The notes beneath the pieces are model-generated. The model worked only from the letters and a program-made list of their open reading frames with translations. It did no database searches and was not told the origin of the DNA. 64,000 nucleotides of DNA from Deltaproteobacteria bacterium (GTDB lineage Bacteria; Myxococcota_A; Polyangia; DRWM01; JAAZOP01). The stretch is from the NCBI GenBank assembly GCA_016218765.1, contig JACRCZ010000069.1, positions 1 through 64,000 on the forward strand. The letters run 5' to 3'. Positions 1 to 64,000 of the stretch are shown piece by piece. The translations under genes and the position numbers were made by a program. Position 1 is the stretch's first letter. Each line of letters starts with the position of its first letter.

Positions 1-61
1 CACCGTAGCTTCCCCCCCACCCGTCCCCCCCTCCCCTTCCTCCCTTCCCCCCCGTTCCCTG

Positions 62-109
62 CCCTCTCAGCGTTTGTCAGTGCCCCCAGCGCCTCAGCGG
101 TGAATCCCC
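62..109. repeat. degenerate CTCAGCG-type short tandem repeat upstream of the first gene
   Basis: Loose repeats of CAGCG/CTCAGCG ending in GCGGTGAATCCCC. By eye it is a diverged relative of the CGCAGAGG family seen on the opposite strand elsewhere in the window. The rest of bases 1-187 is a C-rich, pyrimidine-biased tract in which I see no gene. Confidence 0.4.
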
Positions 110-187
110 TCTCCACGCCCTCCCCTCCCTCCGCATCCTCCCTGCCCTCCCCACGTCCGTGCTACGCTCGCGGCACGGGAGCACCGG

Positions 188-3070
188 ATGGCACGCATCG
201 ACGGCAAGGCGAAGGTCACGGGGAAGGCGCGGTACGCCGACGACATCTACCTCGATCGGATGCTCCACGCCCGGCCCGTCCACGCCGAGCACGCGCACGC
301 GGAGATCCTCTCCATCGACACGGCGCCCGCCCTGGCGGTGCCCGGCGTCGTCGACGTCCTCACCGCCGCCGGCGTCCCCGGCCTGAACCGCGTCGGCGGG
401 ATCCTGAAGGACCACTACGTCCTGGCGACCGACAAGACGCGCTACATCGGCGACGTCGTCGCCATGGTCGCCGCCGAATCCCCCGCGGCCGCCCGCGCCG
501 GAGCCCGCGCCGTCCGCGTCGAAGCCCGACCTCTCGAGCCGCTCCTCGATCCCGAACGCGCCGCCGCCCCGGACGCCCCGAGGATCCACCCCGAGCGCAA
601 GGACAACGTGTTCTGGACGTGCCACGTGCGCCAGGGAGACCCCGCGGCCGAGCTCCCGCGGTGCGACGTGGTGCTCGAGCGCGAGTGGCGGACGCAGTAC
701 ATCGAGCACTCGTACCTGGAGCCCGAGGCGTGCGTCGCGGTGCCCGAGCCGGACGGGTCGGTCTCGGTGCTCGGCGGCATGCAGCACCCGTTCACCACGC
801 GCCGCTTCATCTCGTGGGCCACCGGCCTGCCGCTCGCCGCGGTGCGCGTGGTGCAGACCACGCTGGGCGGCGGCTTCGGCGGCAAGGACGACACGATCTC
901 CATCGTCTGCACCCGCGCCGCGATCCTCGCCCTGCGCACGAAGCGGCCCGTGAAGCTGGTCTACACGCGCGAGGAATCGATCCGCGAGAGCTACAAGCGC
1001 CACCCGTTCCTCATCCGCCACAGGGTCGGCGCCGGCAAGGACGGGAAGCTGCGCGCGCTCGACGCCCGGCTCCTCGCGGACGCCGGCCCGTACTGCTCGA
1101 CGACGCCGTTCGTCATCTGGCGTCCCACCGTCCAGTGCACCGGCCCGTATGTCGTGCCGCACGTCTGCGGCGAATCCCGCGGCGTGTACACCAACGGCCC
1201 GCTCACCGGCGCGATGCGCGGCTTCGGCTCGCCGCAGATCAACTTCGCCATCGAGTCGCTGATGGACGACGTCGCCCACGCCGTGGGCCTGGATCCGGTG
1301 GAGTTCCGCCGCCGCAACTTCTTCACCCAGGGCTGCACCACCCACACCGGCCAGAAGCTCGACAACCACGTCGTCGCCGCACGACAGGTCCTCGACCTCG
1401 CCGTCGAGCGCTCCGGCTGGAGTGCGAAGTGGACCCAGTGCTCGCGGGGCAAGCCGGACGCCGAGGGCAAGCTCCACGGCATCGGCCTCGCGTGTTCCTA
1501 CCGCGGCGTCAGCCTCGGCGCCGAGGGCCTCGATTTCTGCTCGGCGATCGTCAACGTCCAGCCCGACGCGTCGGTGACGCTCGAGGTCGGCGTCGCCGAG
1601 AACGGCCAGGGGCTGCAGACGGCGATGACCGAAATCCTCGCCGGCGAGCTGGGCCTGTCCGTCGAGAGGATCCGCTACCTGGACGTCGACACCAGCCGCG
1701 TCCCGGACGGCGGACCCACGGTCGCCTCGCGCGGGACGCTGGTCGGCGGCAACGCGGTGATCGAGGCGGCGCGGAAGATTCGCGAGGCGATGGCGGAGGC
1801 GCTGGTCTCGCCGGGGGGGTCGTTCGCGGGTGGAGGGCCGAGGAAGCTGGTGTTTCGCGACGGCGTCGTGCGGGACGAGGCGGCGGGGAGGACGATGCCG
1901 TGGGCCGACGCGGTGGCGGCGTGCCACGAGCGGCGCGTGCACCTGCACGCGATGGGGACGTGGCAGGGACCGCGGGTCTCGTGGGACGAGGAGCACGGGC
2001 GGGGCGACGCGTACTTCACGTATGTCTACGGCTGCAACGTGGCCGAGGTGACCGTCGAGGCGGGGAGCGGGGCGATCGCGGTGCGGTCGCTGCTCGGGGT
2101 GCACGACGTCGGGAAGGCCGTTTTCCCGGAGGGCGTGCGGGGCCAGATCCTGGGCGGGATGGTGATGGGGCTGGGGTTCGCGTTGCACGAGGAGCTGCTC
2201 GTGGACGAGCAGGGGCGGATCACGAGCCTCAACTTCGACCGCTACCGGATCCCGAAGGCGACGGCGATCCCGGTGCTCGACTTCGCGGTTGTGGAGAACG
2301 CGGACGCGGCGGGGCCGTGGGGGGCGAAGTCGCTGGGCGAGCCGGTGAACGAGCTGGCGGCGGCGGCGATCGGCAATGCGTTGTTCCATGCGACGGGGGT
2401 GCGGGCGAGCCGCCTGCCCATCCGGGGGGAAGATTTCGCGCAGAGGCGCAGAGACGCAGAGGCGCCGCATCGTGTCGCAGGGGCGCCACGCTGCCCGCCG
2501 GCGCCGGAGGCGGCGGCGGGCGAGTGCGCCCGCGGAGCGTCGGCCTCCGGGGCGCGGCGGCGGACGATCGAGCTGCGGGTGAACGGCGGAACGCTTGCGG
2601 TCGACGTGGCGGAGGACGCGACGCTGCTCGAGGTGCTGCGGGAGGACTTGCGGCTGACGGGGACGAAGTGCGGGTGCGGCGTCGGGCAGTGCGGGACGTG
2701 CACGGTGCTCGTTGCCGGCAAGGTGCGCCGCGCGTGCCGCGTCGACGCGGTCAAGGTGGGCCGGGCGGAGGTGACGACGATCGAGGGGTTGGCGGGACCG
2801 GACGGCGGGCTGCACCCGCTGCAGCAGGCGTTTCTCGACGCGGGCGCCGTGCAGTGCGGCTTCTGCACGCCGGGCATGATCCTCGCGGCCAAGGCGCTCC
2901 TGGACCGCAACCCGCGGCCGACGCGCGACGAGATCCGCCGGGCGCTGGCGGGCAACCTCTGCCGGTGCACGGGCTACGAGCCGATCGTGGAGGCGGTGGA
3001 GCGGGTTTCCTCCCCTTCCGAACCGCGGGCTTCAGCCCGCGGCTGCCCGCCGACCGGAGCCGCGCCCTAA
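188..3070 (+). CDS. xanthine dehydrogenase/aldehyde oxidase-family enzyme: molybdopterin subunit fused to C-terminal [2Fe-2S] subunit
   Basis: A 960-residue cytoplasmic molybdenum hydroxylase. Residues 1 to about 750 are the Mo-cofactor subunit, with the family glycine motif GGGFGGKDD near 227 and GAKSLGEP near 717, whose Glu is the expected catalytic base. After a linker, residues about 793-945 are a complete two-cluster ferredoxin subunit: CGCGVGQCGTC near 827, CGFCTPGM near 889 and CRCTGY near 924. No FAD subunit lies nearby, so the electron acceptor is unclear. In canonical XDH the iron-sulfur part is N-terminal; here it follows the Mo part. The ATG has GGGAG at 177-181, and the N-terminus matches where the family begins (RIDGKAKVTGKARYADDI). 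The linker contains an 8-bp tandem repeat, and the last 20 or so residues are the in-frame reading of a double-hairpin repeat. Substrate cannot be told (xanthine, aldehyde or N-heterocycle). Confidence 0.88.
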   Translation: MARIDGKAKVTGKARYADDIYLDRMLHARPVHAEHAHAEILSIDTAPALAVPGVVDVLTAAGVPGLNRVGGILKDHYVLATDKTRYIGDVVAMVAAESPAAARAGARAVRVEARPLEPLLDPERAAAPDAPRIHPERKDNVFWTCHVRQGDPAAELPRCDVVLEREWRTQYIEHSYLEPEACVAVPEPDGSVSVLGGMQHPFTTRRFISWATGLPLAAVRVVQTTLGGGFGGKDDTISIVCTRAAILALRTKRPVKLVYTREESIRESYKRHPFLIRHRVGAGKDGKLRALDARLLADAGPYCSTTPFVIWRPTVQCTGPYVVPHVCGESRGVYTNGPLTGAMRGFGSPQINFAIESLMDDVAHAVGLDPVEFRRRNFFTQGCTTHTGQKLDNHVVAARQVLDLAVERSGWSAKWTQCSRGKPDAEGKLHGIGLACSYRGVSLGAEGLDFCSAIVNVQPDASVTLEVGVAENGQGLQTAMTEILAGELGLSVERIRYLDVDTSRVPDGGPTVASRGTLVGGNAVIEAARKIREAMAEALVSPGGSFAGGGPRKLVFRDGVVRDEAAGRTMPWADAVAACHERRVHLHAMGTWQGPRVSWDEEHGRGDAYFTYVYGCNVAEVTVEAGSGAIAVRSLLGVHDVGKAVFPEGVRGQILGGMVMGLGFALHEELLVDEQGRITSLNFDRYRIPKATAIPVLDFAVVENADAAGPWGAKSLGEPVNELAAAAIGNALFHATGVRASRLPIRGEDFAQRRRDAEAPHRVAGAPRCPPAPEAAAGECARGASASGARRRTIELRVNGGTLAVDVAEDATLLEVLREDLRLTGTKCGCGVGQCGTCTVLVAGKVRRACRVDAVKVGRAEVTTIEGLAGPDGGLHPLQQAFLDAGAVQCGFCTPGMILAAKALLDRNPRPTRDEIRRALAGNLCRCTGYEPIVEAVERVSSPSEPRASARGCPPTGAAP
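2439..2462 (+). repeat. CGCAGAGG tandem repeat (8-bp period, 3 units) inside the Mo-enzyme linker
   Basis: Three units CGCAGAGG/CGCAGAGA/CGCAGAGG plus a partial fourth, read in frame as AQRRRDAEA between the two enzyme modules. The same unit recurs at 13856-13887 and, as CGCAGGGG, at 50029-50060. Confidence 0.8.
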
Positions 3071-3084
3071 AGGGCGCGGTTCGG
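3018..3084. repeat. double-hairpin dispersed repeat, copy 1 (possible bidirectional terminator)
   Basis: Two adjacent perfect 9-bp stem-loops (CCGCGGGCT-TC-AGCCCGCGG and CCGCGCCCT-AA-AGGGCGCGG) enclosed by an outer CCGAACC/GGTTCGG pair. The stop codon of the Mo enzyme lies in the second loop. It sits between convergent genes and could end transcription from both sides. A second copy in opposite orientation is at 54097-54161. Confidence 0.8.
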
Positions 3085-3116
3085 TTCGGTGCCTTGCGAA
3101 CCCGCGGCCGCCCGCT

Positions 3117-3614
3117 TCACTCCCCCTTCGCGCGCTTGCCCAGCTCCTTGTCGAGGTACAGGAGCGTGCTCGGCTTGTCGCCGGCCATGCGCAGCCGCTC
3201 GAGGACCTCGGTCGCGCTGGCCTCCTCCTCGACCTGCTCGGTGACGAACCACTGGAGGAAGACCTGGGCGGCGACGTCCTTCTCGGCCGTGGCCGTCTCG
3301 TACAGCTTGTGGATGCGCTCCGTCACGTGCTGCTCGTGCTTCAGCACCGCCTCGAAGATCTTGATCGGCGGGCCGAACTCCGCCGGCGGCGCGTCGAGCG
3401 CCCTGAGCTGGACGCGTCCGCCGCGGTCGTAGAGGTATTGGACGAGCTTGTATCCGTGCGCCAGCTCCTCCCCGTGCTGGGTCCTCAGCCACGCCGCGAC
3501 ACCCTTGTAGTTCTGGCGCTCGGCGTCGGCGGACATCCCGAGGTACAGGTACGCGGAGTAGAATTCGGCCTGGATCTGGGCGTTGATCGCTTCCTGCATC
3601 TTCTGGCTGATCAT
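3117..3614 (-). CDS. ferritin (non-heme iron storage protein)
   Basis: 165 residues, the usual length of bacterial FtnA-type ferritin. It begins MISQKMQEAINAQIQAEFYS and carries the four-helix-bundle carboxylate/His ligands of the ferroxidase centre (AEFYSAYLYL, HGEELAHGYK, then KHEQHVTERI and the E-rich FVTEQVEEEASA stretch). It stores iron as a cytoplasmic 24-mer and detoxifies Fe(II). A GGAGGAG ribosome-binding site precedes the ATG. A sigma-70-like promoter can be read in the 69-bp gap to the amylase gene, so it need not depend on the amylase operon. Confidence 0.92.
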   Translation of the reverse strand: MISQKMQEAINAQIQAEFYSAYLYLGMSADAERQNYKGVAAWLRTQHGEELAHGYKLVQYLYDRGGRVQLRALDAPPAEFGPPIKIFEAVLKHEQHVTERIHKLYETATAEKDVAAQVFLQWFVTEQVEEEASATEVLERLRMAGDKPSTLLYLDKELGKRAKGE

Positions 3615-3640
3615 GTGCTTCTCCTCCTTCGGGCAGGTCC

Positions 3641-3669
3641 TTCGTAAGCACGCCGCGCGGCGGAGGCAA
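3641..3669 (-). promoter_or_regulatory. predicted sigma-70-type promoter for the ferritin gene
   Basis: On the minus strand TTGCCT and TACGAA are separated by 17 bp, ending about 27 bases before the ferritin ATG. Prediction from sequence only. Confidence 0.45.
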
Positions 3670-3683
3670 CCGCCGGCGCGCGC

Positions 3684-5738
3684 CTACTCCCTCACGAGGA
3701 TCATCCCCGACCGCGGCGGAAGCTGGACCGTCTCGCCCAGCGAGCCGCCGGGGCCGACGACGAAGCGTTGGCCCTCGCCGGCGGCGCAGACGTGGGCGCC
3801 CCAGCCGCCGCCCGCGTCCTCCTGGCAGAACGTGTTGACCAGCGTCGTGCCCTCGGGGAACGACGTCGCCATTCCCGTCCCGCCCAGGTACGGCCGCGCG
3901 TTGGCCTCGTGCGACGAGTTCACCACCACCAGCACGGTCTGGCCGCCGTCGCTGCGCTCGAAGGCGAAGATCCCGGCGTCGTCGGTGCCGCCGTCGGCGG
4001 GTGTGGCCGAGGCCCAGACGACGCGCAGGTCGCCGCGGCGCAGCGGCGCGTACCGTTTGCGCAGCTCGATCAGGGCCTGGATCGTGCGGAAGGTGGGGTG
4101 GGAGGTGTCGAAGCTCGAGCGGCTCATGTCCTCGCGGTTCGCGGGGTCGTTGCCGCCGAAGAACCCTTGTTCGGTGCCGTAGTAGATGCACGGGATGCCG
4201 TCCTCGGTGAGCAGGAAGAACAGGGCGTTGTGGTGGGTGCGCGCGTCGTTCCACAGGAAGCGGAAGCGTGCGACGTCGTGGTTGTCGAGGAAGTTGACCA
4301 TCAGGCGGCGGGGGCTGACCGCGCGGCCTTCCGCGTCGATCGGTCCGTCCGCGTTGGGCGTGTCGGTGTACAGCGGCGCGCGGGTCGGGTCGTCGGGATC
4401 GCCGAGCCGGTCGCGGAAGAGGCTCTCGATCTCCGCGGTCGGCCGGCCCCGTCCGAAGACGTTCTCGAAGACGCGGTACTTCTGCGAGAAGTAGAACACC
4501 GAGTCGACCTGTCCGTCGCCGACGTAGCTCGCCAGGAGGTCGTCGTGGCCGTCGAACGCCTCGCCGAACAGGAAGAACTGCCGCTTGCCCAGCGCCTTGG
4601 CGTGCTGCCGGATCCTCGGGCAGAAGTCCTGCCAGAACTCGCGTTCCACGTGCTTGAGCGTGTCGATCCGGAAGCCGTCGAAGTCGGCGACCGTGATCCA
4701 GTGCGCGTAGGCCGCGAAGAGGGCGTCGCGCACGTCCTGCCGCGTCGTGTCCAGGTCCTTGAGGCCGCCCGGGAAGTCCCCGCGCATCTCCTGCTCGCGG
4801 ATGTAGTCGCGGCACGCGGGCGTCCCCCACCAGTCGACGGTCGCCGGGTCGCAGGCCGGGTCGCCGAGCCGCCAGCAGCACGCCTCGCCCTCGTGCCGCC
4901 ACACGGTGACGCGGCCGCGGCGGTTGTACCAGGCGGGGTTGTCGAAGCCCGCCGGCTCCGGCGGCATGCGATTGATCGCGGGATCATAGACCCACGCGAT
5001 CGGCGCGGGGCCGGACTCGCCGAGCGAGGTGAACGCCTGGATCCCGCGGCCGTCGTAGTCCGGATCCCACTCGGTGGTCCGCGTGACGCCGCCGGGGAAG
5101 AAGTCGCGGGTTTCGGAGCCGTACGCCGGGCCGCCGCCGCCGATCAGGAATTCGTCGGCCTGCCCGTTGCCGTTGATGTCGTAGTAGAAGAGCTGCCCGA
5201 TGTGGTTGGTGACGATGTCGAGGATGACCTTGATCTCCTTCTTGTGGCAGGCGTCCACCAGCTCGCGCAGCTTGGCCAGATCCCCGAAGTGCGGATTCAC
5301 GTGCACGAAGTCCTGCGCCCAGTAGCCGTGGTACGAGCCGAACCCGGCGTCGGATTCCAGGTTCTTCACCACGGGACTGATCCACAGCGCCGTGACGCCC
5401 AGCGTCTCGAGGTAGTCGAGGCGATCGATGATCCCCTGCCAGTCGCCGCCGTGGTACGAGCCGGCGCGGTTCCGGTCGACGCCCCAGTCGTTGTTGGGAT
5501 CGCCGTTTTCGAAGCGGTCGACCATGATCTGGTAGATGACCTCGTCGCGCCAGTCATCGACCTGCATCGGGGTCACGAAGGAGCGATCACGGACGGCCGA
5601 TGCATCCACGCAGGAGGAGGAGAGGAGGAGGAGGGCGCAGAGGGGGAAGAAGGAAACCACAGATGGACACAGATGGACACAGATGGGGGAGGGTCGGGAG
5701 AGGAAAATCGGGGTGTGCGACCCGGTCCATCGACTCAT
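3684..5738 (-). CDS. secreted alpha-amylase, glycoside hydrolase family 13
   Basis: 684 residues. All four GH13 conserved regions are visible: DIVTNH near 172, GFRIDTLKHV near 357 (nucleophile Asp), FGEAFDG near 393 (acid/base Glu) and FLDNHDVAR near 487 (third Asp). It should hydrolyse alpha-1,4-glucan outside the cytoplasm. The start ATG overlaps the stop of the upstream GH15 gene (ATGA) and has AGGAG before it, so the two are translationally coupled. The N-terminal hydrophobic stretch ends LLLLSSSC, a plausible lipobox, so it may be a lipoprotein. The first half of that stretch (PICVHLCPSVVSF) is the in-frame reading of a 10-bp DNA repeat. A fused reading frame upstream of this ATG is only a shadow of the GH15 gene. 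Confidence 0.9.
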   Translation of the reverse strand: MSRWTGSHTPIFLSRPSPICVHLCPSVVSFFPLCALLLLSSSCVDASAVRDRSFVTPMQVDDWRDEVIYQIMVDRFENGDPNNDWGVDRNRAGSYHGGDWQGIIDRLDYLETLGVTALWISPVVKNLESDAGFGSYHGYWAQDFVHVNPHFGDLAKLRELVDACHKKEIKVILDIVTNHIGQLFYYDINGNGQADEFLIGGGGPAYGSETRDFFPGGVTRTTEWDPDYDGRGIQAFTSLGESGPAPIAWVYDPAINRMPPEPAGFDNPAWYNRRGRVTVWRHEGEACCWRLGDPACDPATVDWWGTPACRDYIREQEMRGDFPGGLKDLDTTRQDVRDALFAAYAHWITVADFDGFRIDTLKHVEREFWQDFCPRIRQHAKALGKRQFFLFGEAFDGHDDLLASYVGDGQVDSVFYFSQKYRVFENVFGRGRPTAEIESLFRDRLGDPDDPTRAPLYTDTPNADGPIDAEGRAVSPRRLMVNFLDNHDVARFRFLWNDARTHHNALFFLLTEDGIPCIYYGTEQGFFGGNDPANREDMSRSSFDTSHPTFRTIQALIELRKRYAPLRRGDLRVVWASATPADGGTDDAGIFAFERSDGGQTVLVVVNSSHEANARPYLGGTGMATSFPEGTTLVNTFCQEDAGGGWGAHVCAAGEGQRFVVGPGGSLGETVQLPPRSGMILVRE
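5658..5687 (-). repeat. CACAGATGGA tandem repeat (10-bp period, 3 units) within the amylase signal-peptide codons
   Basis: Three 10-bp units, read on the minus strand as the ICVHLCPSV part of the amylase leader. The same family occurs at 42045-42074 (opposite orientation, 5' region of recG) and 55336-55365 (upstream of an MBL-fold gene). Confidence 0.85.
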
Positions 5739-8065
5739 GATCGGCTCCTTGCGCAACGGAGAAGCAGCGCGCCGAACAGCAGCAGGCCCAGCATAGCGCC
5801 CGAGTGCGGGGAGGGGACCGGGATCGAGCAGGAGCAGCCGCCGTCGCCGCCGTCGCGGGTCCCCGAGTCCGCGTCCGCATCCGCGTCCGCCGACGCATCC
5901 GCCTCCGCCGACGCATCGGCGTCGGCTTCGGCGGACGAGTCGGCTTCGGCATCCGCGTCGCCGTCCGCATCGGCGTCCGCGTCCGCGTCGGCGCCGGGCT
6001 CCGGACCCCACTCGCCGCACAGCGGTTCGGCGACGGTTCCTTCGGCGCGGTCGGCGAGGGCCAGGACGTACGCGCCGGCGCCGAAGCCGACCATCGGCGT
6101 GGCGCCTTCGTAGTTCGAGGTCGTCGCTTCGTACAGCTCGGCGATCAGGTCCTGGTTGAGCCTCGACTGGTCCGTCACCCGGTCGACCAGCGGCGTCGCT
6201 TCGGCGGTGCGTCCGGCAAGGCGGAGGGCGTCGGCGACGCGGAGGTCGATGACGACCCATTCCTGGTTGTCGTACCAGCCGCCGTCGTCGTTGCGGAAGA
6301 AGCCGTGGCCGGAAGGCGGTCGCAGGTTCGCGAAGAAACCGTCCAGCGTCGCACGGCCGACGAGGCCGTCGGGCCGCACGAGAGCCCAGTCGAGCGCCTC
6401 GACCACCGCGGCGTCGCGGTAACCGAAGCCGGCAGTCAGCTCCTCGCGGCTCTGGGCGATGGAGAGGTCGGGCGCGAGAAGGTGTTCGAGGATCGCGTCG
6501 CGGATTGAAAACGCGGCGGCGCGGTACTCCGTCGCCTTGGCGGCATCGCCCATCCGCTCCGCAAGCCGCGAGGCCGCGCAGAGCCCGCGGGCGGCGGCGA
6601 TCGAGGTGTAGGCGTAGCGTTTCTGCCGGCCGTTCCAGTGGACCTCCCAGATCGACGAGTCGGGGGCGATGAGGCCGGTGGCGGGATCGCGAAGCGCGAC
6701 GAGCACGTCGGCGATCTCGTCGCGGATGGCCGGCCAGTACGGCTCCCAGAATGCGTCGCCGGAGGCGTCGACCAGGTTCCACAAGGCGCCCAGGAACAGC
6801 CCGAAGCCGTCGAACTCGATGTTCGGACCGTTTTCGTTCCAGTCGCTCTCTTCCGTGCCGTTGCCGAAGTAGCGCGTGACGCTGATGCGGTAGGGCTGTC
6901 CGACCTCGGTTTGGTAGTCCCCGGCGTCGGCGTCGAGCATGAAGCGCAGGCCCTCGCGCCCCTCGTCGGGGTGGCCGGCGCGGACCAGGGCATCGATCGC
7001 GTAGCAGGCGTCGCGGACCCACGAGATGTTCCACTGGCCGGGGGGAAGGGAGGCGACGATCTGGCCGTTTCCCCCGCCCGCCTCGCGCACCTGCGCCATG
7101 CGCAGCACCGCCGCGGATTGCGCCCACACGATCGCCTCGTCCGCGGACAGGCCGGAGGGTGGCGCCGCGTGCCACGCCGCCCAGGCCGCTTCCTCGGCGG
7201 CGAGGATCGCCTCGGCGTCACGTCCCCCGACCCACCCGCGCAGGTCGGACAGCGCCGACGCGGAGGAGCCCGAGGCGTCGAGACCGGCGAGCGCGGCGCG
7301 GGAGACCGACGCCCCCGCCGGCAGCGGTCCCAGGTCGTACTGGAAGCCGGCGACGGCGTCGGAGACGGTGCCCGAATCTGCAGTGTCCACCAGGTCGCTT
7401 CCGGCGTTCACGGCGGGCCAGGGGTTGTTCGGCGAGCAGGCGTGCCGCGACGGCGTCGAGCCCGGAAGATACGCTGCCGCCGCTCCGCTCGGCCCCGTCT
7501 CCACGTACGCACCCGCCGTCCCGTCCCACAGGATCCGCTCGCCGTCCATCCCCGGCTCGGGCCGTCCCGAGCCCAGGTGCAGGTTGTGGATGGTGAACAG
7601 CGATACGGCGCCGGACGCAGTGCCGACCGCGTTGGTCACCCGGACGACCATCGCCAGACCCGGACGAGACAGGCTCCAGGGGGCGAAGTAGAAGCATTCG
7701 ATGCCGAGTCCGCGCCAGGTCTGGGCGGTACGGAGGATGCCGGTGCCCGGGACGTACCCCGCCTCGTCCAGGGGCACTTCGGAGAGCCACGTGGCCTCGG
7801 TCCCGACGCGGATGCCGAAGTACGTGTCGTAGAGGAAGTCGCGCGTCTGCGTCGCCGCCACGTCGGACGTGGGGTACTTGTAGATATGCTCGTGGAACCC
7901 ATCGACGCGCCGCGTCGCCAGGTCGTACGTGACCGCGCCGTACCCGTTCGAGGAGACCATCTTGTCGAACGAGTGGTGGGGCTGGGCAAGAGCGAGGGAG
8001 GGAAGGAGGAGAACCGACAACGCTCCAACGCTCCAACGCTCCAACGCTCCAACGCTCCAGCCCAT
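5735..8065 (-). CDS. secreted glucoamylase-like glycoside hydrolase family 15 protein with MYXO-CTERM-like tail
   Basis: 776 residues: signal peptide (1 to about 27, ending LPSLALA), N-terminal beta-sandwich-like region, an (alpha/alpha)6 GH15 catalytic domain (ISWVRDACYAIDALV, NIEFDGFGLFLGAL, IWEVHWNGRQKRYAYTS), an Asp/Ala/Glu-rich linker at about 690-735, then GGCSCS, a hydrophobic segment and a terminal Arg cluster. The tail resembles the MYXO-CTERM surface-sorting signal. GH15 enzymes release glucose from the non-reducing ends of starch or dextrins. It is coupled to the downstream alpha-amylase by ATGA overlap, so the pair would take starch to glucose outside the cell. GGAAGGA precedes the ATG. 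The leader region is largely encoded by an 8-bp tandem repeat. Confidence 0.85.
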   Translation of the reverse strand: MGWSVGALERWSVGALSVLLLPSLALAQPHHSFDKMVSSNGYGAVTYDLATRRVDGFHEHIYKYPTSDVAATQTRDFLYDTYFGIRVGTEATWLSEVPLDEAGYVPGTGILRTAQTWRGLGIECFYFAPWSLSRPGLAMVVRVTNAVGTASGAVSLFTIHNLHLGSGRPEPGMDGERILWDGTAGAYVETGPSGAAAAYLPGSTPSRHACSPNNPWPAVNAGSDLVDTADSGTVSDAVAGFQYDLGPLPAGASVSRAALAGLDASGSSASALSDLRGWVGGRDAEAILAAEEAAWAAWHAAPPSGLSADEAIVWAQSAAVLRMAQVREAGGGNGQIVASLPPGQWNISWVRDACYAIDALVRAGHPDEGREGLRFMLDADAGDYQTEVGQPYRISVTRYFGNGTEESDWNENGPNIEFDGFGLFLGALWNLVDASGDAFWEPYWPAIRDEIADVLVALRDPATGLIAPDSSIWEVHWNGRQKRYAYTSIAAARGLCAASRLAERMGDAAKATEYRAAAFSIRDAILEHLLAPDLSIAQSREELTAGFGYRDAAVVEALDWALVRPDGLVGRATLDGFFANLRPPSGHGFFRNDDGGWYDNQEWVVIDLRVADALRLAGRTAEATPLVDRVTDQSRLNQDLIAELYEATTSNYEGATPMVGFGAGAYVLALADRAEGTVAEPLCGEWGPEPGADADADADADGDADAEADSSAEADADASAEADASADADADADSGTRDGGDGGCSCSIPVPSPHSGAMLGLLLFGALLLRCARSRS
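8018..8057 (-). repeat. CAACGCTC tandem repeat (8-bp, 5 perfect units) in the signal-peptide codons of the GH15 gene
   Basis: Five perfect head-to-tail units beginning eight bases inside the start codon. Read on the minus strand they encode WSVGALERWSVGAL, the n-region of the signal peptide. Confidence 0.9.
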
Positions 8066-8094
8066 TCGTGGTTCCTTCCCGTTCCGCCCCGGCC

Positions 8095-8118
8095 CGACCG
8101 CCCGACCGCTCGACCGCT
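8095..8118. repeat. CGACCGCT tandem repeat (8-bp, 3 units) in the divergent intergenic region
   Basis: Three units (one CGACCGCC, two CGACCGCT) upstream of the GH15 gene. A related CGCTCGAC tract is at 54574-54604. The rest of the 242-bp divergent region (8066-8307) shows no gene and no convincing promoter by eye. Confidence 0.7.
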
Positions 8119-8307
8119 CGCTTCCCCGTCACCTTGCCGCGCGGCGGTCGCGGGTGCAAGCGTGTTTCTTTGTCGAGTGCGCCAAGGATTCCGGCGGGGC
8201 GGATAGCGGCGCACATCGGCCCACCGAAGCCGTGAAGATCGGCCAAGGAAGCGGAACGTAGGGTGGTCGCACCGGCCGATGGAGCCGCGGAAGGAAAGGG
8301 GCGAACC

Positions 8308-11142
8308 ATGAGGCACACGTCGAGATTCCTTGTCCTGGTCGCATTGACCGCAGGGATGCTGCACTGCCGCGGGACCCGGACCGGCGGCACGACCGCGCCG
8401 CCGCCGGACGGACAGCCCGTGGGTGGAGAGGTCGGGGACTGGTCGTCCGGGGAAACCCCTGGACCGGACTCGGGGCAGGCGCCCGCGGTGGCCCGGGCGG
8501 CGTGGGGCCCGGCCGGAACGAAGTACATGACGTGTCCGAACGCGCTGTGCGAGTCCCGCCGCGCCCCGGAGGGCGAAACGATCCGCGGCTGCGAGCCCGG
8601 CGCGCCGACATCGGTCGAGCCGCCGGCGTGGACCGTGGCGCCGGACGACGGCAGCACCTGTTCCGGCGGGTACGGCGGGTACGGCGGGGTCGCGGCGGGC
8701 TCGTATGCCGCGATGCCGACGTCGCCGGCGGTCATGGCGCCGCCCCCGCCCTCGATGCCGTCGCCGGTCAGGGTCTCGCGCTCCCAGGGGGTGGGAAATG
8801 CGAGGCCCGAGGAGCTGGCGGAGGGCGACTTCGCGGCGGCCGACGAGCTGATTGTGATCGAGGAGCAGGAGCGCGCCGACGCACGGGAGAGGGACGGCGA
8901 CGATGCGGACGGTCCTGCGACGGCGGGCTCCGAGGAGCCGGCGCCGACGCAGGGCACCCTGATGGCCAAGGACGCCGACGGCCAGGACGCGGGCGAGTTT
9001 CCGCTCAAGCACACCGAGGTCTCGGCGGAGATCAGCGGCTACATCGCCAGGACGCTGGTCGAGCAGACCTACACCAACCCGTACACCGAGGTGATCGAGG
9101 CGGTCTACACGTTCCCGTTGCCGGGAATGGCGGCGGTCAACGACTTCGTGATGCAGATCGGCGAGCGCAAGATCGTCGGCCTCATCCGCCCGCGCGAGGA
9201 GGCCGAGCGGATCTACGCGCAGGCGCGGGCGCGCGGCCAGACCGCCAGCCTGCTCACGCAGGAGCGGCCCAACATCTTCACGCAGAGCGTGGCCAACATC
9301 GAGCCGGGCGGCGAGGTGAAGATCGCGATCACGTTCTTCGAGAAGCTGGCGTACGAGAACAAGCAGTACGAGTGGGTCTTCCCGATGGTCGTCGGCCCCC
9401 GCTACATCCCTGGTTCCCCCCAGTCCTCCACCGACGATGCGGCCGGGACGGACGGCCGCCCTTCGACTCGCGCGAACTCGTCTCCTGCCGGAGACGAGTC
9501 CGCCGCTCGCTCAGGGCAGGGCGGCACCGCGGCGCCGACCGACACCGTGCCCGACGCGGACCGCATCACGCCGCCCGTGCTGCGTCCGGGCGAGCGCAGC
9601 GGCCATGATATCGGCGTCACCGTGATGCTCGACGCCGGCCTGTCGATCCAGGAGCTGACGCCGGTGACGCACTGCGTGGACGTCGAGGAGGTCTCCGACT
9701 CGCGCAAGGTGGTCAAGCTGTCGGCGTCCGATGGGATCCCCAACCGCGACTTCGTCCTGCGCTGGAAGGTGGCCGGCGCCGACACCCAGTTCGGCGTGCT
9801 CGCCCACCGCGGCGACGGGGGCGGCTTCCTCACTCTGATGATGCAGCCTCCGGCCGCGCCGACCGACGCCCAGGTCACCCCGCGCGAGATCACCTTCCTC
9901 ATCGACGTCTCCGGCTCGCAGAGCGGCCTGCCGCTCGGCATCTCCAAGGAGATCGTCCGCCGCACGCTGGACGAGCTGCGCGGCGAGGACGCGTTCAACA
10001 TCTTCTTCTTCGCCAGCGGCAACGGCCAGCTCTGGGAACAGCCGCGCCCGCGGACCCGCGAGAACGTCGACGAGGCGAAGCGCTTCCTCGACCAGCTCTG
10101 CGGCGGCGGCGGCACCGAGATGCTCGCCGGCGTGCAGCGCGCGCTGCGCGCCGACCACGATCCCAAGTACCTCCAGATGTACGTCTTCCTCACGGACGGC
10201 TACATCGGCAACGAGGACGAAATCCTGCGCACGATCAAGGAAGAGCGCGGCGAGGCGCGGTTCTTCGGCTTCGGCGTCGGCTCTTCCGTCAACCGCTACC
10301 TGGTGGACGGCATCGGCGAGTTCGGCGGTGGCGACTCCTACGCCGTCCTGCCGCGCGACCCCGACCACGCCGGCAAGGCGGTGCAGCACCTCTTCGACAT
10401 GATCGACTCGCCGATCCTGGTCGACGCGAAGATCGATTGGAACGGCCTGCCCGTCACCGACCAGTTCCCCGCAAAGCTGCCCGACCTCTTCGCGGGCCAG
10501 ACGATCAACGTGGTCGCGCGCTACACGGCGGCGGCCGAGGGCACGGCGTACATCGAGGCGCGGGTGGGCGCCGAGCACGTCCGCCTTCCGGTTGCGGTCC
10601 GGCTGCCGGAGCGCGAGGACGGGAACGCGGCGCTGGCGCCGATCTGGGCCCGTTGGCGCATCGCCGAGCTGTCCAAGGAGTTCGTCACGGCCGACGGCGA
10701 CCGCCAGGACGAGCTGAAGCGGGCGATCACCGATCTCGCGGTCGAGTTCCGCCTGGTCTCGCAGTTCACCGCGTTCGTGGCCGTCGACGAGTCGCGCATC
10801 GTGGGCGACGGCACGCCGGTGCGCGTCGTGCAGCCGGTGGAGCTGCCCGAGGGCGTGTCGTACGAGGGGGTGTTCGGCGAGTCGCCGGTGGGCGACGCGT
10901 TCGAGGTCCCGGCGTGGGGCATGACGCTGCAGATGTCGCAGAGCGGCAAGGTCCGCGTCGGCGCCGTCCTGCTCAACGGCCCCGCCGCGCAGGCCGGCAT
11001 CGCCGCCGGCTCGACGATCACGCGCGTCGATAACACGATGGTCCACGACCTCGTGCACCTGGAGGGCCTCGTGCTGCAGGGCGGCCGCACGCTGAAGATC
11101 ACCTTCGAGCCCGGCGGCGAGGTCGAGCTGCCGGGACCGTAG
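8308..11142 (+). CDS. VIT and von Willebrand A domain protein with C-terminal PDZ domain
   Basis: 944 residues. An N-terminal hydrophobic leader ends at GMLHC, which is only a poor match to a lipobox, so export is likely but lipidation uncertain. After a Pro/Ser-rich spacer comes a VIT (inter-alpha-trypsin) domain near residues 210-375 (HTEVSAEISGYIARTLVEQ, YTNPYTEVIEAVYTFPLP), then a VWA domain near 525-700 with an intact metal-ion-dependent adhesion motif DVSGSQSG, and a PDZ domain in the last 85 residues (AAQAGIAAGSTITRVDNTMV). Such proteins mediate protein-protein contact at the cell envelope; the partner is unknown. AAGGAAAGGGG precedes the ATG. A repeat-derived stretch of about 25 residues (9458-9522) is inserted between the VIT and VWA domains. 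Confidence 0.8.
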   Translation: MRHTSRFLVLVALTAGMLHCRGTRTGGTTAPPPDGQPVGGEVGDWSSGETPGPDSGQAPAVARAAWGPAGTKYMTCPNALCESRRAPEGETIRGCEPGAPTSVEPPAWTVAPDDGSTCSGGYGGYGGVAAGSYAAMPTSPAVMAPPPPSMPSPVRVSRSQGVGNARPEELAEGDFAAADELIVIEEQERADARERDGDDADGPATAGSEEPAPTQGTLMAKDADGQDAGEFPLKHTEVSAEISGYIARTLVEQTYTNPYTEVIEAVYTFPLPGMAAVNDFVMQIGERKIVGLIRPREEAERIYAQARARGQTASLLTQERPNIFTQSVANIEPGGEVKIAITFFEKLAYENKQYEWVFPMVVGPRYIPGSPQSSTDDAAGTDGRPSTRANSSPAGDESAARSGQGGTAAPTDTVPDADRITPPVLRPGERSGHDIGVTVMLDAGLSIQELTPVTHCVDVEEVSDSRKVVKLSASDGIPNRDFVLRWKVAGADTQFGVLAHRGDGGGFLTLMMQPPAAPTDAQVTPREITFLIDVSGSQSGLPLGISKEIVRRTLDELRGEDAFNIFFFASGNGQLWEQPRPRTRENVDEAKRFLDQLCGGGGTEMLAGVQRALRADHDPKYLQMYVFLTDGYIGNEDEILRTIKEERGEARFFGFGVGSSVNRYLVDGIGEFGGGDSYAVLPRDPDHAGKAVQHLFDMIDSPILVDAKIDWNGLPVTDQFPAKLPDLFAGQTINVVARYTAAAEGTAYIEARVGAEHVRLPVAVRLPEREDGNAALAPIWARWRIAELSKEFVTADGDRQDELKRAITDLAVEFRLVSQFTAFVAVDESRIVGDGTPVRVVQPVELPEGVSYEGVFGESPVGDAFEVPAWGMTLQMSQSGKVRVGAVLLNGPAAQAGIAAGSTITRVDNTMVHDLVHLEGLVLQGGRTLKITFEPGGEVELPGP
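9458..9522. repeat. nested hairpin repeat (CCCTTCGACTCGCG...CTCAGGGCAGGG type) inserted in the VIT-VWA gene
   Basis: An inner perfect 10-bp stem (ACTCGTCTCC / GGAGACGAGT, loop TGCC, 9476-9499) is enclosed by CCCTTCGACTCGCG on the left and CGCTCAGGGCAGGG on the right, with outer GCCGCCCT/AGGGCGGC pairing. Relatives are at 11283-11302 and 54550-54573. Confidence 0.75.
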
Positions 11143-11181
11143 GCGAGGGGGGGGTCGGTTGTCGGTCCGTGATGGCCTTCC

Positions 11182-11211
11182 TTGACCGTCCTCGCACGGC
11201 CTACGCATACT
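11182..11211 (+). promoter_or_regulatory. predicted sigma-70-type promoter for the RCC1 lipoprotein gene
   Basis: TTGACC and CATACT separated by 18 bp, in the 185-bp gap downstream of the VIT-VWA gene. Sequence prediction only. Confidence 0.45.
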
Positions 11212-11282
11212 GACCTTCAACGCCGCTCGTCAGGACGGTGCCTCGGGCGTTCGGCGGGCCGGGCGGGGGGAGGTGGAGAGGG

Positions 11283-11330
11283 CCCTTCGACCTCGCGCAG
11301 GGCTGGCCGGCTGGAGAGGTGGGGAGAGTG
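11283..11330. repeat. CCCTTCGACCTCGCGCAGGG repeat followed by GGAGAGGTGGGGAG tract
   Basis: The first half (11283-11302) belongs to the same family as 9458-9522. The second half, GGAGAGGTGGGGAGAGTG (11313-11330), supplies the apparent ribosome-binding site and GTG start of the RCC1 gene and shares GGAGAGGTGGGGAG with 39401-39456. Confidence 0.65.
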
Positions 11331-12800
11331 AGATTGGGACGAAGGACAGCGTGGGTCGTCGCGGCGGTGGTGCTGGGCGGATGCTCCGCGCGACGTGGCG
11401 CGTCGACGAGCGGCGAGACGGCGCGTGGGGGACCGAGCGTGAATGACGGGGAATCCGCACCACGGGGCTGCGGGCCGGCCCCCAGGGACCCGGCGCAGGA
11501 CGGTCCGTCGGGGATCGGGGATGCGGCGGCCGACCCGGCGGCGGACGCGGAGACGACGGCCCGCGGGAACACGTCCGCCGTCGCCGACGACGCGCCCGCC
11601 GTGATCCCCCCGCCGGCCGAGTCGCCGCCGGCGGATCGGCCGTACGCGGTCGAGCTGGCGGGTGGGTTGTTCCACACCTGCGCTCGGATGAGCGACGGGA
11701 CGGTGCGCTGCTGGGGCATGGGCGAGGACGGACAGCTCGGCGACGGCGCGCTCGAAAACCGCGGCGCCCCCGTCGTCGCCGCCGGCCTGGATCACGTCGC
11801 GTCGCTCGTCGCCGAGGACAGCCGCACGTGCGCCGTCCGGGACGACGGCTCCGTCTGGTGCTGGGGCGCCTGGTCGACCGTCGACGCGGTCGAGGCGCAG
11901 CTCGCCGCGGACGCGGCGGTGCCGCTCGACCTCCAGCGCGCGGTGCCCGAACGGATGGGCTTCTGGGAGCACGTGCGGCAGTTCGCGATGAGCATCGGCA
12001 GCGAGTGCGCGGTCGACACGGAGGGTCGCGTGCTGTGCCGGGGCTCCAACACCCGCGGCGGCGTGGGCGACGGCACGACCGAGCGGCGGGTCGAGCCCGC
12101 CGTCGTCCCCGGCGTGACGGCCGTGGAGGTCGCGGTCGAGATGGACTCGACCTGCGCTCGCACGGTCGACGGCCGCGTCCTTTGCTGGGGCTGGAACGAC
12201 TATTGCGGGCAGGTCGGCGACGGCACGAAGGTGGACCAGCTCGCTCCGGTCGAGGTCGCCGGTCTCTCGGGCGTCACGGACCTGGCGGCGGGCACGAACC
12301 ACGCGTGCGCCGTGACGGGCGACGGCGCGCTTCACTGCTGGGGCTGCAACGGGGGCGGGCAGCTCGGTGACGGTACGACGGAGGAGCGGCCGACTCCGGT
12401 CGTCATTGCGGGCCTCTCCGGCGTGCGCAACGTGGTCGCTTCGGCGAGCCAGACGTGCGTGACACTTGGCGACGGGACGGCGCGTTGTTGGGGCAGCGAC
12501 ACTCCGGACCACGCGCAGCTCTGGACGGCGTGTCCGACGCCGCAGAGCTACCGGATGGAGGGGCCGATGGGGGATCGCGGCTGGGTGACGGGGCCGGTGG
12601 AGACGTACTGTACGAGTCCCGCGCCGATCCCCGGCCTGGAGGGCGCGCTCCAGACGGTGCCCGGCGTTCTTCACGCCTGCGCCCTCCTGCGTGACGGCTC
12701 CGTGCGCTGCTGGGGCAGCAACTTCTACGGCTCCATCGGCGACGGCACGGGCCTCGGCCTGGGCCACGACCGTGCCGTCCCGACGCCCGTGGTGTTCTGA
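11328..12800 (+). CDS. RCC1-repeat (regulator of chromosome condensation-like) beta-propeller lipoprotein
   Basis: 490 residues from the GTG at 11328. I chose this start because it gives a clean lipoprotein signal (RRTAWVVAAVVLGGC) behind GGAGAGGTGGGGA; an ATG at 11238 would add 30 residues that are only the translation of a DNA repeat. The mature part has a short Pro/Ala/Asp-rich region, then five to six RCC1 units with the pattern CAxxxDGxVxCWGxxxxGQLGDG (for example HTCARMSDGTVRCWG). This is the Cys-containing variety common in outer-membrane or surface proteins of predatory and myxobacterial lineages. It is probably a seven-bladed propeller with a binding role; no enzymatic motif is visible. 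Confidence 0.82.
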   Translation: MRLGRRTAWVVAAVVLGGCSARRGASTSGETARGGPSVNDGESAPRGCGPAPRDPAQDGPSGIGDAAADPAADAETTARGNTSAVADDAPAVIPPPAESPPADRPYAVELAGGLFHTCARMSDGTVRCWGMGEDGQLGDGALENRGAPVVAAGLDHVASLVAEDSRTCAVRDDGSVWCWGAWSTVDAVEAQLAADAAVPLDLQRAVPERMGFWEHVRQFAMSIGSECAVDTEGRVLCRGSNTRGGVGDGTTERRVEPAVVPGVTAVEVAVEMDSTCARTVDGRVLCWGWNDYCGQVGDGTKVDQLAPVEVAGLSGVTDLAAGTNHACAVTGDGALHCWGCNGGGQLGDGTTEERPTPVVIAGLSGVRNVVASASQTCVTLGDGTARCWGSDTPDHAQLWTACPTPQSYRMEGPMGDRGWVTGPVETYCTSPAPIPGLEGALQTVPGVLHACALLRDGSVRCWGSNFYGSIGDGTGLGLGHDRAVPTPVVF

Positions 12801-12846
12801 GGTGAGGTCCGAGGGATTCCCGCCGGCCGGCGTTCCGAGCATTCGG

Positions 12847-12875
12847 TTGTCGACGGGCGTGCCGCATGTTATGCA
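12847..12875 (+). promoter_or_regulatory. predicted sigma-70-type promoter
   Basis: TTGTCG and TATGCA separated by 17 bp, 46 bases before the ATG of the lipoprotein gene at 12921. Confidence 0.4.
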
Positions 12876-12920
12876 TCCTCCATGGCTTCCGACTCATCGA
12901 TCCGGCTGCGCGGAACCTGC

Positions 12921-13841
12921 ATGAACAGAACCATCCTGCTCGGCGCCGCGCTCGTCCTCGTCCTCGGATGCAAGAAGAGCAGGGAGGGAGGGAGTGGCGG
13001 GGAGTCCGCACGATCGCTCGACGCGGTCGCGGCGCAGGCGGCGCTCGTGGCGCAGGCGATGGGGCTCCCCGACGTCGAGTCGAGCTGGAGTCCGGGAGCG
13101 ATCCGGGAGGACGTCGCGATCGAGGCGCTCGGGATCAAGGTCGATCACCCGGAGAACGTCACGCTGGCCGTCGAGGGCCGGACGGCGAGGTTCACCGCCG
13201 AGGGCTTCTACCCCGTCACGATCACCGTCGAGAAGCTCACGCTGGAGAACGCGGCCCTGAAGGTGGAGGTCGATGGCGTCCCGCAGCTCGGGAAGGGCAC
13301 GACGTGGGACGGCAACACACAGATCATCCAGACCGACTGCGAGCTGGTCCGGTGCACGATCGCGAAGCCGGAGGGGTGGTACGTCTCCGAGGTCGCCGAC
13401 GCCGGGACGATGATCTGCAAGTCGATCGAGACCGCGCCGCCGCCGATGGCTCCGGGGCTGGACAGCATCACGAGCAGCAACAGCACGGGCGGCCAGTGCC
13501 CCGAAGGGACCATGGAGCGCGGCGAGGCGTTCCTCGGCGCGGCGAAGTCCCCGGACGTGTCCGCGGCGCTGGAGGCGTGCTGGAGCGGCGCCGTCGCGGC
13601 GAACCCCGCCTGGCGGGGCCGGACGCCGACCGCGGACGTCCGCATGTCCAACTGGAGCGGGAGCTGGGAGCGGAAGGTCGAGCTGCGGGACCTGGAGGGC
13701 GACTCGGCCGCGCTCCTCGAATGCCTCACCGCCGCGACCGCGCCGCTGGACGCGAAGATGCCGGCCGAAGCGCTCCCCGAGGGCTGCACGCTGATGAGCG
13801 TGGCCTACGTGCATTTCGGGGAGAAGGTCGCCTGCCCGTAG
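12921..13841 (+). CDS. lipoprotein of unknown function
   Basis: 306 residues. The signal peptide MNRTILLGAALVLVLGC has a clear lipobox (LVLGC), which decides the start over an in-frame ATG at 12882. After a Lys/Ser/Gly-rich tether the protein is predominantly beta, with paired Cys in the middle (TDCELVRCT, MICKSIE) and at the end (LLECLT, PEGCTL, KVACP). It is not a family I can name. The C-terminal 120 residues (EACWSGAVAANPAWRG onward) look like a separate small domain. It has its own predicted promoter and stands alone between the RCC1 gene and the convergent porin gene. Confidence 0.7.
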   Translation: MNRTILLGAALVLVLGCKKSREGGSGGESARSLDAVAAQAALVAQAMGLPDVESSWSPGAIREDVAIEALGIKVDHPENVTLAVEGRTARFTAEGFYPVTITVEKLTLENAALKVEVDGVPQLGKGTTWDGNTQIIQTDCELVRCTIAKPEGWYVSEVADAGTMICKSIETAPPPMAPGLDSITSSNSTGGQCPEGTMERGEAFLGAAKSPDVSAALEACWSGAVAANPAWRGRTPTADVRMSNWSGSWERKVELRDLEGDSAALLECLTAATAPLDAKMPAEALPEGCTLMSVAYVHFGEKVACP

Positions 13842-13855
13842 GGGCGGAAGTTCCG

Positions 13856-13887
13856 CGCAGAGGCGCAGAGGGGCAGAGGCGCAGGGG
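13856..13887. repeat. CGCAGAGG tandem repeat (8-bp, 4 units) between convergent genes
   Basis: Four units (CGCAGAGG, CGCAGAGG, GGCAGAGG, CGCAGGGG) filling the short gap between the unknown lipoprotein and porin genes. Confidence 0.85.
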
Positions 13888-13895
13888 GAGCAGGC

Positions 13896-15353
13896 TCAGC
13901 GGTACGAGGAGTTGTACCACCACTCGACCTGGATCCCGAGCATGTGTTCGACGGAGTGGTCGCGGCGCGGGTCGTCCTCCGGAAGGGTGTGGCGTGCGGC
14001 GTCGTTGGGCACGGAGATCTGGTACACGAGACGGAGCTGCGGCCGGCTGAGCGTGCCCGGTCCGAACGGCACCCACATCGGCATCACGGCGAACTTCCAG
14101 ATCTGCGGCGTCTCCGGCTGTTCCGACTCCGGGGCCAGCCCGGCCGACTCCCGCAGCTGCCACGAGACCTCCGCCGCCACGTGGAACTGCTCCGTGACGT
14201 AGAGGTGGGGGCGAAGCGCCAGGGCCACCTCCCAGGCGTCGTCCAGGTCGTACACGTTGCGGTCGGCGTCGCGGAACCAGCGCGCGTAGCCGCCGCCCAG
14301 CAGCCCGAAGACGTCGCCCAGCTCGAGGTTCCCGGCGGCGACCAGCGCGAACTCGGTGGCGCCCACGGCACGCTTTTCCTGGTCCAGGCCGAACGGGATC
14401 GCCAGCTCGCCGTACGCCGCGAGGCCGCCCGCGGTGCGCACCCAAAGGTTGAGGAAGTCGCCATCGTCGTCCCACAGCCCGCCCTGCACGCCGGCCACCC
14501 AGCCCTGGTCGTCCGGAAGCTCCTCCTGCGTGCGGTCGGGATGGATCAAGGTGCCCGAGGAGATGAAGTGCCCCTCGCCGTAGAGCGCCACCTTCCACCC
14601 GAGATCGCCGGGGCCGTCGGGCAGGGCGAGGCGCTCGGCCTTGAGGCTGACCAGGGTGCGCGGGCGGTCGAGGGTGAGAGACGAGCGCGTGCCGTGGATC
14701 GGATCGGGGGACTCGAACCACTGCGTCTGCCATTCGTCGTCCAGACGGTTCATCCCGACCTGGGCGGCGATGCGATAGGCGTCGAAGGCGACCGAGAGGC
14801 CGCCGCCGACGGTGTTGAGGTTGTCCAGCGGCCACCAGTCGAAGAGGTAGACGTCGTCGCCGCGATACATCCGGGAGCCGGCCCAGAGGGCGAGCCACTC
14901 CTTCCAGGTGGATTCGACGTAGAGGTTGCGGATGGCGATCGACTGGAGCGGGTTGCCGGTGAAGTGGAACAGCTCGTCGAAGACGGCGATCGTGGTCAGG
15001 ATGCGCAAGCCGACGTCGGGCGTCGGGTGGAGGGCGTAGCCCAGATCCAGCTCGAGGTACGCGGGCTGCTCCAGGCGCGGGCCGTGGGCGACGACGGAGA
15101 ACGGCTGCGACGTGCCGCCGCGGCCGTCCCAGCCGATGCCGACGCGGCCGTACGTCCCGAAATGGAAGCCGTCGCCGGGATCCGGGGGCTCCACGCCGGC
15201 CGGGTCGGCGGCGGCGGGGGCGGCGGGCGGAACGTCGGCCGTCGCGTCCCCGGAGGGGGCGGGGGCGGGCTCGGCCGCCGTCTGGGCGAGGGCGGGAAGC
15301 GCGACGAGCGGTGCGCACACGATCGCGAGCCAGGCGGACCTCGACGGCAGCAT
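13896..15353 (-). CDS. maltoporin-like (LamB-type) carbohydrate porin
   Basis: 485 residues from the ATG at 15353. The signal peptide is textbook (MLPSRSAWLAIVCAPLVALPALA), followed by an Ala/Pro-rich stretch. The body has LamB landmarks: an N-terminal FHFGTYGRVGIGWDG, a central WAGSRMYRGDDVYLFDWW and a last strand QVEWWY followed by a short tail. It should form an 18-stranded trimeric outer-membrane channel for malto-oligosaccharides or other sugars. This fits with the extracellular amylases 6 kb away, although they are not in one operon. A GTG at 15380, overlapping the upstream SDR stop (GTGA), is an alternative start and suggests translational coupling. Confidence 0.75.
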   Translation of the reverse strand: MLPSRSAWLAIVCAPLVALPALAQTAAEPAPAPSGDATADVPPAAPAAADPAGVEPPDPGDGFHFGTYGRVGIGWDGRGGTSQPFSVVAHGPRLEQPAYLELDLGYALHPTPDVGLRILTTIAVFDELFHFTGNPLQSIAIRNLYVESTWKEWLALWAGSRMYRGDDVYLFDWWPLDNLNTVGGGLSVAFDAYRIAAQVGMNRLDDEWQTQWFESPDPIHGTRSSLTLDRPRTLVSLKAERLALPDGPGDLGWKVALYGEGHFISSGTLIHPDRTQEELPDDQGWVAGVQGGLWDDDGDFLNLWVRTAGGLAAYGELAIPFGLDQEKRAVGATEFALVAAGNLELGDVFGLLGGGYARWFRDADRNVYDLDDAWEVALALRPHLYVTEQFHVAAEVSWQLRESAGLAPESEQPETPQIWKFAVMPMWVPFGPGTLSRPQLRLVYQISVPNDAARHTLPEDDPRRDHSVEHMLGIQVEWWYNSSYR

Positions 15354-15376
15354 GGGGCCGGATGCTAGTCCGAGGC

Positions 15377-16171
15377 TCACAGCGCGTCCAGGGCGTTGAA
15401 CTTGATCGGCCAGTTGGAGTCGACGGTGCCGCCATCGATCTCGAAGACCTTGCCGGTGACCCAGGAGGATGCGGGCGACGCGAGGTACAGCGCCGTGGCG
15501 GCGATATCCTGGGGCGTACCGAGCCGCCGCAGCGGCGTGCGTGCCTCCATCTGCTCGCGCAGCTCCCCGGTCACGAACAGGCCCAGCGCCTCGGTCAGCA
15601 CCGCGCCCGGCGCGATGGCGTTGCAGCGCACGCGGGGCGCGAACTCGCAGGCGAGGAGGCGGGTCATGTGGTTGAGCGCGGCCTTCGCGGTGCCGTAGGA
15701 GACGAACCCGGAGTCGACGAGGTGCGACATGGCGGAGGAGACGTTGACGATCGAGGCGCCCTCGCGCTCCAGCAGGTGCGGCAGGGCGAAGCGGCTGAGC
15801 GTGAAGGCCGAGCCGACGTTGAAGCGGAACGCGGCCTCGAACTCCTCGCGCGTCACCGCCAGTGCCAGGCAGGGGGGTGCGCCGCCCGCGTTGTTGACGA
15901 GGACGTCGAGCCGTCCGAAGGCGCGGACCGCCTCGGTCACCAGGCGCTGGAGCTGCGCGTCGTCATCGACGTCGCACGGGACGGCGATGGCCTTGCCGCC
16001 GGCGCGGATCACGTCCTCTGCTGCGGAGGCGATCTCGGCTTGCGTCCGGGCCGCGCAGGCGACGGCGGCGCCTGCCTCGCCGAGGGCCACGGCGATGGCC
16101 CGTCCGATCCCGCGTCCCGCCCCGGTCACGATCGCCGCCTTCCCGTCCAGCCGGAACCTCTCCATCAACAT
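15377..16171 (-). CDS. short-chain dehydrogenase/reductase (SDR)
   Basis: 264 residues. A classical SDR with the cofactor motif TGAGRGIG near residue 15, NNAG near 92, catalytic Ser in NVSSAMSH and YGTAK. An NAD(P)-dependent oxidoreductase of the FabG/glucose-dehydrogenase type; the substrate is unknown. I take the ATG at 16171, which has GAGGGAC just upstream; a second ATG lies two codons later. The region 5' to it is a Gly/Cys-free CTTCCCGCA repeat whose translation should not be counted as protein. It is the first gene of a two-gene unit with the porin. Confidence 0.85.
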   Translation of the reverse strand: MLMERFRLDGKAAIVTGAGRGIGRAIAVALGEAGAAVACAARTQAEIASAAEDVIRAGGKAIAVPCDVDDDAQLQRLVTEAVRAFGRLDVLVNNAGGAPPCLALAVTREEFEAAFRFNVGSAFTLSRFALPHLLEREGASIVNVSSAMSHLVDSGFVSYGTAKAALNHMTRLLACEFAPRVRCNAIAPGAVLTEALGLFVTGELREQMEARTPLRRLGTPQDIAATALYLASPASSWVTGKVFEIDGGTVDSNWPIKFNALDAL

Positions 16172-16182
16172 GTAGTCCCTCG

Positions 16183-16229
16183 CTTCCCGCACTTCCCGCA
16201 CTTCCCCCGCACTCCCCGCACTTCCCCTG
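16183..16229. repeat. CTTCCCGCA/CTCCCCGCA tandem repeat (9-bp period, about 5 units)
   Basis: Five imperfect units upstream of the SDR gene. The complementary strand unit GTGCGGGGA is repeated at 25505-25537 and again inverted at 25585-25610. Confidence 0.8.
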
Positions 16230-16335
16230 CGAGGCTACCTGAGCTTCCGGCGCCGTGCTACAACTGCGGCGGCGGCGACGGGCGCCGTGGACGGGCGAGG
16301 GCTTCCAGGCGGGGGCCGGCCGGGAGGTTGCGGAG

Positions 16336-18408
16336 ATGCGCAGGTTCAGGAGCGGAGGCACGATCCTGCTCGCCGCGGCGCTGGCCGCGGTCCCGGGGTG
16401 CGAGGACGACGGCGACCGCGGGGCCGCGCGGCTGCCGATCGTCGGCGGGACGCCGGAGACGGGCTATCCCGGGGTCGGCGCGCTGGTCGTCGACTACGGC
16501 ACGGGGTTCGGCCACTTCTGCTCGGGCTCGCTGATCGCTCCGCAGTGGGTCCTTACCGCCGCCCACTGCGTGACCGGGGCGGATATTCCCGAGCCCTACC
16601 AGACGAGTTTCTGCATCGGCTCCGACGCGACGACGCGCGCGGGCTGCACGCTGTACGAGGCCGACTCGTTCCACGCCAACCCGTCCTACGACCCTTCGGC
16701 CGGCACGGGCGACATCGGCCTGGTGCATCTGTCGCGGGCGGTCACGGGCGTATCGGCCTACACCTACAACACCACGGCGCTGTCGACGGCCTACGAGGGC
16801 GACCCGATCTTCTGGGTGGGCTTCGGCGTGAACGACGGCGTGCGCGACACGGGCGGGGGCATCAAGCGCTCGGGTACGGGCACGATCGCGCAGGTGCGCA
16901 CGGGGCGCCTGGCCTACGATTTCGCGGGCGTGCTGCCGTGCAGCGGCGATTCGGGCGGACCCTCGTTCCTCACGGTGTCGGGCTCGTCGCGCATCGCGGG
17001 CATCGTTTCCACGGGCGACATGGACTGCCGCTCGTACGGCTTCGACACGCGCGTCGACGTCTGGGCCACGTGGCTGGCCGGCGTGATGGCCGGCGGCGGT
17101 GGGCACACCGACTGCAACCCGCTGGGGGGCTCGTGCGGGGCCGAGGCGTGCTGGCTGGTCGACACGGCGTGGTGGGCGTGCCTCCCCAGCGGCCGGCGGG
17201 GGGAGGGGACGGCGTGCAATCCGGACGACAGCACCTGGGGCGACACGCTGCCCTGCGCGGACGGGCTCATCTGCATGGAGGACGCGGCCGGCTCGACGAC
17301 CGGCCGCTGCGTGTCGTTCTGCCGCGGCGACGGCGACTGCGGCGGCGGCGACCGTTGCGTGCTTCCCATTCTCGTCGGCGACTCCGCGGTCGGCGCGTGC
17401 ATGCCGACCTGCGACCTGCTGGGCGGCACGTGCGGCGGCGGCACGGCCTGCTACCAGGCGGACGGCGCCTGGACCGCGTGCCGCGCCAGCGACGGCCTCG
17501 GGGACGGCGCCGACTGCGATCCCGCGATCGGCTCGTCCGGCCCCGTCCCCTGCGCCGACGGCATCTCCTGCGTCCGCACTTCGGGCGCCCACTACGGCGT
17601 CTGCTCGCCGTACTGCCGCACGGACGGCGACTGCGGGGCCGACGAGATGTGCCGCGTGCCGGTCTTCCGCGACATCCCCGACGTCGGGGCCTGCGTCTGC
17701 GCCGACCGCGACGGCGACGGCTGGTGCGTTCCCGACGACTGCAACGACGCCAGCACCGACGCCAACCCCGGGCTCGCCGAGCGCTGCGGCGACGTCTTGG
17801 ACAACAACTGCAACGGGACCACGGACGAGGGCTGCGGCTGCGCCGACGCCGACGGGGACGGCTACTGTCCGCCCGACGACTGCGACGACGGCAACGGCGC
17901 GATCCATCCCGGCGCGGCGGAGGTCTGCGGCAACGGCGCCGACGAGAACTGCGCCGGCGGTCCCGACGACGGTTGCGGCTGTGCCGACGTCGATCTCGAC
18001 GGCTTCTGTCCGCCCGAGGACTGCAACGACGGCGATCCGCTGCAGAACCCCTCGGTCGCCGACGTCTGCGGCGACACCATCGACAACAACTGCAACGGCA
18101 CGACGGACGAGACCTGTTCCTGCGTCGACGCCGACGGCGACGGCTGGTGCGCCGCCGACGACTGCAACGACGGGAGCGCCGACGTCCATCCGGGCGCGGT
18201 CGAGGCGTGCGGGTACGGTGCGGACTTCGACTGCGACGGGCTCTACGACGCCGACGACCCCGACTGCTGGGCGCCGCCCGGCGGGGGCGACGACGGCTGC
18301 ACCTGCTCGGCCCCCGGCGGCGCCGCGCGCGGCGGTTTCCTCGTGGCGGCGTTCCTGGGCGTCCTCCTCGCCCTGCGCGGCGGCCTCGCCTCCCGGCGCA
18401 AGCGATGA
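16336..18408 (+). CDS. trypsin-like serine protease with MopE repeats and MYXO-CTERM-like anchor
   Basis: 690 residues. A leader with lipobox-like AAVPGC is followed by a chymotrypsin-fold protease domain (IVGGTPETGYPGVGALVV). The triad is complete: TAAHC, an Asp in GDIGLVHL, and CSGDSGGP. Residues about 255-450 hold Cys-rich units (CNPLGGSCGAEACW, CDLLGGTCGGGTACY). About 450-640 hold four MopE-type repeats (DADGDGYCPPDDCDDGN, then CGDxxDNNCNGTTDE), Asp-rich and probably metal binding. The tail is DDGCTCSAP, a hydrophobic segment and SRRKR. GGGAGG precedes the ATG at 16336, which is preferred over 16255. The stop overlaps the next start (ATGA). Likely a surface-displayed protease. Confidence 0.86.
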   Translation: MRRFRSGGTILLAAALAAVPGCEDDGDRGAARLPIVGGTPETGYPGVGALVVDYGTGFGHFCSGSLIAPQWVLTAAHCVTGADIPEPYQTSFCIGSDATTRAGCTLYEADSFHANPSYDPSAGTGDIGLVHLSRAVTGVSAYTYNTTALSTAYEGDPIFWVGFGVNDGVRDTGGGIKRSGTGTIAQVRTGRLAYDFAGVLPCSGDSGGPSFLTVSGSSRIAGIVSTGDMDCRSYGFDTRVDVWATWLAGVMAGGGGHTDCNPLGGSCGAEACWLVDTAWWACLPSGRRGEGTACNPDDSTWGDTLPCADGLICMEDAAGSTTGRCVSFCRGDGDCGGGDRCVLPILVGDSAVGACMPTCDLLGGTCGGGTACYQADGAWTACRASDGLGDGADCDPAIGSSGPVPCADGISCVRTSGAHYGVCSPYCRTDGDCGADEMCRVPVFRDIPDVGACVCADRDGDGWCVPDDCNDASTDANPGLAERCGDVLDNNCNGTTDEGCGCADADGDGYCPPDDCDDGNGAIHPGAAEVCGNGADENCAGGPDDGCGCADVDLDGFCPPEDCNDGDPLQNPSVADVCGDTIDNNCNGTTDETCSCVDADGDGWCAADDCNDGSADVHPGAVEACGYGADFDCDGLYDADDPDCWAPPGGGDDGCTCSAPGGAARGGFLVAAFLGVLLALRGGLASRRKR

Positions 18409-19502
18409 CCGATCCCGCGACGCCTCCCGAGTCCTCGGCCGCGCCCGCCCCCTCCCGGCGCTGGCTCCTGGCGCACATCGCCCTGCCGCTCGGCCTGCTG
18501 GTCGCGGCGTACGTCCTGCGTGACGTGCTGACGCCGATCGTCGCGGCGTTGTTCCTCGCGTATGCGCTGTCGCCCGCGGTGGATCGGCTGCAGCGGTGGG
18601 GTCTGCCGCGCGGCCTGGGCACGCTGCTGGTGCTGTTGCTGGCGATCGGCGGGATTGCCGGGGTGGCGGTGGCGGTGCTGCCGGCGGTGCTGGGGGAGTT
18701 CCAGCGGTTCGTGGAGAAGCTGCCCGAGCTGCTGCAGCGGGTCTCGGCGGAGACGATCCCGGCGATCGAGCGGACGCTGGGCATCGATCTGCCGAACGAC
18801 CTGGACGCGGCGCTGGCGCAGCTTGCGGACAAGGTGCGCGGCAGGTCGCCGGACGCGCTTGGCCCGCTGGCCGCCGTGGCGGCCCACGTCTTCCGCGGGG
18901 CGGCGGCGTTCGTCTCGGCGTTGTTCACGCTGCTCCTGGTTCCCATCCTGACGTTCTTCTTCCTGCGGGACTTTCCGCAGATCGTCGCGGGGGTGCGCCG
19001 GGAGATCCCGGAGCGTTACCGGCCGGGGGTCGAGTCGTACTTCGGCGAGGTGGACCGCATCCTGTCGGCGTATCTGCGCGGCCAGCTTCTCGTGGTGCTG
19101 TGTCTGGCCGCGCTCTACGCGCTGGGTCTGGGCTTGATCGGCCTGCGGCTTGGCGTCCCGATTGGTCTCCTGGCGGGCGTCCTGGCGTTCATTCCCTACG
19201 CGGGGTTCGCGGTCGGCATCGCGCTGGCGCTGCTGATGGCGGTGGTGACGTTCGAGGGCATGTGGACGTACATCGGCATCGTGGCCGTGTTCGCCGGGGT
19301 GCAGGTGCTGGAGGGCTTCGTGCTCACGCCGCAGCTCATCGGCCGGCGCCTGGGGCTGGGCATGGTCGGCGTGCTGCTGGCGATCATCATCTTCGGCGCG
19401 ACGCTCGGCTTCGTCGGCGTGCTGCTGGCGGTGCCGCTGGGGGCGGTGTTCCGCGTCTCGTTCGCCCGCCTGATGGCGTGGCGGGCGGCGGTGGACGCGT
19501 GA
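18405..19502 (+). CDS. AI-2E/PerM family membrane permease
   Basis: 365 residues with about eight membrane segments in the characteristic layout of the AI-2E transporter family: two N-terminal helices, a long soluble amphipathic stretch (residues 95-165), then a helix block ending in the conserved AGVLAFIPYAGF and VLEGFVLTPQLIGRRLGLGMVGV signatures. Members export small molecules or act as Na+/H+ antiporters; the substrate here is unknown. The ATG overlaps the protease stop and its own stop overlaps the next start (GTGA), so the three genes are translated as a unit. Confidence 0.88.
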   Translation: MTDPATPPESSAAPAPSRRWLLAHIALPLGLLVAAYVLRDVLTPIVAALFLAYALSPAVDRLQRWGLPRGLGTLLVLLLAIGGIAGVAVAVLPAVLGEFQRFVEKLPELLQRVSAETIPAIERTLGIDLPNDLDAALAQLADKVRGRSPDALGPLAAVAAHVFRGAAAFVSALFTLLLVPILTFFFLRDFPQIVAGVRREIPERYRPGVESYFGEVDRILSAYLRGQLLVVLCLAALYALGLGLIGLRLGVPIGLLAGVLAFIPYAGFAVGIALALLMAVVTFEGMWTYIGIVAVFAGVQVLEGFVLTPQLIGRRLGLGMVGVLLAIIIFGATLGFVGVLLAVPLGAVFRVSFARLMAWRAAVDA

Positions 19503-20455
19503 TCCCTCCCGTCCTGTCCGACGCGCAGCTTCTGCCGCACGGGCCGGCGTTCGTGACGGAGGCGAGCGGCGAGCCGCGGGTGGCGTTGTGGCGCACGGAC
19601 GATCTGGGGAAGACTTTTCGCCCGCTGCTCGACCGCCGGCTGCTGGGGGAGAAGCTGCGTTTCTTCGGCACGTGGTTCCTCGACGAGCGGTGCGGTTTCG
19701 TCTGCGGCGAGGACGAGGACGGGGACGGTGCGCTCCTGGCGACGCGGGACGGCGGGTTGTCGTGGGAGCCCGTGACCGCAGTGGCCGGCGAGGCGGTGGC
19801 GACGCCGCTGACGCAGGTCGTGTTTGCGGACGAGCGTCGCGGGCTGGTCGTCGCCGCCGGCGACGCGTTGTGGCGCACGGTCGATGCCGGGCGCACGTGG
19901 CGGCCGGCGACTTCCCCGGGGATGTCCGCGCACGGGATCTTCTTCCTGGACGGCACCGGCCGCGGGTGGGTGTTGTCGCAGACGCTGGACGAGGAGCTGC
20001 GCATCCTGCGCACGCAGCACTTCGTGACGCTCGACGCCGGCGGCACCTTCGCGCCGCTCGGCGACACGCTCGACGGCGAGCCGCTCCGGCTGGACGTCGC
20101 GGCGTGCGCGTTCTGGGACGAGCGGACCGGCCTGCTCTGCGGTCCGGACGGTCTGTTCCTGCGCACGGACGACGCGGGGCGGTCGTGGACGCGGGTGCCG
20201 TCCGGTGCGCCGTCCGATTTCAACTTCGCCGTGCCGCTGGGCCGCTCGACCGCCTACCTGCTGGGCTGCGACGGCCGGATGATGCGCACGGACGACGCGG
20301 GGCGCACCTTTCGGGCGATTTCCACCGGGGTGGAGACGGAGCTGCACGCGGCGGCGTTCGCCGACGAGGCTCGCGGCTTCGTGGTGGGGGAGGACGGCGT
20401 GGCGCTCTGGACGGAGGACGCCGGCAGGACCTGGAACCGCTCGCGCATGGTGTGA
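19499..20455 (+). CDS. YCF48/BNR-like beta-propeller protein
   Basis: 318 residues from a GTG that overlaps the permease stop. Repeated units carry the WRTxDxGxTWxP pattern (WRTVDAGRTWRPAT, LRTDDAGRSWTRVP, MRTDDAGRTFRAIS, WTEDAGRTWNRS) typical of YCF48/photosystem-assembly-like and sialidase-type propellers. No signal peptide is apparent, so it is probably cytoplasmic. Function unknown; a binding or scaffold role is likely. Confidence 0.75.
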   Translation: MIPPVLSDAQLLPHGPAFVTEASGEPRVALWRTDDLGKTFRPLLDRRLLGEKLRFFGTWFLDERCGFVCGEDEDGDGALLATRDGGLSWEPVTAVAGEAVATPLTQVVFADERRGLVVAAGDALWRTVDAGRTWRPATSPGMSAHGIFFLDGTGRGWVLSQTLDEELRILRTQHFVTLDAGGTFAPLGDTLDGEPLRLDVAACAFWDERTGLLCGPDGLFLRTDDAGRSWTRVPSGAPSDFNFAVPLGRSTAYLLGCDGRMMRTDDAGRTFRAISTGVETELHAAAFADEARGFVVGEDGVALWTEDAGRTWNRSRMV

Positions 20456-20475
20456 GGCCCGGTGCCCGACCCCAC

Positions 20476-20505
20476 GGCTCTACCGCTCTACCGCAGCACC
20501 GCTCC
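20476..20505. repeat. CTCTACCG tandem repeat (8-bp, 3-4 units)
   Basis: GGCTCTACCG, CTCTACCG, CAGCACCG, CTCCC in the 54-bp gap between convergent genes. Confidence 0.65.
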
Positions 20506-20509
20506 CTTG

Positions 20510-20962
20510 CTACCCGCCGCGTCGTTTGCGCCCGGTCCAGGCGCCGCCACCCTGCATGTCCCGGTCGTGGCCCCAGGTGCCGTCGAAGCGGTGGACCGGG
20601 AGGCCGGTGCCGACGGGCGGGTCGATGATGTACTGGAGGACGCCGTGGCCGGTGGTTTCCCGCGGCACGTTGGGGATCCGTTCATCGATCTGGGTCCAGG
20701 AGAAGAGGAGCAGGCAGCCGCGGACGGTTCCTTCGATGTGGCCGCTCTTGTGCCACTCGACGTCTTTCCATGTGCCGACGACGGTGTTGCCGTCCTGCGA
20801 CAGCTCCATGTCGCCCATGTTCGTGGCCCAGCGTCCGGTGTAGCTGCCGCCTTCGGGCATGGTGCACTCCGGGAAGGGCGACTGCGCGTTGGGGCCGCGG
20901 CCGCTGCATCCGGCCATGGCCGTGGCGAGCACCACGCAGGCGAACCAAAGGACCCGCTTCAT
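20510..20962 (-). CDS. small beta-barrel-like lipoprotein of unknown function
   Basis: 150 residues. MKRVLWFACVVLATAMAGC is a good lipoprotein signal and AGGAGG lies just upstream, which settles the start. The mature part alternates Gly and hydrophobic residues (YTGRW, MELSQDGNTVVGTW, HIEGTVRGCLLLFSW, FDGTWG, GGGAWTGRK), a pattern of lipocalin-like or other small beta-barrels. I do not recognise a named family. It has a strong predicted promoter of its own. Confidence 0.7.
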   Translation of the reverse strand: MKRVLWFACVVLATAMAGCSGRGPNAQSPFPECTMPEGGSYTGRWATNMGDMELSQDGNTVVGTWKDVEWHKSGHIEGTVRGCLLLFSWTQIDERIPNVPRETTGHGVLQYIIDPPVGTGLPVHRFDGTWGHDRDMQGGGAWTGRKRRGG

Positions 20963-21007
20963 CTCCCACCTCCTCGCGCCTTGCGGCCGCGCTGCTGCGA
21001 CGGGCCG

Positions 21008-21037
21008 ATGCAACCGCGGGGCCGGGGTGGATGTCAA
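21008..21037 (-). promoter_or_regulatory. predicted sigma-70-type promoter for the small lipoprotein gene
   Basis: On the minus strand a consensus TTGACA and TTGCAT are separated by 18 bp, 46 bases before the ATG. Confidence 0.5.
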
Positions 21038-21073
21038 GGCGCAGGGTCGAGCTGCTCGAGGTGAAGCAGCGGC

Positions 21074-23077
21074 TCAGCCGGCGTCGCCGGCGGCGGCGAG
21101 GTTGCCGGAGGGCGGTTCGACGCGGATGGTGAGCGAGCCGCCGGCCCGGAGCTGGCGATCGAAGCCGACCGGGTCGTGTCCGGCGAAGGTGACCACGACC
21201 CGGATCGACAGGCTGATGCCGTCCTGGGTCTCGAAGGGAATCTCGATCGGAGCGTTGGCGTGTCCGTTCGCCCGGTTGGCGATGTCGACCTTCGCTTCGA
21301 TGCCGCCCGTGTCGACGGTCACGGTGCCGGGGCGCAGGCCGAGCCGGCGTGAGAGGAGGTAGGTTCCGTCGCCCGGCGGGATCGTCTCGGTCCAGTCCGC
21401 GGAGTGGCATTCCGGACCCGACCAGCGGAACGCGAACCGGTGCTCGCCCGGCGTGAGGGGAGCGGAGACGATGCCCGGATTCGGGCCGACCGGCGGTCCG
21501 TAGGCTCCGAGGCGCACGCCATCGACCCAGATTTCGATGTTCTGGCAGGGTCCGGCGGGCCGGAAGGCGACGGTGCGCAGTCGCGGGGGGAGCGGCGCGT
21601 GTCCGGAACCGTCGGTGCGTCCCCCGTCACGAGATTCGGCGGGCGGCGGCGGGGCGTCGTCCGGCGCGTCCGTTTCGGCCGGCGGGGGGAGGGTCGTTTC
21701 GGTCGAGGCGTCTTCCGCGGGCTCGGCGTTCGCCTCGGCCGCGGCGTCGGCCGGCGAGTCGGCTGCCGGGGTTCCGGGTTCCGGGCCTTGGTCCGCGGGG
21801 GCGTCGCGTTTGCCGCCGTCCTCGCGGGTGGTCTCTGCGATCGCGGGCGTTGGTTGTCCCGCCGAGCCGGAGTCGCGGCGGCGCGGGGTTTCGCGGGCGG
21901 CGGTGGCACCTGCGTCGGCGGTGACGGCGTCGGAGCGATCGGGCTCGGCGACGCGCGCGGACAGCCACACGGCGATCACGGCGGCCGAGACGGCGGCGGC
22001 CAGTGCGGCGAGGGCGAAGCGGCGCATGGAGCGGCGGACCATGGTGGTTTCGACGAGGCGCAGGGCTTCCTTGTGTTCGGGCTGCCAGGCGAGGATCCAG
22101 GAGCAGAGCCTGCGGACCTCGGCGGCGCCGCCCGGTGTCTGGAGGAGGCCGCGGCAGCGTTCGAGCAGTGCCTGTTCGCGGCGTCTCACGATCGACCCGC
22201 GTTCCTGCTGCGGCTCGCGCTCGAACGCGGCGATCAGCTCGTCCGGGTTGCCGGCGCCGGCGACCGTGAGCACGGCGCGGAGGGCGGAGGCGACGTCGGC
22301 CATGGTGGCGTAGCGGTTTTCGGGGCGTCGTTCCAGGCAGACGCGGATGACGCCGGCCAGCACTTCGCCGATGTCGGGGCGCACGCGTGCGGGGTCTGGG
22401 AAGTCGACTTCCAGCACCTTGCGCAGGACGGCGTGCGGGTTGGGGCCGCTGAAGGGCAGGTCGCCGGTGGCCAGCCAGTACAGGAGGGTGCCCAGGGAGA
22501 AGACGTCGGCGCGCGCGTCGAGGCGAGCGCCCTCGAGGTGTTCGGGGCTCATGAAGGCGGGCGAGCCGAGGATCTGGCCGGTGGAGGTGAGGTGTTCGAT
22601 ATCGATGATCTGGGCGATGCCGAAGTCGGCGACTTTCACCTTGCCGCCGGCGCCCATGAGAATGTTGCCCGGCTTGAGGTCGCGGTGGATGATCCCGGCC
22701 TGGTGGGCGGCGTGCAGGCCTTCGGCGGTCCGCAACCCGATCACCGCGACGACCTCGGCGGGGATCGGGCGGCGGGACGTGGCCCATCCTTCGAGGCTTC
22801 CGCCGCGGATCAGCTCGCTGACGATGAACGGCCTTCCCCCGTCCTCCCCCGCCTCGTAGACCTCGAGCACGGCGGGGTGCTTGAGCCGTGCGACGGCCCG
22901 CGCCTCGCGCCGGAAGCGCATCCGCGATTCCTCGCGCGAGCAGAGGTGGGGATGGAGGACCTTGACCGCGACGTCGCGCTGCAGGTCGGGGTCGCGGCCG
23001 CGGTAGACGGTCGCCATGCCGCCGGAGCCGAGCGTCTCCTCGAGATCGTACTTCCCGATCCGGCTGGGCCGGTCCAT
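21074..23077 (-). CDS. Hanks-type serine/threonine protein kinase, membrane-anchored
   Basis: 667 residues. The cytoplasmic kinase domain (about 8-275) has [28 protein letters not shown] and SPE motifs, so it should be active. A juxtamembrane helical region leads to one transmembrane segment near 357-378, then a long Pro/Ala/Asp-rich linker (380-500) and an extracytoplasmic beta domain (about 505-667; [20 protein letters not shown]) resembling PEGA-like repeats. It starts 9 bases after the stop of the HD-GYP regulator, with which it forms an operon, linking Ser/Thr phosphorylation and cyclic-di-GMP-type signalling. Confidence 0.9.
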
Positions 23078-23086
23078 GGCCCGGGG

Positions 23087-24622
23087 CTACTCCGGGACCG
23101 CGACGCCGCGCTGGCGGCACTCCTCGCGGTACCGCTCGATGGCCCGCTCGAAGGCGGCCACCACGGAGGGGTCGAACTGGGTCGCGGCGCAGCGGTGGAT
23201 CTCGCGCATCGTGACGTCGTGGCCCAGCGCCTTGCGGTAGGCGCGGCTGGACGTCATGGCGTCGTAGGTGTCGGCGACGGCGAGGATGCGAGCCGCGAGC
23301 GGGATGTCCTCGCCCTTCAGTCCGTCGGGGTAGCCGGTCCCGTCCCAGCGCTCGTGGTGCGACAGCACGCCGGAGACGATGGGGCGCAGGAAGGAGATGG
23401 GCTCCAGGATCTGGCGTCCGAAGGTCGGGTGGGCCTTGAAGATCTCGTATTCCTGTGCGGAGAGTTTGCCGGGCTTGTTGAGGTTGGCCTGGCAGCCGAT
23501 CTTGCCGATGTCGTGCATCAGCGCGGCCTGGGTCACGGTTTCGACTTCCTCCAGGGGGAGGTCGAGCTCGAGGGCGATGAGGCGCGCGAGGCGGGTGACC
23601 CGGTCGGAGTGGCCGGCGGTGTAGCGGTCCATGGCCTCCAGGGCGCGGGCGAAGCCCTGGATGGTCTCGCGGAAGGTCGCCTGGAGGTTCTCGAAGAGGC
23701 GGATGTTGTCGACGGCCGCGGCCGCGCGGCCGCCGAGGACCGACATCAGCTTGCGCTGGCCTTCGGAGAACCGGTTTCCGGGCGTGACGGAGACCGCGGT
23801 CACCAGGCCCACCAGCCGTTGGGGCACGCGAAGGGGGACCGACAAGAGGGAGGTCACGGGGGGAGCGTCGGCGGTGAGGAACGGGGGGCAGCGCTCGCCG
23901 TGGACCAGCACGGGCTGCCCGTCGCCGTGCGCGCGCAGGAGGGCCGACAGCTCCAGGTGTTCCGGCTGGACCTTGTGGCCGTCGCGCGACGCGCGGGTGC
24001 ACAGCGTGACGGAGCCGCCCTCGGCGGTGAGGTGGATGATGACCTCGTCCGCGGGCAGCTCGCGCAGCGTCGTTCCGGTGAGCTGGTCCAGCACGTCGGA
24101 CAGCGAGAGCGAGGTCGCGATCTCCTCGGAGGCGCGGTAGAGGGCGATGGTCTCGCGCAGGATCATGTTCTCGCGCTGTAGCTTGCGGTTCTGCAGGCCG
24201 CGCTCGACGACCCGGATGACCTCCTCCATCTTGAAGGGCTTGAGCAGGTAGTCGTAGGCGCCCTTCTTCATGGCGTCGATGGCGGTCTCGACGGTGCCGT
24301 AGGCGGTCATGATGACGGTGAGGACATCGACACCCCGGTCGCGGATCGTCTCGATGAGCTCGATGCCGCCGATCCGCGGCATCTTCATGTCGGAGATCAC
24401 GATGTCGAAGGTGGTGGAGTCGAGCTTCTCGAGGGCGGCCTTGCCGTCTTCCGCGGTCTCGACCTGGTACCCTTCCATCGACAGGAAGTCGGCCAGGATC
24501 TGGCGGATGACGAGCTCGTCATCGACCACGAGGATCTGCGATGTTTCTCGTTCGACCAACGCCAAGGCCGCCGCACGCTCGCGGCTCCTCCCGGACCCCC
24601 CGGAAACCACGGGGCGGATCAT
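23087..24622 (-). CDS. response regulator with GAF-like and HD-GYP domains (probable cyclic-di-GMP phosphodiesterase)
   Basis: 511 residues. An N-terminal receiver domain (about 28-145) has the DDE acidic pair and phospho-acceptor Asp in DIVISDMKMP. A GAF-like middle domain (about 160-305) follows, then HD-GYP (about 320-500) with HSDRV, HDIGKIG and the diagnostic HHERWDGTGYP. Active HD-GYP domains hydrolyse c-di-GMP; the GYP signature and metal ligands are present. The leading 25 residues before the receiver are poorly supported because no ribosome-binding site precedes the ATG, so a slightly later start is possible. Confidence 0.9.
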   Translation of the reverse strand: MIRPVVSGGSGRSRERAAALALVERETSQILVVDDELVIRQILADFLSMEGYQVETAEDGKAALEKLDSTTFDIVISDMKMPRIGGIELIETIRDRGVDVLTVIMTAYGTVETAIDAMKKGAYDYLLKPFKMEEVIRVVERGLQNRKLQRENMILRETIALYRASEEIATSLSLSDVLDQLTGTTLRELPADEVIIHLTAEGGSVTLCTRASRDGHKVQPEHLELSALLRAHGDGQPVLVHGERCPPFLTADAPPVTSLLSVPLRVPQRLVGLVTAVSVTPGNRFSEGQRKLMSVLGGRAAAAVDNIRLFENLQATFRETIQGFARALEAMDRYTAGHSDRVTRLARLIALELDLPLEEVETVTQAALMHDIGKIGCQANLNKPGKLSAQEYEIFKAHPTFGRQILEPISFLRPIVSGVLSHHERWDGTGYPDGLKGEDIPLAARILAVADTYDAMTSSRAYRKALGHDVTMREIHRCAATQFDPSVVAAFERAIERYREECRQRGVAVPE

Positions 24623-24671
24623 ACCGTCAAAGGGTTCGCGGGGCCAGCATCGATTCTCGCGGCGCCCGGGG

Positions 24672-24700
24672 TTGACGGTCGCGCGGAAGAGCGGTATGGG
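24672..24700 (+). promoter_or_regulatory. predicted sigma-70-type promoter
   Basis: TTGACG and TATGGG separated by exactly 17 bp, 79 bases before the lipoprotein ATG at 24780. Confidence 0.5.
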
Positions 24701-24779
24701 TCCGCGCGGGTCCGGCGGCGACGGGACGAGCGCCGTGCGGGGCCGAACGAGTCACATCCGCGGGAATGGAGGAGGAGTC

Positions 24780-25505
24780 ATGAAGAATCTGTTGTGTTCC
24801 GTGGTGTTCGTGCTTGGCGTGTCGGCGTGCAGCGGGGCGCTCCCGGTACCGACCGGGGTGGGCGGGGGCGACGAGGTCGTGGCGAAGTACGACCGGTGGC
24901 TGGCGCACGTCGACGAGCTGCAGGCATCGGTGGAGGAGGCGCAGCGGTGGGTCCTGGACGCGCCGAAGGAGCTGGCCGTCACGCTCGGCCTGCCCGAGAC
25001 CGCGACGCTGGACGAGATCCAGACGGCGATCCGGGAGAAGCTCGCGGCCGCCGGCATCACGGCGTCGGGGTCGCTGACGGTGGAGATCAACGCCGAGGCG
25101 GGCGCATCCGGCAGCGCGGCGGCGGGCCCGGGCGGCGCGTCGGCGCAGGGCGAGGCGCACGCGTCGGTCGAGGTGCGGATCGTGGCGGCGGCGGGCGTGG
25201 AGCTGAACGCCGAAGCGCAGGCGGTGCTGGACGCGGTGAAGCTGTGCCTGGAGCGCGTCGCGGGCATCAAGCCGCGACTCGAGGCGATCATCGCGAACCT
25301 GGAGACCGTGATCAGCGAGGGTCGCGCCCTCATCGTCTCGATGCCCGACGACCTCACCGGCCTCCTGGCGGCGAAGATCGCCGAGTACACCCCGAAGTTC
25401 AACGCGCGCATCGACTTCCTCGTCGGCTTCAGCGGCTCGGCCGCCGGCACGGTCGAGGCGTCGGCCAGCATCACCGTTTCCGTCTCCGCCGGCGTGACGG
25501 GGTAG
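24780..25505 (+). CDS. helical lipoprotein of unknown function
   Basis: 241 residues. The signal MKNLLCSVVFVLGVSAC (lipobox GVSAC) follows a GGAGGAG ribosome-binding site. The mature protein is rich in Ala, Glu and Val with long amphipathic helices (DELQASVEEAQRWVLDAP, VLDAVKLCLERVAGIKP), broken by a Gly/Ala/Ser segment, and ends in an alternating Ser/Val beta stretch. It is not a family I can name; possibly a periplasmic helical-bundle or coiled-coil protein. It has its own predicted promoter. Confidence 0.7.
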   Translation: MKNLLCSVVFVLGVSACSGALPVPTGVGGGDEVVAKYDRWLAHVDELQASVEEAQRWVLDAPKELAVTLGLPETATLDEIQTAIREKLAAAGITASGSLTVEINAEAGASGSAAAGPGGASAQGEAHASVEVRIVAAAGVELNAEAQAVLDAVKLCLERVAGIKPRLEAIIANLETVISEGRALIVSMPDDLTGLLAAKIAEYTPKFNARIDFLVGFSGSAAGTVEASASITVSVSAGVTG

Positions 25506-25537
25506 TGCGGGAAGTGCGGGGAGTGCGGGGAGTGCGG
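25505..25537. repeat. GTGCGGGGA tandem repeat (9-bp, 3.7 units), left arm
   Basis: Begins in the stop codon of the helical lipoprotein. It can pair with the inverted copy at 25585-25610, so it may form a terminator-like stem after the gene. Confidence 0.75.
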
Positions 25538-25584
25538 CCGCGCGCTCGCCGCCGGTCTTCCCGCTCTTCCTGCTCTTGACGCTC

Positions 25585-25610
25585 TTCCCGCACTCCCCCC
25601 GCACTCCCCC
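25585..25610. repeat. CTTCCCGCACTCCCC repeat, right arm (inverted relative of 25505-25537)
   Basis: Imperfect inverted repeat of the upstream GTGCGGGGA tract, separated from it by about 47 bases. It lies 40 bases before the TerB-like gene. Confidence 0.65.
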
Positions 25611-25650
25611 TGCTTGCCCCTTCCCCCCCTTTCGGGTACATCTTCCGTCC

Positions 25651-26103
25651 ATGCTGCGTTTGCGAGTGCAACCGCTGAACACCGATCAGGTGTTGCTGTA
25701 CTTGAAGCTCCTTTCCGGGGTGGCGGCGGCGGACGGCGAGGTATCGGAGGCGGAGCGGGCGATGTTCGAGGCGACGATGGCGGACTACGGTCTGCCGGAC
25801 GACGCCCGGCGCCAGATCCGCTCCTGCCTGGACGCGCCGCCATCGATCGACGGGGACCTCAGGCGGCTGGAGGACGGGGCGGTGCGGCGGTTGTTCCTGC
25901 GCGACGCCTGGCTGATGGCGTACATGGACGGGCGCGTGAGCGATCCCGAGCGCGAGCGGCTGGAGACGGTACGCCGGGCGTTGCGGCTGCCCGAGTCGGA
26001 GGCGGCGGCGGCGGAGGGTTGGGTCCGCGAGGGGCTGGCGTGGATCGTGCGAGGGGACGAGATGGTCGGCACGCTCGCCCCGCACCGGCGTTCGATGTTC
26101 TAG
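25651..26103 (+). CDS. TerB-like (tellurite-resistance TerB fold) protein
   Basis: 150 residues. The all-helical sequence has the paired acidic loops typical of the TerB/DjlA-N fold: VAAADGEVSEAERAMFE near residue 28 and YMDGRVSDPERERLE near 92, each resembling an EF-hand-like metal site. TerB domains bind metal ions and occur in membrane-associated stress complexes. No ribosome-binding site stands out, but the ATG at 25651 fits the family start. It is followed by a GTPase 25 bases downstream, likely in the same transcript. Confidence 0.75.
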   Translation: MLRLRVQPLNTDQVLLYLKLLSGVAAADGEVSEAERAMFEATMADYGLPDDARRQIRSCLDAPPSIDGDLRRLEDGAVRRLFLRDAWLMAYMDGRVSDPERERLETVRRALRLPESEAAAAEGWVREGLAWIVRGDEMVGTLAPHRRSMF

Positions 26104-26128
26104 GCCTGCCGGCCCGCAAGGCGCGACG

Positions 26129-27118
26129 ATGACGGCGAATCTGTCCCCCGAGTACAAGGACGCGGAGGCCCGCTACCGGAAGGCCACGTCGCACGAGGAG
26201 CGGCTTCGCGCGCTCGAGGACATGTACTCCTGGATCCCCAAGCACAAGGGGACGGAGAAGATGCAGGCGGACCTCAAGACCCGCATCGCGCGCATGCGCG
26301 AGGAGGGGGACAAGGGTCCGAAGGCCGGCGGCGGGAAGTCGGCGCTCATCACGGTGGATCGGCAGGCCGAGGCGATGGCGATGCTGCTGGGTCCGCCGAA
26401 CGTGGGGAAGTCCGCCCTGTTGCGCGCGTTGTCGAAGGCGCAGCCGGAGGTCGCTCCGTATCCGTTCACGACGCAGGTGCCGTGTTCCGGGATCGCGCAC
26501 CACGAGGACGTCCCGATCCAGGTGGTCGACCTGCCGGCGCTGTCGGCCGAGCGTCCGTTGCCGTGGGTCATCGGGCAGGCCCGCAACGCCGACGTGCTCC
26601 TGCTGGTGGTCGACCTGTCGCTGGACCCGTTGACCGAGCTGCACGACGTGCTCGCGTTGCTGGAGGAGGCGAAGCTGTACCCCCGGCGCGACCCCGAGGC
26701 GGCGCCGGAGGAGATCCGGCAGCGCGCCAGGCGTGCGGTTCTCGTCGGCAACAAGCTCGACGCACCGGGCGCCCGCGACAACCTGGAGGCGTTCCGCGAG
26801 CTGTACGAGGGCGACCTGCCGCTGCTGGCCGTATCGGCGCTGACGGGCGACGCGGTGGCATCGATCCCGGCGCACGTCTTCGAGGTCTGCCGTCTGCTGC
26901 GGGTGTACGCGAAGCAGCCGGGCAAGCCGGCCGACATGAACGCGCCGTTCGTGCTGCGCGCGGGTGCGACGGTGGGGATGCTGGCCGAGCGGATCCACAA
27001 GGACCTGGCCCAGACGCTCAAGTTCGCGCGCGTCTGGGGCGCGCACACCTTCGACGGCCAGCGCGTGATTTCGGACTACGCGCTGCACGACAAGGACGTG
27101 GTCGAGCTGCACGTCTAG
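26129..27118 (+). CDS. DRG/Obg-type GTPase with C-terminal TGS domain
   Basis: 329 residues. N-terminal helical hairpin (1-65) resembling the DRG coiled-coil region, a GTPase domain with G1 GPPNVGKS near 88, a switch-II motif DLPA instead of DxxG, G4 NKLD near 210, and a C-terminal TGS domain (about 265-329, APFVLRAGATVGMLAERIHKD, ending KDVVELHV). The arrangement is that of the DRG (Rbg) branch of the OBG-HflX group, best known from archaea and eukaryotes as ribosome-associated GTPases. It lies 10 bases before the zinc-ribbon protein gene. Confidence 0.85.
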   Translation: MTANLSPEYKDAEARYRKATSHEERLRALEDMYSWIPKHKGTEKMQADLKTRIARMREEGDKGPKAGGGKSALITVDRQAEAMAMLLGPPNVGKSALLRALSKAQPEVAPYPFTTQVPCSGIAHHEDVPIQVVDLPALSAERPLPWVIGQARNADVLLLVVDLSLDPLTELHDVLALLEEAKLYPRRDPEAAPEEIRQRARRAVLVGNKLDAPGARDNLEAFRELYEGDLPLLAVSALTGDAVASIPAHVFEVCRLLRVYAKQPGKPADMNAPFVLRAGATVGMLAERIHKDLAQTLKFARVWGAHTFDGQRVISDYALHDKDVVELHV

Positions 27119-27128
27119 GGAGGCCGAG

Positions 27129-28559
27129 ATGCCCGTCGTCGCGAAGTGTCCCAACTGCAACGGACCTCTGGACAAGGCGCCGAGCGGTCCCGACTCGAAG
27201 TGTCCCTATTGCGGGGCCACGCTGCTGGCGACGACGTACATGCCGTCGCCCGCCGCGGCGCCGGGACCGGTACTGGGCGTCCCTCCCGGAGGCGTGCCCT
27301 ACCCGCCGGCCTCGGGGGCCGGCTGGGGTACTCCCGCGGTCGGTGCTCCCGGGGCCTACCCGCCCTCGGCGCCGATGCCCCTGCCGCCGATGCCGGTGTT
27401 CCACGCGCGCAAGCGGTCCCCGGCGGCCGCGCTGGTCTCGATCGTCATCTCGGTCGTCGTCTTCGGCGCCATCGGCGTCGGCGTGTTCTTCATGCAGAGG
27501 AAGGTGCAGAGCGAGGCCGAGAAGGCGTCGCAGGCGGCGAGCCAGGCGGTGGAGCAGCTCACGGCCGAGGTGCGCCTTGGACCGATGCCGCTGGTTGCGG
27601 GCGAGGAGCTGGAGATCGTCATGCCGTCGTCGCTCAACGGCCCCGGCGGCCGCGTGCTGACCACGTTGACGATGGACCTGCCGGAGGAGCAGGCGCACGA
27701 GATCTCGCTGCGCGGCGGCGCGGGGTACATCCAGTGCCGGATGAAGGCGCTGAACGCCTCCGACAAGGCCCTGGCCAGGACCGTCGCCGACGACGACCAC
27801 GCGCAGATCTACGCGCCGCTGCCCCAGGGCAAGTCCTCGATCCTCGTGGATTGCGACGCCCACCCCGGCGAGCGCAGCGTCTTCGTCTTCGCGCGGCCCC
27901 TGCCGCTCCTCTCGACCGGCGAGCAGGCGGCGTTCGTGATCGAGCCGGGGATGGAGTCCGCGGGGGCGGCGGTGGTGCCGCTGGAGGCCGGGCACTACGT
28001 GATCGCGCTCCTGTGCGACGACGTCAACACCTCGCTGCAGGTGCTGGGGGAGCGCGACGCGCTGGTGGGGAAGGCCGACGTCGACTCTTCCACGCACCGC
28101 GCCGTCCTGGAGGCCGATCTGGAGGCGGTACCGTACCTGGTGCAGGCGCTGCGCTCCTCGGCCGCCGGGCAGAAGATCCAGGTCACGGTCGCGCTCACCG
28201 CGACGGCCCCGGAGCCGATCCCGATGGACAGCGACGTCCGCGGCGTCCTTTCGCGATGGGTCCCGAACGTGACGTACTCCTTCACGCTGGGGGCCGAGAG
28301 CAAGATCGCCGTGACCCTCAGCTCCGCGTCCTTCGATCACTCGGTGGAGCTGCGGCGCGCGGACGGGGTGTCGGTGGCGAGCAGCGGCGAGGCGAGTGCG
28401 CGGGAGCGGGCGCGGGTGGCGCCGAACCTGCCGCTGGCGGCAGGGGAGTACCGCATCATCGTGACCGGGGACGACTACTCGATCTCGGAGGGGGAGTTCA
28501 CGTTGCGGGTGGAGGCGGTGGCGGACGAGCCGCCGCCGAGGAAGGGGCGGGGCCGGTAG
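27129..28559 (+). CDS. zinc-ribbon membrane protein of unknown function
   Basis: 476 residues. N-terminal rubredoxin-like zinc ribbon (CPNCNGPL then CPYCG, residues 8-30), a Pro/Gly-rich cytoplasmic linker (35-92), one transmembrane segment (about 98-118), a short coiled coil, then a 350-residue beta-rich extracytoplasmic region (HYVIALLCDDVNTSLQVL, GEYRIIVTGDDYSISEGEFTLRV) that looks like repeated jelly-roll or pre-peptidase-type domains. It ends in a basic tail. It is the last gene of the TerB-GTPase-zinc-ribbon set and its stop faces the FrzS-like gene 4 bases away. Confidence 0.72.
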   Translation: MPVVAKCPNCNGPLDKAPSGPDSKCPYCGATLLATTYMPSPAAAPGPVLGVPPGGVPYPPASGAGWGTPAVGAPGAYPPSAPMPLPPMPVFHARKRSPAAALVSIVISVVVFGAIGVGVFFMQRKVQSEAEKASQAASQAVEQLTAEVRLGPMPLVAGEELEIVMPSSLNGPGGRVLTTLTMDLPEEQAHEISLRGGAGYIQCRMKALNASDKALARTVADDDHAQIYAPLPQGKSSILVDCDAHPGERSVFVFARPLPLLSTGEQAAFVIEPGMESAGAAVVPLEAGHYVIALLCDDVNTSLQVLGERDALVGKADVDSSTHRAVLEADLEAVPYLVQALRSSAAGQKIQVTVALTATAPEPIPMDSDVRGVLSRWVPNVTYSFTLGAESKIAVTLSSASFDHSVELRRADGVSVASSGEASARERARVAPNLPLAAGEYRIIVTGDDYSISEGEFTLRVEAVADEPPPRKGRGR

Positions 28560-28563
28560 GGAT

Positions 28564-30387
28564 CTAGAGCGGTTCGACTTCGTTGAGCAGCTCGAGGGCG
28601 ACGCCGAGGGCCTGTCTGGTCTTGTCGACGCGGGCGAGGTCGCCTTCCAGCTTGGCGCGGAGCTGGTCGCGCGTCCCTTCGGTGTCGGCCAGCTTCTTCT
28701 CCAGGTCGGCGATGCGCGCGGTGGCCTTTTCCTGTTCCATGCGCAGGTGTTCGGCGGCGACCTGGCTGGTGCGCAGCTCGCCGTCCAGCCCGTCGGCCCG
28801 GCGTGCCGTCTCGTCGCGCTCCTCGGTGAGTTTGGCGATCTGGGCCACGTGCTTCTCGCGCTGCGCCTCGGCGTCGGCGAGCTTTCCGTCGCGCGAGGCG
28901 ATTTCGCCGCGCAGTCCCGTCACCTCGGCCTCGTGCGCGGTGACCAGCTCGGCCACCTGTCCGTCGTGCTTCTGCTGCAGCTCTTCGACCGCCTTGGTCT
29001 TCTCGGCGGTGAGCTTCTCCTCCTGCTGGTTCATGGAGCGGCGGAACCGCTCCTGCATCTCGAAGACCTCGTTGTCGTGCCGTTCCTGCTGGGACGCCTG
29101 TGACCGCTCGTGCTCTTCGTGCAGCGCCGCCAGGGCCGCGTCCTTATCGGCGGTCAGCTCCGCGCGCAGCTTGTCGAGGGCCTCGCCCCGTTCGACGTCC
29201 TTGGCCGCAGTGAGGTCGTTCCGGGCGCGCTCGAGCGCCTCGGCGGCGGCCGCGTCGCGGTCGCGGAGCGTCTGTTCGTGGGCGACGCGCTGCGTCTCGG
29301 CGTCTTCCTTGGTCTTCTTGAGGTTCTCCTCGGTGGTCTTGAGCCGCCGGCCCAGGTCGTCGGCGCGTTTGGAGGCGACTTCCTTGTCGGCGCCCAGGGA
29401 ATCGAGCTGGCCTTTGAGCGAGGTGATCTCGCGGTCGCGTTCGCCGATCGTGTCTTCCAGATCGAGATGCTTGGTCTCGGCTTCGTTGATCTTGCTCTTG
29501 AGCTCGAGGAGCTGCTTGTCCTTCTTGAGGGTGGATTCCTGGAGGTCGACCAGCTCGGCGTCGCGTTTGTTGATCGACTGTTTGAGCTCGAGGATCTGGC
29601 GGGTATCGCCGCCGCCCTTGGCCTTGGCCGGAGCGGCTTCGGCGGCTTCCTTGGCCTGTTTCTGGGCCAGCTCGAGCTGTTTCTCCAGGCGCGAGACCTC
29701 GTCGCGCAGCTTGTCCGCCTCGGCCAGGGCCTCGGGCGAGGTTTCCTTGGCCGCGCGGGCCTCGTCGCGGGCCTTCTTCGCGTCCTCGCGGGCCTTGTCG
29801 GCCTCCTTGCGGGACTGTTCCGCGTCGCGTTCCAGGCGGCTCACGTCCGCCTTGAGCCGCGCCAGCTCGGCTTCCGTTTCCGCGGAGACCGCCGGTGACG
29901 CCTCGATCACCTCCTCGACGACCTCGTCGATCAGGGGTGCCGCGGAGGCCGGCGGGGCCTCGACGATCTCCTCCTCGACCAGCATCTCGGTCCCGGCCGC
30001 GGCCGCGGGGGTGGCCGTGAGCGTCAGGTAGTCGGAGACGGCGCTGCGGAAGTCGTCCAGGCTGAACGGCTTGCGCAGGTAGACCTCGGCGCGTCCCGCC
30101 AGTCCCTGGTGGCGCTGGACCTGGCCTTCCTCGCGGTCGGTGTACAGGAGGACGCAGGGGATGCCCTTGGCCTGGGGCGTCTTCTTGATCAGCGAGCAGG
30201 CGAGGAAGCCCGTGGACTTGCCGAGCTGCGGGCCGATGACGACGAGCTTCGGCGCGTGGCTCGACACCTTCTGTCGCGCCGCCTCGATGTCGTCCACGGC
30301 GTCGGCGAGGTAGCCGTGCGTTCCGAGGAATTCGGATAGGGAGGAAATCGTGTCCGAGTCGGTCTCGATGATCAGGACGGTATCCAC
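28564..30387 (-). CDS. FrzS/AglZ-like protein: pseudo-receiver domain plus long coiled coil
   Basis: 607 residues. Residues 1-120 are a receiver-like domain starting DTVLIIETDSDTISSLSEFL and ending with the conserved YLRKPFSLDDF. The position of the phospho-acceptor Asp is occupied by non-acidic residues (LVVIGPQLGKSTGF), so it is a pseudo-receiver. After an acidic Ala/Pro/Glu linker, residues about 185-600 are an almost uninterrupted heptad coiled coil rich in Glu, Lys, Arg and Ala. This architecture, and the SxGFxxCxxIKK pattern, match FrzS and AglZ, the Myxococcus motility scaffolds; homology is inferred, not shown. I use the GTG at 30387, which has AAGGAG nine bases upstream; an ATG at 30405 is the alternative. 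Confidence 0.78.
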   Translation of the reverse strand: MDTVLIIETDSDTISSLSEFLGTHGYLADAVDDIEAARQKVSSHAPKLVVIGPQLGKSTGFLACSLIKKTPQAKGIPCVLLYTDREEGQVQRHQGLAGRAEVYLRKPFSLDDFRSAVSDYLTLTATPAAAAGTEMLVEEEIVEAPPASAAPLIDEVVEEVIEASPAVSAETEAELARLKADVSRLERDAEQSRKEADKAREDAKKARDEARAAKETSPEALAEADKLRDEVSRLEKQLELAQKQAKEAAEAAPAKAKGGGDTRQILELKQSINKRDAELVDLQESTLKKDKQLLELKSKINEAETKHLDLEDTIGERDREITSLKGQLDSLGADKEVASKRADDLGRRLKTTEENLKKTKEDAETQRVAHEQTLRDRDAAAAEALERARNDLTAAKDVERGEALDKLRAELTADKDAALAALHEEHERSQASQQERHDNEVFEMQERFRRSMNQQEEKLTAEKTKAVEELQQKHDGQVAELVTAHEAEVTGLRGEIASRDGKLADAEAQREKHVAQIAKLTEERDETARRADGLDGELRTSQVAAEHLRMEQEKATARIADLEKKLADTEGTRDQLRAKLEGDLARVDKTRQALGVALELLNEVEPL

Positions 30388-30459
30388 CGGCCGCCGCTCC
30401 TTCATCCCGCTCGTGGGACGCGTTGTTCCCTCGCCCGGTGCGTCCGGGTTCGAGGCGGC

Positions 30460-30489
30460 ATGGTATCCCACGCGGGTCCGGGGAGTCAA
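30460..30489 (-). promoter_or_regulatory. predicted strong sigma-70-type promoter for the FrzS-like gene
   Basis: On the minus strand TTGACT and TACCAT are separated by 18 bp, about 73 bases before the GTG start. No matching plus-strand promoter for the mevalonate operon is obvious in the 192-bp divergent gap (30388-30579). Confidence 0.55.
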
Positions 30490-30579
30490 ACGGCCGGCGG
30501 GCGGCAAGCGTGCGGGATGATTGGCCCGGACCCGGCTTGCGATGGACATCCGCGCGCGTCTCGGGCAGCATCGTCCGCC

Positions 30580-31866
30580 ATGAGCGTGGATCTTCGATCC
30601 TACCTCGCCGCGGCCGAACGGGCCGGGCTGCTGGACCGGGTGCCGGAGCTCTTGTCGCCGGCCGAGCCGCTGGCGCGAAGGCTGCACGAGGCGGGCGAGC
30701 GCATCGTCCGTTTCGACCGCGTGCGCGGCTACGCGGCGCCGATCGTCGGCGGCGTCGTGGCCTCCCGCGCCCTCCTCGCCCGCACGCTCGGCACGTCCCC
30801 CGGCGAGCTGGTGCGCACCGTCATGGCCGCGCTGGACGCCACACGTCCGTGTCGCGTGGTGCGCGACGCCCCGTTCCTCGCGCACGTCGTCCGCAAGCCC
30901 GACCTGGGCGGGATCATCCCGATCGTCCGCTTCTACCCCGAGAGGGGCCGTCGGTTCCTGACGGGGACGATCGTGATCGTCCGCACGCGATCGGGGATGA
31001 ACCTCTCGTTCCACCGCATGATGTTCCTGGGCCGGAACCGGCTGTCGGTCCGCGTCGTCCCGCGTCACCTGCACGCGGTGCTCGCGGAGGGCGGTGGGAG
31101 GGCCGAGGTGGCGGTGGTCTGCGGGGTGCACCCGGCGGTGGAGCTGGCCGCGGCGACGTCGGGCCCGCCGGAGCTGGACGAGCTGCGCCTGGCCTCGGCG
31201 CTGCTCCACGGCCGGCTCGACTGCGTGGAGCTCGACGGCTTCCGCGTTCCGGCGCATGCCGAGCTGGTCCTGCGGGGGCGGTTCACGGGGGCGTTGGCCG
31301 ACGAGGGGCCGTTCGTCGATCTCACGGGCACGTACGACGGCATCCGCCGGCAGCCCGTGCTCGAGATCGCCCGTCTGTACCACCGCGACGACTGGATCTA
31401 CCGCACGATCCTGCCGGGTGGTGCCGAGCATCGTGCGCTGATGGGCATTCCGCAGGAGCCGCGCATCCTGCGCATCGTGGCCAACGCGGTTCCCGGCGTC
31501 GTCGCCGTCGCCCTGACGGTCGGCGGCTGTTCCTGGCTGCACGCCGTGGTGTCGATCCGCAAGCGGGCGGAGGGCGACGGGCGGAACGCCGGTCTGGCGG
31601 CGCTGGCCGCCCATCCTTCGCTCAAGCGCGTCACGGTGGTCGACGACGATGTCGATCCGTGGAACGCGGACGACGTCGAGTGGGCCGTCGCGACGCGTTT
31701 CCAGCCGGACCGCGACCTGTTCGTGATCACCGGCGCCCGCGGCTCCAGCCTCGACCCCTCCCGCGACCTCGCGACGGAGACCACCGCCAAGTGGATTCTC
31801 GACGCGACCATCCCGCTCGGCCGGTCCCGGCGCGACTTCGTTCGCGTCGTCCCCGGGCCGGTGTAG
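30580..31866 (+). CDS. UbiD-family decarboxylase, probable anhydromevalonate phosphate decarboxylase
   Basis: 428 residues of UbiD fold: RVRGYAAPIVGGVVASRALL, DLGGIIPIVRFYPERGRRFLTG, then DWIYRTILPGGAEHRALMG and TVGGCSWLHAVVSIRKR, the usual prenyl-FMN-binding and catalytic neighbourhood. UbiD enzymes decarboxylate unsaturated acids using prenylated FMN. It is shorter than UbiD proper (about 490 residues) and stands in an operon with aconitase-X subunits, isopentenyl phosphate kinase and UbiX. That context matches the archaeal enzyme converting trans-anhydromevalonate 5-phosphate to isopentenyl phosphate. The start at 30580 is where the fold begins; an ATG at 30460 would add 40 residues with no family match. 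Aromatic-acid decarboxylation is the alternative role. Confidence 0.82.
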   Translation: MSVDLRSYLAAAERAGLLDRVPELLSPAEPLARRLHEAGERIVRFDRVRGYAAPIVGGVVASRALLARTLGTSPGELVRTVMAALDATRPCRVVRDAPFLAHVVRKPDLGGIIPIVRFYPERGRRFLTGTIVIVRTRSGMNLSFHRMMFLGRNRLSVRVVPRHLHAVLAEGGGRAEVAVVCGVHPAVELAAATSGPPELDELRLASALLHGRLDCVELDGFRVPAHAELVLRGRFTGALADEGPFVDLTGTYDGIRRQPVLEIARLYHRDDWIYRTILPGGAEHRALMGIPQEPRILRIVANAVPGVVAVALTVGGCSWLHAVVSIRKRAEGDGRNAGLAALAAHPSLKRVTVVDDDVDPWNADDVEWAVATRFQPDRDLFVITGARGSSLDPSRDLATETTAKWILDATIPLGRSRRDFVRVVPGPV

Positions 31867-31868
31867 CC

Positions 31869-33083
31869 GTGCAGCTCGACGACGACGCTCGCCGCCTGCT
31901 GGACGGCGCCGGCGGCGAGGCTGCCCGCAAGTCGATGGAGATCCTGGTCGCCCTGGGCACGATCTACGAGGCCGAGCGGCTGATCCCGGTGCGCTCCGCG
32001 CAGATCTCCGGCGTCTCGTACGCCAACCTCGGCGACGCGGGCCTGGAGCTGCTCGAGGCGTGGGCGCGGGACGGGCGCGTGGCCTGTCCGTCGACCCTCA
32101 ATCCGGCCGGCATGGACCTCGTGGCGTGGCGGGCGATGGGCATCCCGGAGGAATTCGCGGAGCGGCAGCTGCGCATCGTGCGGGCCTACGAGCGCATGGG
32201 GGTGGTGCCATCGTGCACGTGCACCCCGTACTTCGCCGGCAATCGGCCCGCGGCGGGGGAGCATGTCGCGTGGTCCGAGTCCTCCGCGGTCACCTTCGCC
32301 AACTCGGTGCTCGGGGCCCGCACGAACCGCGAGGGCGGCCCGTCGGCGCTGGCCGCGGCGCTCTGCGGGCGGACGCCCGACTACGGCCTGCACCGGGACG
32401 GGCCGCGGGCGCCGCAGTTCCTCGTGCGCGTGGAGGCTCCGCTTCCCTCCGCGGCGCACTGGGGAGCGCTGGGCGCGGCGCTCGGCAGGCTCGTCCCCGG
32501 CCGCGTGCCGCTCCTCGAGCTGTCCGCCGGTGCGGCGGGGGACGCCGGCGCGCCGCCGGAGGAGCACCTCATGGCGCTGTCGGCGGCGCTGCCGACGTTC
32601 GGCGGAACCTCGATCTTCCACGTCGCGGGCGTGACGCCGGAGGCGGGACGGCATCCCCGGCCGGCGGACGGCGTGGCGATCGGGCGGCGGGACGTCGCCG
32701 AGGCTTTCGCGGCGCTGGACGACGGGGTCGAGCCGGATCTCGTGTTCGTGGGCTGCCCGCACGCGTCGCTCGCGACGTTGCGGCGCGTGGCCGGGCTGCT
32801 CGGCGGCCGGCCGGTACGGCGGACGCTGTGGGTCGCGACCTCGCGGGCGGTGCGCGAGCGGGCCGTGGGGGAGGGGCTGGTGGGTGCGATCGAGGCGAGC
32901 GGCGGGCTGGTGGTGGCGGACACGTGTTTCGTCGTGGCGCCGCTGGCGGGGCGGTTCCGGGCGGCGGTGACGGACAGCGCGAAGGGGTGTTTCTATGCGC
33001 GGGGGCCGAACGCGATGAAGGTGCGGCTGGCGTCGTTGGAGGAGTGCGTGGAGGCGGCGGTGGGGGGGAGTCGGGAGTCATGA
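31869..33083 (+). CDS. aconitase-X large subunit, probable phosphomevalonate dehydratase large subunit
   Basis: 404 residues from a GTG two bases after the UbiD stop. The AcnX catalytic-subunit hallmarks are clear: AARKSMEILVALG, a cysteine pair in SCTCTPYFAGNRP, GEHVAWSESSAVTFANSVLG, ARTNREGGPSALAAALCG and FVGCPHASL; several of these Cys would ligate an iron-sulfur cluster. In archaea this subunit and its small partner dehydrate mevalonate 5-phosphate to trans-anhydromevalonate 5-phosphate. Other AcnX proteins are cis-3-hydroxyproline dehydratases, but the UbiD, IPK and UbiX neighbours favour the mevalonate role. Its last codons and stop lie in a 7-bp tandem repeat. Confidence 0.85.
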   Translation: MQLDDDARRLLDGAGGEAARKSMEILVALGTIYEAERLIPVRSAQISGVSYANLGDAGLELLEAWARDGRVACPSTLNPAGMDLVAWRAMGIPEEFAERQLRIVRAYERMGVVPSCTCTPYFAGNRPAAGEHVAWSESSAVTFANSVLGARTNREGGPSALAAALCGRTPDYGLHRDGPRAPQFLVRVEAPLPSAAHWGALGAALGRLVPGRVPLLELSAGAAGDAGAPPEEHLMALSAALPTFGGTSIFHVAGVTPEAGRHPRPADGVAIGRRDVAEAFAALDDGVEPDLVFVGCPHASLATLRRVAGLLGGRPVRRTLWVATSRAVRERAVGEGLVGAIEASGGLVVADTCFVVAPLAGRFRAAVTDSAKGCFYARGPNAMKVRLASLEECVEAAVGGSRES

Positions 33084-33109
33084 GTCGTGAGTCGTGAGTC
33101 ATGAGTGGC
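33068..33109 (+). repeat. GAGTCGT tandem repeat (7-bp, 6 units) spanning the AcnX large/small gene junction
   Basis: Units GAGTCGG, GAGTCAT, GAGTCGT, GAGTCGT, GAGTCAT, GAGTGGC. The stop TGA of the large subunit (33081-33083) and the ATG of the small subunit (33101) are both made of repeat bases, and an in-frame TGA at 33095-33097 fixes the small-subunit start. Confidence 0.9.
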
Positions 33110-33505
33110 GGAGCGACCAGGGTGTTGCGGGGAAGAGTGATACGGGGCGGGGAAGCGAGGGGAGTCGCGCTTGTGAGTTCCGCGGCGATTTCGTTCTATG
33201 GGGGGGTGGATCCGGACACGGGGAAGGTGATCGAGAAGGGGCACCCGCTCGAGGGGCGGTCGGTGGCTGGGCGGGTGTTGGTGATGCCGGTGGGGAAGGG
33301 ATCCACGGTGGGGTCGTACGTCTTGTACCGGATGGCGAGGCAGGGGACGGCGCCGGCGGCGATCCTGTGCGGGTCGTGCGACACGGTGGTTGCGGTCGGG
33401 GCGATTCTGGGGGACATTCCGTGCGTTGACCGTCTGGATCCGGGGGGGATCGGGGACGGCGTGGTGGTGACGGTGCGGGGGGAGGAGGTCGTGGTCGGTG
33501 AGTAG
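33101..33505 (+). CDS. aconitase-X small (swivel) subunit, probable phosphomevalonate dehydratase small subunit
   Basis: 134 residues. The DUF126/AcnX swivel-domain signatures are present: SFYGGVDPDTGKVIEKGHPL, SVAGRVLVMPVGKGSTVGSY and ILCGSCDTVVAVGAILGDIP. The Ser in GKGSTVGS corresponds to the conserved catalytic serine of the family. It pairs with the large subunit to form the dehydratase. The start is fixed by an in-frame stop six bases upstream. No good ribosome-binding site is visible, because the space is filled by the GAGTCGT repeat. It overlaps the kinase gene by 8 bases. Confidence 0.86.
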   Translation: MSGGATRVLRGRVIRGGEARGVALVSSAAISFYGGVDPDTGKVIEKGHPLEGRSVAGRVLVMPVGKGSTVGSYVLYRMARQGTAPAAILCGSCDTVVAVGAILGDIPCVDRLDPGGIGDGVVVTVRGEEVVVGE

Positions 33506-34286
33506 AGTGCTGCTCAAGCTGGGCGGATCGGTGATTACCGACCGAGCGGCGGAATACCCGAAGGTGCGGTCGGCGGCGCTGACGCGGCTGGCGCGGGAGA
33601 TTGCGGCGGCGCATCCCGACCAGCTTGTGGTGGTGCATGGCGCGGGTAGTTTCGGCCATCCGATCGTGGCGCGGACGGGGATTGACAAGGGGGTGCGCGA
33701 CCTGCGCGGGCGGCTGGCGTGGGCGGAGACGCAGTGCTGGCAGAACGTGCTGAACGTCGAGATTGCGGCGACGTTGGGGCGGGCGGGGCTTCCCGCGGTG
33801 CCGTTGCAGGCGTCGGCGATCGCGGTCATGTCGGGCGGCCGGCTGCGGCGGCTGGACCTCACCGTCCTGCGCGGGCTGCTCGACGCCGGGATGATCCCGG
33901 TCCTGTACGGGACTCCGGCGTGGGACAAGGCGCAGGGGTGTTCGATCCTCTCGGGCGACGTGCTGGCCCCCTACATCGCCCACAAGCTCGGCCTCGACTT
34001 CGTGGTCCACGCCACGGACGTCAACGGCGTGTACGACGCGGATCCGCACGCCGATCCCGAGGCGGCGACGTTTCCGCTGGTGAGCCGCAAGACGTGGCCG
34101 CTGGTGCGCCGGGCGTTGCGTCGTTCCGCGATGATCGACGTGACGGGGGGCATGCTGACCAAGGTCGGGGAGCTGGTGCGGTGGGCCCGGCGCGGGGTGC
34201 GCGGGCGCATCATCGACGCCAACGTCCCGGACCGCCTGCGCGACGCGTTGCGCGGCAAGCCAGTCGGCACCCTCGTTTCGTGGTAG
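33498..34286 (+). CDS. ipk: isopentenyl phosphate kinase
   Basis: 262 residues of the amino-acid-kinase fold: LLKLGGSVIT at the N-terminus, HGAGSFGH near residue 50 (the His in GSFGH is the IPK-specific catalytic residue that separates it from UMP and glutamate kinases), ILSGDVLAPYIAHKLG, TDVNGVYD and DVTGGMLTK. It phosphorylates isopentenyl phosphate, and usually dimethylallyl phosphate, with ATP to give IPP or DMAPP. The GTG start overlaps the small-subunit gene; GTG at 33507 is an alternative three codons later. IPK is the final step of archaeal mevalonate pathways and is uncommon in bacteria. Confidence 0.9.
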   Translation: MSRVLLKLGGSVITDRAAEYPKVRSAALTRLAREIAAAHPDQLVVVHGAGSFGHPIVARTGIDKGVRDLRGRLAWAETQCWQNVLNVEIAATLGRAGLPAVPLQASAIAVMSGGRLRRLDLTVLRGLLDAGMIPVLYGTPAWDKAQGCSILSGDVLAPYIAHKLGLDFVVHATDVNGVYDADPHADPEAATFPLVSRKTWPLVRRALRRSAMIDVTGGMLTKVGELVRWARRGVRGRIIDANVPDRLRDALRGKPVGTLVSW

Positions 34287-34303
34287 GGTGGGGGAGTTCT
34301 CGC

Positions 34304-34951
34304 GTGCCCGACCGAAGGCCAAAGCCGAAGGTTGGCCGCCCGCCCGGTAGCACGGGGCCGATCCGAAAACCGAAAACCGAGGACCGAAAACTGCCCCTGA
34401 TCGTCGCCCTCACCGGCGCCTCGGGCTCGATCTACGGCATCCGTCTGCTGGAGCGGCTGCACGCGTTCCCCGCGATCGAGACGCACCTGGTCATCTCGCG
34501 CAATGCGGAGCAGGTCATCGCGCTGGAGACGGACTGGACGCCGGCGCGCATCCGGAGGCTGGCGGACCGCTCGTGGGATCCCGGCGAGCTGGCGGCGCCG
34601 ATCGCCAGCGGCTCGTTCCGCACGGCCGGGATGGTGATTGCCCCGTGTTCGATCAAGACGCTCGCCGCGGTCGCCGGTTGTCACGCGGCGGATCTGGTGG
34701 CGCGGGCGGCGGACGTGACGCTCAAGGAGCGCCGTCCGTTGATCCTGATGGTCCGCGAGACGCCGCTGCACGCGGGGCACCTGCGCTGCATGCTCGAGGC
34801 GGCGCAGGCCGGCGCGACGATCCTGCCGCCGGTACCCGCCTTCTACGCCCGGCCGCGCACGGTCGCCGACCTTGTCGATCAGACGGTGGGCAAGGTCCTG
34901 GACGTCCTGGGCCTCGACGACCCGGGCTACCGGCGGTGGCAGGGGGCGTAG
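34304..34951 (+). CDS. ubiX: UbiX-type flavin prenyltransferase
   Basis: 215 residues. The core (from about residue 30) starts PLIVALTGASGSIYGIRLLERL and includes APCSIKTLAAVAGCHAADL and RETPLHAGHLRCMLEAAQAG followed by ILPPVPAFYARP, all diagnostic of UbiX. It joins a dimethylallyl group to FMN to make prenyl-FMN, the cofactor of the UbiD decarboxylase at the head of the operon. The GTG at 34304 has GGGGGAG nine bases upstream; with it, the first 29 residues are basic, Pro-rich and partly encoded by the CCGAAAA repeat, unlike any UbiX. No closer in-frame ATG or GTG start is present before the core. Confidence 0.88.
   Translation: MPDRRPKPKVGRPPGSTGPIRKPKTEDRKLPLIVALTGASGSIYGIRLLERLHAFPAIETHLVISRNAEQVIALETDWTPARIRRLADRSWDPGELAAPIASGSFRTAGMVIAPCSIKTLAAVAGCHAADLVARAADVTLKERRPLILMVRETPLHAGHLRCMLEAAQAGATILPPVPAFYARPRTVADLVDQTVGKVLDVLGLDDPGYRRWQGA
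34363..34390 (+). repeat. CCGAAAA tandem repeat (7-bp, 4 units) in the 5' codons of ubiX
   Basis: CCGAAAA, CCGAAAA, CCGAGGA, CCGAAAA, read as RKPKTEDRK. A related CCGAAGG/GGCCAAAG stretch is at about 34312-34335. Confidence 0.8.
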
Positions 34952-34973
34952 AGCCATCGAGTCGGCGCGGCGC

Positions 34974-35417
34974 CTACTCCCAGGTCTCGATCGCGAAGCG
35001 CACGCGCACCACGTGCCCCGCCTCGGCGCGGGCCAACCCCGCGAAGAACTCCTGGAGCACCCCCTCGGTGGCCTGCGACAGGGTCTCGTAGAAGAGCTGG
35101 GCATGCTCTTCGGCCTCGAGCGCCACCTGCATGGCCTGGCGGACGCTGACGTTCTCCTTCCAGGCCCAGCCCGGCGCGCTCTCCACGGCTTCCACCGAGT
35201 GGTCGGCGGCACTCGGCAGCTCGCCGTGGGCGACCCGTTCGGCCATGGCCGAGACGGCCTGCGCGTGCGCATCCTCTTCGGCGGCGAGATTGGCCAGGAA
35301 CTCCCGGGCGTCCTGTCGCCGCGTGGCTTCGAGCAGCCGGCGGTAGAAGCGGGCCGCCGCTCGCTCGATCTCGACCGCGTTGCGGATGGCCTGCTCGATG
35401 GTCAATGGTCGGTTCAT
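34974..35417 (-). CDS. ferritin-like (rubrerythrin-type) diiron protein
   Basis: 147 residues forming a four-helix bundle with the paired carboxylate-histidine motifs of a diiron site: EIERAAARFYRRLLEA, AEEDAHAQ, EAEEHAQLFYE and ARAEAGH. No rubredoxin domain follows, so it is the erythrin-only type, a probable peroxide-reducing or iron-oxidising protein. Its ATG overlaps the stop of a 14-codon reading frame (ATGA), suggesting coupled translation. It is convergent with the end of ubiX. Confidence 0.83.
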   Translation of the reverse strand: MNRPLTIEQAIRNAVEIERAAARFYRRLLEATRRQDAREFLANLAAEEDAHAQAVSAMAERVAHGELPSAADHSVEAVESAPGWAWKENVSVRQAMQVALEAEEHAQLFYETLSQATEGVLQEFFAGLARAEAGHVVRVRFAIETWE

Positions 35418-35458
35418 GCGGCGAAGATGACCAGAACGACGATCAATCCGGTACTCAT
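35414..35458 (-). CDS. 14-residue hydrophobic micro-ORF coupled to the ferritin-like gene
   Basis: MSTGLIVVLVIFAA then stop. GGAG lies eight bases before the ATG, and the TGA stop overlaps the ATG of the ferritin-like gene, as in translationally coupled pairs. The sequence is a single hydrophobic stretch like the start of known small membrane peptides (DUF3309-like, MSxGxIxxLV). It may be a leader peptide, a real membrane microprotein or a remnant. Confidence 0.4.
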   Translation of the reverse strand: MSTGLIVVLVIFAA

Positions 35459-35530
35459 GATGACTTCTCCATTGCCATGGCCCGATGCCCGTGAATGTCG
35501 TGCGCCTTCGTCCCGCGGGCGTGGCGCCTG

Positions 35531-35728
35531 CTACTTCACGGCGTCCTTGACGGACTGCGTGGCGTCTTCCGCCGCATCCTTCACGGCGTCCGTGGCGTCC
35601 TTGACGACTCCCTTGACCTTGCCCTTGAGCTCGTCCCTCTGGCCTTCCCGTTTGAGGGACTTGTCGCCCGTGAGATTGCCCACGGCCTGCTTGATCTTGC
35701 CCTTTACCTTGTCCGCGAATCCGCCCAT
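35531..35728 (-). CDS. CsbD-family general stress protein
   Basis: 65 residues, hydrophilic, with the CsbD signature (ADKVKGKIKQAVGNLTGD, KGKVKGVVKDA) followed by an 11-residue-periodic helical tail (DAVKDAAEDATQSVKDAVK) like that of LEA proteins. It is preceded by a strong AAGGAGG site. CsbD-type proteins accumulate in stationary phase or stress. Together with the ferritin-like gene it marks a small stress cluster. Confidence 0.88.
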   Translation of the reverse strand: MGGFADKVKGKIKQAVGNLTGDKSLKREGQRDELKGKVKGVVKDATDAVKDAAEDATQSVKDAVK

Positions 35729-35766
35729 GTGGTACCTCCTTCGCCGGCGGGAAACGTGCCCTCCGG

Positions 35767-35792
35767 CAGACGAGCATCGTTGGTGCAGTTCC
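35767..35792 (-). promoter_or_regulatory. possible ECF-sigma-type promoter for the CsbD gene
   Basis: On the minus strand GGAACT and TCTG are separated by 16 bp, a spacing and sequence reminiscent of extracytoplasmic-function sigma promoters. The -35 part lies in a 7-bp inverted repeat (GTTCCCG/CGGGAAC, 35788-35809). Prediction only. Confidence 0.3.
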
Positions 35793-35913
35793 CGGGCCAG
35801 CGCGGGAACGCGGCGGATCCCGTCCGGTTGCGTCGAAGCCGGTCGCTGCCGACCGCGTCATGTTGGCCGATGGTCCGTTCGTTCTGATTGCGCTTCCCCG
35901 CCCCGCCCCGGGA

Positions 35914-35942
35914 TTGCGTCCGCCCCGTCGCGCTCGTACACT
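35914..35942 (+). promoter_or_regulatory. predicted sigma-70-type promoter
   Basis: TTGCGT and TACACT separated by 17 bp, 19 bases before the ATG of the Cys-rich lipoprotein gene. Confidence 0.4.
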
Positions 35943-35961
35943 TCTGCGAGGAGTGGCGGCG

Positions 35962-36957
35962 ATGGGACCGGCATGGACAACGGGGCCTGGGGAGCGGCGG
36001 CGACCCGTGGCGTTCGCCGCCGGCGGAGCGATGCTCGTGCTTGCCGCCGCCTGCGCCGTGCAGGGGCCGACGCTGTGCGAGAACGATCTGGACTGCGTGG
36101 GCGGCCGCTGCGACATCTTCAGCGGGACGTGCGTCTGGATCCCCGATGCGCGCATCGACACGGGCTCGTGCGACCAGGCCGCGTGCGACAGCTCGTGCCG
36201 CACGTCCGGGTACGCGGCGGGCTCCTGTTCCACGGGAAGCTGCACGTGCAGCGGGTCGCCGGACGGCGGGACCGAGGACGCCGGGCCGGACGACGGCGGG
36301 CCGGACGAGGCGCCGGGGTGCGATCCCGCCCTGTGCACCTCGATCTGCGTCGGCCTGGGGTCGCCCACGGGCCGCTGCGAGGCGGACTCGTGCGTCTGTT
36401 CCGGCGGCGGCGATGCCGACGCCGTGATCGACGACGGGGCGGTGGACGAGGCGCCGGCCGACGAGGGTACCGCGGTGGACGACGCCGGCGCGCCGGACGA
36501 GGCGCGGGACGACGGCACGATCGACGAGACGGCGCCGCCCGAGGACGTCGCGATCGAGGACGCGGCGACGCCCGACGAGGCCGTCGCCGACGAGACGTCG
36601 CCGCCCGAGGACGCGGGCGCGCCCGAGGACACGGCGCCGCCCACGGGGCCCTGCGGCGGACCGTTCTCCGGCAGCGGCGACTGGGGTGACAGCGGGTGGT
36701 ACTGCCTGGACAACTACAGCTTCCGCGCCATCGCCGGGAACACCTATACCATCTCCACCTGCGCCTCGTGTTCCGGCGACACCTATGTCGTGGTCAGCGG
36801 CGCGTGCACCTGCGAGGACGACGACGGCTGCGGCGGGCTGTGTTCGGAGTGCACGTGCACGGCGACGTCCGACGGGGACGCCAACATCTGCGCCTCGACC
36901 TACGGCACCTCGTCCGCCACGTGGAGCTACACCGTCAGCGGCGTCTGCCGCCTGTAG
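35962..36957 (+). CDS. Cys-rich lipoprotein with Asp/Glu/Pro-rich linker (paralogue of 46640-47686)
   Basis: 331 residues. Leader with lipobox VLAAAC, a short EGF-like Cys cluster (CENDLDCVGGRC), a unit CDQAACDSSCRTSGYAAG, a second related unit, then 100 residues of acidic Asp/Glu/Ala/Pro sequence and a C-terminal Cys-rich beta domain (SGWYCLDNYSFRAIAGNTYT, with paired CxxC and CxC motifs). GAGGAG precedes the ATG at 35962. The CxxxxCxxxCRTxGY unit is shared with the lipoprotein at 46640-47686. Likely a surface protein; function unknown. Confidence 0.72.
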   Translation: MGPAWTTGPGERRRPVAFAAGGAMLVLAAACAVQGPTLCENDLDCVGGRCDIFSGTCVWIPDARIDTGSCDQAACDSSCRTSGYAAGSCSTGSCTCSGSPDGGTEDAGPDDGGPDEAPGCDPALCTSICVGLGSPTGRCEADSCVCSGGGDADAVIDDGAVDEAPADEGTAVDDAGAPDEARDDGTIDETAPPEDVAIEDAATPDEAVADETSPPEDAGAPEDTAPPTGPCGGPFSGSGDWGDSGWYCLDNYSFRAIAGNTYTISTCASCSGDTYVVVSGACTCEDDDGCGGLCSECTCTATSDGDANICASTYGTSSATWSYTVSGVCRL

Positions 36958-36960
36958 GGC

Positions 36961-36990
36961 TTGACCTCCCCCGGCGCTCCCCCGTACGGT
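36961..36990 (+). promoter_or_regulatory. predicted sigma-70-type promoter for purB-purC
   Basis: TTGACC and TACGGT separated by 18 bp, 50 bases before the purB ATG. Confidence 0.5.
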
Positions 36991-37040
36991 CCGCGCGTGG
37001 CGGGGCCGGCGTGACGGCCCGGCTCCCGGAGAGGTGAGCG

Positions 37041-38345
37041 ATGATTCCGCGCTACTCGCGTCCCGCGATGACGGCCGTGTGGTCCGATCGGATGCGCTAC
37101 GAGACGTGGCTGGAGGTCGAGTTGGCGGCGTGCGAGGCGATGGAGGACGCGGGCACGGTGCCCCGCGGCACGGCCGAGGCGGTGCGGGCCAAGGCGCGGC
37201 TCGACGAGAAGCGCATCCTGGAGATCGAGGAGCAGACCCGGCACGACGTGATCGCGTTCCTGACGCACGTCGAGGAGCTGGCGGGCGAGCCGGCGCGCCA
37301 CCTCCACCGCGGGATGACGTCGTCCGACGTCCTGGACACGGCGCTGGCGCTGCAGCTCGACCGCGCCTCGCGGCTGATCGACGAGGGGCTCGTCGAGCTG
37401 CGCGGCGCGGCGCGCGAGCAGGCGTTGCGGCACAAGGTGCTGCCGATGATCGGGCGGACGCACGGCATCCACGCCGAGCCGATCACGCTGGGTCTGGTCT
37501 TCGCGGGCTGGTACGCCGAGCTGGGCCGGGCGCGAGCGCGTTTTCGCGCGGCGTGGGACGAGATCAAGACCGGCAAGCTGGCGGGCGCCGTGGGAACCTA
37601 CGCCCATCTCTCGCCGGAGCTGGAGGCCGCGGCGCTGGGGAAGCTCGGCCTGCGTCCGGAGACGGTGCCGACGCAGATCGTGCAGCGCGACCGTCACGCC
37701 GCGTACCTCGGCGCCCTGGCCCTGGTCGCGGCGGCGGTCGAGCGCATCGCGCTGGCGGTGCGGCACTGGCAGCGGACCGAGGTGCGGGAGGTCGAGGAGC
37801 CGTTCGGCAAGGGGCAGCGCGGCTCGTCGGCGATGCCGCACAAGCGCAACCCGATCCTCTCGGAGAACCTCTGCGGGCTCTCGCGGCTGGTGCGGGCCTA
37901 CGCCGGCGCGGGCCTGGAGAACGTGGCGTTGTGGCACGAGCGGGACATCAGCCATTCGTCGGTGGAGCGGGTGGCGCTGGCGGACGCCGCGACGCTGGTG
38001 GATTTCATGCTCCGCCGCGCCGCGGGGCTGGTGCGCGGCCTGGTCGTGCACGAGGATCGCATTCGCGCGAACCTCGAGAGCACGCGCGGCCTGGTCTATT
38101 CCGAGGGGCTGCTCCTGGCGCTGGTCGACGCCGGGACGCCGCGGCAGGAGGCCTACGGGTACGTGCAGCGCGCGGCGATGCGGGTATGGGACGAGGGGTT
38201 GGCGTTCGCCGACGCGGCGCGGGCGTCCGCCGAGATCGCCCGGCGGCTGCCGGCGAAGACGATCGACGAGCTGTTCGACCCGGCGCACGTCCTGCGCCAC
38301 GCGGCGGCGATCGTCGAGCGTGCGCTGGGCGAGGTTGACGAGTAG
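37041..38345 (+). CDS. purB: adenylosuccinate lyase
   Basis: 434 residues, the normal length. A fumarase/aspartase-superfamily member with the signature [11 protein letters not shown] near residue 264, [15 protein letters not shown] near 94 and [14 protein letters not shown] near 138. It catalyses two steps of purine synthesis: SAICAR to AICAR, and adenylosuccinate to AMP, releasing fumarate. It is followed 41 bases later by purC, whose product supplies its first substrate, so the two make consecutive steps in one operon. Confidence 0.96.
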
Positions 38346-38386
38346 CGGGGTAGCCGCGGGTCGCGGCCCGCCGCGAGGAGATGCAC

Positions 38387-39355
38387 ATGGTGGACGAGAA
38401 GACGCTGCGTGAGGCTTTGGACCGGACCCTGGAGTCCACGGAGCTCGCCGGGCTGGGCGCGCTGCGGCGCGGCAAGGTGCGCGACTCGTACGTGGGGCGG
38501 GAGCGGCGCGTGATCGTCACGACCGACCGCCTCTCGGCGTTCGACCGCGTGCTCACGACGCTGCCGTTCAAGGGCCAGGTGCTCAACCGCTGTGCCGCGT
38601 TCTGGTTCGACAAGACACGCGACGTCGTGCCCAACCACGTGCTCTCCGTGCCCGATCCTTCCGCGATGGTCGTGACCGAGTGCGCGCTCATTCCGGTGGA
38701 GATGGTCGTCCGCGGGTACATGACGGGCACGACGACGACTTCGATCTGGTATCGCTACGAGAAGGGCGACCGGCTGTACTGCGGGCACGAGCTGCCCGAC
38801 GGGCTGCGCAAGCACCAGCGGCTGGAGCGGCCGCTGATCACCCCGACGACGAAGGCCGAGGGTGGGGCGCACGACGCGCTGGCCAGTCGCGAGGAGCTGA
38901 TCGCGATGGGCGCGTGCGACGCGAGGACGTTCGACGCGATGGCCGAACACGCCCTGACGCTGTTCCGGATCGGGCAGGAGCATTGCGCGAGGAACGGGCT
39001 TTTGCTGGTCGACACGAAGTACGAGTTCGGCCGGGCGAAGGACGGGACGATCGTGGTCATCGACGAGGTGCACACGCCGGACTCGTCGCGCTTCTGGGTC
39101 GCGGGCACGTACGAGCAGCGTCTGGCGGAGGGTGGCGACCCCGACGCGCTGGACAAGGAGTACGTGCGTCGCTGGTACGCGGCGCGTGGTTTCCGCGGCG
39201 ACGGGGAGGCGCCGGCGATTCCGGACGAGGTGCGTGTCGAGGCGGCGCGGCGCTACATCGACGCCTTCGAGCGCATCACCGGCACGTCCTTCGTCCCCGA
39301 TCGGGAGGATCCCGCCGCGCGGCTGGCGCGGAACCTGGCGCCCTTCGCGGGGTGA
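38387..39355 (+). CDS. purC: phosphoribosylaminoimidazole-succinocarboxamide synthase
   Basis: 322 residues, the longer form of SAICAR synthetase. Motifs include RGKVRDSYVG, VTTDRLSAFDR, EMVVRGYMTGT, LVDTKYEFGR and VIDEVHTPDSSRFW. It condenses CAIR with aspartate using ATP. I use the ATG at 38387 because GAGGAG at 38375-38380 is then at a proper distance; the ATG at 38381 abuts it. The gene sits directly downstream of purB. Confidence 0.95.
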   Translation: MVDEKTLREALDRTLESTELAGLGALRRGKVRDSYVGRERRVIVTTDRLSAFDRVLTTLPFKGQVLNRCAAFWFDKTRDVVPNHVLSVPDPSAMVVTECALIPVEMVVRGYMTGTTTTSIWYRYEKGDRLYCGHELPDGLRKHQRLERPLITPTTKAEGGAHDALASREELIAMGACDARTFDAMAEHALTLFRIGQEHCARNGLLLVDTKYEFGRAKDGTIVVIDEVHTPDSSRFWVAGTYEQRLAEGGDPDALDKEYVRRWYAARGFRGDGEAPAIPDEVRVEAARRYIDAFERITGTSFVPDREDPAARLARNLAPFAG

Positions 39356-39400
39356 GCCAGCGATCGCATGGTCCGTGAGGACGTGCCGGCCCACTCCGGA

Positions 39401-39456
39401 TGGGGAGAGGTGGGGAGGGTTCGGGAGCGACGACCGGGAGCCCGGGACCGGGAACC
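39401..39456. repeat. GGAGAGGTGGGGAG / CCGGGA short repeat tract
   Basis: GGGGAGAGGTGGGGAGGGTTCGGGAG followed by GACCGGGAG, CCCGGGACCGGGAACC units, in the gap between convergent purC and recG. The first half matches 11313-11330. Confidence 0.55.
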
Positions 39457-39464
39457 TGCCCTGT

Positions 39465-41993
39465 TCACCCTGCCCCCTCGTCGTAGGTGCGCCCCCAGGA
39501 GCGTGAGAAACGGGCGACGGCGTCGTCGAGGCGCCTCGCCTCGTCGGGATCGAGGGGGAGGGAGCCGGCGACGAGGCGGCGGGCGTCGGCCGAGGCTTCG
39601 GCGATCCACGCGGCGTCGCGGAGCGGGTCGGCGAAGCGGAAGCTCGAGAGGCCGGACTGGCGCGCGCCGAACAGATCGCCCGCGCCACGCAGCTCGAGAT
39701 CGGCCTCGGCGATGCGGAAGCCGTCGTTCGTCGACGCCACCACCTCGCAGCGCTGCCGCGCAGCCTCCCCTTCCGTCGCGCGCAACAGGAGGCACCACGA
39801 CTCCTGGCCCGCGCGACCGACGCGCCCGCGGATCTGGTGGAGCTGCGAGAGGCCGAAGCGATCCGCGCCATCGATCAGCACGCCCGACGCCGCGGGGACA
39901 TCGATGCCCACCTCCACGACCGTCGTCGAGACCAGCACGCGCGCCGACCCGTCCCGGAAGCGGCCGATCGCCGCGAGCTTCTCATCGGGCAGGAGCCGCC
40001 CGTGGAGCAGAGCGACGCGCCCGGGCCCCAGCCGCGCCGCCAGCTCGGCGTGCGTCCCCGTCGCCGACGGCAGCGGCACGTCCTCGGACGGCTCGACCAG
40101 GGGACACACGACGAAGACCTGATCGCCGGCCTCGACGCGCGCGGCCAGCCGCTCGTACGCCTCGGCGCGCCGCCCCGGCTCCACGGTCTCGGTGCGGATC
40201 GGCTTGCGTCCCGGAGGCAGCTCGTCGAGCACCGTGAGGTCCAGCTCGCCGTAGAGTGCGAGGGCCAGGGTGCGCGGGATGGGCGTCGCCGTCATCACGA
40301 GCAGGTGGGGCGTGGTCCCGGCGGTCTCGGTCTTGGCTCGTGCGAGCAGGAAGCGCTGGTGCACGCCGAAGCGTTGCTGTTCGTCGACGACCACGAAGGC
40401 CAGGCGCGGCAGGACGACGGGATCCTCGAGCAGCGCGTGGGTGCCGACCACGATCTGCGGCGTGCCGAGCGCCAGGCCGTGTGCGACGACGTGTCGCTCG
40501 CGCTTGCGCATGCCGCCGGAGAGCCGCACGACGCGGATACCGTGCGGCCCGTAGAGCCGGGAGAGCCGTTGGGCGTGCTGGTCGGCGAGGATCTCGGTCG
40601 GCGCGAGGATCGCGGCCTGTCGTCCTGCCGTCGCCGCGAGCACGGCGCCGATCATCGCGACCGCCGTTTTTCCGGCTCCGACATCGCCCTGCAGCAGGCG
40701 CCGCATCGGCCGCGAGGCCCTGAGGTCCGCCCGCAGCGCGGCGAAGGCGCGTCCTTGCGCGCCGGTCGGCTCGAACCCCAGCCGCTGCACGACCGCGGCG
40801 AAGGTCGGGTCGTCCACCGCCAGAGCGGGTGCCGGGCGCGCCGCCTCCTCCGCCCGCGCTCGCGCGACCGCCACGCCCAGCGTCAACGCCTCGCCGTAGA
40901 CCAGCCGCCGCCACGGCCCCGCGGGATGGTCGCGCAGGCCGTCACATTCGTCGTGCGGGCCCAGCAGCTCCGACGGGTGGTGGAGCAGCCGGGCGGCTTC
41001 GGCCAACGGACGCAGGTTCCGCTCGACCCGCAATGCCGCGGGCACAGGGTCTCTCAGGTGGTCTCGAACGGCGGCCATGGCCGCCCCGACCACCCGCCGC
41101 AACCGCCTCTGATCGAATCCCGCGACCTTGGTGTATACCGGGACGATCGGCTCGGACGACGCTCCGTCGCGGTCCTCGTCGCCGATCGCGATCAGCTCCG
41201 GGTGGACCATCTGCAGCGCGCCCTCGTAGCGCATCGGCGTTCCGGCCACGCGCACGGGCGTCCCCGAGGGGAACTTGTCCGCCTGGCCCGGATACGCCCG
41301 GAACCACACCAGGCTCAATTCGCCCGTGGGCGTTGGCGTGCCCTGCGACTCGCTTCGCCCCTCGGCATGCTCGGAACGGGCTTCGCTCTGGGCGCCGGCG
41401 GGAGGGGCCGGCGGCGCCGGGAACTGGGCCGCCAACCTCACCACCACGCGCCTGCGCCAGAACGGTCCGCCAATCCTGGTACCCACGACGAACCCGCTCG
41501 TGACGGCGTACTGTCCCTCACGCAGGGCCGAGAGCGGCAGCACGTGGCGCCGATCGCGGTAGTCGCGGGGCGGCCACAGGGCGAGATCCTCGACCGTCCG
41601 CACACCCTGCACAGCGAGACGCTCGGCCAGTCGCGGTCCCACGCCCCGGATCGAGCCCACCGGCGCGAGCAGCGGATCGACCGGCGCCGCGGGTTCCTCC
41701 GCCCGCTTCTCCCGCACCTTCCGTCCTTCGGACCGCGTTCGTTTCGGACGGGACCCTTCCCGGATGTCCCGAACGAGTGACGCGACGTCGCCGGACGCAA
41801 CACGCGCCTCGCCCGCGGCGACGCGCGTCCCCAGCTTCACGAGCCGCTCCCGCAGCGGCCCGCGATACAGCACCGCCAGACCGCGCAGCAGCGCCAGAAG
41901 GTCGTCGGATGCCCCGCCGTCTCCGATCGCCCCCGCGGCCCGCTCGACCGCCTCGAGCTGCTCGGGCAGCGTCGGCAGCGTTTGCACCGGCAC
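39465..41993 (-). CDS. recG: ATP-dependent DNA helicase RecG
   Basis: 842 residues from the GTG at 41993, which has GGAAGG upstream; an ATG at 42056 lies in a repeat and is less likely. After an N-terminal helical extension, VGSIRGVGPRLAERLAVQGV starts the wedge/OB domain, then the helicase core: LLQGDVGAGKTAVA (Walker A), VVDEQQRFGVHQR (DEQQ variant of the usual DEQH), MTATPIPRTLAL, LVSTTVVEVGIDVP and LHQIRGRVGR. RecG reverses stalled forks and processes Holliday junctions and R-loops. About 30 residues (QSEARSEHAEGRSESQG region) are inserted in the OB fold, encoded by a dispersed repeat. The much longer open frame continuing upstream to 44126 is a shadow of the TonB-like genes. Confidence 0.93.
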   Translation of the reverse strand: MPVQTLPTLPEQLEAVERAAGAIGDGGASDDLLALLRGLAVLYRGPLRERLVKLGTRVAAGEARVASGDVASLVRDIREGSRPKRTRSEGRKVREKRAEEPAAPVDPLLAPVGSIRGVGPRLAERLAVQGVRTVEDLALWPPRDYRDRRHVLPLSALREGQYAVTSGFVVGTRIGGPFWRRRVVVRLAAQFPAPPAPPAGAQSEARSEHAEGRSESQGTPTPTGELSLVWFRAYPGQADKFPSGTPVRVAGTPMRYEGALQMVHPELIAIGDEDRDGASSEPIVPVYTKVAGFDQRRLRRVVGAAMAAVRDHLRDPVPAALRVERNLRPLAEAARLLHHPSELLGPHDECDGLRDHPAGPWRRLVYGEALTLGVAVARARAEEAARPAPALAVDDPTFAAVVQRLGFEPTGAQGRAFAALRADLRASRPMRRLLQGDVGAGKTAVAMIGAVLAATAGRQAAILAPTEILADQHAQRLSRLYGPHGIRVVRLSGGMRKRERHVVAHGLALGTPQIVVGTHALLEDPVVLPRLAFVVVDEQQRFGVHQRFLLARAKTETAGTTPHLLVMTATPIPRTLALALYGELDLTVLDELPPGRKPIRTETVEPGRRAEAYERLAARVEAGDQVFVVCPLVEPSEDVPLPSATGTHAELAARLGPGRVALLHGRLLPDEKLAAIGRFRDGSARVLVSTTVVEVGIDVPAASGVLIDGADRFGLSQLHQIRGRVGRAGQESWCLLLRATEGEAARQRCEVVASTNDGFRIAEADLELRGAGDLFGARQSGLSSFRFADPLRDAAWIAEASADARRLVAGSLPLDPDEARRLDDAVARFSRSWGRTYDEGAG
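41341..41393. repeat. CTCGCTTCGCCCCTCGGCATGCTCGG-type repeat inserted in recG
   Basis: Imperfect internal repetition of CTCGCTTCGC/GCTTCGCTC around CATGCTCGGAACG. It is translated within the RecG OB fold as a Ser/Glu/Gly-rich insert. Confidence 0.55.
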
Positions 41994-42044
41994 CTGGCGC
42001 CCTTCCGTCGCGCCCTTGCCCCGCCCTGGCCTTTCCCTCTCCCT

Positions 42045-42074
42045 ATCTGTGTTCATCTGTGGCCATCTGTGGCT
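42045..42074. repeat. ATCTGTGGCC tandem repeat (10-bp, 3 units) between recG and the TonB-like gene
   Basis: Same family as 5658-5687 and 55336-55365, reverse complement. Bases 42075-42120 continue as a C/T-only tract. The 162-bp divergent region also has a near-palindrome GGGTTATCATACCC (42140-42153) containing TATCAT on one strand and TATGAT on the other. Confidence 0.85.
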
Positions 42075-42155
42075 TCTTCTTCCCCCTCCCCCCTCCCCTC
42101 CCTCCCCTCCTCCCCTCCTGTGGCCTTCAGCCATCCACCGGGTTATCATACCCGT

Positions 42156-43049
42156 GTGAGCGTGGGAGCGGCACGGTGGACCGGGTCGGACGACAGGTCG
42201 CCGTGGCGGGCATTCGTCGCGGCGTCGGTCGGGGTGCACGCCGGCGCCGTCGCGCTCGTCGCGTTGTTCGCGCTCCTGGCCGGCCCCCCGGACTGGAGCA
42301 CGTCGCGCGGCGGGCGTCCGCGCGCCGTGGATCTGGCCTACCTCGCCCTTGCCGAACCCTCTCCCCCCGCGACGTCCCGGCCGCCGGTGGCCGGCGAGCT
42401 TCCGGCGACGGCGGCGGGCGTTGCCGATCTCGAGTCGAACCTGCCGACGCCGTCGTTCGAGATCGTGCAGCCGGAGACCCCTGCGACCGCGGCGACGCCG
42501 ACCCGTCGGGCGGGGGGTCGGACGGCGGGCCCGGGAGCGAGGGCGCCTTCGGGGATGCCGGCGCGGACGCTGGTGGTGGTCAGTGCGTGGGACGGGGAGC
42601 TGGTCCAGGGGGGCGTGGTGGACGGAACGGTACGGCCCTCCGGTACGGCGGGCGACGGCATCTCGAGCGCGGAGCCTGGGCATCCGACGATGACGGTGGG
42701 GCCGGCCGAGAGTCCGATGACGGTTTCGTTCGAGACGGGGGATTCGCGTTTTTCCGGGTACTTCGGGGCGATCGCGCCGCTTCTGGAGCGGGAGCTGCGC
42801 GACGCGTTTCCGCGCGAGCGGGCGCTGCTGATGCAACAGGGCGAAATCGTTTTCGAATGGACGATCGGGGTGGACGGCACGATCGGCCCGCCCAAGGTGG
42901 TGCGCCCGTCGGGTGTCTCGCCGTTCGACCGGAACGTGCTCGACGGTTTCCGTCGCGCGGCGCGGCGATTCCCGGCGCCGCCCGCGACGATGCCGTTGCC
43001 CGTGCGCATACTGCACCAGCACCGCTACGACAACCCGATGTTCGACTAG
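42156..43049 (+). CDS. TonB-like energy-transducer protein (first of a pair)
   Basis: 297 residues from a GTG. A short basic N-terminus, one membrane anchor (about 22-45, VGVHAGAVALVALFALLAG), a Pro/Thr/Gly-rich periplasmic linker and a C-terminal TonB-type domain (GEIVFEWTIGVDGTIGPPKV, then SPFDRNVLDGFRRAARRFPAPP). TonB proteins couple the inner-membrane proton gradient to outer-membrane transport. No ribosome-binding site is seen; TATCAT ends only 7 bases before the GTG, so the message may be leaderless. No ExbB/ExbD genes are in the window. Confidence 0.72.
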   Translation: MSVGAARWTGSDDRSPWRAFVAASVGVHAGAVALVALFALLAGPPDWSTSRGGRPRAVDLAYLALAEPSPPATSRPPVAGELPATAAGVADLESNLPTPSFEIVQPETPATAATPTRRAGGRTAGPGARAPSGMPARTLVVVSAWDGELVQGGVVDGTVRPSGTAGDGISSAEPGHPTMTVGPAESPMTVSFETGDSRFSGYFGAIAPLLERELRDAFPRERALLMQQGEIVFEWTIGVDGTIGPPKVVRPSGVSPFDRNVLDGFRRAARRFPAPPATMPLPVRILHQHRYDNPMFD

Positions 43050-43056
43050 CGGCGGC

Positions 43057-43101
43057 GGGGGGCGGGAGGCGGAGGACGGAAGGCGCGAGGCGGAAGGACG
43101 A
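43057..43101. repeat. GGAGGCGGAAGG-type short repeat between the two TonB-like genes
   Basis: Imperfect 8- to 9-bp units (GGGAGGCGGA, GGACGGAAGGC, GCGAGGCGGAAGG). It also supplies the purine-rich ribosome-binding region of the second gene. Confidence 0.55.
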
Positions 43102-43103
43102 GG

Positions 43104-44240
43104 ATGGCGACGAAGGCGCCGGTGGACGGGGGGGGACGCGAGCGACGCTCCGCGCGCGGGGATCCCACCTTCCGGCGGCTGCTGGTCGCCGTCGGCGTCG
43201 CGGTGCTCCTGCATCCCGTGCTTCTGGTGCCCATCGGCTACCTGCTTCCCGACGCTCCCGGTGCGTCCGAGCCGGGGCGTTCGGTATCGATCGACTTCTA
43301 CGCCCGGAGCCTGCGCTCGCTGGCGCCGCTGTTCTACCATCCGGCGGAGCCGATCCCGGAGGGGCAGGTCGTCGATGCGCCCGAGGTGACGGGAGCATCG
43401 GGCGAGGCGTCGCCGGACGCGCGGTTCCTGTCGGAGCGGGCGCAGACGGTGGCGGAGGAGAGCCAGGCGCACATCCGGATTGCGGGGCCGCACCGTGTCG
43501 GCTCGACGATCTCCGGTCCGGGGAGTGCTCGCGCCGGCCGGCGTCTTCCGGGACAGGTCGGTGCGGTCGCGACGGGTGCGGGCGCGGGGCGGGATCCCGC
43601 ACCGAACGGTCCGGACATCGTGCGGGCCCCGCCCGGCGCGGCGGCTCCGGCGGGGGCGCCGGGGGCGCCTGCCGAGTCGGGCGGTGCGTCGCGGGCCGCG
43701 CGCGCGGCGCTGCCATCGGCGCGCAGTCCGTTGACCGCGGGCGCGGGGGTTTCCCCGCTCCCGCCGGGCGATCCGCTGGTGCCGGGATTCGAGGAGCTTT
43801 CCGCGGCGGTGGCCGGCAGCGGCATTGACCGCCTGGACGGCGTGGCGTCCGGCGATGAGACCGCGGTCTCGACGCGCCCCTTCGCCCACGCCGGTTTCTT
43901 CCGCCGGGTGAAGGACCGCGTGGCGCAGTACTGGGACGTCCGCGGGGCGTTCGCGTACAACGACCCGCTGGGCACGGTCTACGGCTACCGCGACCGCGAG
44001 ACGATCGTGCTGGTGACGCTCGACTGCTCCGGCAACCTGGACGGCTCGATCCTCCTCGAGGACTCCGGCGCGCGTTTCCTGGACGAGCTGGCGGTGGATT
44101 CGATTGCGCAGGCGGCGCCGTTCCACAATCCGCCGCAGGAGCTGTGCGACGCAGATCGCGACATCATCACCTTCACGTTCGGCTTCTACGTGGAGGCCGA
44201 CCAGGGTCCGTCGCTGCAGGTCCGTTACGGGCGGCAGTGA
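43104..44240 (+). CDS. TonB-like protein (second of a pair)
   Basis: 378 residues. One N-terminal membrane anchor (LLVAVGVAVLLHPVLLVPIGYLL, about 26-48), a long Ala/Gly/Pro-rich linker, and a C-terminal domain (PFAHAGFFRRVKDRVAQYWD, then TIVLVTLDCSGNLDGSILLEDSG) that resembles the TonB C-terminal fold, with a single Cys pair (LDCSG, ELCDADRD). It follows its partner by 54 bases. The two differ enough to serve different receptors or to work together; which is unknown. Confidence 0.68.
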   Translation: MATKAPVDGGGRERRSARGDPTFRRLLVAVGVAVLLHPVLLVPIGYLLPDAPGASEPGRSVSIDFYARSLRSLAPLFYHPAEPIPEGQVVDAPEVTGASGEASPDARFLSERAQTVAEESQAHIRIAGPHRVGSTISGPGSARAGRRLPGQVGAVATGAGAGRDPAPNGPDIVRAPPGAAAPAGAPGAPAESGGASRAARAALPSARSPLTAGAGVSPLPPGDPLVPGFEELSAAVAGSGIDRLDGVASGDETAVSTRPFAHAGFFRRVKDRVAQYWDVRGAFAYNDPLGTVYGYRDRETIVLVTLDCSGNLDGSILLEDSGARFLDELAVDSIAQAAPFHNPPQELCDADRDIITFTFGFYVEADQGPSLQVRYGRQ

Positions 44241-44288
44241 AGGCCGCGAGCTGCGATCGCAGTCGCGAGCTTCTCCGAGGGGATTTCA

Positions 44289-44325
44289 CGCAAAGGGCGC
44301 AAAGGGACGCAAAGGGCGCAAAGAG
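44289..44325. repeat. CGCAAAGGG tandem repeat (9-10-bp, 4 units)
   Basis: CGCAAAGGG, CGCAAAGGGA, CGCAAAGGG, CGCAAAGAG in the 129-bp gap before the transglycosylase gene. No other element is evident in that gap. Confidence 0.85.
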
Positions 44326-44369
44326 CTTCTTTCTGGACTCGGGCGCTTGCAGCCGCGATCATCGGCGAC

Positions 44370-46643
44370 GTGTCGAGGCTCCTCGTCGCTTCCGTCGCGC
44401 TGGTCCTTTCCGGGCCTCGCTGCCCGTCGAGCGGAGACGAGCCGGGTGGGCGTGTGGCGGAGGGGGATGCGACTTCCGGGGAGCCTGCCGACGCGGAGTG
44501 GAGCGACGGGGGCGCGGCGGGTGGAATTGCCGAAGCGGGGTGGGGTGACGGCGCGGCGGATGGCATTGCCGACGCGGCGGCATCGGCGGAGGGGACGACG
44601 GAGACGGCGGCCGCCGCGCCTACCCCGGTCGAGCGGCTCCGCGCGGCGGTGGACGCTTTCCACGCGGGGGCGTGGGCCCCGGCCGAGGCGGGGTTTCGCG
44701 CCCTGCGGGGCGTTTGGCCGGCCATCGACGACGTGCTGCGGTACTGGGCGATGGAGGCGGCCTGGCGCGGCGGGCGGCTCGACGCGGCGGAGCCGGACGC
44801 CGAGGCATTGGCGGCGAGGGACGGGCCGCACCTGCGCGACGCCGTGCTGCGCCTGGGCGACATCGCCTACGAGGAGCAGCGCTGGGCCGACGCGGCGGGG
44901 CGTTACGAGTCGCTGGGCGAGGACTTGCCGCGGGGCGTCGATGACGCGGTGGTGCGGTTCCGCATCGCACGTTGCCGGGAGGAGACCGGGGGCGAGCGGG
45001 AGGCTCGGCGCGAGTACGAGGACCTGGTGCGGCACGAGCCCGATTCGCCTGCGGCGGCGGAGGCCGAGGCCCGCCTGCGCGCCCTCGACGCCGCGTTCGC
45101 CGTCCCACCGGCGTGGCGCCTGGAGCGGGCACGGATCCTCGTGCGTCGCCGGGACTGGGCCGAGGCCATCGCGGAGCTGGACCTCATTCCGGCCGGCACG
45201 ACGAGCCCTTCGCCGGAGGACGTGGCGTGGGAGCGCGCCAACGCGATCTACAAGCACCGGCGGCGCTACGAGGAGGCGGCGCGGGCGTTCGCCGTGGTGG
45301 TCGAGATGGGCGGGCGGCACGCGGTGGAGGCCGAGTTCCTCCATGCCCGGTCGCTCGCGCGCGCGAACCTGGACGACGAGGCGATCGCCGCGTACCGCGC
45401 GTTCGCGGAGAAGCACCCGCGGGACGCGCACGCCACCGACGCGAAGTACCTGCCCGCGACGCTGGAGCTGTACCACGGACGGTTCGAGGCCGCGATCGAG
45501 GCGTTGGAGGCGCTGGTCGGTCGCAACCGGTCCGGTCCCGGCCGGCCCCAGACCCGCTGGTCGCTCGGCCTGGCCTATCTGCTTGCCGCCCGTCCCGCCG
45601 ACGCGCTCGAGCTCGTGGACGGCACGCGCGGCGACGACGACGACGCCTACGGCGAGGCGCGCGCGACCTACTGGGGCGCCGTGGCGCGGCTCGACCTGGG
45701 GCGCACGGACGAGGCGACGGGGATGCTGCGGCAGCTCATCGCCGACTCGCCGCTCCACTGGTACGCCCTGCTCGCCCGCCACCGGCTCGCCGGGCTCGGC
45801 GTCGAGGTGCCGCCGCCGTATCCCGAGCGCACGATCGGGCGCAGCGACATGCGCGAGCGGTGCGACGGGCTGCCGCTGGAGGTGCGGGCGCTGCGCGAGG
45901 CGGGGCTGCTCGACGACGCGCGGGCGCTCGCTCTTCCCGCCCTGCGTCCCCTGATTGCGCCGGCCGAGGGGGACGAACTGCACGACGTGGTGGGGCGGCT
46001 GTTGTGCGTCGAGGCCGTGTATCTGGCCCACGACCACGTGCGTTCGGCGGTCCACACGGACGACTGGGGCCTGCGGCTGGACCCGGCGGCGCTTCCGTTC
46101 TGGGAGGCGGCCTATCCGAAGGCGTGGCGGGAGCGGGTGGAGGCGGCTGCGGGGCGCGAATCGAGCTCGCCGTACGTCATCTGGGCGATCATGCGGCAGG
46201 AAAGCTCGTTCGATCCCGGCGTCGTGTCGCAGGCGGACGCGATCGGCCTGTTGCAGATGATCCCGCCGACGACGACGCGGATGCTGGAGGCGCGCGGGGA
46301 GACGTACGACGACGCCGTGCTCTACGATCCGGCGCGCAACATCGACCTCGGGGTGGAGTACATCGCGCGGATCGGGGAGAAGTTCCACGGGCAGCTTCCC
46401 TTGCAGGCGGCCGGGTTCAACGGCGGGCCGCACAACGTCGCACGGTGGCTGGACGACCTGGCCGAGACGCGGCTGGACTACTTCGTGGAGCGCATCCCGT
46501 TCGAGCAGACGCGCAACTACGTCCGGCGGGTGCTCACGTCCTACGCGCGGTACCTGTACCTCTACGAGACCGACGACAACGTGTGGCCCGTCGAGCTGCC
46601 GATGGAGCTGCAACGCGACTACCTCGCCGAGCCGAGCTACTAG
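44370..46643 (+). CDS. lytic transglycosylase (Slt70-like) with TPR-rich N-terminal region
   Basis: 757 residues from a GTG. A short hydrophobic leader (MSRLLVASVALVLSG, then a possible lipidation Cys) is followed by an acidic spacer and about 500 residues of TPR-like helical hairpins, including tetratricopeptide-style pairs. The C-terminal GH23 domain (about 590-735) has the catalytic Glu in IMRQESSFDP, AIGLLQMIPPT, GVEYIARI and AAGFNGGPHNVARW. It cleaves peptidoglycan glycan strands with formation of 1,6-anhydro ends. The gene ends in a 4-base overlap (CTAG) with the convergent lipoprotein gene. Confidence 0.88.
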   Translation: MSRLLVASVALVLSGPRCPSSGDEPGGRVAEGDATSGEPADAEWSDGGAAGGIAEAGWGDGAADGIADAAASAEGTTETAAAAPTPVERLRAAVDAFHAGAWAPAEAGFRALRGVWPAIDDVLRYWAMEAAWRGGRLDAAEPDAEALAARDGPHLRDAVLRLGDIAYEEQRWADAAGRYESLGEDLPRGVDDAVVRFRIARCREETGGEREARREYEDLVRHEPDSPAAAEAEARLRALDAAFAVPPAWRLERARILVRRRDWAEAIAELDLIPAGTTSPSPEDVAWERANAIYKHRRRYEEAARAFAVVVEMGGRHAVEAEFLHARSLARANLDDEAIAAYRAFAEKHPRDAHATDAKYLPATLELYHGRFEAAIEALEALVGRNRSGPGRPQTRWSLGLAYLLAARPADALELVDGTRGDDDDAYGEARATYWGAVARLDLGRTDEATGMLRQLIADSPLHWYALLARHRLAGLGVEVPPPYPERTIGRSDMRERCDGLPLEVRALREAGLLDDARALALPALRPLIAPAEGDELHDVVGRLLCVEAVYLAHDHVRSAVHTDDWGLRLDPAALPFWEAAYPKAWRERVEAAAGRESSSPYVIWAIMRQESSFDPGVVSQADAIGLLQMIPPTTTRMLEARGETYDDAVLYDPARNIDLGVEYIARIGEKFHGQLPLQAAGFNGGPHNVARWLDDLAETRLDYFVERIPFEQTRNYVRRVLTSYARYLYLYETDDNVWPVELPMELQRDYLAEPSY

Positions 46644-47686
46644 AGGCAGGCGCCGAGGCGGCCGGTGGGGTCGTGGATGTCGTTGCAGGTGTAGGCGGGG
46701 GCGGGGCAGTCGAGGCCGATGCGGGAGGTTTCGCAGATGTAGAGGCACTGGCTTTCGCCGGAGCCGAGGGTGAAGCACTGGTAGCGGGCGGCGCAGTCGG
46801 AGGAGCCGCCGGCGGAGCAGTCCGAGCCCTGGGTGCCGGAGCCGACTCCCGAGCAGTCGGTGTAGGCCTCGTAGACGCCGCCGCCGGTGGCGTCGACGAA
46901 GCTGGGGCGGCAGGCATGGGAGGTGTCGCAGCCGCTGCCCAGGAGCACGTCGCAGTGGAGCGTGCAGGCCTTGATGCCGTCCACGACGGTGCCGGAGATG
47001 TTCATCTGGATGAGGCAGCCGGCGCTGGGGCCGAGGGATGCGCAGTCGGCGTCGTCGCGGCAGAGCCTGCGGCAGCGGCTGCCCGAGCCGTCGTTGAGGC
47101 ACATCATGCCGGCACCGCAGCTATCGGTGAGCGAGAAGCCGGCGCAGGCCTGGTTGAGTGCGCGGGCGCCGTTCCGGTCGCAGACGGGGTCGGGTCGGAC
47201 GCCGACCAGCTCCGAGAAGGCGCACTTCAGATCCGGGCCGCACAACTCCTGCTCGACCAGGTCGTCGACCGTGCACGGGTCGCCGACCTCGGGCGCGGGC
47301 GTCTCGTCCGCGGCGTCCTCCGCCGCGGTCTCGTCGCGGGCGCCGTCGTCGGCCGGGGCGTCCTCGACGGCGGCGTCGTCGCCCGCGTCGGTTTCGCCGC
47401 CGCCGTCGGGCGGGGTTCCGGCGCACTGGCAGGTGGTGCCGACGCAGGCGCCGCCTCCGGCGTAGCCGGCGGTGCGGCAGGACGCATCGCACGCCGCGGT
47501 CTCGCAGGGGCCCGCGTCGGCGTCGCCGCCGCCGTCGGGCCGGGAGCAGATGCAGCGGTTGTCGACGCACGAGCCGATTGCGGGCGCGCACGACGCGCGG
47601 CACGGGACCGTCGAGCATTCGGTCGTCTCCTCGGCCTGCGCGCAGCCGCCGAGGAGTCCCAGGACCAGCAGTGGAGCGAGCCTCAT
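46640..47686 (-). CDS. Cys-rich lipoprotein with acidic linker (paralogue of 35962-36957)
   Basis: 348 residues. MRLAPLLVLGLLGGC is a strong lipoprotein signal behind AGGGGG. Cys-rich units at 24-100 (CSTVPCRASCAPAIGSC, CETAACDASCRTAGYAG) match those of the protein at 35962-36957. Then comes an Asp/Glu/Ala-rich linker and a 200-residue Cys-rich region with repeated C-x(2-8)-C spacing (CGAGMMCLNDGSGSRCRRLC, CDVLLGSGCDTSHAC) like the domains of the MopE-protease at 16336-18408. Probably surface displayed; function unknown. Confidence 0.75.
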   Translation of the reverse strand: MRLAPLLVLGLLGGCAQAEETTECSTVPCRASCAPAIGSCVDNRCICSRPDGGGDADAGPCETAACDASCRTAGYAGGGACVGTTCQCAGTPPDGGGETDAGDDAAVEDAPADDGARDETAAEDAADETPAPEVGDPCTVDDLVEQELCGPDLKCAFSELVGVRPDPVCDRNGARALNQACAGFSLTDSCGAGMMCLNDGSGSRCRRLCRDDADCASLGPSAGCLIQMNISGTVVDGIKACTLHCDVLLGSGCDTSHACRPSFVDATGGGVYEAYTDCSGVGSGTQGSDCSAGGSSDCAARYQCFTLGSGESQCLYICETSRIGLDCPAPAYTCNDIHDPTGRLGACL

Positions 47687-47729
47687 GGTTCGAGCCCCCT
47701 TTCCCTCCCGACGGCGGAGCATAGCGCGA

Positions 47730-47960
47730 TCAGGGACGGTCGTCGCGCCAGGCGGCGGCATCGACCGAACCCGCGGGGTGGCACGGGTCGCAGACGGAGG
47801 TCGTCTCGAGCGGTTCGCCGTCCCGCAGCGGACCATGCACGCCTCCGTCGGGGTGGCAGGTCGTGCACGGGAGGTCGAGCCCGCCGGCGCCGCCCAGGTG
47901 CCGCAGGTGTGCGCCGTGCGGTGCGGCGACGATCGAATCGATGTGCAGCGGTCCGCGCAC
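47730..47960 (-). CDS. diheme cytochrome c-type domain, short or truncated
   Basis: 76 residues from a GTG. Two heme-attachment motifs (CTTCHP and CDPCHP) plus several extra His (HIDS, HGAHLRHLGG, GVHGPL) suit a bis-His diheme unit of the multiheme type found in CxxCH lipoproteins. There is no signal peptide at this start and the sequence upstream in frame is Arg-rich and unconvincing, so it may be the remnant of a larger exported cytochrome, or frameshifted. It lies between an Ig-like lipoprotein and a Cys-rich lipoprotein, in the same orientation. Confidence 0.5.
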   Translation of the reverse strand: MRGPLHIDSIVAAPHGAHLRHLGGAGGLDLPCTTCHPDGGVHGPLRDGEPLETTSVCDPCHPAGSVDAAAWRDDRP

Positions 47961-48050
47961 GGGCCGCCGCGTCCGGCGGCGTGCCGGCGGTCGCCGACCC
48001 TGCCGGGGTTTCGCGCGTCCATGTCGGGGAAGACCGCCAGGCGAGGCGCG

Positions 48051-49133
48051 CTACGGCGCGGGCGCCTCGTCGATCAGCACGTAGTGCATCTCGATCGGCA
48101 GGGTTTCCTCGACGTGCTCGGCCGGCTCGAGGGGCGAGGCGTGGCCGAAGAACATGCCGAAGGTCAGCGGATCGTCGTTGGAGGGGAAGGTCGAGCTGGC
48201 CCGGTCCTCGACGGGGAAGAGCGTGATGATCGACGAGGGCAGCTCGTCGCGCCCCAGCTCGAGCACGATCTCGCCGCTGCGCGACTCGGCGGAGACGAAC
48301 GAGATGCCGCGGTGGGGGCAGAGGCCCTCGCCGATCGTGTACTCCACGAGCCAGTCCGCCGTCGGGTCCCAGGTGATCCACGAGATGAGCCGCTTGACGC
48401 CGGCGTGGGTCGGCACCATGCCGCGCGTGTGGTATTCGACGGTCGCGTAGTCGGCCGGGACGAACAGGCGTGCCGCGGGGTCGTACTCGACCTCGTAGGC
48501 GTCGCCGTGGTTGACGACGATCACGGGGAAGTGGAGCAGCGAGCCGGAGTGGCCCGCGGCGTCGACCACCTCGACGTCCAGCCAGTGCACGCGCTCCTCG
48601 GCGGTGGTCGCGTCCCACGGGAAGGCGCCCGAGGCGTCGAGCGGCCCGTCGTAGATCGTGCCGAACTGGTCGGCGACGCGCGCGGTCGCCGGGTGGGCTT
48701 CGACCAGGTCGAGGGGGACGGTGGCGTCGCCGCGGACGAGGCCGAAGCGGTCGAGGCCGAGGGCGACGGCGGGGGCGGTGTTGTCGACGTCAACGGCGAG
48801 CGGCGCGCTGGTCATCGTGAGCTCGCCGGCGTCGAGGGCGCGGGCGGTGAGGGTCACGGCGCCGTCGGCCGAGGAGGCGGAGTCCCATTCCAGGGTGACC
48901 GCCTCGGCAGCCTCGTCGAGGATGTCGGTGGAGGCGACGACGGTGTCGCCGGCCAGGAGCTCGACCCGTGCGACCGGTCCGGTGTAGCCGATTTCGACGG
49001 CCTGGAGGTCGTGGACCAGGGTCCCGTCGGCGGGCGAGAGGATGGCGCAGGTGATTTCCTCGGGGGTCGTGGAGCCTTCATCGCAGGCTCCTGCGAGGAG
49101 AATTGTTGCCAGGAGACCGATCGAGCGTGCCAT
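48051..49133 (-). CDS. lipoprotein with Ig-like domains
   Basis: 360 residues. MARSIGLLATILLAGAC is a clear lipoprotein signal behind AGGAGG. Residues 28-115 and 116-205 are two bacterial Ig-like beta-sandwiches (ILSPADGTLVHDLQAVEIGY, then VDNTAPAVALGLDRFGLV). The C-terminal part (about 210-360) is another beta-rich domain with an amphipathic heme-proximal-like CPHRG. The cytochrome domain lies 90 bases downstream, so a role in an exported electron-transfer assembly is possible but unproven. It has its own predicted promoter. Confidence 0.75.
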   Translation of the reverse strand: MARSIGLLATILLAGACDEGSTTPEEITCAILSPADGTLVHDLQAVEIGYTGPVARVELLAGDTVVASTDILDEAAEAVTLEWDSASSADGAVTLTARALDAGELTMTSAPLAVDVDNTAPAVALGLDRFGLVRGDATVPLDLVEAHPATARVADQFGTIYDGPLDASGAFPWDATTAEERVHWLDVEVVDAAGHSGSLLHFPVIVVNHGDAYEVEYDPAARLFVPADYATVEYHTRGMVPTHAGVKRLISWITWDPTADWLVEYTIGEGLCPHRGISFVSAESRSGEIVLELGRDELPSSIITLFPVEDRASSTFPSNDDPLTFGMFFGHASPLEPAEHVEETLPIEMHYVLIDEAPAP

Positions 49134-49219
49134 GGTCCACCTCCTGTCCGACGGGTCGCGGAACGCCCTTGCGTCCGGACTCGCGGACTCCAGCCCCCCC
49201 CGGGGCTGCGAATGGGGGC

Positions 49220-49248
49220 GCTGTACGATGGATCCGGCGCGGCGTCAA
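49220..49248 (-). promoter_or_regulatory. predicted sigma-70-type promoter for the Ig-like lipoprotein gene
   Basis: On the minus strand TTGACG and TACAGC are separated by 17 bp, 86 bases before the ATG and just downstream of rpmA. Confidence 0.5.
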
Positions 49249-49279
49249 GCCCGCCGACTTTCGAGTGCCGGTCGGTGTA

Positions 49280-49525
49280 TCAGGCGGCGGGGACGATGGA
49301 GACGACGCGGCGGGCGCCGGCGACCTGGAAGCGGACCACGCCGGTCTTGAGGGCGAACAGCGTGTAGTCGCGCCCGGTGCCGACGTTGGCGCCGGCGTGG
49401 AAGTGCGATCCGACCTGGCGGACGATGATCGCGCCGGCGTGGACCGACTGGCCGGAGTGGATCTTGACTCCCCGGTGTTGGCCGGGGCTGTTGCGTCCGT
49501 TGACTCCCGCTCTGCTCTTGCCCAT
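49280..49525 (-). CDS. rpmA: 50S ribosomal protein L27
   Basis: 81 residues. [20 protein letters not shown] is followed by [21 protein letters not shown], the L27 core, and the basic N-terminus reaches the peptidyl-transferase centre. It begins 19 bases after rplU stops, the standard L21-L27 pair. The usual obgE neighbour is not found downstream in this window; instead a lipoprotein gene with its own promoter follows. Confidence 0.95.
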
Positions 49526-49544
49526 GGAAATCCCTCGCCGCGCG

Positions 49545-49865
49545 CTAGGCGCTCTTGTGGATGGCGGTGACCTTGAGCTCGGTGTACGCCTGCCGGTGGC
49601 CGATCTTCCGGCGGTACCACTTGCGCTTCTTGAGTTTGAAGGTCGTGATCTTGGGTCCGCGGCCCTGGGCGACGATCTCGCCCTCCACGGCCGCGCCGGG
49701 GACGAGCGGCCGGCCGACGATCGGCGCGTCCGCGGTCCCGCCCAGGAGGAGCACGCGGTCGAGGGTGACCTTTGCCCCGACGTCGCCGGGGAGCTTTTCG
49801 ACCTGCACGCGGTCGCCCGTCTTCACGCGGTACTGTTTCCCGCCCGTCTCGATGATCGCATACAT
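49545..49865 (-). CDS. rplU: 50S ribosomal protein L21
   Basis: 106 residues. [18 protein letters not shown] and the C-terminal [20 protein letters not shown] are the L21 signatures (23S rRNA binding). The ATG at 49865 has GAGGTG six bases upstream; an in-frame ATG three codons earlier (49874) lacks a properly spaced site. First gene of the L21-L27 operon with a predicted promoter at 49926-49953. Confidence 0.96.
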
Positions 49866-49925
49866 CGCCAGCACCTCAGCCCGTGCGCGGCGCTTCCGGG
49901 AGCCCCCACGCCGCGCGGGTTGGCG

Positions 49926-49953
49926 AGCATACTCATCGGCGGCCGCAAGGCAA
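49926..49953 (-). promoter_or_regulatory. predicted sigma-70-type promoter for rplU-rpmA
   Basis: On the minus strand TTGCCT and TATGCT are separated by 16 bp, 60 bases before the rplU ATG. Confidence 0.5.
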
Positions 49954-50028
49954 GTCCTTTTCTGGGGGCGGGTGCATCCCCCCGGATGGGGGCAATGGGC
50001 CCCTCTGCGGACCGGAACAGGGCTTTCG

Positions 50029-50060
50029 CGCAGGGGCGCAGGGGTGCAGAGGCGCAGGGT
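50029..50060. repeat. CGCAGGGG tandem repeat (8-bp, 4 units) downstream of mtnA
   Basis: CGCAGGGG, CGCAGGGG, TGCAGAGG, CGCAGGGT; same family as 2439-2462 and 13856-13887. The remaining gap 49954-50091 holds G-rich sequence without a gene. Confidence 0.85.
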
Positions 50061-50091
50061 GGGGCAAGTGGCCGGGTGGCTGGGGCGGCGG

Positions 50092-51153
50092 TCAGCGCTC
50101 GCCGCAGCGGCGGTCGAAGACGTACGGGGCGCGGAAGACGCCGTCCTCGGTCACGACGGCGGAGATCAGCTCGGCCGGCGTCACGTCGAACGCGGGATGG
50201 CGGGCCGGGACGCCGGGGGGCGTCATCCGTGTGCCGGCGACGACGTGGACCTCCTCCGCCGAGCGTTCCTCGATCGGGATGTCCTCGCCCCGCGCCGTGC
50301 AACGGTCGAGCGTCGACGACGGGGCGGCGACGTAGAACGGCACGTTGTGGCGCGCCGCCAGCACCGCGAGCGGGTAGGTCCCGACCTTGTTGGCGGTGTC
50401 GCCGTTGGCCGCGATGCGGTCCGCGCCCACGATCACCGCCTGGACCTCGCCCGTGCGCAGGATCGACCCGGCCATCGAGTCGCAGATCACGCTCACCGGG
50501 ATCCCGTCGCGCGCCAGCTCCCAGGCCGTCAGCCGCGCCCCTTGCAGGTAGGGCCGCGTCTCGTCCGCCAACACCCGCACGTCCTTGCCCGCCTCCACCG
50601 CCGCCCGGATGACCCCCAGCGCCGTGCCGTACCCGCCCGTGGCCAGCGCGCCGGCGTTGCAATGCGTGAGCACGGTGCACTCGTGCGGCAACAGCTCCGC
50701 GCCGTGGCGCCCAAGACGCTTGTTCATCGCGACGTCCTCCTCGTGGATCGCCGTCGCCTCGGCTTCCGCGCGCCTGCGGATGGTGGCGGCGTCGCGGCCC
50801 CCGCTCAGGGAGGAGACGACGACGCGCAGCATGCGGTCGATGGCCCAGGCGAGGTTGACGGCGGTGGGGCGGGTGGCGGCAAGCGTCCGGGCCGCGGCCT
50901 CGGCCGCCTCGCGCAGTTTTCCCGGCCCGCCCGGACCGCGGAGCGCGAGGGCCATGCCGTAGGCGGCGGTGATCCCGATCGCGGGCGCGCCGCGCACGGC
51001 CATGTCGCGGATCGTCCGGGCGACCTCCTCGGGCGAGGCGCAGGGGATCCACGTCTCGCGCCACGGCAGCTCGCGCTGGTCGAGGACCTCGAGCGCGTCG
51101 CCGGTCCAGCGGATGGGTGTCAGGTCGTTCATCGCGTGCGCGGCCTCAGCCAT
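50092..51153 (-). CDS. mtnA: S-methyl-5-thioribose-1-phosphate isomerase
   Basis: 353 residues, typical for MtnA of the eIF2B-alpha-like family. [20 protein letters not shown], the catalytic Cys in [19 protein letters not shown] and the catalytic Asp in [20 protein letters not shown] are all present. It isomerises methylthioribose-1-phosphate to methylthioribulose-1-phosphate in methionine salvage. GAGGAGG lies six bases before the ATG at 51153, and the gene overlaps the end of gatB by 8 bases. No other salvage genes are nearby. Confidence 0.93.
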
Positions 51154-52624
51154 GAGAACCCTCCTCGCCCTCCCCCGCCAGCAGCTTCCGCAGCGTCTCG
51201 GCGGCCAGCCGCGGATTTCCCCGTCCCTCCAGGCGCCGGACGACCTCGGCGACGAGGAAGCCCAGCACGCGCGGGTTGCCGGCGCGGAAGCGCGCCGCCG
51301 CATCCGGATGCTCGGCCAGCACGCGCCGCGCCGTCTCCTCGATGGATCCCGCGTCGCTGAGCTGCGCCAGGCCCTTGTGCGCCACGATCGCCGCGGGTCG
51401 TTCGTTCCCCGCGGGCAGTTCGCGGTAGACGTCCTTCGCCGCCAGGTTGGAGATCGTCCCGTCGGCGACGAGTCGCAGGAGCTCGGCGAGCCGGTCGGCA
51501 TCGACCGGCGGCGGGGATTCCGCCTCCTCCGTCCCCTCGTCGGGCAGGTCGCGCAGGACCTCGGTCAGGATGAACCCGCTCGCCCGACGGTGCGGCGACT
51601 CGACGCCCGCCGCCGCGAGCCGGGACGCGGTGGCCTCGAACAGGTCCGCGGCGGCGCCGCGCGCCGCCAGCACGGCGGCGTCGCGCTGCGGCAGACCGAG
51701 GTCGCGCTCGAACCGCCGCCGTCGGGCCAGCGGCAGCTCCGGCAGCTCCGCCCGCACGCGCTCGACGAACGCCTCCTCCAGCACGAGCGGCGGCAGATCG
51801 GGCTCGGGGAAGTAGCGGTAGTCGGGGGCCTCTTCCTTGTCGCGCAGGACCTCGGTCCGCCCCGCCGCGTCGTTCCACGAGCGGGTCTGCGGCCGCACGG
51901 CCTCGCCCCGCTCCAGCGCCTCCGACTGGCGCGCCAGCTCGTGCGCCAGCGCGTCGCGCACGTGGCGGTAGGAGTTGAGGTTCTTCACCTCGACCCTGGT
52001 GCCCAGCGTCGATTCGCCGGCGCGGCGCACGGACACGTTGACGTCGCAGCGCAGCGAGCCCCGCTCGAGACTCCCGTCGCAGGCGCCGATCCGGACGAGC
52101 AGGAGCCGGAGCGCCCGCAGGCAGTCGCTCGCCTCGTCCGGCGTCCGCAGTTCGGGGGCGGTGACGATCTCCGCCAGCGGGACGCCGCAGCGGGAGAGAT
52201 CGACCAGCGTGCGGCCGCCGGCGGCGTCGTGCGTGCTCCGCCCGGCGTCCTCCTCCAGGTGCAGGCGAACGATGCCGACGGAGCGCTCGCCGGTTCCGGT
52301 CGCGAACTCCAGCCGGCCGTGTTCGGCCAGCGGCCGCTCGTACTGCGAGATCTGAAAACCCTTGGGCAGGTCGGGGTAGAAGTAGCTCTTGCGTGCGAAG
52401 CGGCTCGTCGTCCGCACCGCGCAGCCCAGCGCCAGCGCGGCGGCGCACCCCAGCTCGACGGCGCGGCGGTTGACCACCGGGAGCGCGCCCGGCTGTCCGG
52501 TGCAGACGGCGCAGACGTTCGTGTTCGGCGGGTCGCCGAAGCGCGTCGCGCAGCCGCAGAACATCTTGCTCCGCGTACGAAGCTGGGCATGGACCTCGAG
52601 CCCGATGACGGATTCCCACGTCAT
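51146..52624 (-). CDS. gatB: aspartyl/glutamyl-tRNA amidotransferase subunit B
   Basis: 492 residues. [58 protein letters not shown] and [16 protein letters not shown] are GatB landmarks, with the YqeY-like C-terminal helical domain complete. With GatA and GatC it amidates Glu-tRNA(Gln) and/or Asp-tRNA(Asn). gatA and gatC are not in the window. The ATG overlaps the tatC stop by 4 bases and the end overlaps mtnA. Confidence 0.95.
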
Positions 52625-53430
52625 GCCGGAGGCTCTTCATCCGGCTCGGGCGGCTCCGCTTCCTTCTTGCGGCGCTTCTTGCCGATCAGGACGACGACGA
52701 GCGTGCCGAGGAAGTACAGCACGATGAGCGGGCCGGCCATGAGCGCCTGGTTCAGCGGATCGGGCGTGGGGGTGAGGATGGCGCCGACGGCGAAGGCGAT
52801 GACGATGAAGTAGCGCGAGAAGCGCAGGAGCTGCTTGTGGTCGACGAGGCCGATGCGAGCGAGGAAGACGATCGCCAGCGGCAGCTCGAACACGAGGCCG
52901 AAGGCGAAGAGCAGTCCGATCGCCAGATCCATGTACTGGTCGATCATGATCGTCGGCTCGATGGGGAAGTAGCCGCTCAAGTCCATGCCGTAGCGGAGGA
53001 GGAACTCGAAGCCGAAGGGGAAGACGACGTAGTAGCCGAACAGGCCGCCGCCGACGAAGAAGAAGAAGGTGCCGATGAGCGCCGGGTAGACGTGGCGGCG
53101 CTCGCGCGGGTAGAGCCCCGGGGCGACGAACTTCCAGAGCTGGAAGACGAGCATCGGGGCGGAGAAGAACAGGCCGGCGTAGATCGCCAGCTTGAGCTGG
53201 ACGAACATCGGCGACACGATGCTGCCGTAGTGGAGCTTCAGCTCGTGGTCCTTCGACGCGGGGACCGCGCTCCAGGCGCGGAACAGCGGATCGACGATGA
53301 ACGCCAGGATCTCGTCGCGGAAGACGATGGAGACGGTGACGGCCGCGGCGAAGAACAGCGCGGCGATCCAGAGCCGCTTGCGCAGCTCGCGCAGGTGGTC
53401 GAGGAAGCTCATGCGCTTCGCCTCAGCCAC
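52621..53430 (-). CDS. tatC: Sec-independent protein translocase TatC
   Basis: 269 residues with six membrane helices. Starts MAEAKRMSFLDHLRELRKRL; the cytoplasmic N-terminal Glu/Arg signature recognises twin-arginine signals, and the PRERRHVYPAL and FGLVFELPLAIVFL stretches are conserved. It ends in a Lys/Glu/Pro-rich tail. The GTG at 53430 overlaps the tatB stop; the ATG at 53412 (GAGG eight bases upstream) is an equally good start. The molybdenum enzyme at the left of the window is fused and cytoplasmic, so it is not an obvious Tat client. Confidence 0.95.
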   Translation of the reverse strand: MAEAKRMSFLDHLRELRKRLWIAALFFAAAVTVSIVFRDEILAFIVDPLFRAWSAVPASKDHELKLHYGSIVSPMFVQLKLAIYAGLFFSAPMLVFQLWKFVAPGLYPRERRHVYPALIGTFFFFVGGGLFGYYVVFPFGFEFLLRYGMDLSGYFPIEPTIMIDQYMDLAIGLLFAFGLVFELPLAIVFLARIGLVDHKQLLRFSRYFIVIAFAVGAILTPTPDPLNQALMAGPLIVLYFLGTLVVVLIGKKRRKKEAEPPEPDEEPPA

Positions 53431-54022
53431 GCGACGAATCCTTCCCCTCCGGCGACGGCCCGGAAGCCGTCCCGCCCGCCGGTTGGTCCGCGGCGGCGTC
53501 GGTCACACCCTCCCTCCGGGGCGGCGCACCCGCTCCGGCCGGCGCCGCGGGACTTGCGGGCGGCTCGCGGGGCGGAGGCTCCACACCGCCCGGGGCCGGG
53601 CCCGGCGGCGGCGAGGGCGCGATCGCTGCTCCTGGCGAGGAGCCCTGGGGCGATGCGCCGGCTTCCGCGGCGCGGGCCCGCTCCAGCTCCGGGAACGGCT
53701 CCGCGGGCTTCGATTCGGCGCGGATCGGCGATGCCTCGGGCCACTCGTCGGCAGGCGTGCGCGGCAGCTCGGCCACGCGACTCGGGGGCCGCGGCGCCGG
53801 AGCATCGACGGGGACGTCGCGCACGGGGGGGCGGTACGGCGGCGGGCGGCGCGGCGGCGGCTCGTCGATCGCGAGGTTCTCGCGCAGCTCGCGCGAGGCG
53901 CGCTGGAACTCGCGGGTGGCCCGGCCCAGGGCGCGGAAGAAGTTCGGCAGCCGATCGGGCCCGATGAACAAGAGGGCCACGACGGCGATCACGACCAGCT
54001 CCCAGAACCCGAGTCCGAACAT
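53423..54022 (-). CDS. tatB: Sec-independent protein translocase TatB (TatA/B family)
   Basis: 199 residues. FGLGFWELVVIAVVALLFIG followed by PDRLPNFFRALGRATREFQ gives the short membrane helix, hinge and amphipathic helix of TatA/B; the Glu in FWELV and the GP hinge favour TatB. The remainder is a long Pro/Arg/Ala-rich low-complexity tail of unusual length. Together with tatC it forms the receptor complex for folded, twin-arginine-tagged proteins. The real start is the ATG at 54022; upstream sequence in frame reads repeat DNA. Confidence 0.88.
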   Translation of the reverse strand: MFGLGFWELVVIAVVALLFIGPDRLPNFFRALGRATREFQRASRELRENLAIDEPPPRRPPPYRPPVRDVPVDAPAPRPPSRVAELPRTPADEWPEASPIRAESKPAEPFPELERARAAEAGASPQGSSPGAAIAPSPPPGPAPGGVEPPPREPPASPAAPAGAGAPPRREGVTDAAADQPAGGTASGPSPEGKDSSRG

Positions 54023-54096
54023 CCCAACCGTCCCGCGTCGCGCGCTCTCACCGACCTTCAGAACCTCTCTCGCACGTTCGGGACCACCTTGCTGCA

Positions 54097-54161
54097 CCGA
54101 ACCGCGCCCTTCTGGGCGCGGCCTTCGCCGCATCGGCCGCGGGCTGAAGCCCGCGGTTCGG
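54097..54161. repeat. double-hairpin dispersed repeat, copy 2
   Basis: CCGAACCGCGCCCTTCTGGGCGCGG then a 15-bp spacer and CCGCGGGCTGAAGCCCGCGGTTCGG: the reverse complement of the element at 3018-3084, with the spacer changed but both stems intact. It lies between tatB and the MBL-fold gene, both on the minus strand, and may terminate transcription arriving from the MBL-fold gene. Confidence 0.8.
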
Positions 54162-54197
54162 TTGCCGGGGTGGTCCCCGACTTCCGGGCTCCGGTGC

Positions 54198-55319
54198 TCA
54201 GCTCCCGGCCAGCACGAGCTGATCCGGGGGGCCCAGGCGCGAGGTCACGGCGATCCCGAGCTCGCGCAACACGCTTCCTACCACCGTCGGGGTCCCCGGG
54301 GACAGCAGCGTCTCGCGCGCCCCCGTGCGCTGGACGTGGGCCACAAGCTCGGAAACGCCCGCCGAGAACGCGAGCAGGAAGACCTCGTCGGGACGGAAGC
54401 CGCCGGGGAGCGCGGCCGCGCCGTCGTGGACCACGGCCGTGCGCAGCTCGGCCCCCGCGCCCTCGCCGCCCTCCCCCTCCCGCAACGCGGCAAGCAACCG
54501 CGCCGCCGCTTCCCCCGTCCCGTTCTCGCCGTCGCCCCCTTCTCGACCGCCTGCCCTGGGACCCGTCGAAGGGCTCGTCCGCTCGACAGCTCGACCGCTC
54601 GCCCTTCCGCCCCACGGCAGCAGCACGAGCTGGCCGAGGTGCGGGGCGCCGCGGAGCTGCCAGGCGCGGCGGAAGTCGGCGCCGGATGCGGCGCAGAGGC
54701 GGACGCGGTCGTAGATCGTGGGGTGGAGCCGCAGCTCCAGGTCGCCACCGCCCAGCCGCGCGGCGAGCGCGGGGGCGGCGGCGTGGGGTTCGGCGAAGAG
54801 GACGGGGATGCCGTTGCGCTGCGCCACCCGCTCGGCCCAGGCGCGGATGGCGGCCACGGTATCGGCGCGGCGCGCGCAGGCCTGCGGCGCCGGGGCCGGA
54901 GGGGCGTCGAGCAGCACGACGTCGGCGCGCGGCGCCTCCGCCGCGCCGCCCAGGCCTTCGGGCTCGGGCAGAATGCGCCGCGCGTAGAGCAGGGTGGCGC
55001 CGCGCCAGCGGATCTCGAGCTGGGCGGCGCCGGGCAGGGCGCCGGCGGGCACGAGGCGGAGCTCCGACTGCCCGAGCTGAAAGCTGCGGCCGTACGGGGA
55101 GGGCAGGAAGCTCGGCGCCGAACGCCAGCGGCGGAGGAAGCGCACGGTCTCGGGCGTGGCGATGAGGCGTCGTGCCCGTGCGTCGCCGAAGCCGTCGGAG
55201 GCGAAGCCGAGGGGGGCGCGGCGGCGGGGGTCGAGGTGCAGGCCGAGCGGGTGGATCAGGAACCCATCGTCCCAGGTCACCCAGTCCCGCGCGGATGTGC
55301 TTGGCATGGCCGCCGGCAT
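54198..55319 (-). CDS. metallo-beta-lactamase-fold exonuclease-like protein, metal site lost
   Basis: 373 residues. The opening GFLIHPLGLHLDPRRRAPLGF and IATPETVRFLRRW match the family of MBL-fold RNA-processing/exonuclease-like proteins that normally read LDPxxxxPLAFVSHAHADH, and LVPAGALPGAAQLEIRW corresponds to the AGHxLGSAQ motif. Here the HxHxDH motif is replaced by ASDGFGD and the later His and Asp ligands are gone. It is therefore probably a non-catalytic pseudoenzyme. A low-complexity, repeat-encoded insert (VERTSPSTGPRAGGREGG region) interrupts the middle. Start uncertain between ATGs at 55319 and 55307. Confidence 0.6.
   Translation of the reverse strand: MPAAMPSTSARDWVTWDDGFLIHPLGLHLDPRRRAPLGFASDGFGDARARRLIATPETVRFLRRWRSAPSFLPSPYGRSFQLGQSELRLVPAGALPGAAQLEIRWRGATLLYARRILPEPEGLGGAAEAPRADVVLLDAPPAPAPQACARRADTVAAIRAWAERVAQRNGIPVLFAEPHAAAPALAARLGGGDLELRLHPTIYDRVRLCAASGADFRRAWQLRGAPHLGQLVLLPWGGRASGRAVERTSPSTGPRAGGREGGDGENGTGEAAARLLAALREGEGGEGAGAELRTAVVHDGAAALPGGFRPDEVFLLAFSAGVSELVAHVQRTGARETLLSPGTPTVVGSVLRELGIAVTSRLGPPDQLVLAGS
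54550..54604. repeat. CCTGCCCTGGGACCCGTCGAAGGG repeat followed by CGCTCGAC units, within the MBL-fold gene
   Basis: The first 24 bases belong to the CCCTTCGA.../...AGGGCAGG family of 9458-9522 and 11283-11302. The second part (CGCTCGAC, AGCTCGAC, CGCTCGCC) is an 8-bp repeat like 8095-8118. Confidence 0.65.
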
Positions 55320-55335
55320 CCGGCCGGAATTGAAC

Positions 55336-55365
55336 CACAGATGAACACAGATGAACACAGATGGG
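55336..55365. repeat. CACAGATGAA tandem repeat (10-bp, 3 units)
   Basis: Third member of the CACAGATG family, immediately upstream of the MBL-fold gene and downstream of the HNH endonuclease gene. Confidence 0.9.
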
Positions 55366-55395
55366 TAGCGAAGGGGCGGTGCGGGCGCTCGCGCA

Positions 55396-56181
55396 TCAGC
55401 CGCAGCACTCTGCCCGGTCCTTGAACAAGTTGCGCCGGTGCCACGAGAGGTAGACGTGATGTTCGTCCTGGAGTCCGCGGATGCGCCACGTGCGGTCGAG
55501 GCCGAGCAACCCGCGGGCCTTGCCGTCGAGCGCCTTCGACACGACCACCACACCGTCGTCCTCGACCGTGATGTACCCGGCATCGAACGCGGCGTCGAGG
55601 TGCGCGGCGAGCAGGAGACCGTTGAAGGCATCGAGGCGCTCGGCGTCGGTCGCGCAGTCGGCCCAGCGCTTGATGTGGCTGGCGCGAAGCAGGTCGGGAA
55701 CGGCGAGACCGGTGATCGCGCACCGGCCCTCCCAGTACTCGAGCAGCCGATCGCGGAACAGGTCCTGGCCGACGCGCTGGACGACGAGGCGCTCGGCCTC
55801 CGTCGTCCTCGGCAGCGCGGCGGTCTGCTTCTCGAACTCGCGGAGCAGCTCGTCGGGCAGGATCTTGCTGAGCTGGAACGCGCGGCGGACGAGGCGGTGA
55901 AGCGCCGGGACGTCGGGGACGGTGCGGCCGGCGGCGGCGCCGGGAGGCAAGGGCGACGCCAGGGGCGTGCCGTACTGCCCGAGGGCGCGGGCAACGTGTG
56001 GCTGGGAGAGGGCCGCGATGTAGACCGTGTCGCCCAGGGTCGCGAGCCAGATGCGCAGCGGCACCTGCGTGCTGGCGAACCCCAGCCAGTCCCCTTGCTG
56101 CGGCAGCTCCCGGTCGAACCCGTTGTCCACGGCCGCCTTCTCCAACAAAGTCACGGTGACCGGCGTGGGGGTCGTGGTCAT
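55396..56181 (-). CDS. HNH endonuclease
   Basis: 261 residues. The C-terminal half is an HNH nuclease of the restriction type: RDRLLEYWEGRCAITGLAV, LLRASHIKRWADC, DAFNGLLLAAHLDAAFDAG. The His in SHIK, the Asn in FNG and the His in AAHLD form the HNH triad. The N-terminal half (about 1-90) is a beta-rich DNA-recognition-like domain of unknown type. It lies downstream of the methylase/ATPase operon, separated by 208 bp carrying a long inverted repeat, and may be the cutting component of that island or a separate mobile restriction gene. Confidence 0.8.
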   Translation of the reverse strand: MTTTPTPVTVTLLEKAAVDNGFDRELPQQGDWLGFASTQVPLRIWLATLGDTVYIAALSQPHVARALGQYGTPLASPLPPGAAAGRTVPDVPALHRLVRRAFQLSKILPDELLREFEKQTAALPRTTEAERLVVQRVGQDLFRDRLLEYWEGRCAITGLAVPDLLRASHIKRWADCATDAERLDAFNGLLLAAHLDAAFDAGYITVEDDGVVVVSKALDGKARGLLGLDRTWRIRGLQDEHHVYLSWHRRNLFKDRAECCG

Positions 56182-56240
56182 GGGGCTTCACCCTGCCTCT
56201 TGGCCGCTTCGGCGGTTCCTCTCGGCCACGGCCATTCGTA

Positions 56241-56331
56241 TGGCCGATAGAACATGGCGACATGAGTTGGTTTTTCCACGACTCGCCCTTGGTTCTATCG
56301 GCCACGCGGCAATGACTGGCCGATATAAAAC
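56241..56331. promoter_or_regulatory. perfect 13-bp inverted repeat plus third copy upstream of the HNH gene (putative operator)
   Basis: TGGCCGATAGAAC (56241-56253) and GTTCTATCGGCCA (56292-56304) are perfect inverted copies 38 bases apart; a third, TGGCCGATATAAAAC, is at 56317-56331 in direct orientation to the first. The stretch is clearly more AT-rich than its surroundings. It could be a repressor operator, a recognition site, or a stem-loop. Confidence 0.6.
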
Positions 56332-56389
56332 TCCAGTGATTCCCGCCATCGGCGTCGTCGAGCCTGGGCTTCGCAAGGACACGCAGACC

Positions 56390-58090
56390 TCACTGCTGTC
56401 CATGGCCAGGGCCCACCCGGTATCGGCGCCAGCGCGCAGCCCCGCCGGGGACGATCTCGCTGCGGGTGGTCAGGTTTTCGAGCGCCCTTCGGAAAGTGCG
56501 CTCGGGAATCTCGGACCCGACGCGGCGATGAACCTCGGAAGCCGACGAATCCGGGAACCGACGCAGATCCTCCAAGATGAGCGCGCGGAGGCGATGAGGC
56601 TGGACGCCGGTGAGCGTGGTCAGTCGGTCCAGCCCTGCCTTGCGGAGTAGTGCGGGGGGAACCAGGTACCCCGTTCCCCGGCCGCGCCCGGTCTGTTCGA
56701 CGAGGCCGCGTTCAAGTAGCCGGTCGATCCAGGGACGGCTCGCCGCCGGATCCTCGAGTTCCAGCCGTTCGGCCAGCGCGGCGGCCGAGAGGCCCTCGGT
56801 CTGTGCCAGCAGCCCCAGAGCGATCCGCTCGCGCTGCGTGAGCTGGTACCGCTTGTCGGCCTCGACGACGAGCTGGATCACGCCGGGCTGGATCACCCGC
56901 CGCGGGATCGTGACGTGGACGGAGTCGGCCCCCTCGCGCACCATGGGTGCCCCGCGGCCACTGGCGAGGAGCCGCTCGTACAGGAGGTCGAAGCCGCTGC
57001 CCTCGCGCTCCATCAGGCCCAGGTCGTGGAACACCCGCGCCATCCCTTCGTTCCTGCGGCGGGTGACGTGGAGGATGTTCCGGGGAGAGACCCCGATCGG
57101 CAGCCGTCCCGGGTTGACGATTTCGAGCTGGTCCGGGTGAAGGTTGAGGAAGATGTCCCCGCGCTGGGTGTACGGGCGGTGAACGAGCGCGTTGACCAGC
57201 AGCTCCCGGACGACGGCTTCCTCGAAGGCCGGGACGGCGGTGCGGAACATGCCATCGGGCAGCTCGTAGCTCTCGCGGAAGTCGGGGATGGCGGCCCACA
57301 CCGCGTCGATGAGCTCCGTCGGCGAGAGGGTGTAGTCGTCCCAGACGTACTTGCCGACCTTCTCGCCGCGCTCGTCGAACTTGATCGCCTGGATGATCGG
57401 GGCGCTGCCCAACCGTGCGCGGTCCGCGGCGGTGCCCAGCAGCAGCACGCCGAGGTTCGTCAGGGTGCTGCCGCGCGCGAGCGCGTAATGGTCGAGCAGC
57501 TCGGCGTCCGACTTCTCCTTCACCGACGCGTTGACCCGGCCCGAGGCGCGGATCGCCGCGGTCCACTTCTCAAGCTCCGCCCGGTCGGCTGCGGCCGTCA
57601 GAATGCCCAGCGAGGTCATCGTCTCCCACGGCACGGCGGGGCGCTCGTCGGCGAGCCGCAGCACGTCGTCCCCCACGACGGGCCGGCAGGTGTCGCCGAT
57701 GCGCACGAAGTAGCGCCCGTCGCCCGTGGAGGCGACGCCGACGGAGCGGGGGACGGCGACCACGACGTACTCGCCGCCGTTGGCGTCGTGGTGGATCTCC
57801 GGAAGCACCTGCACGTTGACGGTCAGCTCGCCGATGCGCTTGCGGATCCGGTCGAGCAGCGCCTGATCGACGCGCTGATCGGCGGGCGGGTGCTCATGCC
57901 GATCCTCGACGCCCAGCACGATCTTGCCGCCGGAGCCGTTGGCGAAGCACACGCAGTCGCGGGCCAGTTCGTCGAAGTCCGCGGTGCGGCCGGTCACCAG
58001 CCGCAGCGACTTGCAGTCGAGTTGCTCCGTCTCGCAGATGCCGGCCGCGGCGGCACCGCCGGCTTCCGGACGATCCGACCGCGTCGTCAT
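56390..58090 (-). CDS. AlbA_2/Schlafen-type ATP-binding protein
   Basis: 566 residues. The N-terminal AlbA_2 (divergent AAA/Schlafen-like) domain has ETEQLDCKSLRLVTG, FANGSGGKIVLGVEDRH and GRYFVRIGDTCRPV. The middle is the HATPase/RecG-associated C-domain (AFEEAVVRELLVNALVHRPY, EIVNPGRLPIGVSPRNILHV), followed by winged-helix regions (QRERIALGLLAQTEGLSAAAL) and a C-terminal wHTH. Such proteins occur in defence islands as regulators or effectors. The ATG overlaps the stop of the upstream gene. Confidence 0.8.
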   Translation of the reverse strand: MTTRSDRPEAGGAAAAGICETEQLDCKSLRLVTGRTADFDELARDCVCFANGSGGKIVLGVEDRHEHPPADQRVDQALLDRIRKRIGELTVNVQVLPEIHHDANGGEYVVVAVPRSVGVASTGDGRYFVRIGDTCRPVVGDDVLRLADERPAVPWETMTSLGILTAAADRAELEKWTAAIRASGRVNASVKEKSDAELLDHYALARGSTLTNLGVLLLGTAADRARLGSAPIIQAIKFDERGEKVGKYVWDDYTLSPTELIDAVWAAIPDFRESYELPDGMFRTAVPAFEEAVVRELLVNALVHRPYTQRGDIFLNLHPDQLEIVNPGRLPIGVSPRNILHVTRRRNEGMARVFHDLGLMEREGSGFDLLYERLLASGRGAPMVREGADSVHVTIPRRVIQPGVIQLVVEADKRYQLTQRERIALGLLAQTEGLSAAALAERLELEDPAASRPWIDRLLERGLVEQTGRGRGTGYLVPPALLRKAGLDRLTTLTGVQPHRLRALILEDLRRFPDSSASEVHRRVGSEIPERTFRRALENLTTRSEIVPGGAARWRRYRVGPGHGQQ

Positions 58091-58623
58091 TGCCCGCGTG
58101 ACCTCCCATCTGCCTGCGGGATCGGGAGATCCTTGCGCATCAGCATCTTGTGCACGAACTTGATGCCGTGCTGCTCCAGTCGGCGTATTGCTCGCTCCGT
58201 GTTGGCAATGTGGACCTTGCCGGACGCGACCCAGAACCACGCCGCGATCCGAGCGTTTGGCGTAAGCTGAGGGGCAAGCTGCTCCTTCGCGCACACCTGC
58301 TTCTTGATGACGGCCGAGATCTCCTTCTGCTTGGCGGAGTGCGGCTCGACGGCGATGACGCTTGCAGTCGGCCCATAGCCGAGCAGGTAGTCCCACCGGT
58401 TCTCCTGTTCGTGTCCCTCTTCGAACGCCTTGTCGATGTCGAGACTGTCAGCGAAGGCGGGGCGCAAGTCGACGTGGATGTACTCGTGATGCGACTTCTT
58501 CATCGCCCCGAGGCCGTTCTCGACGAGCGCCTGGAGTGACGACGCCGGCAGGAGGATCCGGCGCACCGGGGTGCCGCGCATTGTTTTGGCGCCCCCTCTG
58601 GCCTCCTTCCCTGGGGACCTCAT
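58087..58623 (-). CDS. unknown protein between ATPase and AlbA_2 genes
   Basis: 178 residues; I recognise no named family. The ATG at 58623 overlaps the ATPase stop (ATGA), and its own stop overlaps the next start. The centre WDYLLGYGPTASVIAVEPHS, then KEISAVIKKQ, arranges Asp and Glu on adjacent strands in a way that recalls PD-(D/E)xK nucleases, but the usual ExK is not exact. The C-terminal part (HGIKFVHKMLMRKDLPI) is basic. Coupling to the ATPase suggests it is its effector or partner. Confidence 0.6.
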   Translation of the reverse strand: MRSPGKEARGGAKTMRGTPVRRILLPASSLQALVENGLGAMKKSHHEYIHVDLRPAFADSLDIDKAFEEGHEQENRWDYLLGYGPTASVIAVEPHSAKQKEISAVIKKQVCAKEQLAPQLTPNARIAAWFWVASGKVHIANTERAIRRLEQHGIKFVHKMLMRKDLPIPQADGRSRGQ

Positions 58624-59768
58624 TCCTCGGCCTCGTTCACCGCTTCGCGGACGGCATCGCCGAAGCGCGAGCTGAACCCCGTCAGGCCACCCCACTCGGC
58701 CTCGCGCGCGTCCGCCGAGTCCGGGTCGAGATCCGAGATGTCTCTTGAGGCCACCTTGCCGTCTCGTTCGAAGGCCAGAAAATGGACCCTGTAGCTCCTC
58801 TCGAGCGCGCACTGGGCAACCTTCGACAACGGCACCGAGGACGGGGCGTCGAACGCCTGGCAAACGCGCTGCCAGCGTGCGTGGTGTTGCTTCAGGCGTT
58901 GGAGCATCCAGACGGCGGTCAGGACATGAGGCGAGTGGGTGGAGACGACGACCCTGTAGCCGCGCCAGAGGAGGTCCAGGACGAGCAGGAGGACGACGTT
59001 GAGCGCCTGCGGGTGCAGGCCCATCTCGGGTTCCTCGATGATCACCCAGTCGATCTCTTCTTGCTTCGCCTTGTGTGTCCTGGGGAGGAGGTGGTAGAGC
59101 CCAAGAAGTAGCGGGGCGAACTCGCGTTGGCCGGCGGACCATGTCATGAACGGGAGGTTGGCATCCCCGTGGGCCAGTCTCAGCCGCCGCGCGTGCTGCT
59201 GATCCTCCTCCAGCGCGACGGTCCCACCGTGGAACACCGCCGCAGCGATCAGGTCGCGGTATTCCTTCTTGAGCTGGCGCTCGACCGGAAAGAGCCGCTC
59301 GCCGCCGCGTTCGCTGAATCGATCGTGCAGGTTCTGGCTGAAGATGCGTGCGACGGCGGGGGTGTCCGAGGTCAGGCGCTGGAACGGCGCCGCCCAACCG
59401 TCGGTGATCAGCATCGCGCGGTGGGCCGGGATGAAGAACACGCTCTCGGCGTCCGCGCCACGCATGCCGAGGTTCTCCGGGTTGATCTTCTTGCCATCGA
59501 GGCGGACTTCCGACTCCCTCGTCCACGCGGCGCCCATCCCGACGCCGAAGATCAGCTCGACGCGGTCGTTCGCGCCGGTCGCATGTTGACCCGCCTGGCG
59601 GAGTAGGTTGATCAGATGGCGTCCGTCAAGCGCTGCCTTGAGCCACTGGAGCGCAAGGCTCTTCCCGGTCCCCTGAGCGCCGACGAGCACGGTCAGGTCG
59701 GCCAGCTTGAGATCGACCTCGCGGAGCTGCCCGAAGTTGCGGATCGACAGGGTGACGGGCTTGCTCAT
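58620..59768 (-). CDS. AAA family ATPase (ABC/OLD-like)
   Basis: 382 residues. Walker A VGAQGTGKSLALQW near residue 30, signature-like TWSAGQREFAPLLLGLYHL near 220, Walker B DWVIIEEPEMGLHPQALN near 250 and an H-loop VVSTHSPHVL near 285. This is the SMC/ABC-type ATPase domain common in defence systems (OLD, Septu PtuA, retron-associated). No TOPRIM domain is seen. Its ATG overlaps the methylase stop, so methylase, ATPase, unknown protein and AlbA_2 protein are one coupled operon. Confidence 0.82.
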   Translation of the reverse strand: MSKPVTLSIRNFGQLREVDLKLADLTVLVGAQGTGKSLALQWLKAALDGRHLINLLRQAGQHATGANDRVELIFGVGMGAAWTRESEVRLDGKKINPENLGMRGADAESVFFIPAHRAMLITDGWAAPFQRLTSDTPAVARIFSQNLHDRFSERGGERLFPVERQLKKEYRDLIAAAVFHGGTVALEEDQQHARRLRLAHGDANLPFMTWSAGQREFAPLLLGLYHLLPRTHKAKQEEIDWVIIEEPEMGLHPQALNVVLLLVLDLLWRGYRVVVSTHSPHVLTAVWMLQRLKQHHARWQRVCQAFDAPSSVPLSKVAQCALERSYRVHFLAFERDGKVASRDISDLDPDSADAREAEWGGLTGFSSRFGDAVREAVNEAEE

Positions 59769-62700
59769 GATCTTCCTCCCGACTTCTTCCGCGTGTCCGG
59801 ATGTGCCACGCGCGGGTCCGCCGGCGGCGGGTCGAGCCGCGTCTCGTACGGCCTCCCGGTCCGCGCCGCCTCCGCCATCGCATCGTAGATCTCGAGGATG
59901 ACGCGCTTGGTGCGGTACTCGCCGTGCGCCTTCTCGTCGTTCTTCTTCACGATCGGGAACGTGTCCATGATGTAGTCCACGTCGCCGCGATCGATACCGT
60001 AGAGGTGGAAGAACGCGGCGTCGAGCTCGCAACGGAGGAAGAACCGACGCGCCGGGTCCCAGCGGAACGGCGGGCCGTCGTACCCGACGTCGCGGGCGAA
60101 GGGCTCCAGGTCCCAGGCGGTGTAGGTGAGCTCGAGCACGCGGGGGAGGAGCCAGTTCAGCACCGCGCCTGCGCTCCATGAGGTGACAGCGCCATGCGCC
60201 TTCGGCGAAAGAACCGGAAGCTGTCTGAGCTGAACGTAGTTCAAGTGCGTGCCCCCGAGCTTCTGGCGGGCGGCATAGTCCAACGCAAAGCTGCATAGGT
60301 TCGCGTAGAGTGCGCTCGCGGACGCGGGCTCCGTGTCCGGGAGCATAAGCGGCGTAGTGTTTCCAACCGCTACCAGCGGCATCAACGAGGCGACGACCGT
60401 GCGCTGATGCGCGCTGGCGGTGATGTCGTGCCACCCCAACAGCCATCCGGGCACGCGGGCGTCGCAGAAGCGGCCGGTAACTTCGTGCCGTGCCACCCAG
60501 TAGCGAGGAAGCGCCTGGTGCGTTGGATCCTGACTGAGTTCTAGTGGCACGGCGGGCATGGCCGTCCCGGCCCAGCCATCGGTGGTCAGGCCGTAGTCGC
60601 CGTACCGGTGGTCGAAGTGATGCACCATCTTCGCCTCGAAGAGCGGTAGGTACTCGCCACTTCCTCCGACAAAACGGTTGCCGACCAACTTGTCGCCCCC
60701 TGCCTCGAGTTGGGCTCGCGTATTGAAGAGCCCAGAATCGTTGGTCATGTCCAGCATGCGCATGAACCGCAGACCCCATGGGTTGCCACCCGCCTCGTCG
60801 TGCTCGCGCCAGAGGATCCCTGCGCGGCGGTACATCGCGAGGTTGATCCGGGCGTCGCGGCCTGATCGAAAGGTTGGACAGGTACCTGTGTTTGGGTTCA
60901 CGACGTCAATGTCAGCCGCGGACAGCGAATGCGCATGGTGTTGGATGTCAGACACCCGCTCAAGCGCGGCGGCAACAACGAAGACTCCGTGGCCGAACGC
61001 TCCGACGGTCAGGAGCGCGAACCTGAAGTTGCCGTGCGCAACGCCGGGGAAGAAACCAGACTGGGCTGTGTTGTCGAAGTCGAGCAGGCTCTGCAGTCGC
61101 TTGCCGCCGATCAACGAGGAGATGAAGGCTGCGGTGGTGTCGTTCGTTGCAATCCCCGTTGGCACGATGAAGCCGGCGCGGCCCCGTGGCCCGGCAACCG
61201 AACAGTTGTGCTCGGCAAAGATCGCGTAGGTGTTCACGTCGCCCTTCGCGCACAGCGGGTACCGCCCCGAGTGGCGGATGCTGTGGCTTTCGCCTTCGGC
61301 GATGCGGCTCGCTGCACACCACTCCGCCCAGAGCGCGGGATCCGCGTCGGCAAGGGCGGCGATCGCCTTCTTCCGCGCCGCCGCGTTCTTCGCATTAGCG
61401 ATCTCCGGGTTGCGCGCGGCGAAGAACTCCTGCTCCTGGAGCTTGATCCGTTCCCACGGCGGATTCCCGAGCACGACGTCGAACCCGCCCTTTGCGAAAA
61501 CCTGGGGGAAGGCGAGGTGCCAGTGGAAGAAGGTGTACTGGCGCGCCAGATCCTCGGTCGTCTTCACGGTCAGCGGGTTCGGCGGCTGTCCGTCGCGGAT
61601 CGTGCGCCAGACCTCGTTCGTCGGAGCGGCCTCGGCCAGCGGGCCGGGCTGCTTCGGCCAGACGAAGGCCGCGCACCAGGCGTCGGAGAACTGCTTCTGG
61701 TGGCGATACGCCGCGGAGTCCAGGATGCCCGCCCAACGCGCCTCTTTGCCGGCGAGCGCCTCGGCGTCTGCGTCGGAGGCCGCATCCAGCTCGGCGACCG
61801 AGCGCGCCACGTCGGCCGACTCCTGCCCGGGGCCACCGGTCAGGAAGGACCACGAGGTTTGCGCGCTGTCCGCGTGGCGCTTGTTCCGCTTCTTGAGCGC
61901 GCTCGCCTCCTTCCTATCGTCGCCTTCGATCGGGTTCCATGCGTCGTCCGGAATCCCCTTCGCCATCAGCTCGGGGGTTGTGCCCAACAGCGCGTTGCCG
62001 TGCCTGACGTGCGCGTCCAGGAAGGTCAGCGGCAGCCCCGGCTCGACGGCCTCCATCCACAACGCGACCTGGCACAGCTCCACCGCCATCGGGTTGAGGT
62101 CGACCCCGTACACGCACCGGCCGACAACCTGGCGCAGGGCTCGGCGGTACTCCGCCGCCGAGGGCGTCCCCGCCGCCTGGAGCCGCGCAACATGCGCCGC
62201 TAGCCGCCGCGCCGCCGCCAGCAGGAAGTGCCCCGAGCCGCAGGCCGGGTCCACGACCGACAACCCCAACAACGCGTCGACCGGGTTGTCGGGGCTCTTC
62301 GCGATGGTCTCGGAGATGACCGGGTCGAGCGCGCTATCCAGGAGCACCTGCACCAGGCTGTCGGGCGTGTAGTAGCTGCCCGTCGTCTTCCGCGCGTGGC
62401 CCTTCGCCTCCCCCCCCGTCGCGAACTCGAACCGCCGGCCGTCCTCCCCGACCTGCGGGACCAGCTCGAGCAGGCTCTCGTACACCGAGCCCAGCTCCTC
62501 CGGCCCCATGTCCCGCCAGTTCACCCGCGCCAGCCCCGACTCCTCCCGCAACCACGCCAACCGGAAGACGGCCAGGAGCAGGAAGCGGTTCTCCAGCTTC
62601 GCCGCGTCGAGCGCCGGGCACCGGTTTGGCGCGAAGATCCCGGCCAGCGCGGGCAGGCCGAGCCGCGGCTCGCCCGACGCCACGCCGCGGAACACGATCT

Positions 62701-63781
62701 TCAACGACTCCCAGAGGTCCGAATGCCGGTCGTGGGCGCTCCGCCGCACCGAACGCTCCCGCAGACGCCGCAAGCCGTACCCCGCCTCGTAGAGGTCCTT
62801 GACCTTCTTGTCGGCGCCCGTTGGGTGCAGCAGACCGCGCTCCTCCACCGTCAGCAGGAAGATCAACCGGTAGACCAGCCGCAGGAGCTGGCTGAAGAAG
62901 TCCTTCGTCGCCAGCGAGCCGCCCTGCAACGCGGCGCGCAGCTCCTGGTTCGCAGCGTGCGCCAGGAACCCGCCGCCCAGCGCCTTGAGCGCCTCCTCGA
63001 CGCCGTGCCGCAGGTGCTCGCGGGCCCGCGTCCCCTCCTCCCGACCGGCGGTGCGCCACTCCTCGAGCGCGCACTCGGTCGCCGGACGGTCGGGTCGCCC
63101 GAAGCGTGTCTCGTGAGCGATCAGCCACAGCGCCGCGAAGTCCGAGAACCGCTGCTCCTCGAAGATCCGCGCCAGGTCCGCCTCGATCCACGACGGCCGC
63201 GTCAGGCTCTCGTTGTCGCGCACGATCCGCAGCGACATGCCGTTGGTGGCAAGCCCCCACAACGCCTTCTCTTCGGCGTTGAGAAACTCCTGGGCGAGGC
63301 CGAAGGCGCTGCGCCGCCGGCTGCCGTCGCCGAAGCCCGCCAACGGATCGTCGAGCGTGACGTCCGCCGGCGCAACGACCACCGGTACCCGCCCCCCCAA
63401 CGCCGCGAAGCCAATCGGGCAAATGCGGTCGCCCAGGGTCACCGGCCCCACCGCGGCGAGCGACCCGAACCCGTAGCTTTCGCGCAGCAGGGACGGCACG
63501 AACCGCTCGGACAGCGTCGCCGCGTCGGCGCCGGCCGTCCGACCGGCGGCGAACTCGGCCCAGTGCGCCTGCGCGATGCGCCAATACCGGCCGATTTCGT
63601 CGCGGATGTTGCAGCCCTTCGGGACCGCGTAGTCCGCCTCCGTCTGCTGCCCCGCCCCAAGCTGCGCCGCACGGGAGAGCCACTCCGGCGACAGCAGCCC
63701 ACCCTCGATCGACAGCGCGTCGAAGCCCAGCTCCGCTTCCTTCCGCCGCGCCGTCCTCCGCGCCGTCCTGCGCATCGCCAT
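59765..63781 (-). CDS. Eco57I/PglX/DrmMI-like N6-adenine DNA methylase of a restriction or defence system
   Basis: 1338 residues. SAM-binding motif DPACGSGHF near 510 and catalytic NPPW near 773 mark a class-gamma-like N6-adenine methyltransferase; YGVDLNPMAVELCQVALW and GNALLG lie between. The large N-terminal region (1-480) has the helical layout of Eco57I-type and BREX/DISARM methylases (ERGLLHPTG, LENRFLLLAVFRLAWL, KTTGSYYTPDSLVQVLLDSAL). The C-terminal 500 residues are the target-recognition region. No PD-(D/E)xK nuclease motif stands out, so cutting would be by partners. It starts 5 bases after the stop of the gene entering from the right edge. Confidence 0.85.
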   Translation of the reverse strand: MAMRRTARRTARRKEAELGFDALSIEGGLLSPEWLSRAAQLGAGQQTEADYAVPKGCNIRDEIGRYWRIAQAHWAEFAAGRTAGADAATLSERFVPSLLRESYGFGSLAAVGPVTLGDRICPIGFAALGGRVPVVVAPADVTLDDPLAGFGDGSRRRSAFGLAQEFLNAEEKALWGLATNGMSLRIVRDNESLTRPSWIEADLARIFEEQRFSDFAALWLIAHETRFGRPDRPATECALEEWRTAGREEGTRAREHLRHGVEEALKALGGGFLAHAANQELRAALQGGSLATKDFFSQLLRLVYRLIFLLTVEERGLLHPTGADKKVKDLYEAGYGLRRLRERSVRRSAHDRHSDLWESLKIVFRGVASGEPRLGLPALAGIFAPNRCPALDAAKLENRFLLLAVFRLAWLREESGLARVNWRDMGPEELGSVYESLLELVPQVGEDGRRFEFATGGEAKGHARKTTGSYYTPDSLVQVLLDSALDPVISETIAKSPDNPVDALLGLSVVDPACGSGHFLLAAARRLAAHVARLQAAGTPSAAEYRRALRQVVGRCVYGVDLNPMAVELCQVALWMEAVEPGLPLTFLDAHVRHGNALLGTTPELMAKGIPDDAWNPIEGDDRKEASALKKRNKRHADSAQTSWSFLTGGPGQESADVARSVAELDAASDADAEALAGKEARWAGILDSAAYRHQKQFSDAWCAAFVWPKQPGPLAEAAPTNEVWRTIRDGQPPNPLTVKTTEDLARQYTFFHWHLAFPQVFAKGGFDVVLGNPPWERIKLQEQEFFAARNPEIANAKNAAARKKAIAALADADPALWAEWCAASRIAEGESHSIRHSGRYPLCAKGDVNTYAIFAEHNCSVAGPRGRAGFIVPTGIATNDTTAAFISSLIGGKRLQSLLDFDNTAQSGFFPGVAHGNFRFALLTVGAFGHGVFVVAAALERVSDIQHHAHSLSAADIDVVNPNTGTCPTFRSGRDARINLAMYRRAGILWREHDEAGGNPWGLRFMRMLDMTNDSGLFNTRAQLEAGGDKLVGNRFVGGSGEYLPLFEAKMVHHFDHRYGDYGLTTDGWAGTAMPAVPLELSQDPTHQALPRYWVARHEVTGRFCDARVPGWLLGWHDITASAHQRTVVASLMPLVAVGNTTPLMLPDTEPASASALYANLCSFALDYAARQKLGGTHLNYVQLRQLPVLSPKAHGAVTSWSAGAVLNWLLPRVLELTYTAWDLEPFARDVGYDGPPFRWDPARRFFLRCELDAAFFHLYGIDRGDVDYIMDTFPIVKKNDEKAHGEYRTKRVILEIYDAMAEAARTGRPYETRLDPPPADPRVAHPDTRKKSGGRS

Positions 63782-63786
63782 GACGC

Positions 63787-64000
63787 TCAGCCCACCTTCG
63801 GCAACAGGACGAACAGGCCGATCACGTCGGCCGGTAACAACGCCTTGACGGTGTAGCGCCCGCGTGCCTCGGCCGCCTCGCGCACCCGCCGGTGATCGGC
63901 CAGCAATGCCTGGGCGCGACGCTCGGCGAACGCCTGCACGTCGGCCAGCCGCGCCTCGACCTGCTCGCTCGCCTGCTTCGCCGCGCGCTCGCGGACGTGG
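63787..64000 (-). CDS. C-terminal fragment, probable SNF2-type helicase of a DISARM-like locus (5' end beyond window)
   Basis: Only the last 71 residues are in the window: a basic, coiled-coil-like stretch (RERAAKQASEQVEARLADVQ, then FAERRAQALLADHRRVREAA) and the ending YTVKALLPADVIGLFVLLPKVG. From memory this type of hydrophobic ending closes the large helicases that precede DrmMI-like methylases, but 71 residues cannot prove it. It stops 5 bases before the methylase start, in the same operon. Confidence 0.45.
   Translation of the reverse strand, partial: HVRERAAKQASEQVEARLADVQAFAERRAQALLADHRRVREAAEARGRYTVKALLPADVIGLFVLLPKVG

Follow-up and report, generated by a model that had tools for sequence, protein, structure and literature searches.

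The Neisseria opa genes carry CTCTT repeats in the region coding for the signal peptide, and frame switching inside this signal peptide has been demonstrated (Stern et al. 1986, cited in PMC3899988; PMC13183285). The start of the GH15 (glucoamylase-type) gene described here is like opa in that a short tandem repeat with a unit not divisible by 3 lies in the signal-peptide coding region, and the unit number sets the frame. It is unlike opa, where switching is demonstrated, in being composed of few copies of an 8-bp unit, in offering an in-frame start codon in every third unit, and in belonging to a mainly intergenic dispersed family. Dispersed heptamer repeats of the type GGGNATC occur in Xanthomonas and Nostoc, and in the Xanthomonas study 83% of the repeats had stayed G-rich repeats in their original position (PMC4692102). 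Like these, the arrays of the genome studied here (G000) are simple repeats with long units, found genome-wide and mainly outside genes, with a small preferred unit number. However, their units are 7 to 10 bp long, several families occur together, and one family is swapped for another at slots shared with a sister species (G003). TAACTGA direct repeats have been described in Beggiatoaceae, cyanobacteria, and Bacteroidetes (PMC4679880). They resemble the G000 arrays as dispersed short tandem repeats that are patchy across phyla, with some adjoining start codons, but they lie mostly upstream of starts, whereas the GH15 array is coding and sits inside a signal peptide. According to the Beggiatoaceae paper, no transmission mechanism for the repeats was evident (PMC4679880). 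The G000 arrays are of the same kind as the dispersed heptamer repeats and differ from them in unit length, family mixture, family exchange, and translation as signal peptides. A literature search for 8-bp repeats like the GH15 array returned nothing direct. As argued below, this coding array is probably species specific and one of a genome-wide population of short arrays, filling a slot behind a start codon.

We refer to the whole analyzed stretch of 64 kb as the window. It comes from G000, a draft genome that is apparently a MAG (79.6% complete, 154 contigs). The features around the GH15 gene are listed in Table 1. The Pfam Glyco_hydro_15 score of the gene was 44.7 bits, compared to a curated cut-off of 22, and the match covered residues 327 to 527 of the protein, which is part of the domain only. 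Comparison of the GH15 protein sequence with the PDB at an E value of 0.01 gave no match.

Table 1. Features at the GH15 and alpha-amylase genes of the window.
Feature	Coordinates	Strand	Remarks
Alpha-amylase gene (PF00128), lipoprotein-type signal peptide	3684..5738	-	downstream of GH15
10-bp array CACAGATGGA x2.9 (plus-strand unit), antisense within alpha-amylase signal peptide	5658..5686	-	
GH15 (glucoamylase-type) gene, 776 aa	5735..8065	-	Pfam PF00723, E 1.1e-11
Predicted Sec signal peptide MGWSVGALERWSVGALSVLLLPSLALA, 27 aa, then QP	7985..8065	-	cleavage site by eye
8-bp tandem array, unit GGAGCGTT on coding strand, 5.25 perfect copies	8018..8059	-	
In-array TTG, ORF frame (+21), possible alternative start giving LERWSVGALSVLLLPSLALA-QP	8042..8044	-	
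GH15 start codon ATG	8063..8065	-	seven bases before first full array unit; aligned in G003
Ribosome-binding site AAGGA	8073..8077	-	7 nt upstream of GH15 ATG; identical in G003
Second 8-bp array, GGTCGAGC type, 3.2 copies	8092..8120	-	leader upstream of GH15 ATG

An earlier note on this DNA had reported five perfect 8-bp repeats at 8018 to 8057. We found them present and exact (plus-strand unit CAACGCTC), together with two further matching bases, which gives 5.25 copies with a 100% match. In Markov-3 simulations of the window, 0.07 period-8 arrays with at least 2.5 copies were expected per 64 kb. A 749-kb sample of G000 contained a single perfect period-8 array longer than the one at the GH15 start. 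A typical short read is far longer than this 42-bp array, so that, for reads of at least that type, a collapsed assembly at this place is unlikely.

No ATG, GTG, or TTG precedes the ATG at 8065 in the open frame, and it is the sole ATG at the gene start. Ahead of the mature protein, the other possible starts are two TTG codons within the array (+21 and +45) and nothing else. The start next in line is Met36, and its use would remove a PHHS motif that is conserved in the congeners G001, G002, and G003. Because there is no start codon between the array and the conserved mature sequence, and because a start at Met36 would lose PHHS, the array is coding. The greater part of the n-region in the predicted signal peptide MGWSVGALERWSVGALSVLLLPSLALA-QP is encoded by it. 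Signal peptides and their cleavage sites were judged by eye throughout. By this measure, the GH15 peptide has the hydrophobic core VLLLPSLALA, an A-L-A cleavage site, and a mature start shared with G001 to G003, but the single Arg of its n-region is offset by a Glu. We infer that it is functional. The earlier translation of the repeat-encoded leader was correct, and the proposal that the repeat builds the n-region agrees with the coding position of the array, seven bases inside the ATG, for a signal peptide recognized by eye.

We compared this region with those of the three congeners. The GH15 protein of G003 is 80% identical to that of G000, and those of G001 and G002 are 67 to 69% identical. 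The G003 gene start shares with G000 the leader GGGGCGGAACGGGAAGGAACCAC, the AAGGA, and the position of the ATG; three copies of CACCGATGGA then replace the 8-bp array, and the mature start that follows, AQPHHSFDKM, is identical to that of G000. The G003 signal region as a whole reads MDTDGHRWKQGTGYYPVAAGVLLFLLPSAAQA. In G001 and G002, the GH15 signal peptides are plain and array-free. The earlier note had made its case depend on variation among relatives. Relatives do differ at the array, but by replacement of the array as a whole, and no gain or loss of one unit was seen.

As 8 is not a multiple of 3, each unit gained or lost was expected to shift the frame, and the variants that we computed bear this out. 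Read from the ATG, 2, 5, and 8 units are in frame, and 1, 3, 4, 6, and 7 units run out of frame into stops at codons 137 to 287. However, every unit also contains a TTG; these codons are spaced 8 bp apart, and one per 24 bp is in the ORF frame, so that with at least four units the full-length signal-peptide ORF can begin within the array; in the computed variants, an in-frame TTG giving LERWSVGALSVLLLPSLALA-QP is then present for any unit number. If translation initiated there, the same 20-residue signal peptide would be made whatever the number of units. The unit carries GGAG besides its TTG, and the length of LERWSVGALSVLLLPSLALA-QP is more typical than that of the 27-residue version. We nevertheless regard initiation at the TTG as unlikely: TTG is a weak start codon, the ATG has a good ribosome-binding site and is aligned in the sister species, and in G003 no start follows its own ATG, which lies in its own array.

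A second reading takes the array for a contingency locus as in Neisseria opa, in which strand slippage would make cells alternate between exporting the enzyme, at 2, 5, or 8 units, and lacking it. The array is indeed coding, perfect, and long for G000, and the out-of-frame variants with 3, 4, 6, and 7 units meet their stops within the gene. Frame loss could hit both enzymes, since the alpha-amylase ATG overlaps the GH15 stop (ATGA), and the unit number of the neighboring array upstream of the ATG differs between the species (3.2 copies in G000 versus 4.6 in G003). Slippage of this kind is still quite improbable as the role of the array, which has only five units and whose frame can be bypassed by the in-frame TTG from four units on; between G000 and G003, each represented by one genome, the array was replaced and no unit-number variant was seen, and like arrays occupy many intergenic spacers without any frame. 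To our knowledge, a secreted starch enzyme is not the usual immune- or phage-facing product of phase variation, which is a weak argument against a contingency locus. Judged from the sequence, an on/off switch of secretion is possible and could be leaky. A regulated secretion switch is, however, unnecessary for explaining the data.

The reading of the GH15-start array as one of many similar arrays draws on a survey of G000. An unbiased scan of 408 kb detected perfect arrays with periods of 7, 8, 9, and 10 bp at 56, 22, 32, and 27 per Mb, respectively (23, 9, 13, and 11 arrays, versus 2.7, 1.0, 0, and 0 expected from a Markov-4 model). The density of arrays in this genome was 1.50 per kb in intergenic DNA versus 0.048 per kb in genes, an approximately 31-fold difference, and 38 of the 187 spacers of at least 40 bp held an array; the gene calls came from a home-made codon model whose seed was a set of five genes of the window, namely the GH15 gene and four others with Pfam support at the usual score. 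The GH15-start array is a member of this genome-wide set of 30- to 40-bp arrays with 7- to 10-bp units, and its unit GGAGCGTT differs by one base from the dispersed unit GGAGCGGT. Array lengths are narrowly distributed, with a median of 35 bp in the 8-bp family and of 29 bp in the 10-bp family, in which nearly all arrays have three units. GGAGCGGT-type arrays most often follow a stop codon: out of 55, 24 lie between genes, closest to the 3' end of a gene and on its sense strand, with many at most 10 bp from the stop. The earlier reading as a gene-specific switch was not supported, as the array is one of hundreds of dispersed and mostly intergenic arrays, few of which lie within signal peptides. 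A role at the level of the nucleic acid (a protein-binding site, a structured leader, or quadruplex-like translation control, as proposed for the Beggiatoaceae TAACTGA repeats) is very improbable: the array does stand right at the start codon with a second array closely upstream, and dispersed 7-bp repeats near starts are already known (PMC4679880, PMC4692102), but the predicted RNA folding of the start region was no better than that of shuffled sequences (z = 0.27 and -0.10), a different sequence occupies the same place in the sister species, and the preferred site of the family is behind genes.

We next consider how the families are distributed among genomes. Matches of the GGTCGAGC type, with mismatches allowed, numbered 111 in G000 and 175 in G003, GGAGCGNT matches 76 and 14, and matches to the 10-bp CACMGATGGA 243 and 215; G001 and G002 had none of the three. 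Controls with reversed patterns gave 0 to 1 matches. In a phylum sample of 379 genomes, from which G003 was left out, the 10-bp CACMGATGGA was confined to G000, apart from three single matches with two mismatches, which is chance level. Exact GGAGCGTT arrays are also found in Chloroflexales, Ardenticatenales, Verrucomicrobia, cyanobacteria, Prevotella, and others, with many copies in some genomes. From these counts and the occurrence in unrelated phyla, the arrays are a patchily distributed class of dispersed repeats. That the 8-bp and 10-bp families go together in other phyla was not supported, as three genomes rich in GGAGCGTT (G403, G407, and G412) had 0 to 1 CACMGATGGA matches.

G000 and G003 share array places. 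Of the window spacers, 8 of the 9 that hold an array correspond to a G003 spacer that also has one, versus 3 of the 12 that hold none (Fisher p = 0.0075), in a test that covers 21 spacers of one 64-kb window and in which two or three assignments are debatable (the G003 repeats at 3615 and 16202, due to chance or coding, and the window array at 20472, which is below the score threshold). The unit family differs between the two genomes at 8018 (8 bp in G000, 10 bp in G003), at 25498 (9 bp and 8 bp), and at 33068 (a different 7-bp unit), and related unit changes were found at 2438 and 13855. At 5658, CACAGAT is present in 3 of 3 units in G000 and in none in G003. On this comparison, array slots seem to persist across G000 and G003 while their contents change.

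Three further places in the window were compared with G003. At 25498 to 25615, the spacer between two genes has an inverted pair of 9-bp arrays, and the G003 equivalent consists of 8-bp arrays that are likewise opposed. At 49954 to 50089 the window has a GCGCAGGG array; G003 has approximately 8.5 kb of extra sequence there, with junctions that lack an array. The segment at 54096 to 54161 is a dispersed, partly palindromic element of about 66 bp with the core CCGCGGGCTGAAGCCCGCGGTTCGG, found at about 38 places in G003, and the orthologous G003 slot has TCAGCG-type repeats instead.

The GH15 gene is one of several whose export signals coincide with arrays. The signal peptide of the alpha-amylase, MSRWTGSHTPIFLSRPSPICVHLCPSVVSFFPLCALLLLSSSC, is encoded over the antisense 10-bp array, and further clear signal peptides over arrays were found in the same genome at L217, L220 (two genes), L225, L227, and L237. 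At L225:18706-18788, a lipoprotein signal peptide, MRASGRAVERPSGRAAERPSGGRRSAVGGRLAATICLLAAVAAGC, is made from about seven 8-bp units. A preference of arrays for the starts of signal-peptide genes was not found (19 of 215, versus 25 of 341 other genes; p = 0.52), and this lack of enrichment makes the arrays at such starts look like tolerance and not like a special association. At its other end, the GH15 protein has an Ala/Asp-rich linker and a hydrophobic tail (5738 to 5960), which resemble the tails of many proteins in the genus. The tail is possibly a sorting signal; comparison with the NCBIfam tail models gave no match.

We return to the GH15-start array as a member of the genome-wide population that fills a slot behind a start codon. 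According to this model, the slot behind the GH15 ATG would be old and its contents would turn over, to give five GGAGCGTT units here and three CACCGATGGA units in the sister species. As hardly any short n-region is unacceptable in an export signal, an array in the slot is translated as the n-region as long as the frame stays open. The turnover would combine slippage within arrays with copying between sites. More tentatively, some copying process may rewrite arrays of 30 to 40 bp at fixed slots, swapping unit families, and, behind start codons, rebuild export signals in frame; we consider this possible but doubtful. If the model is true, new signal peptides would often arise naturally from repeat arrays, and two sister species would export the same enzyme with signals that differ in their repeats. 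Slots that the species share but fill with different families would offer a concrete handle on the spread and turnover of dispersed short repeats in bacteria.
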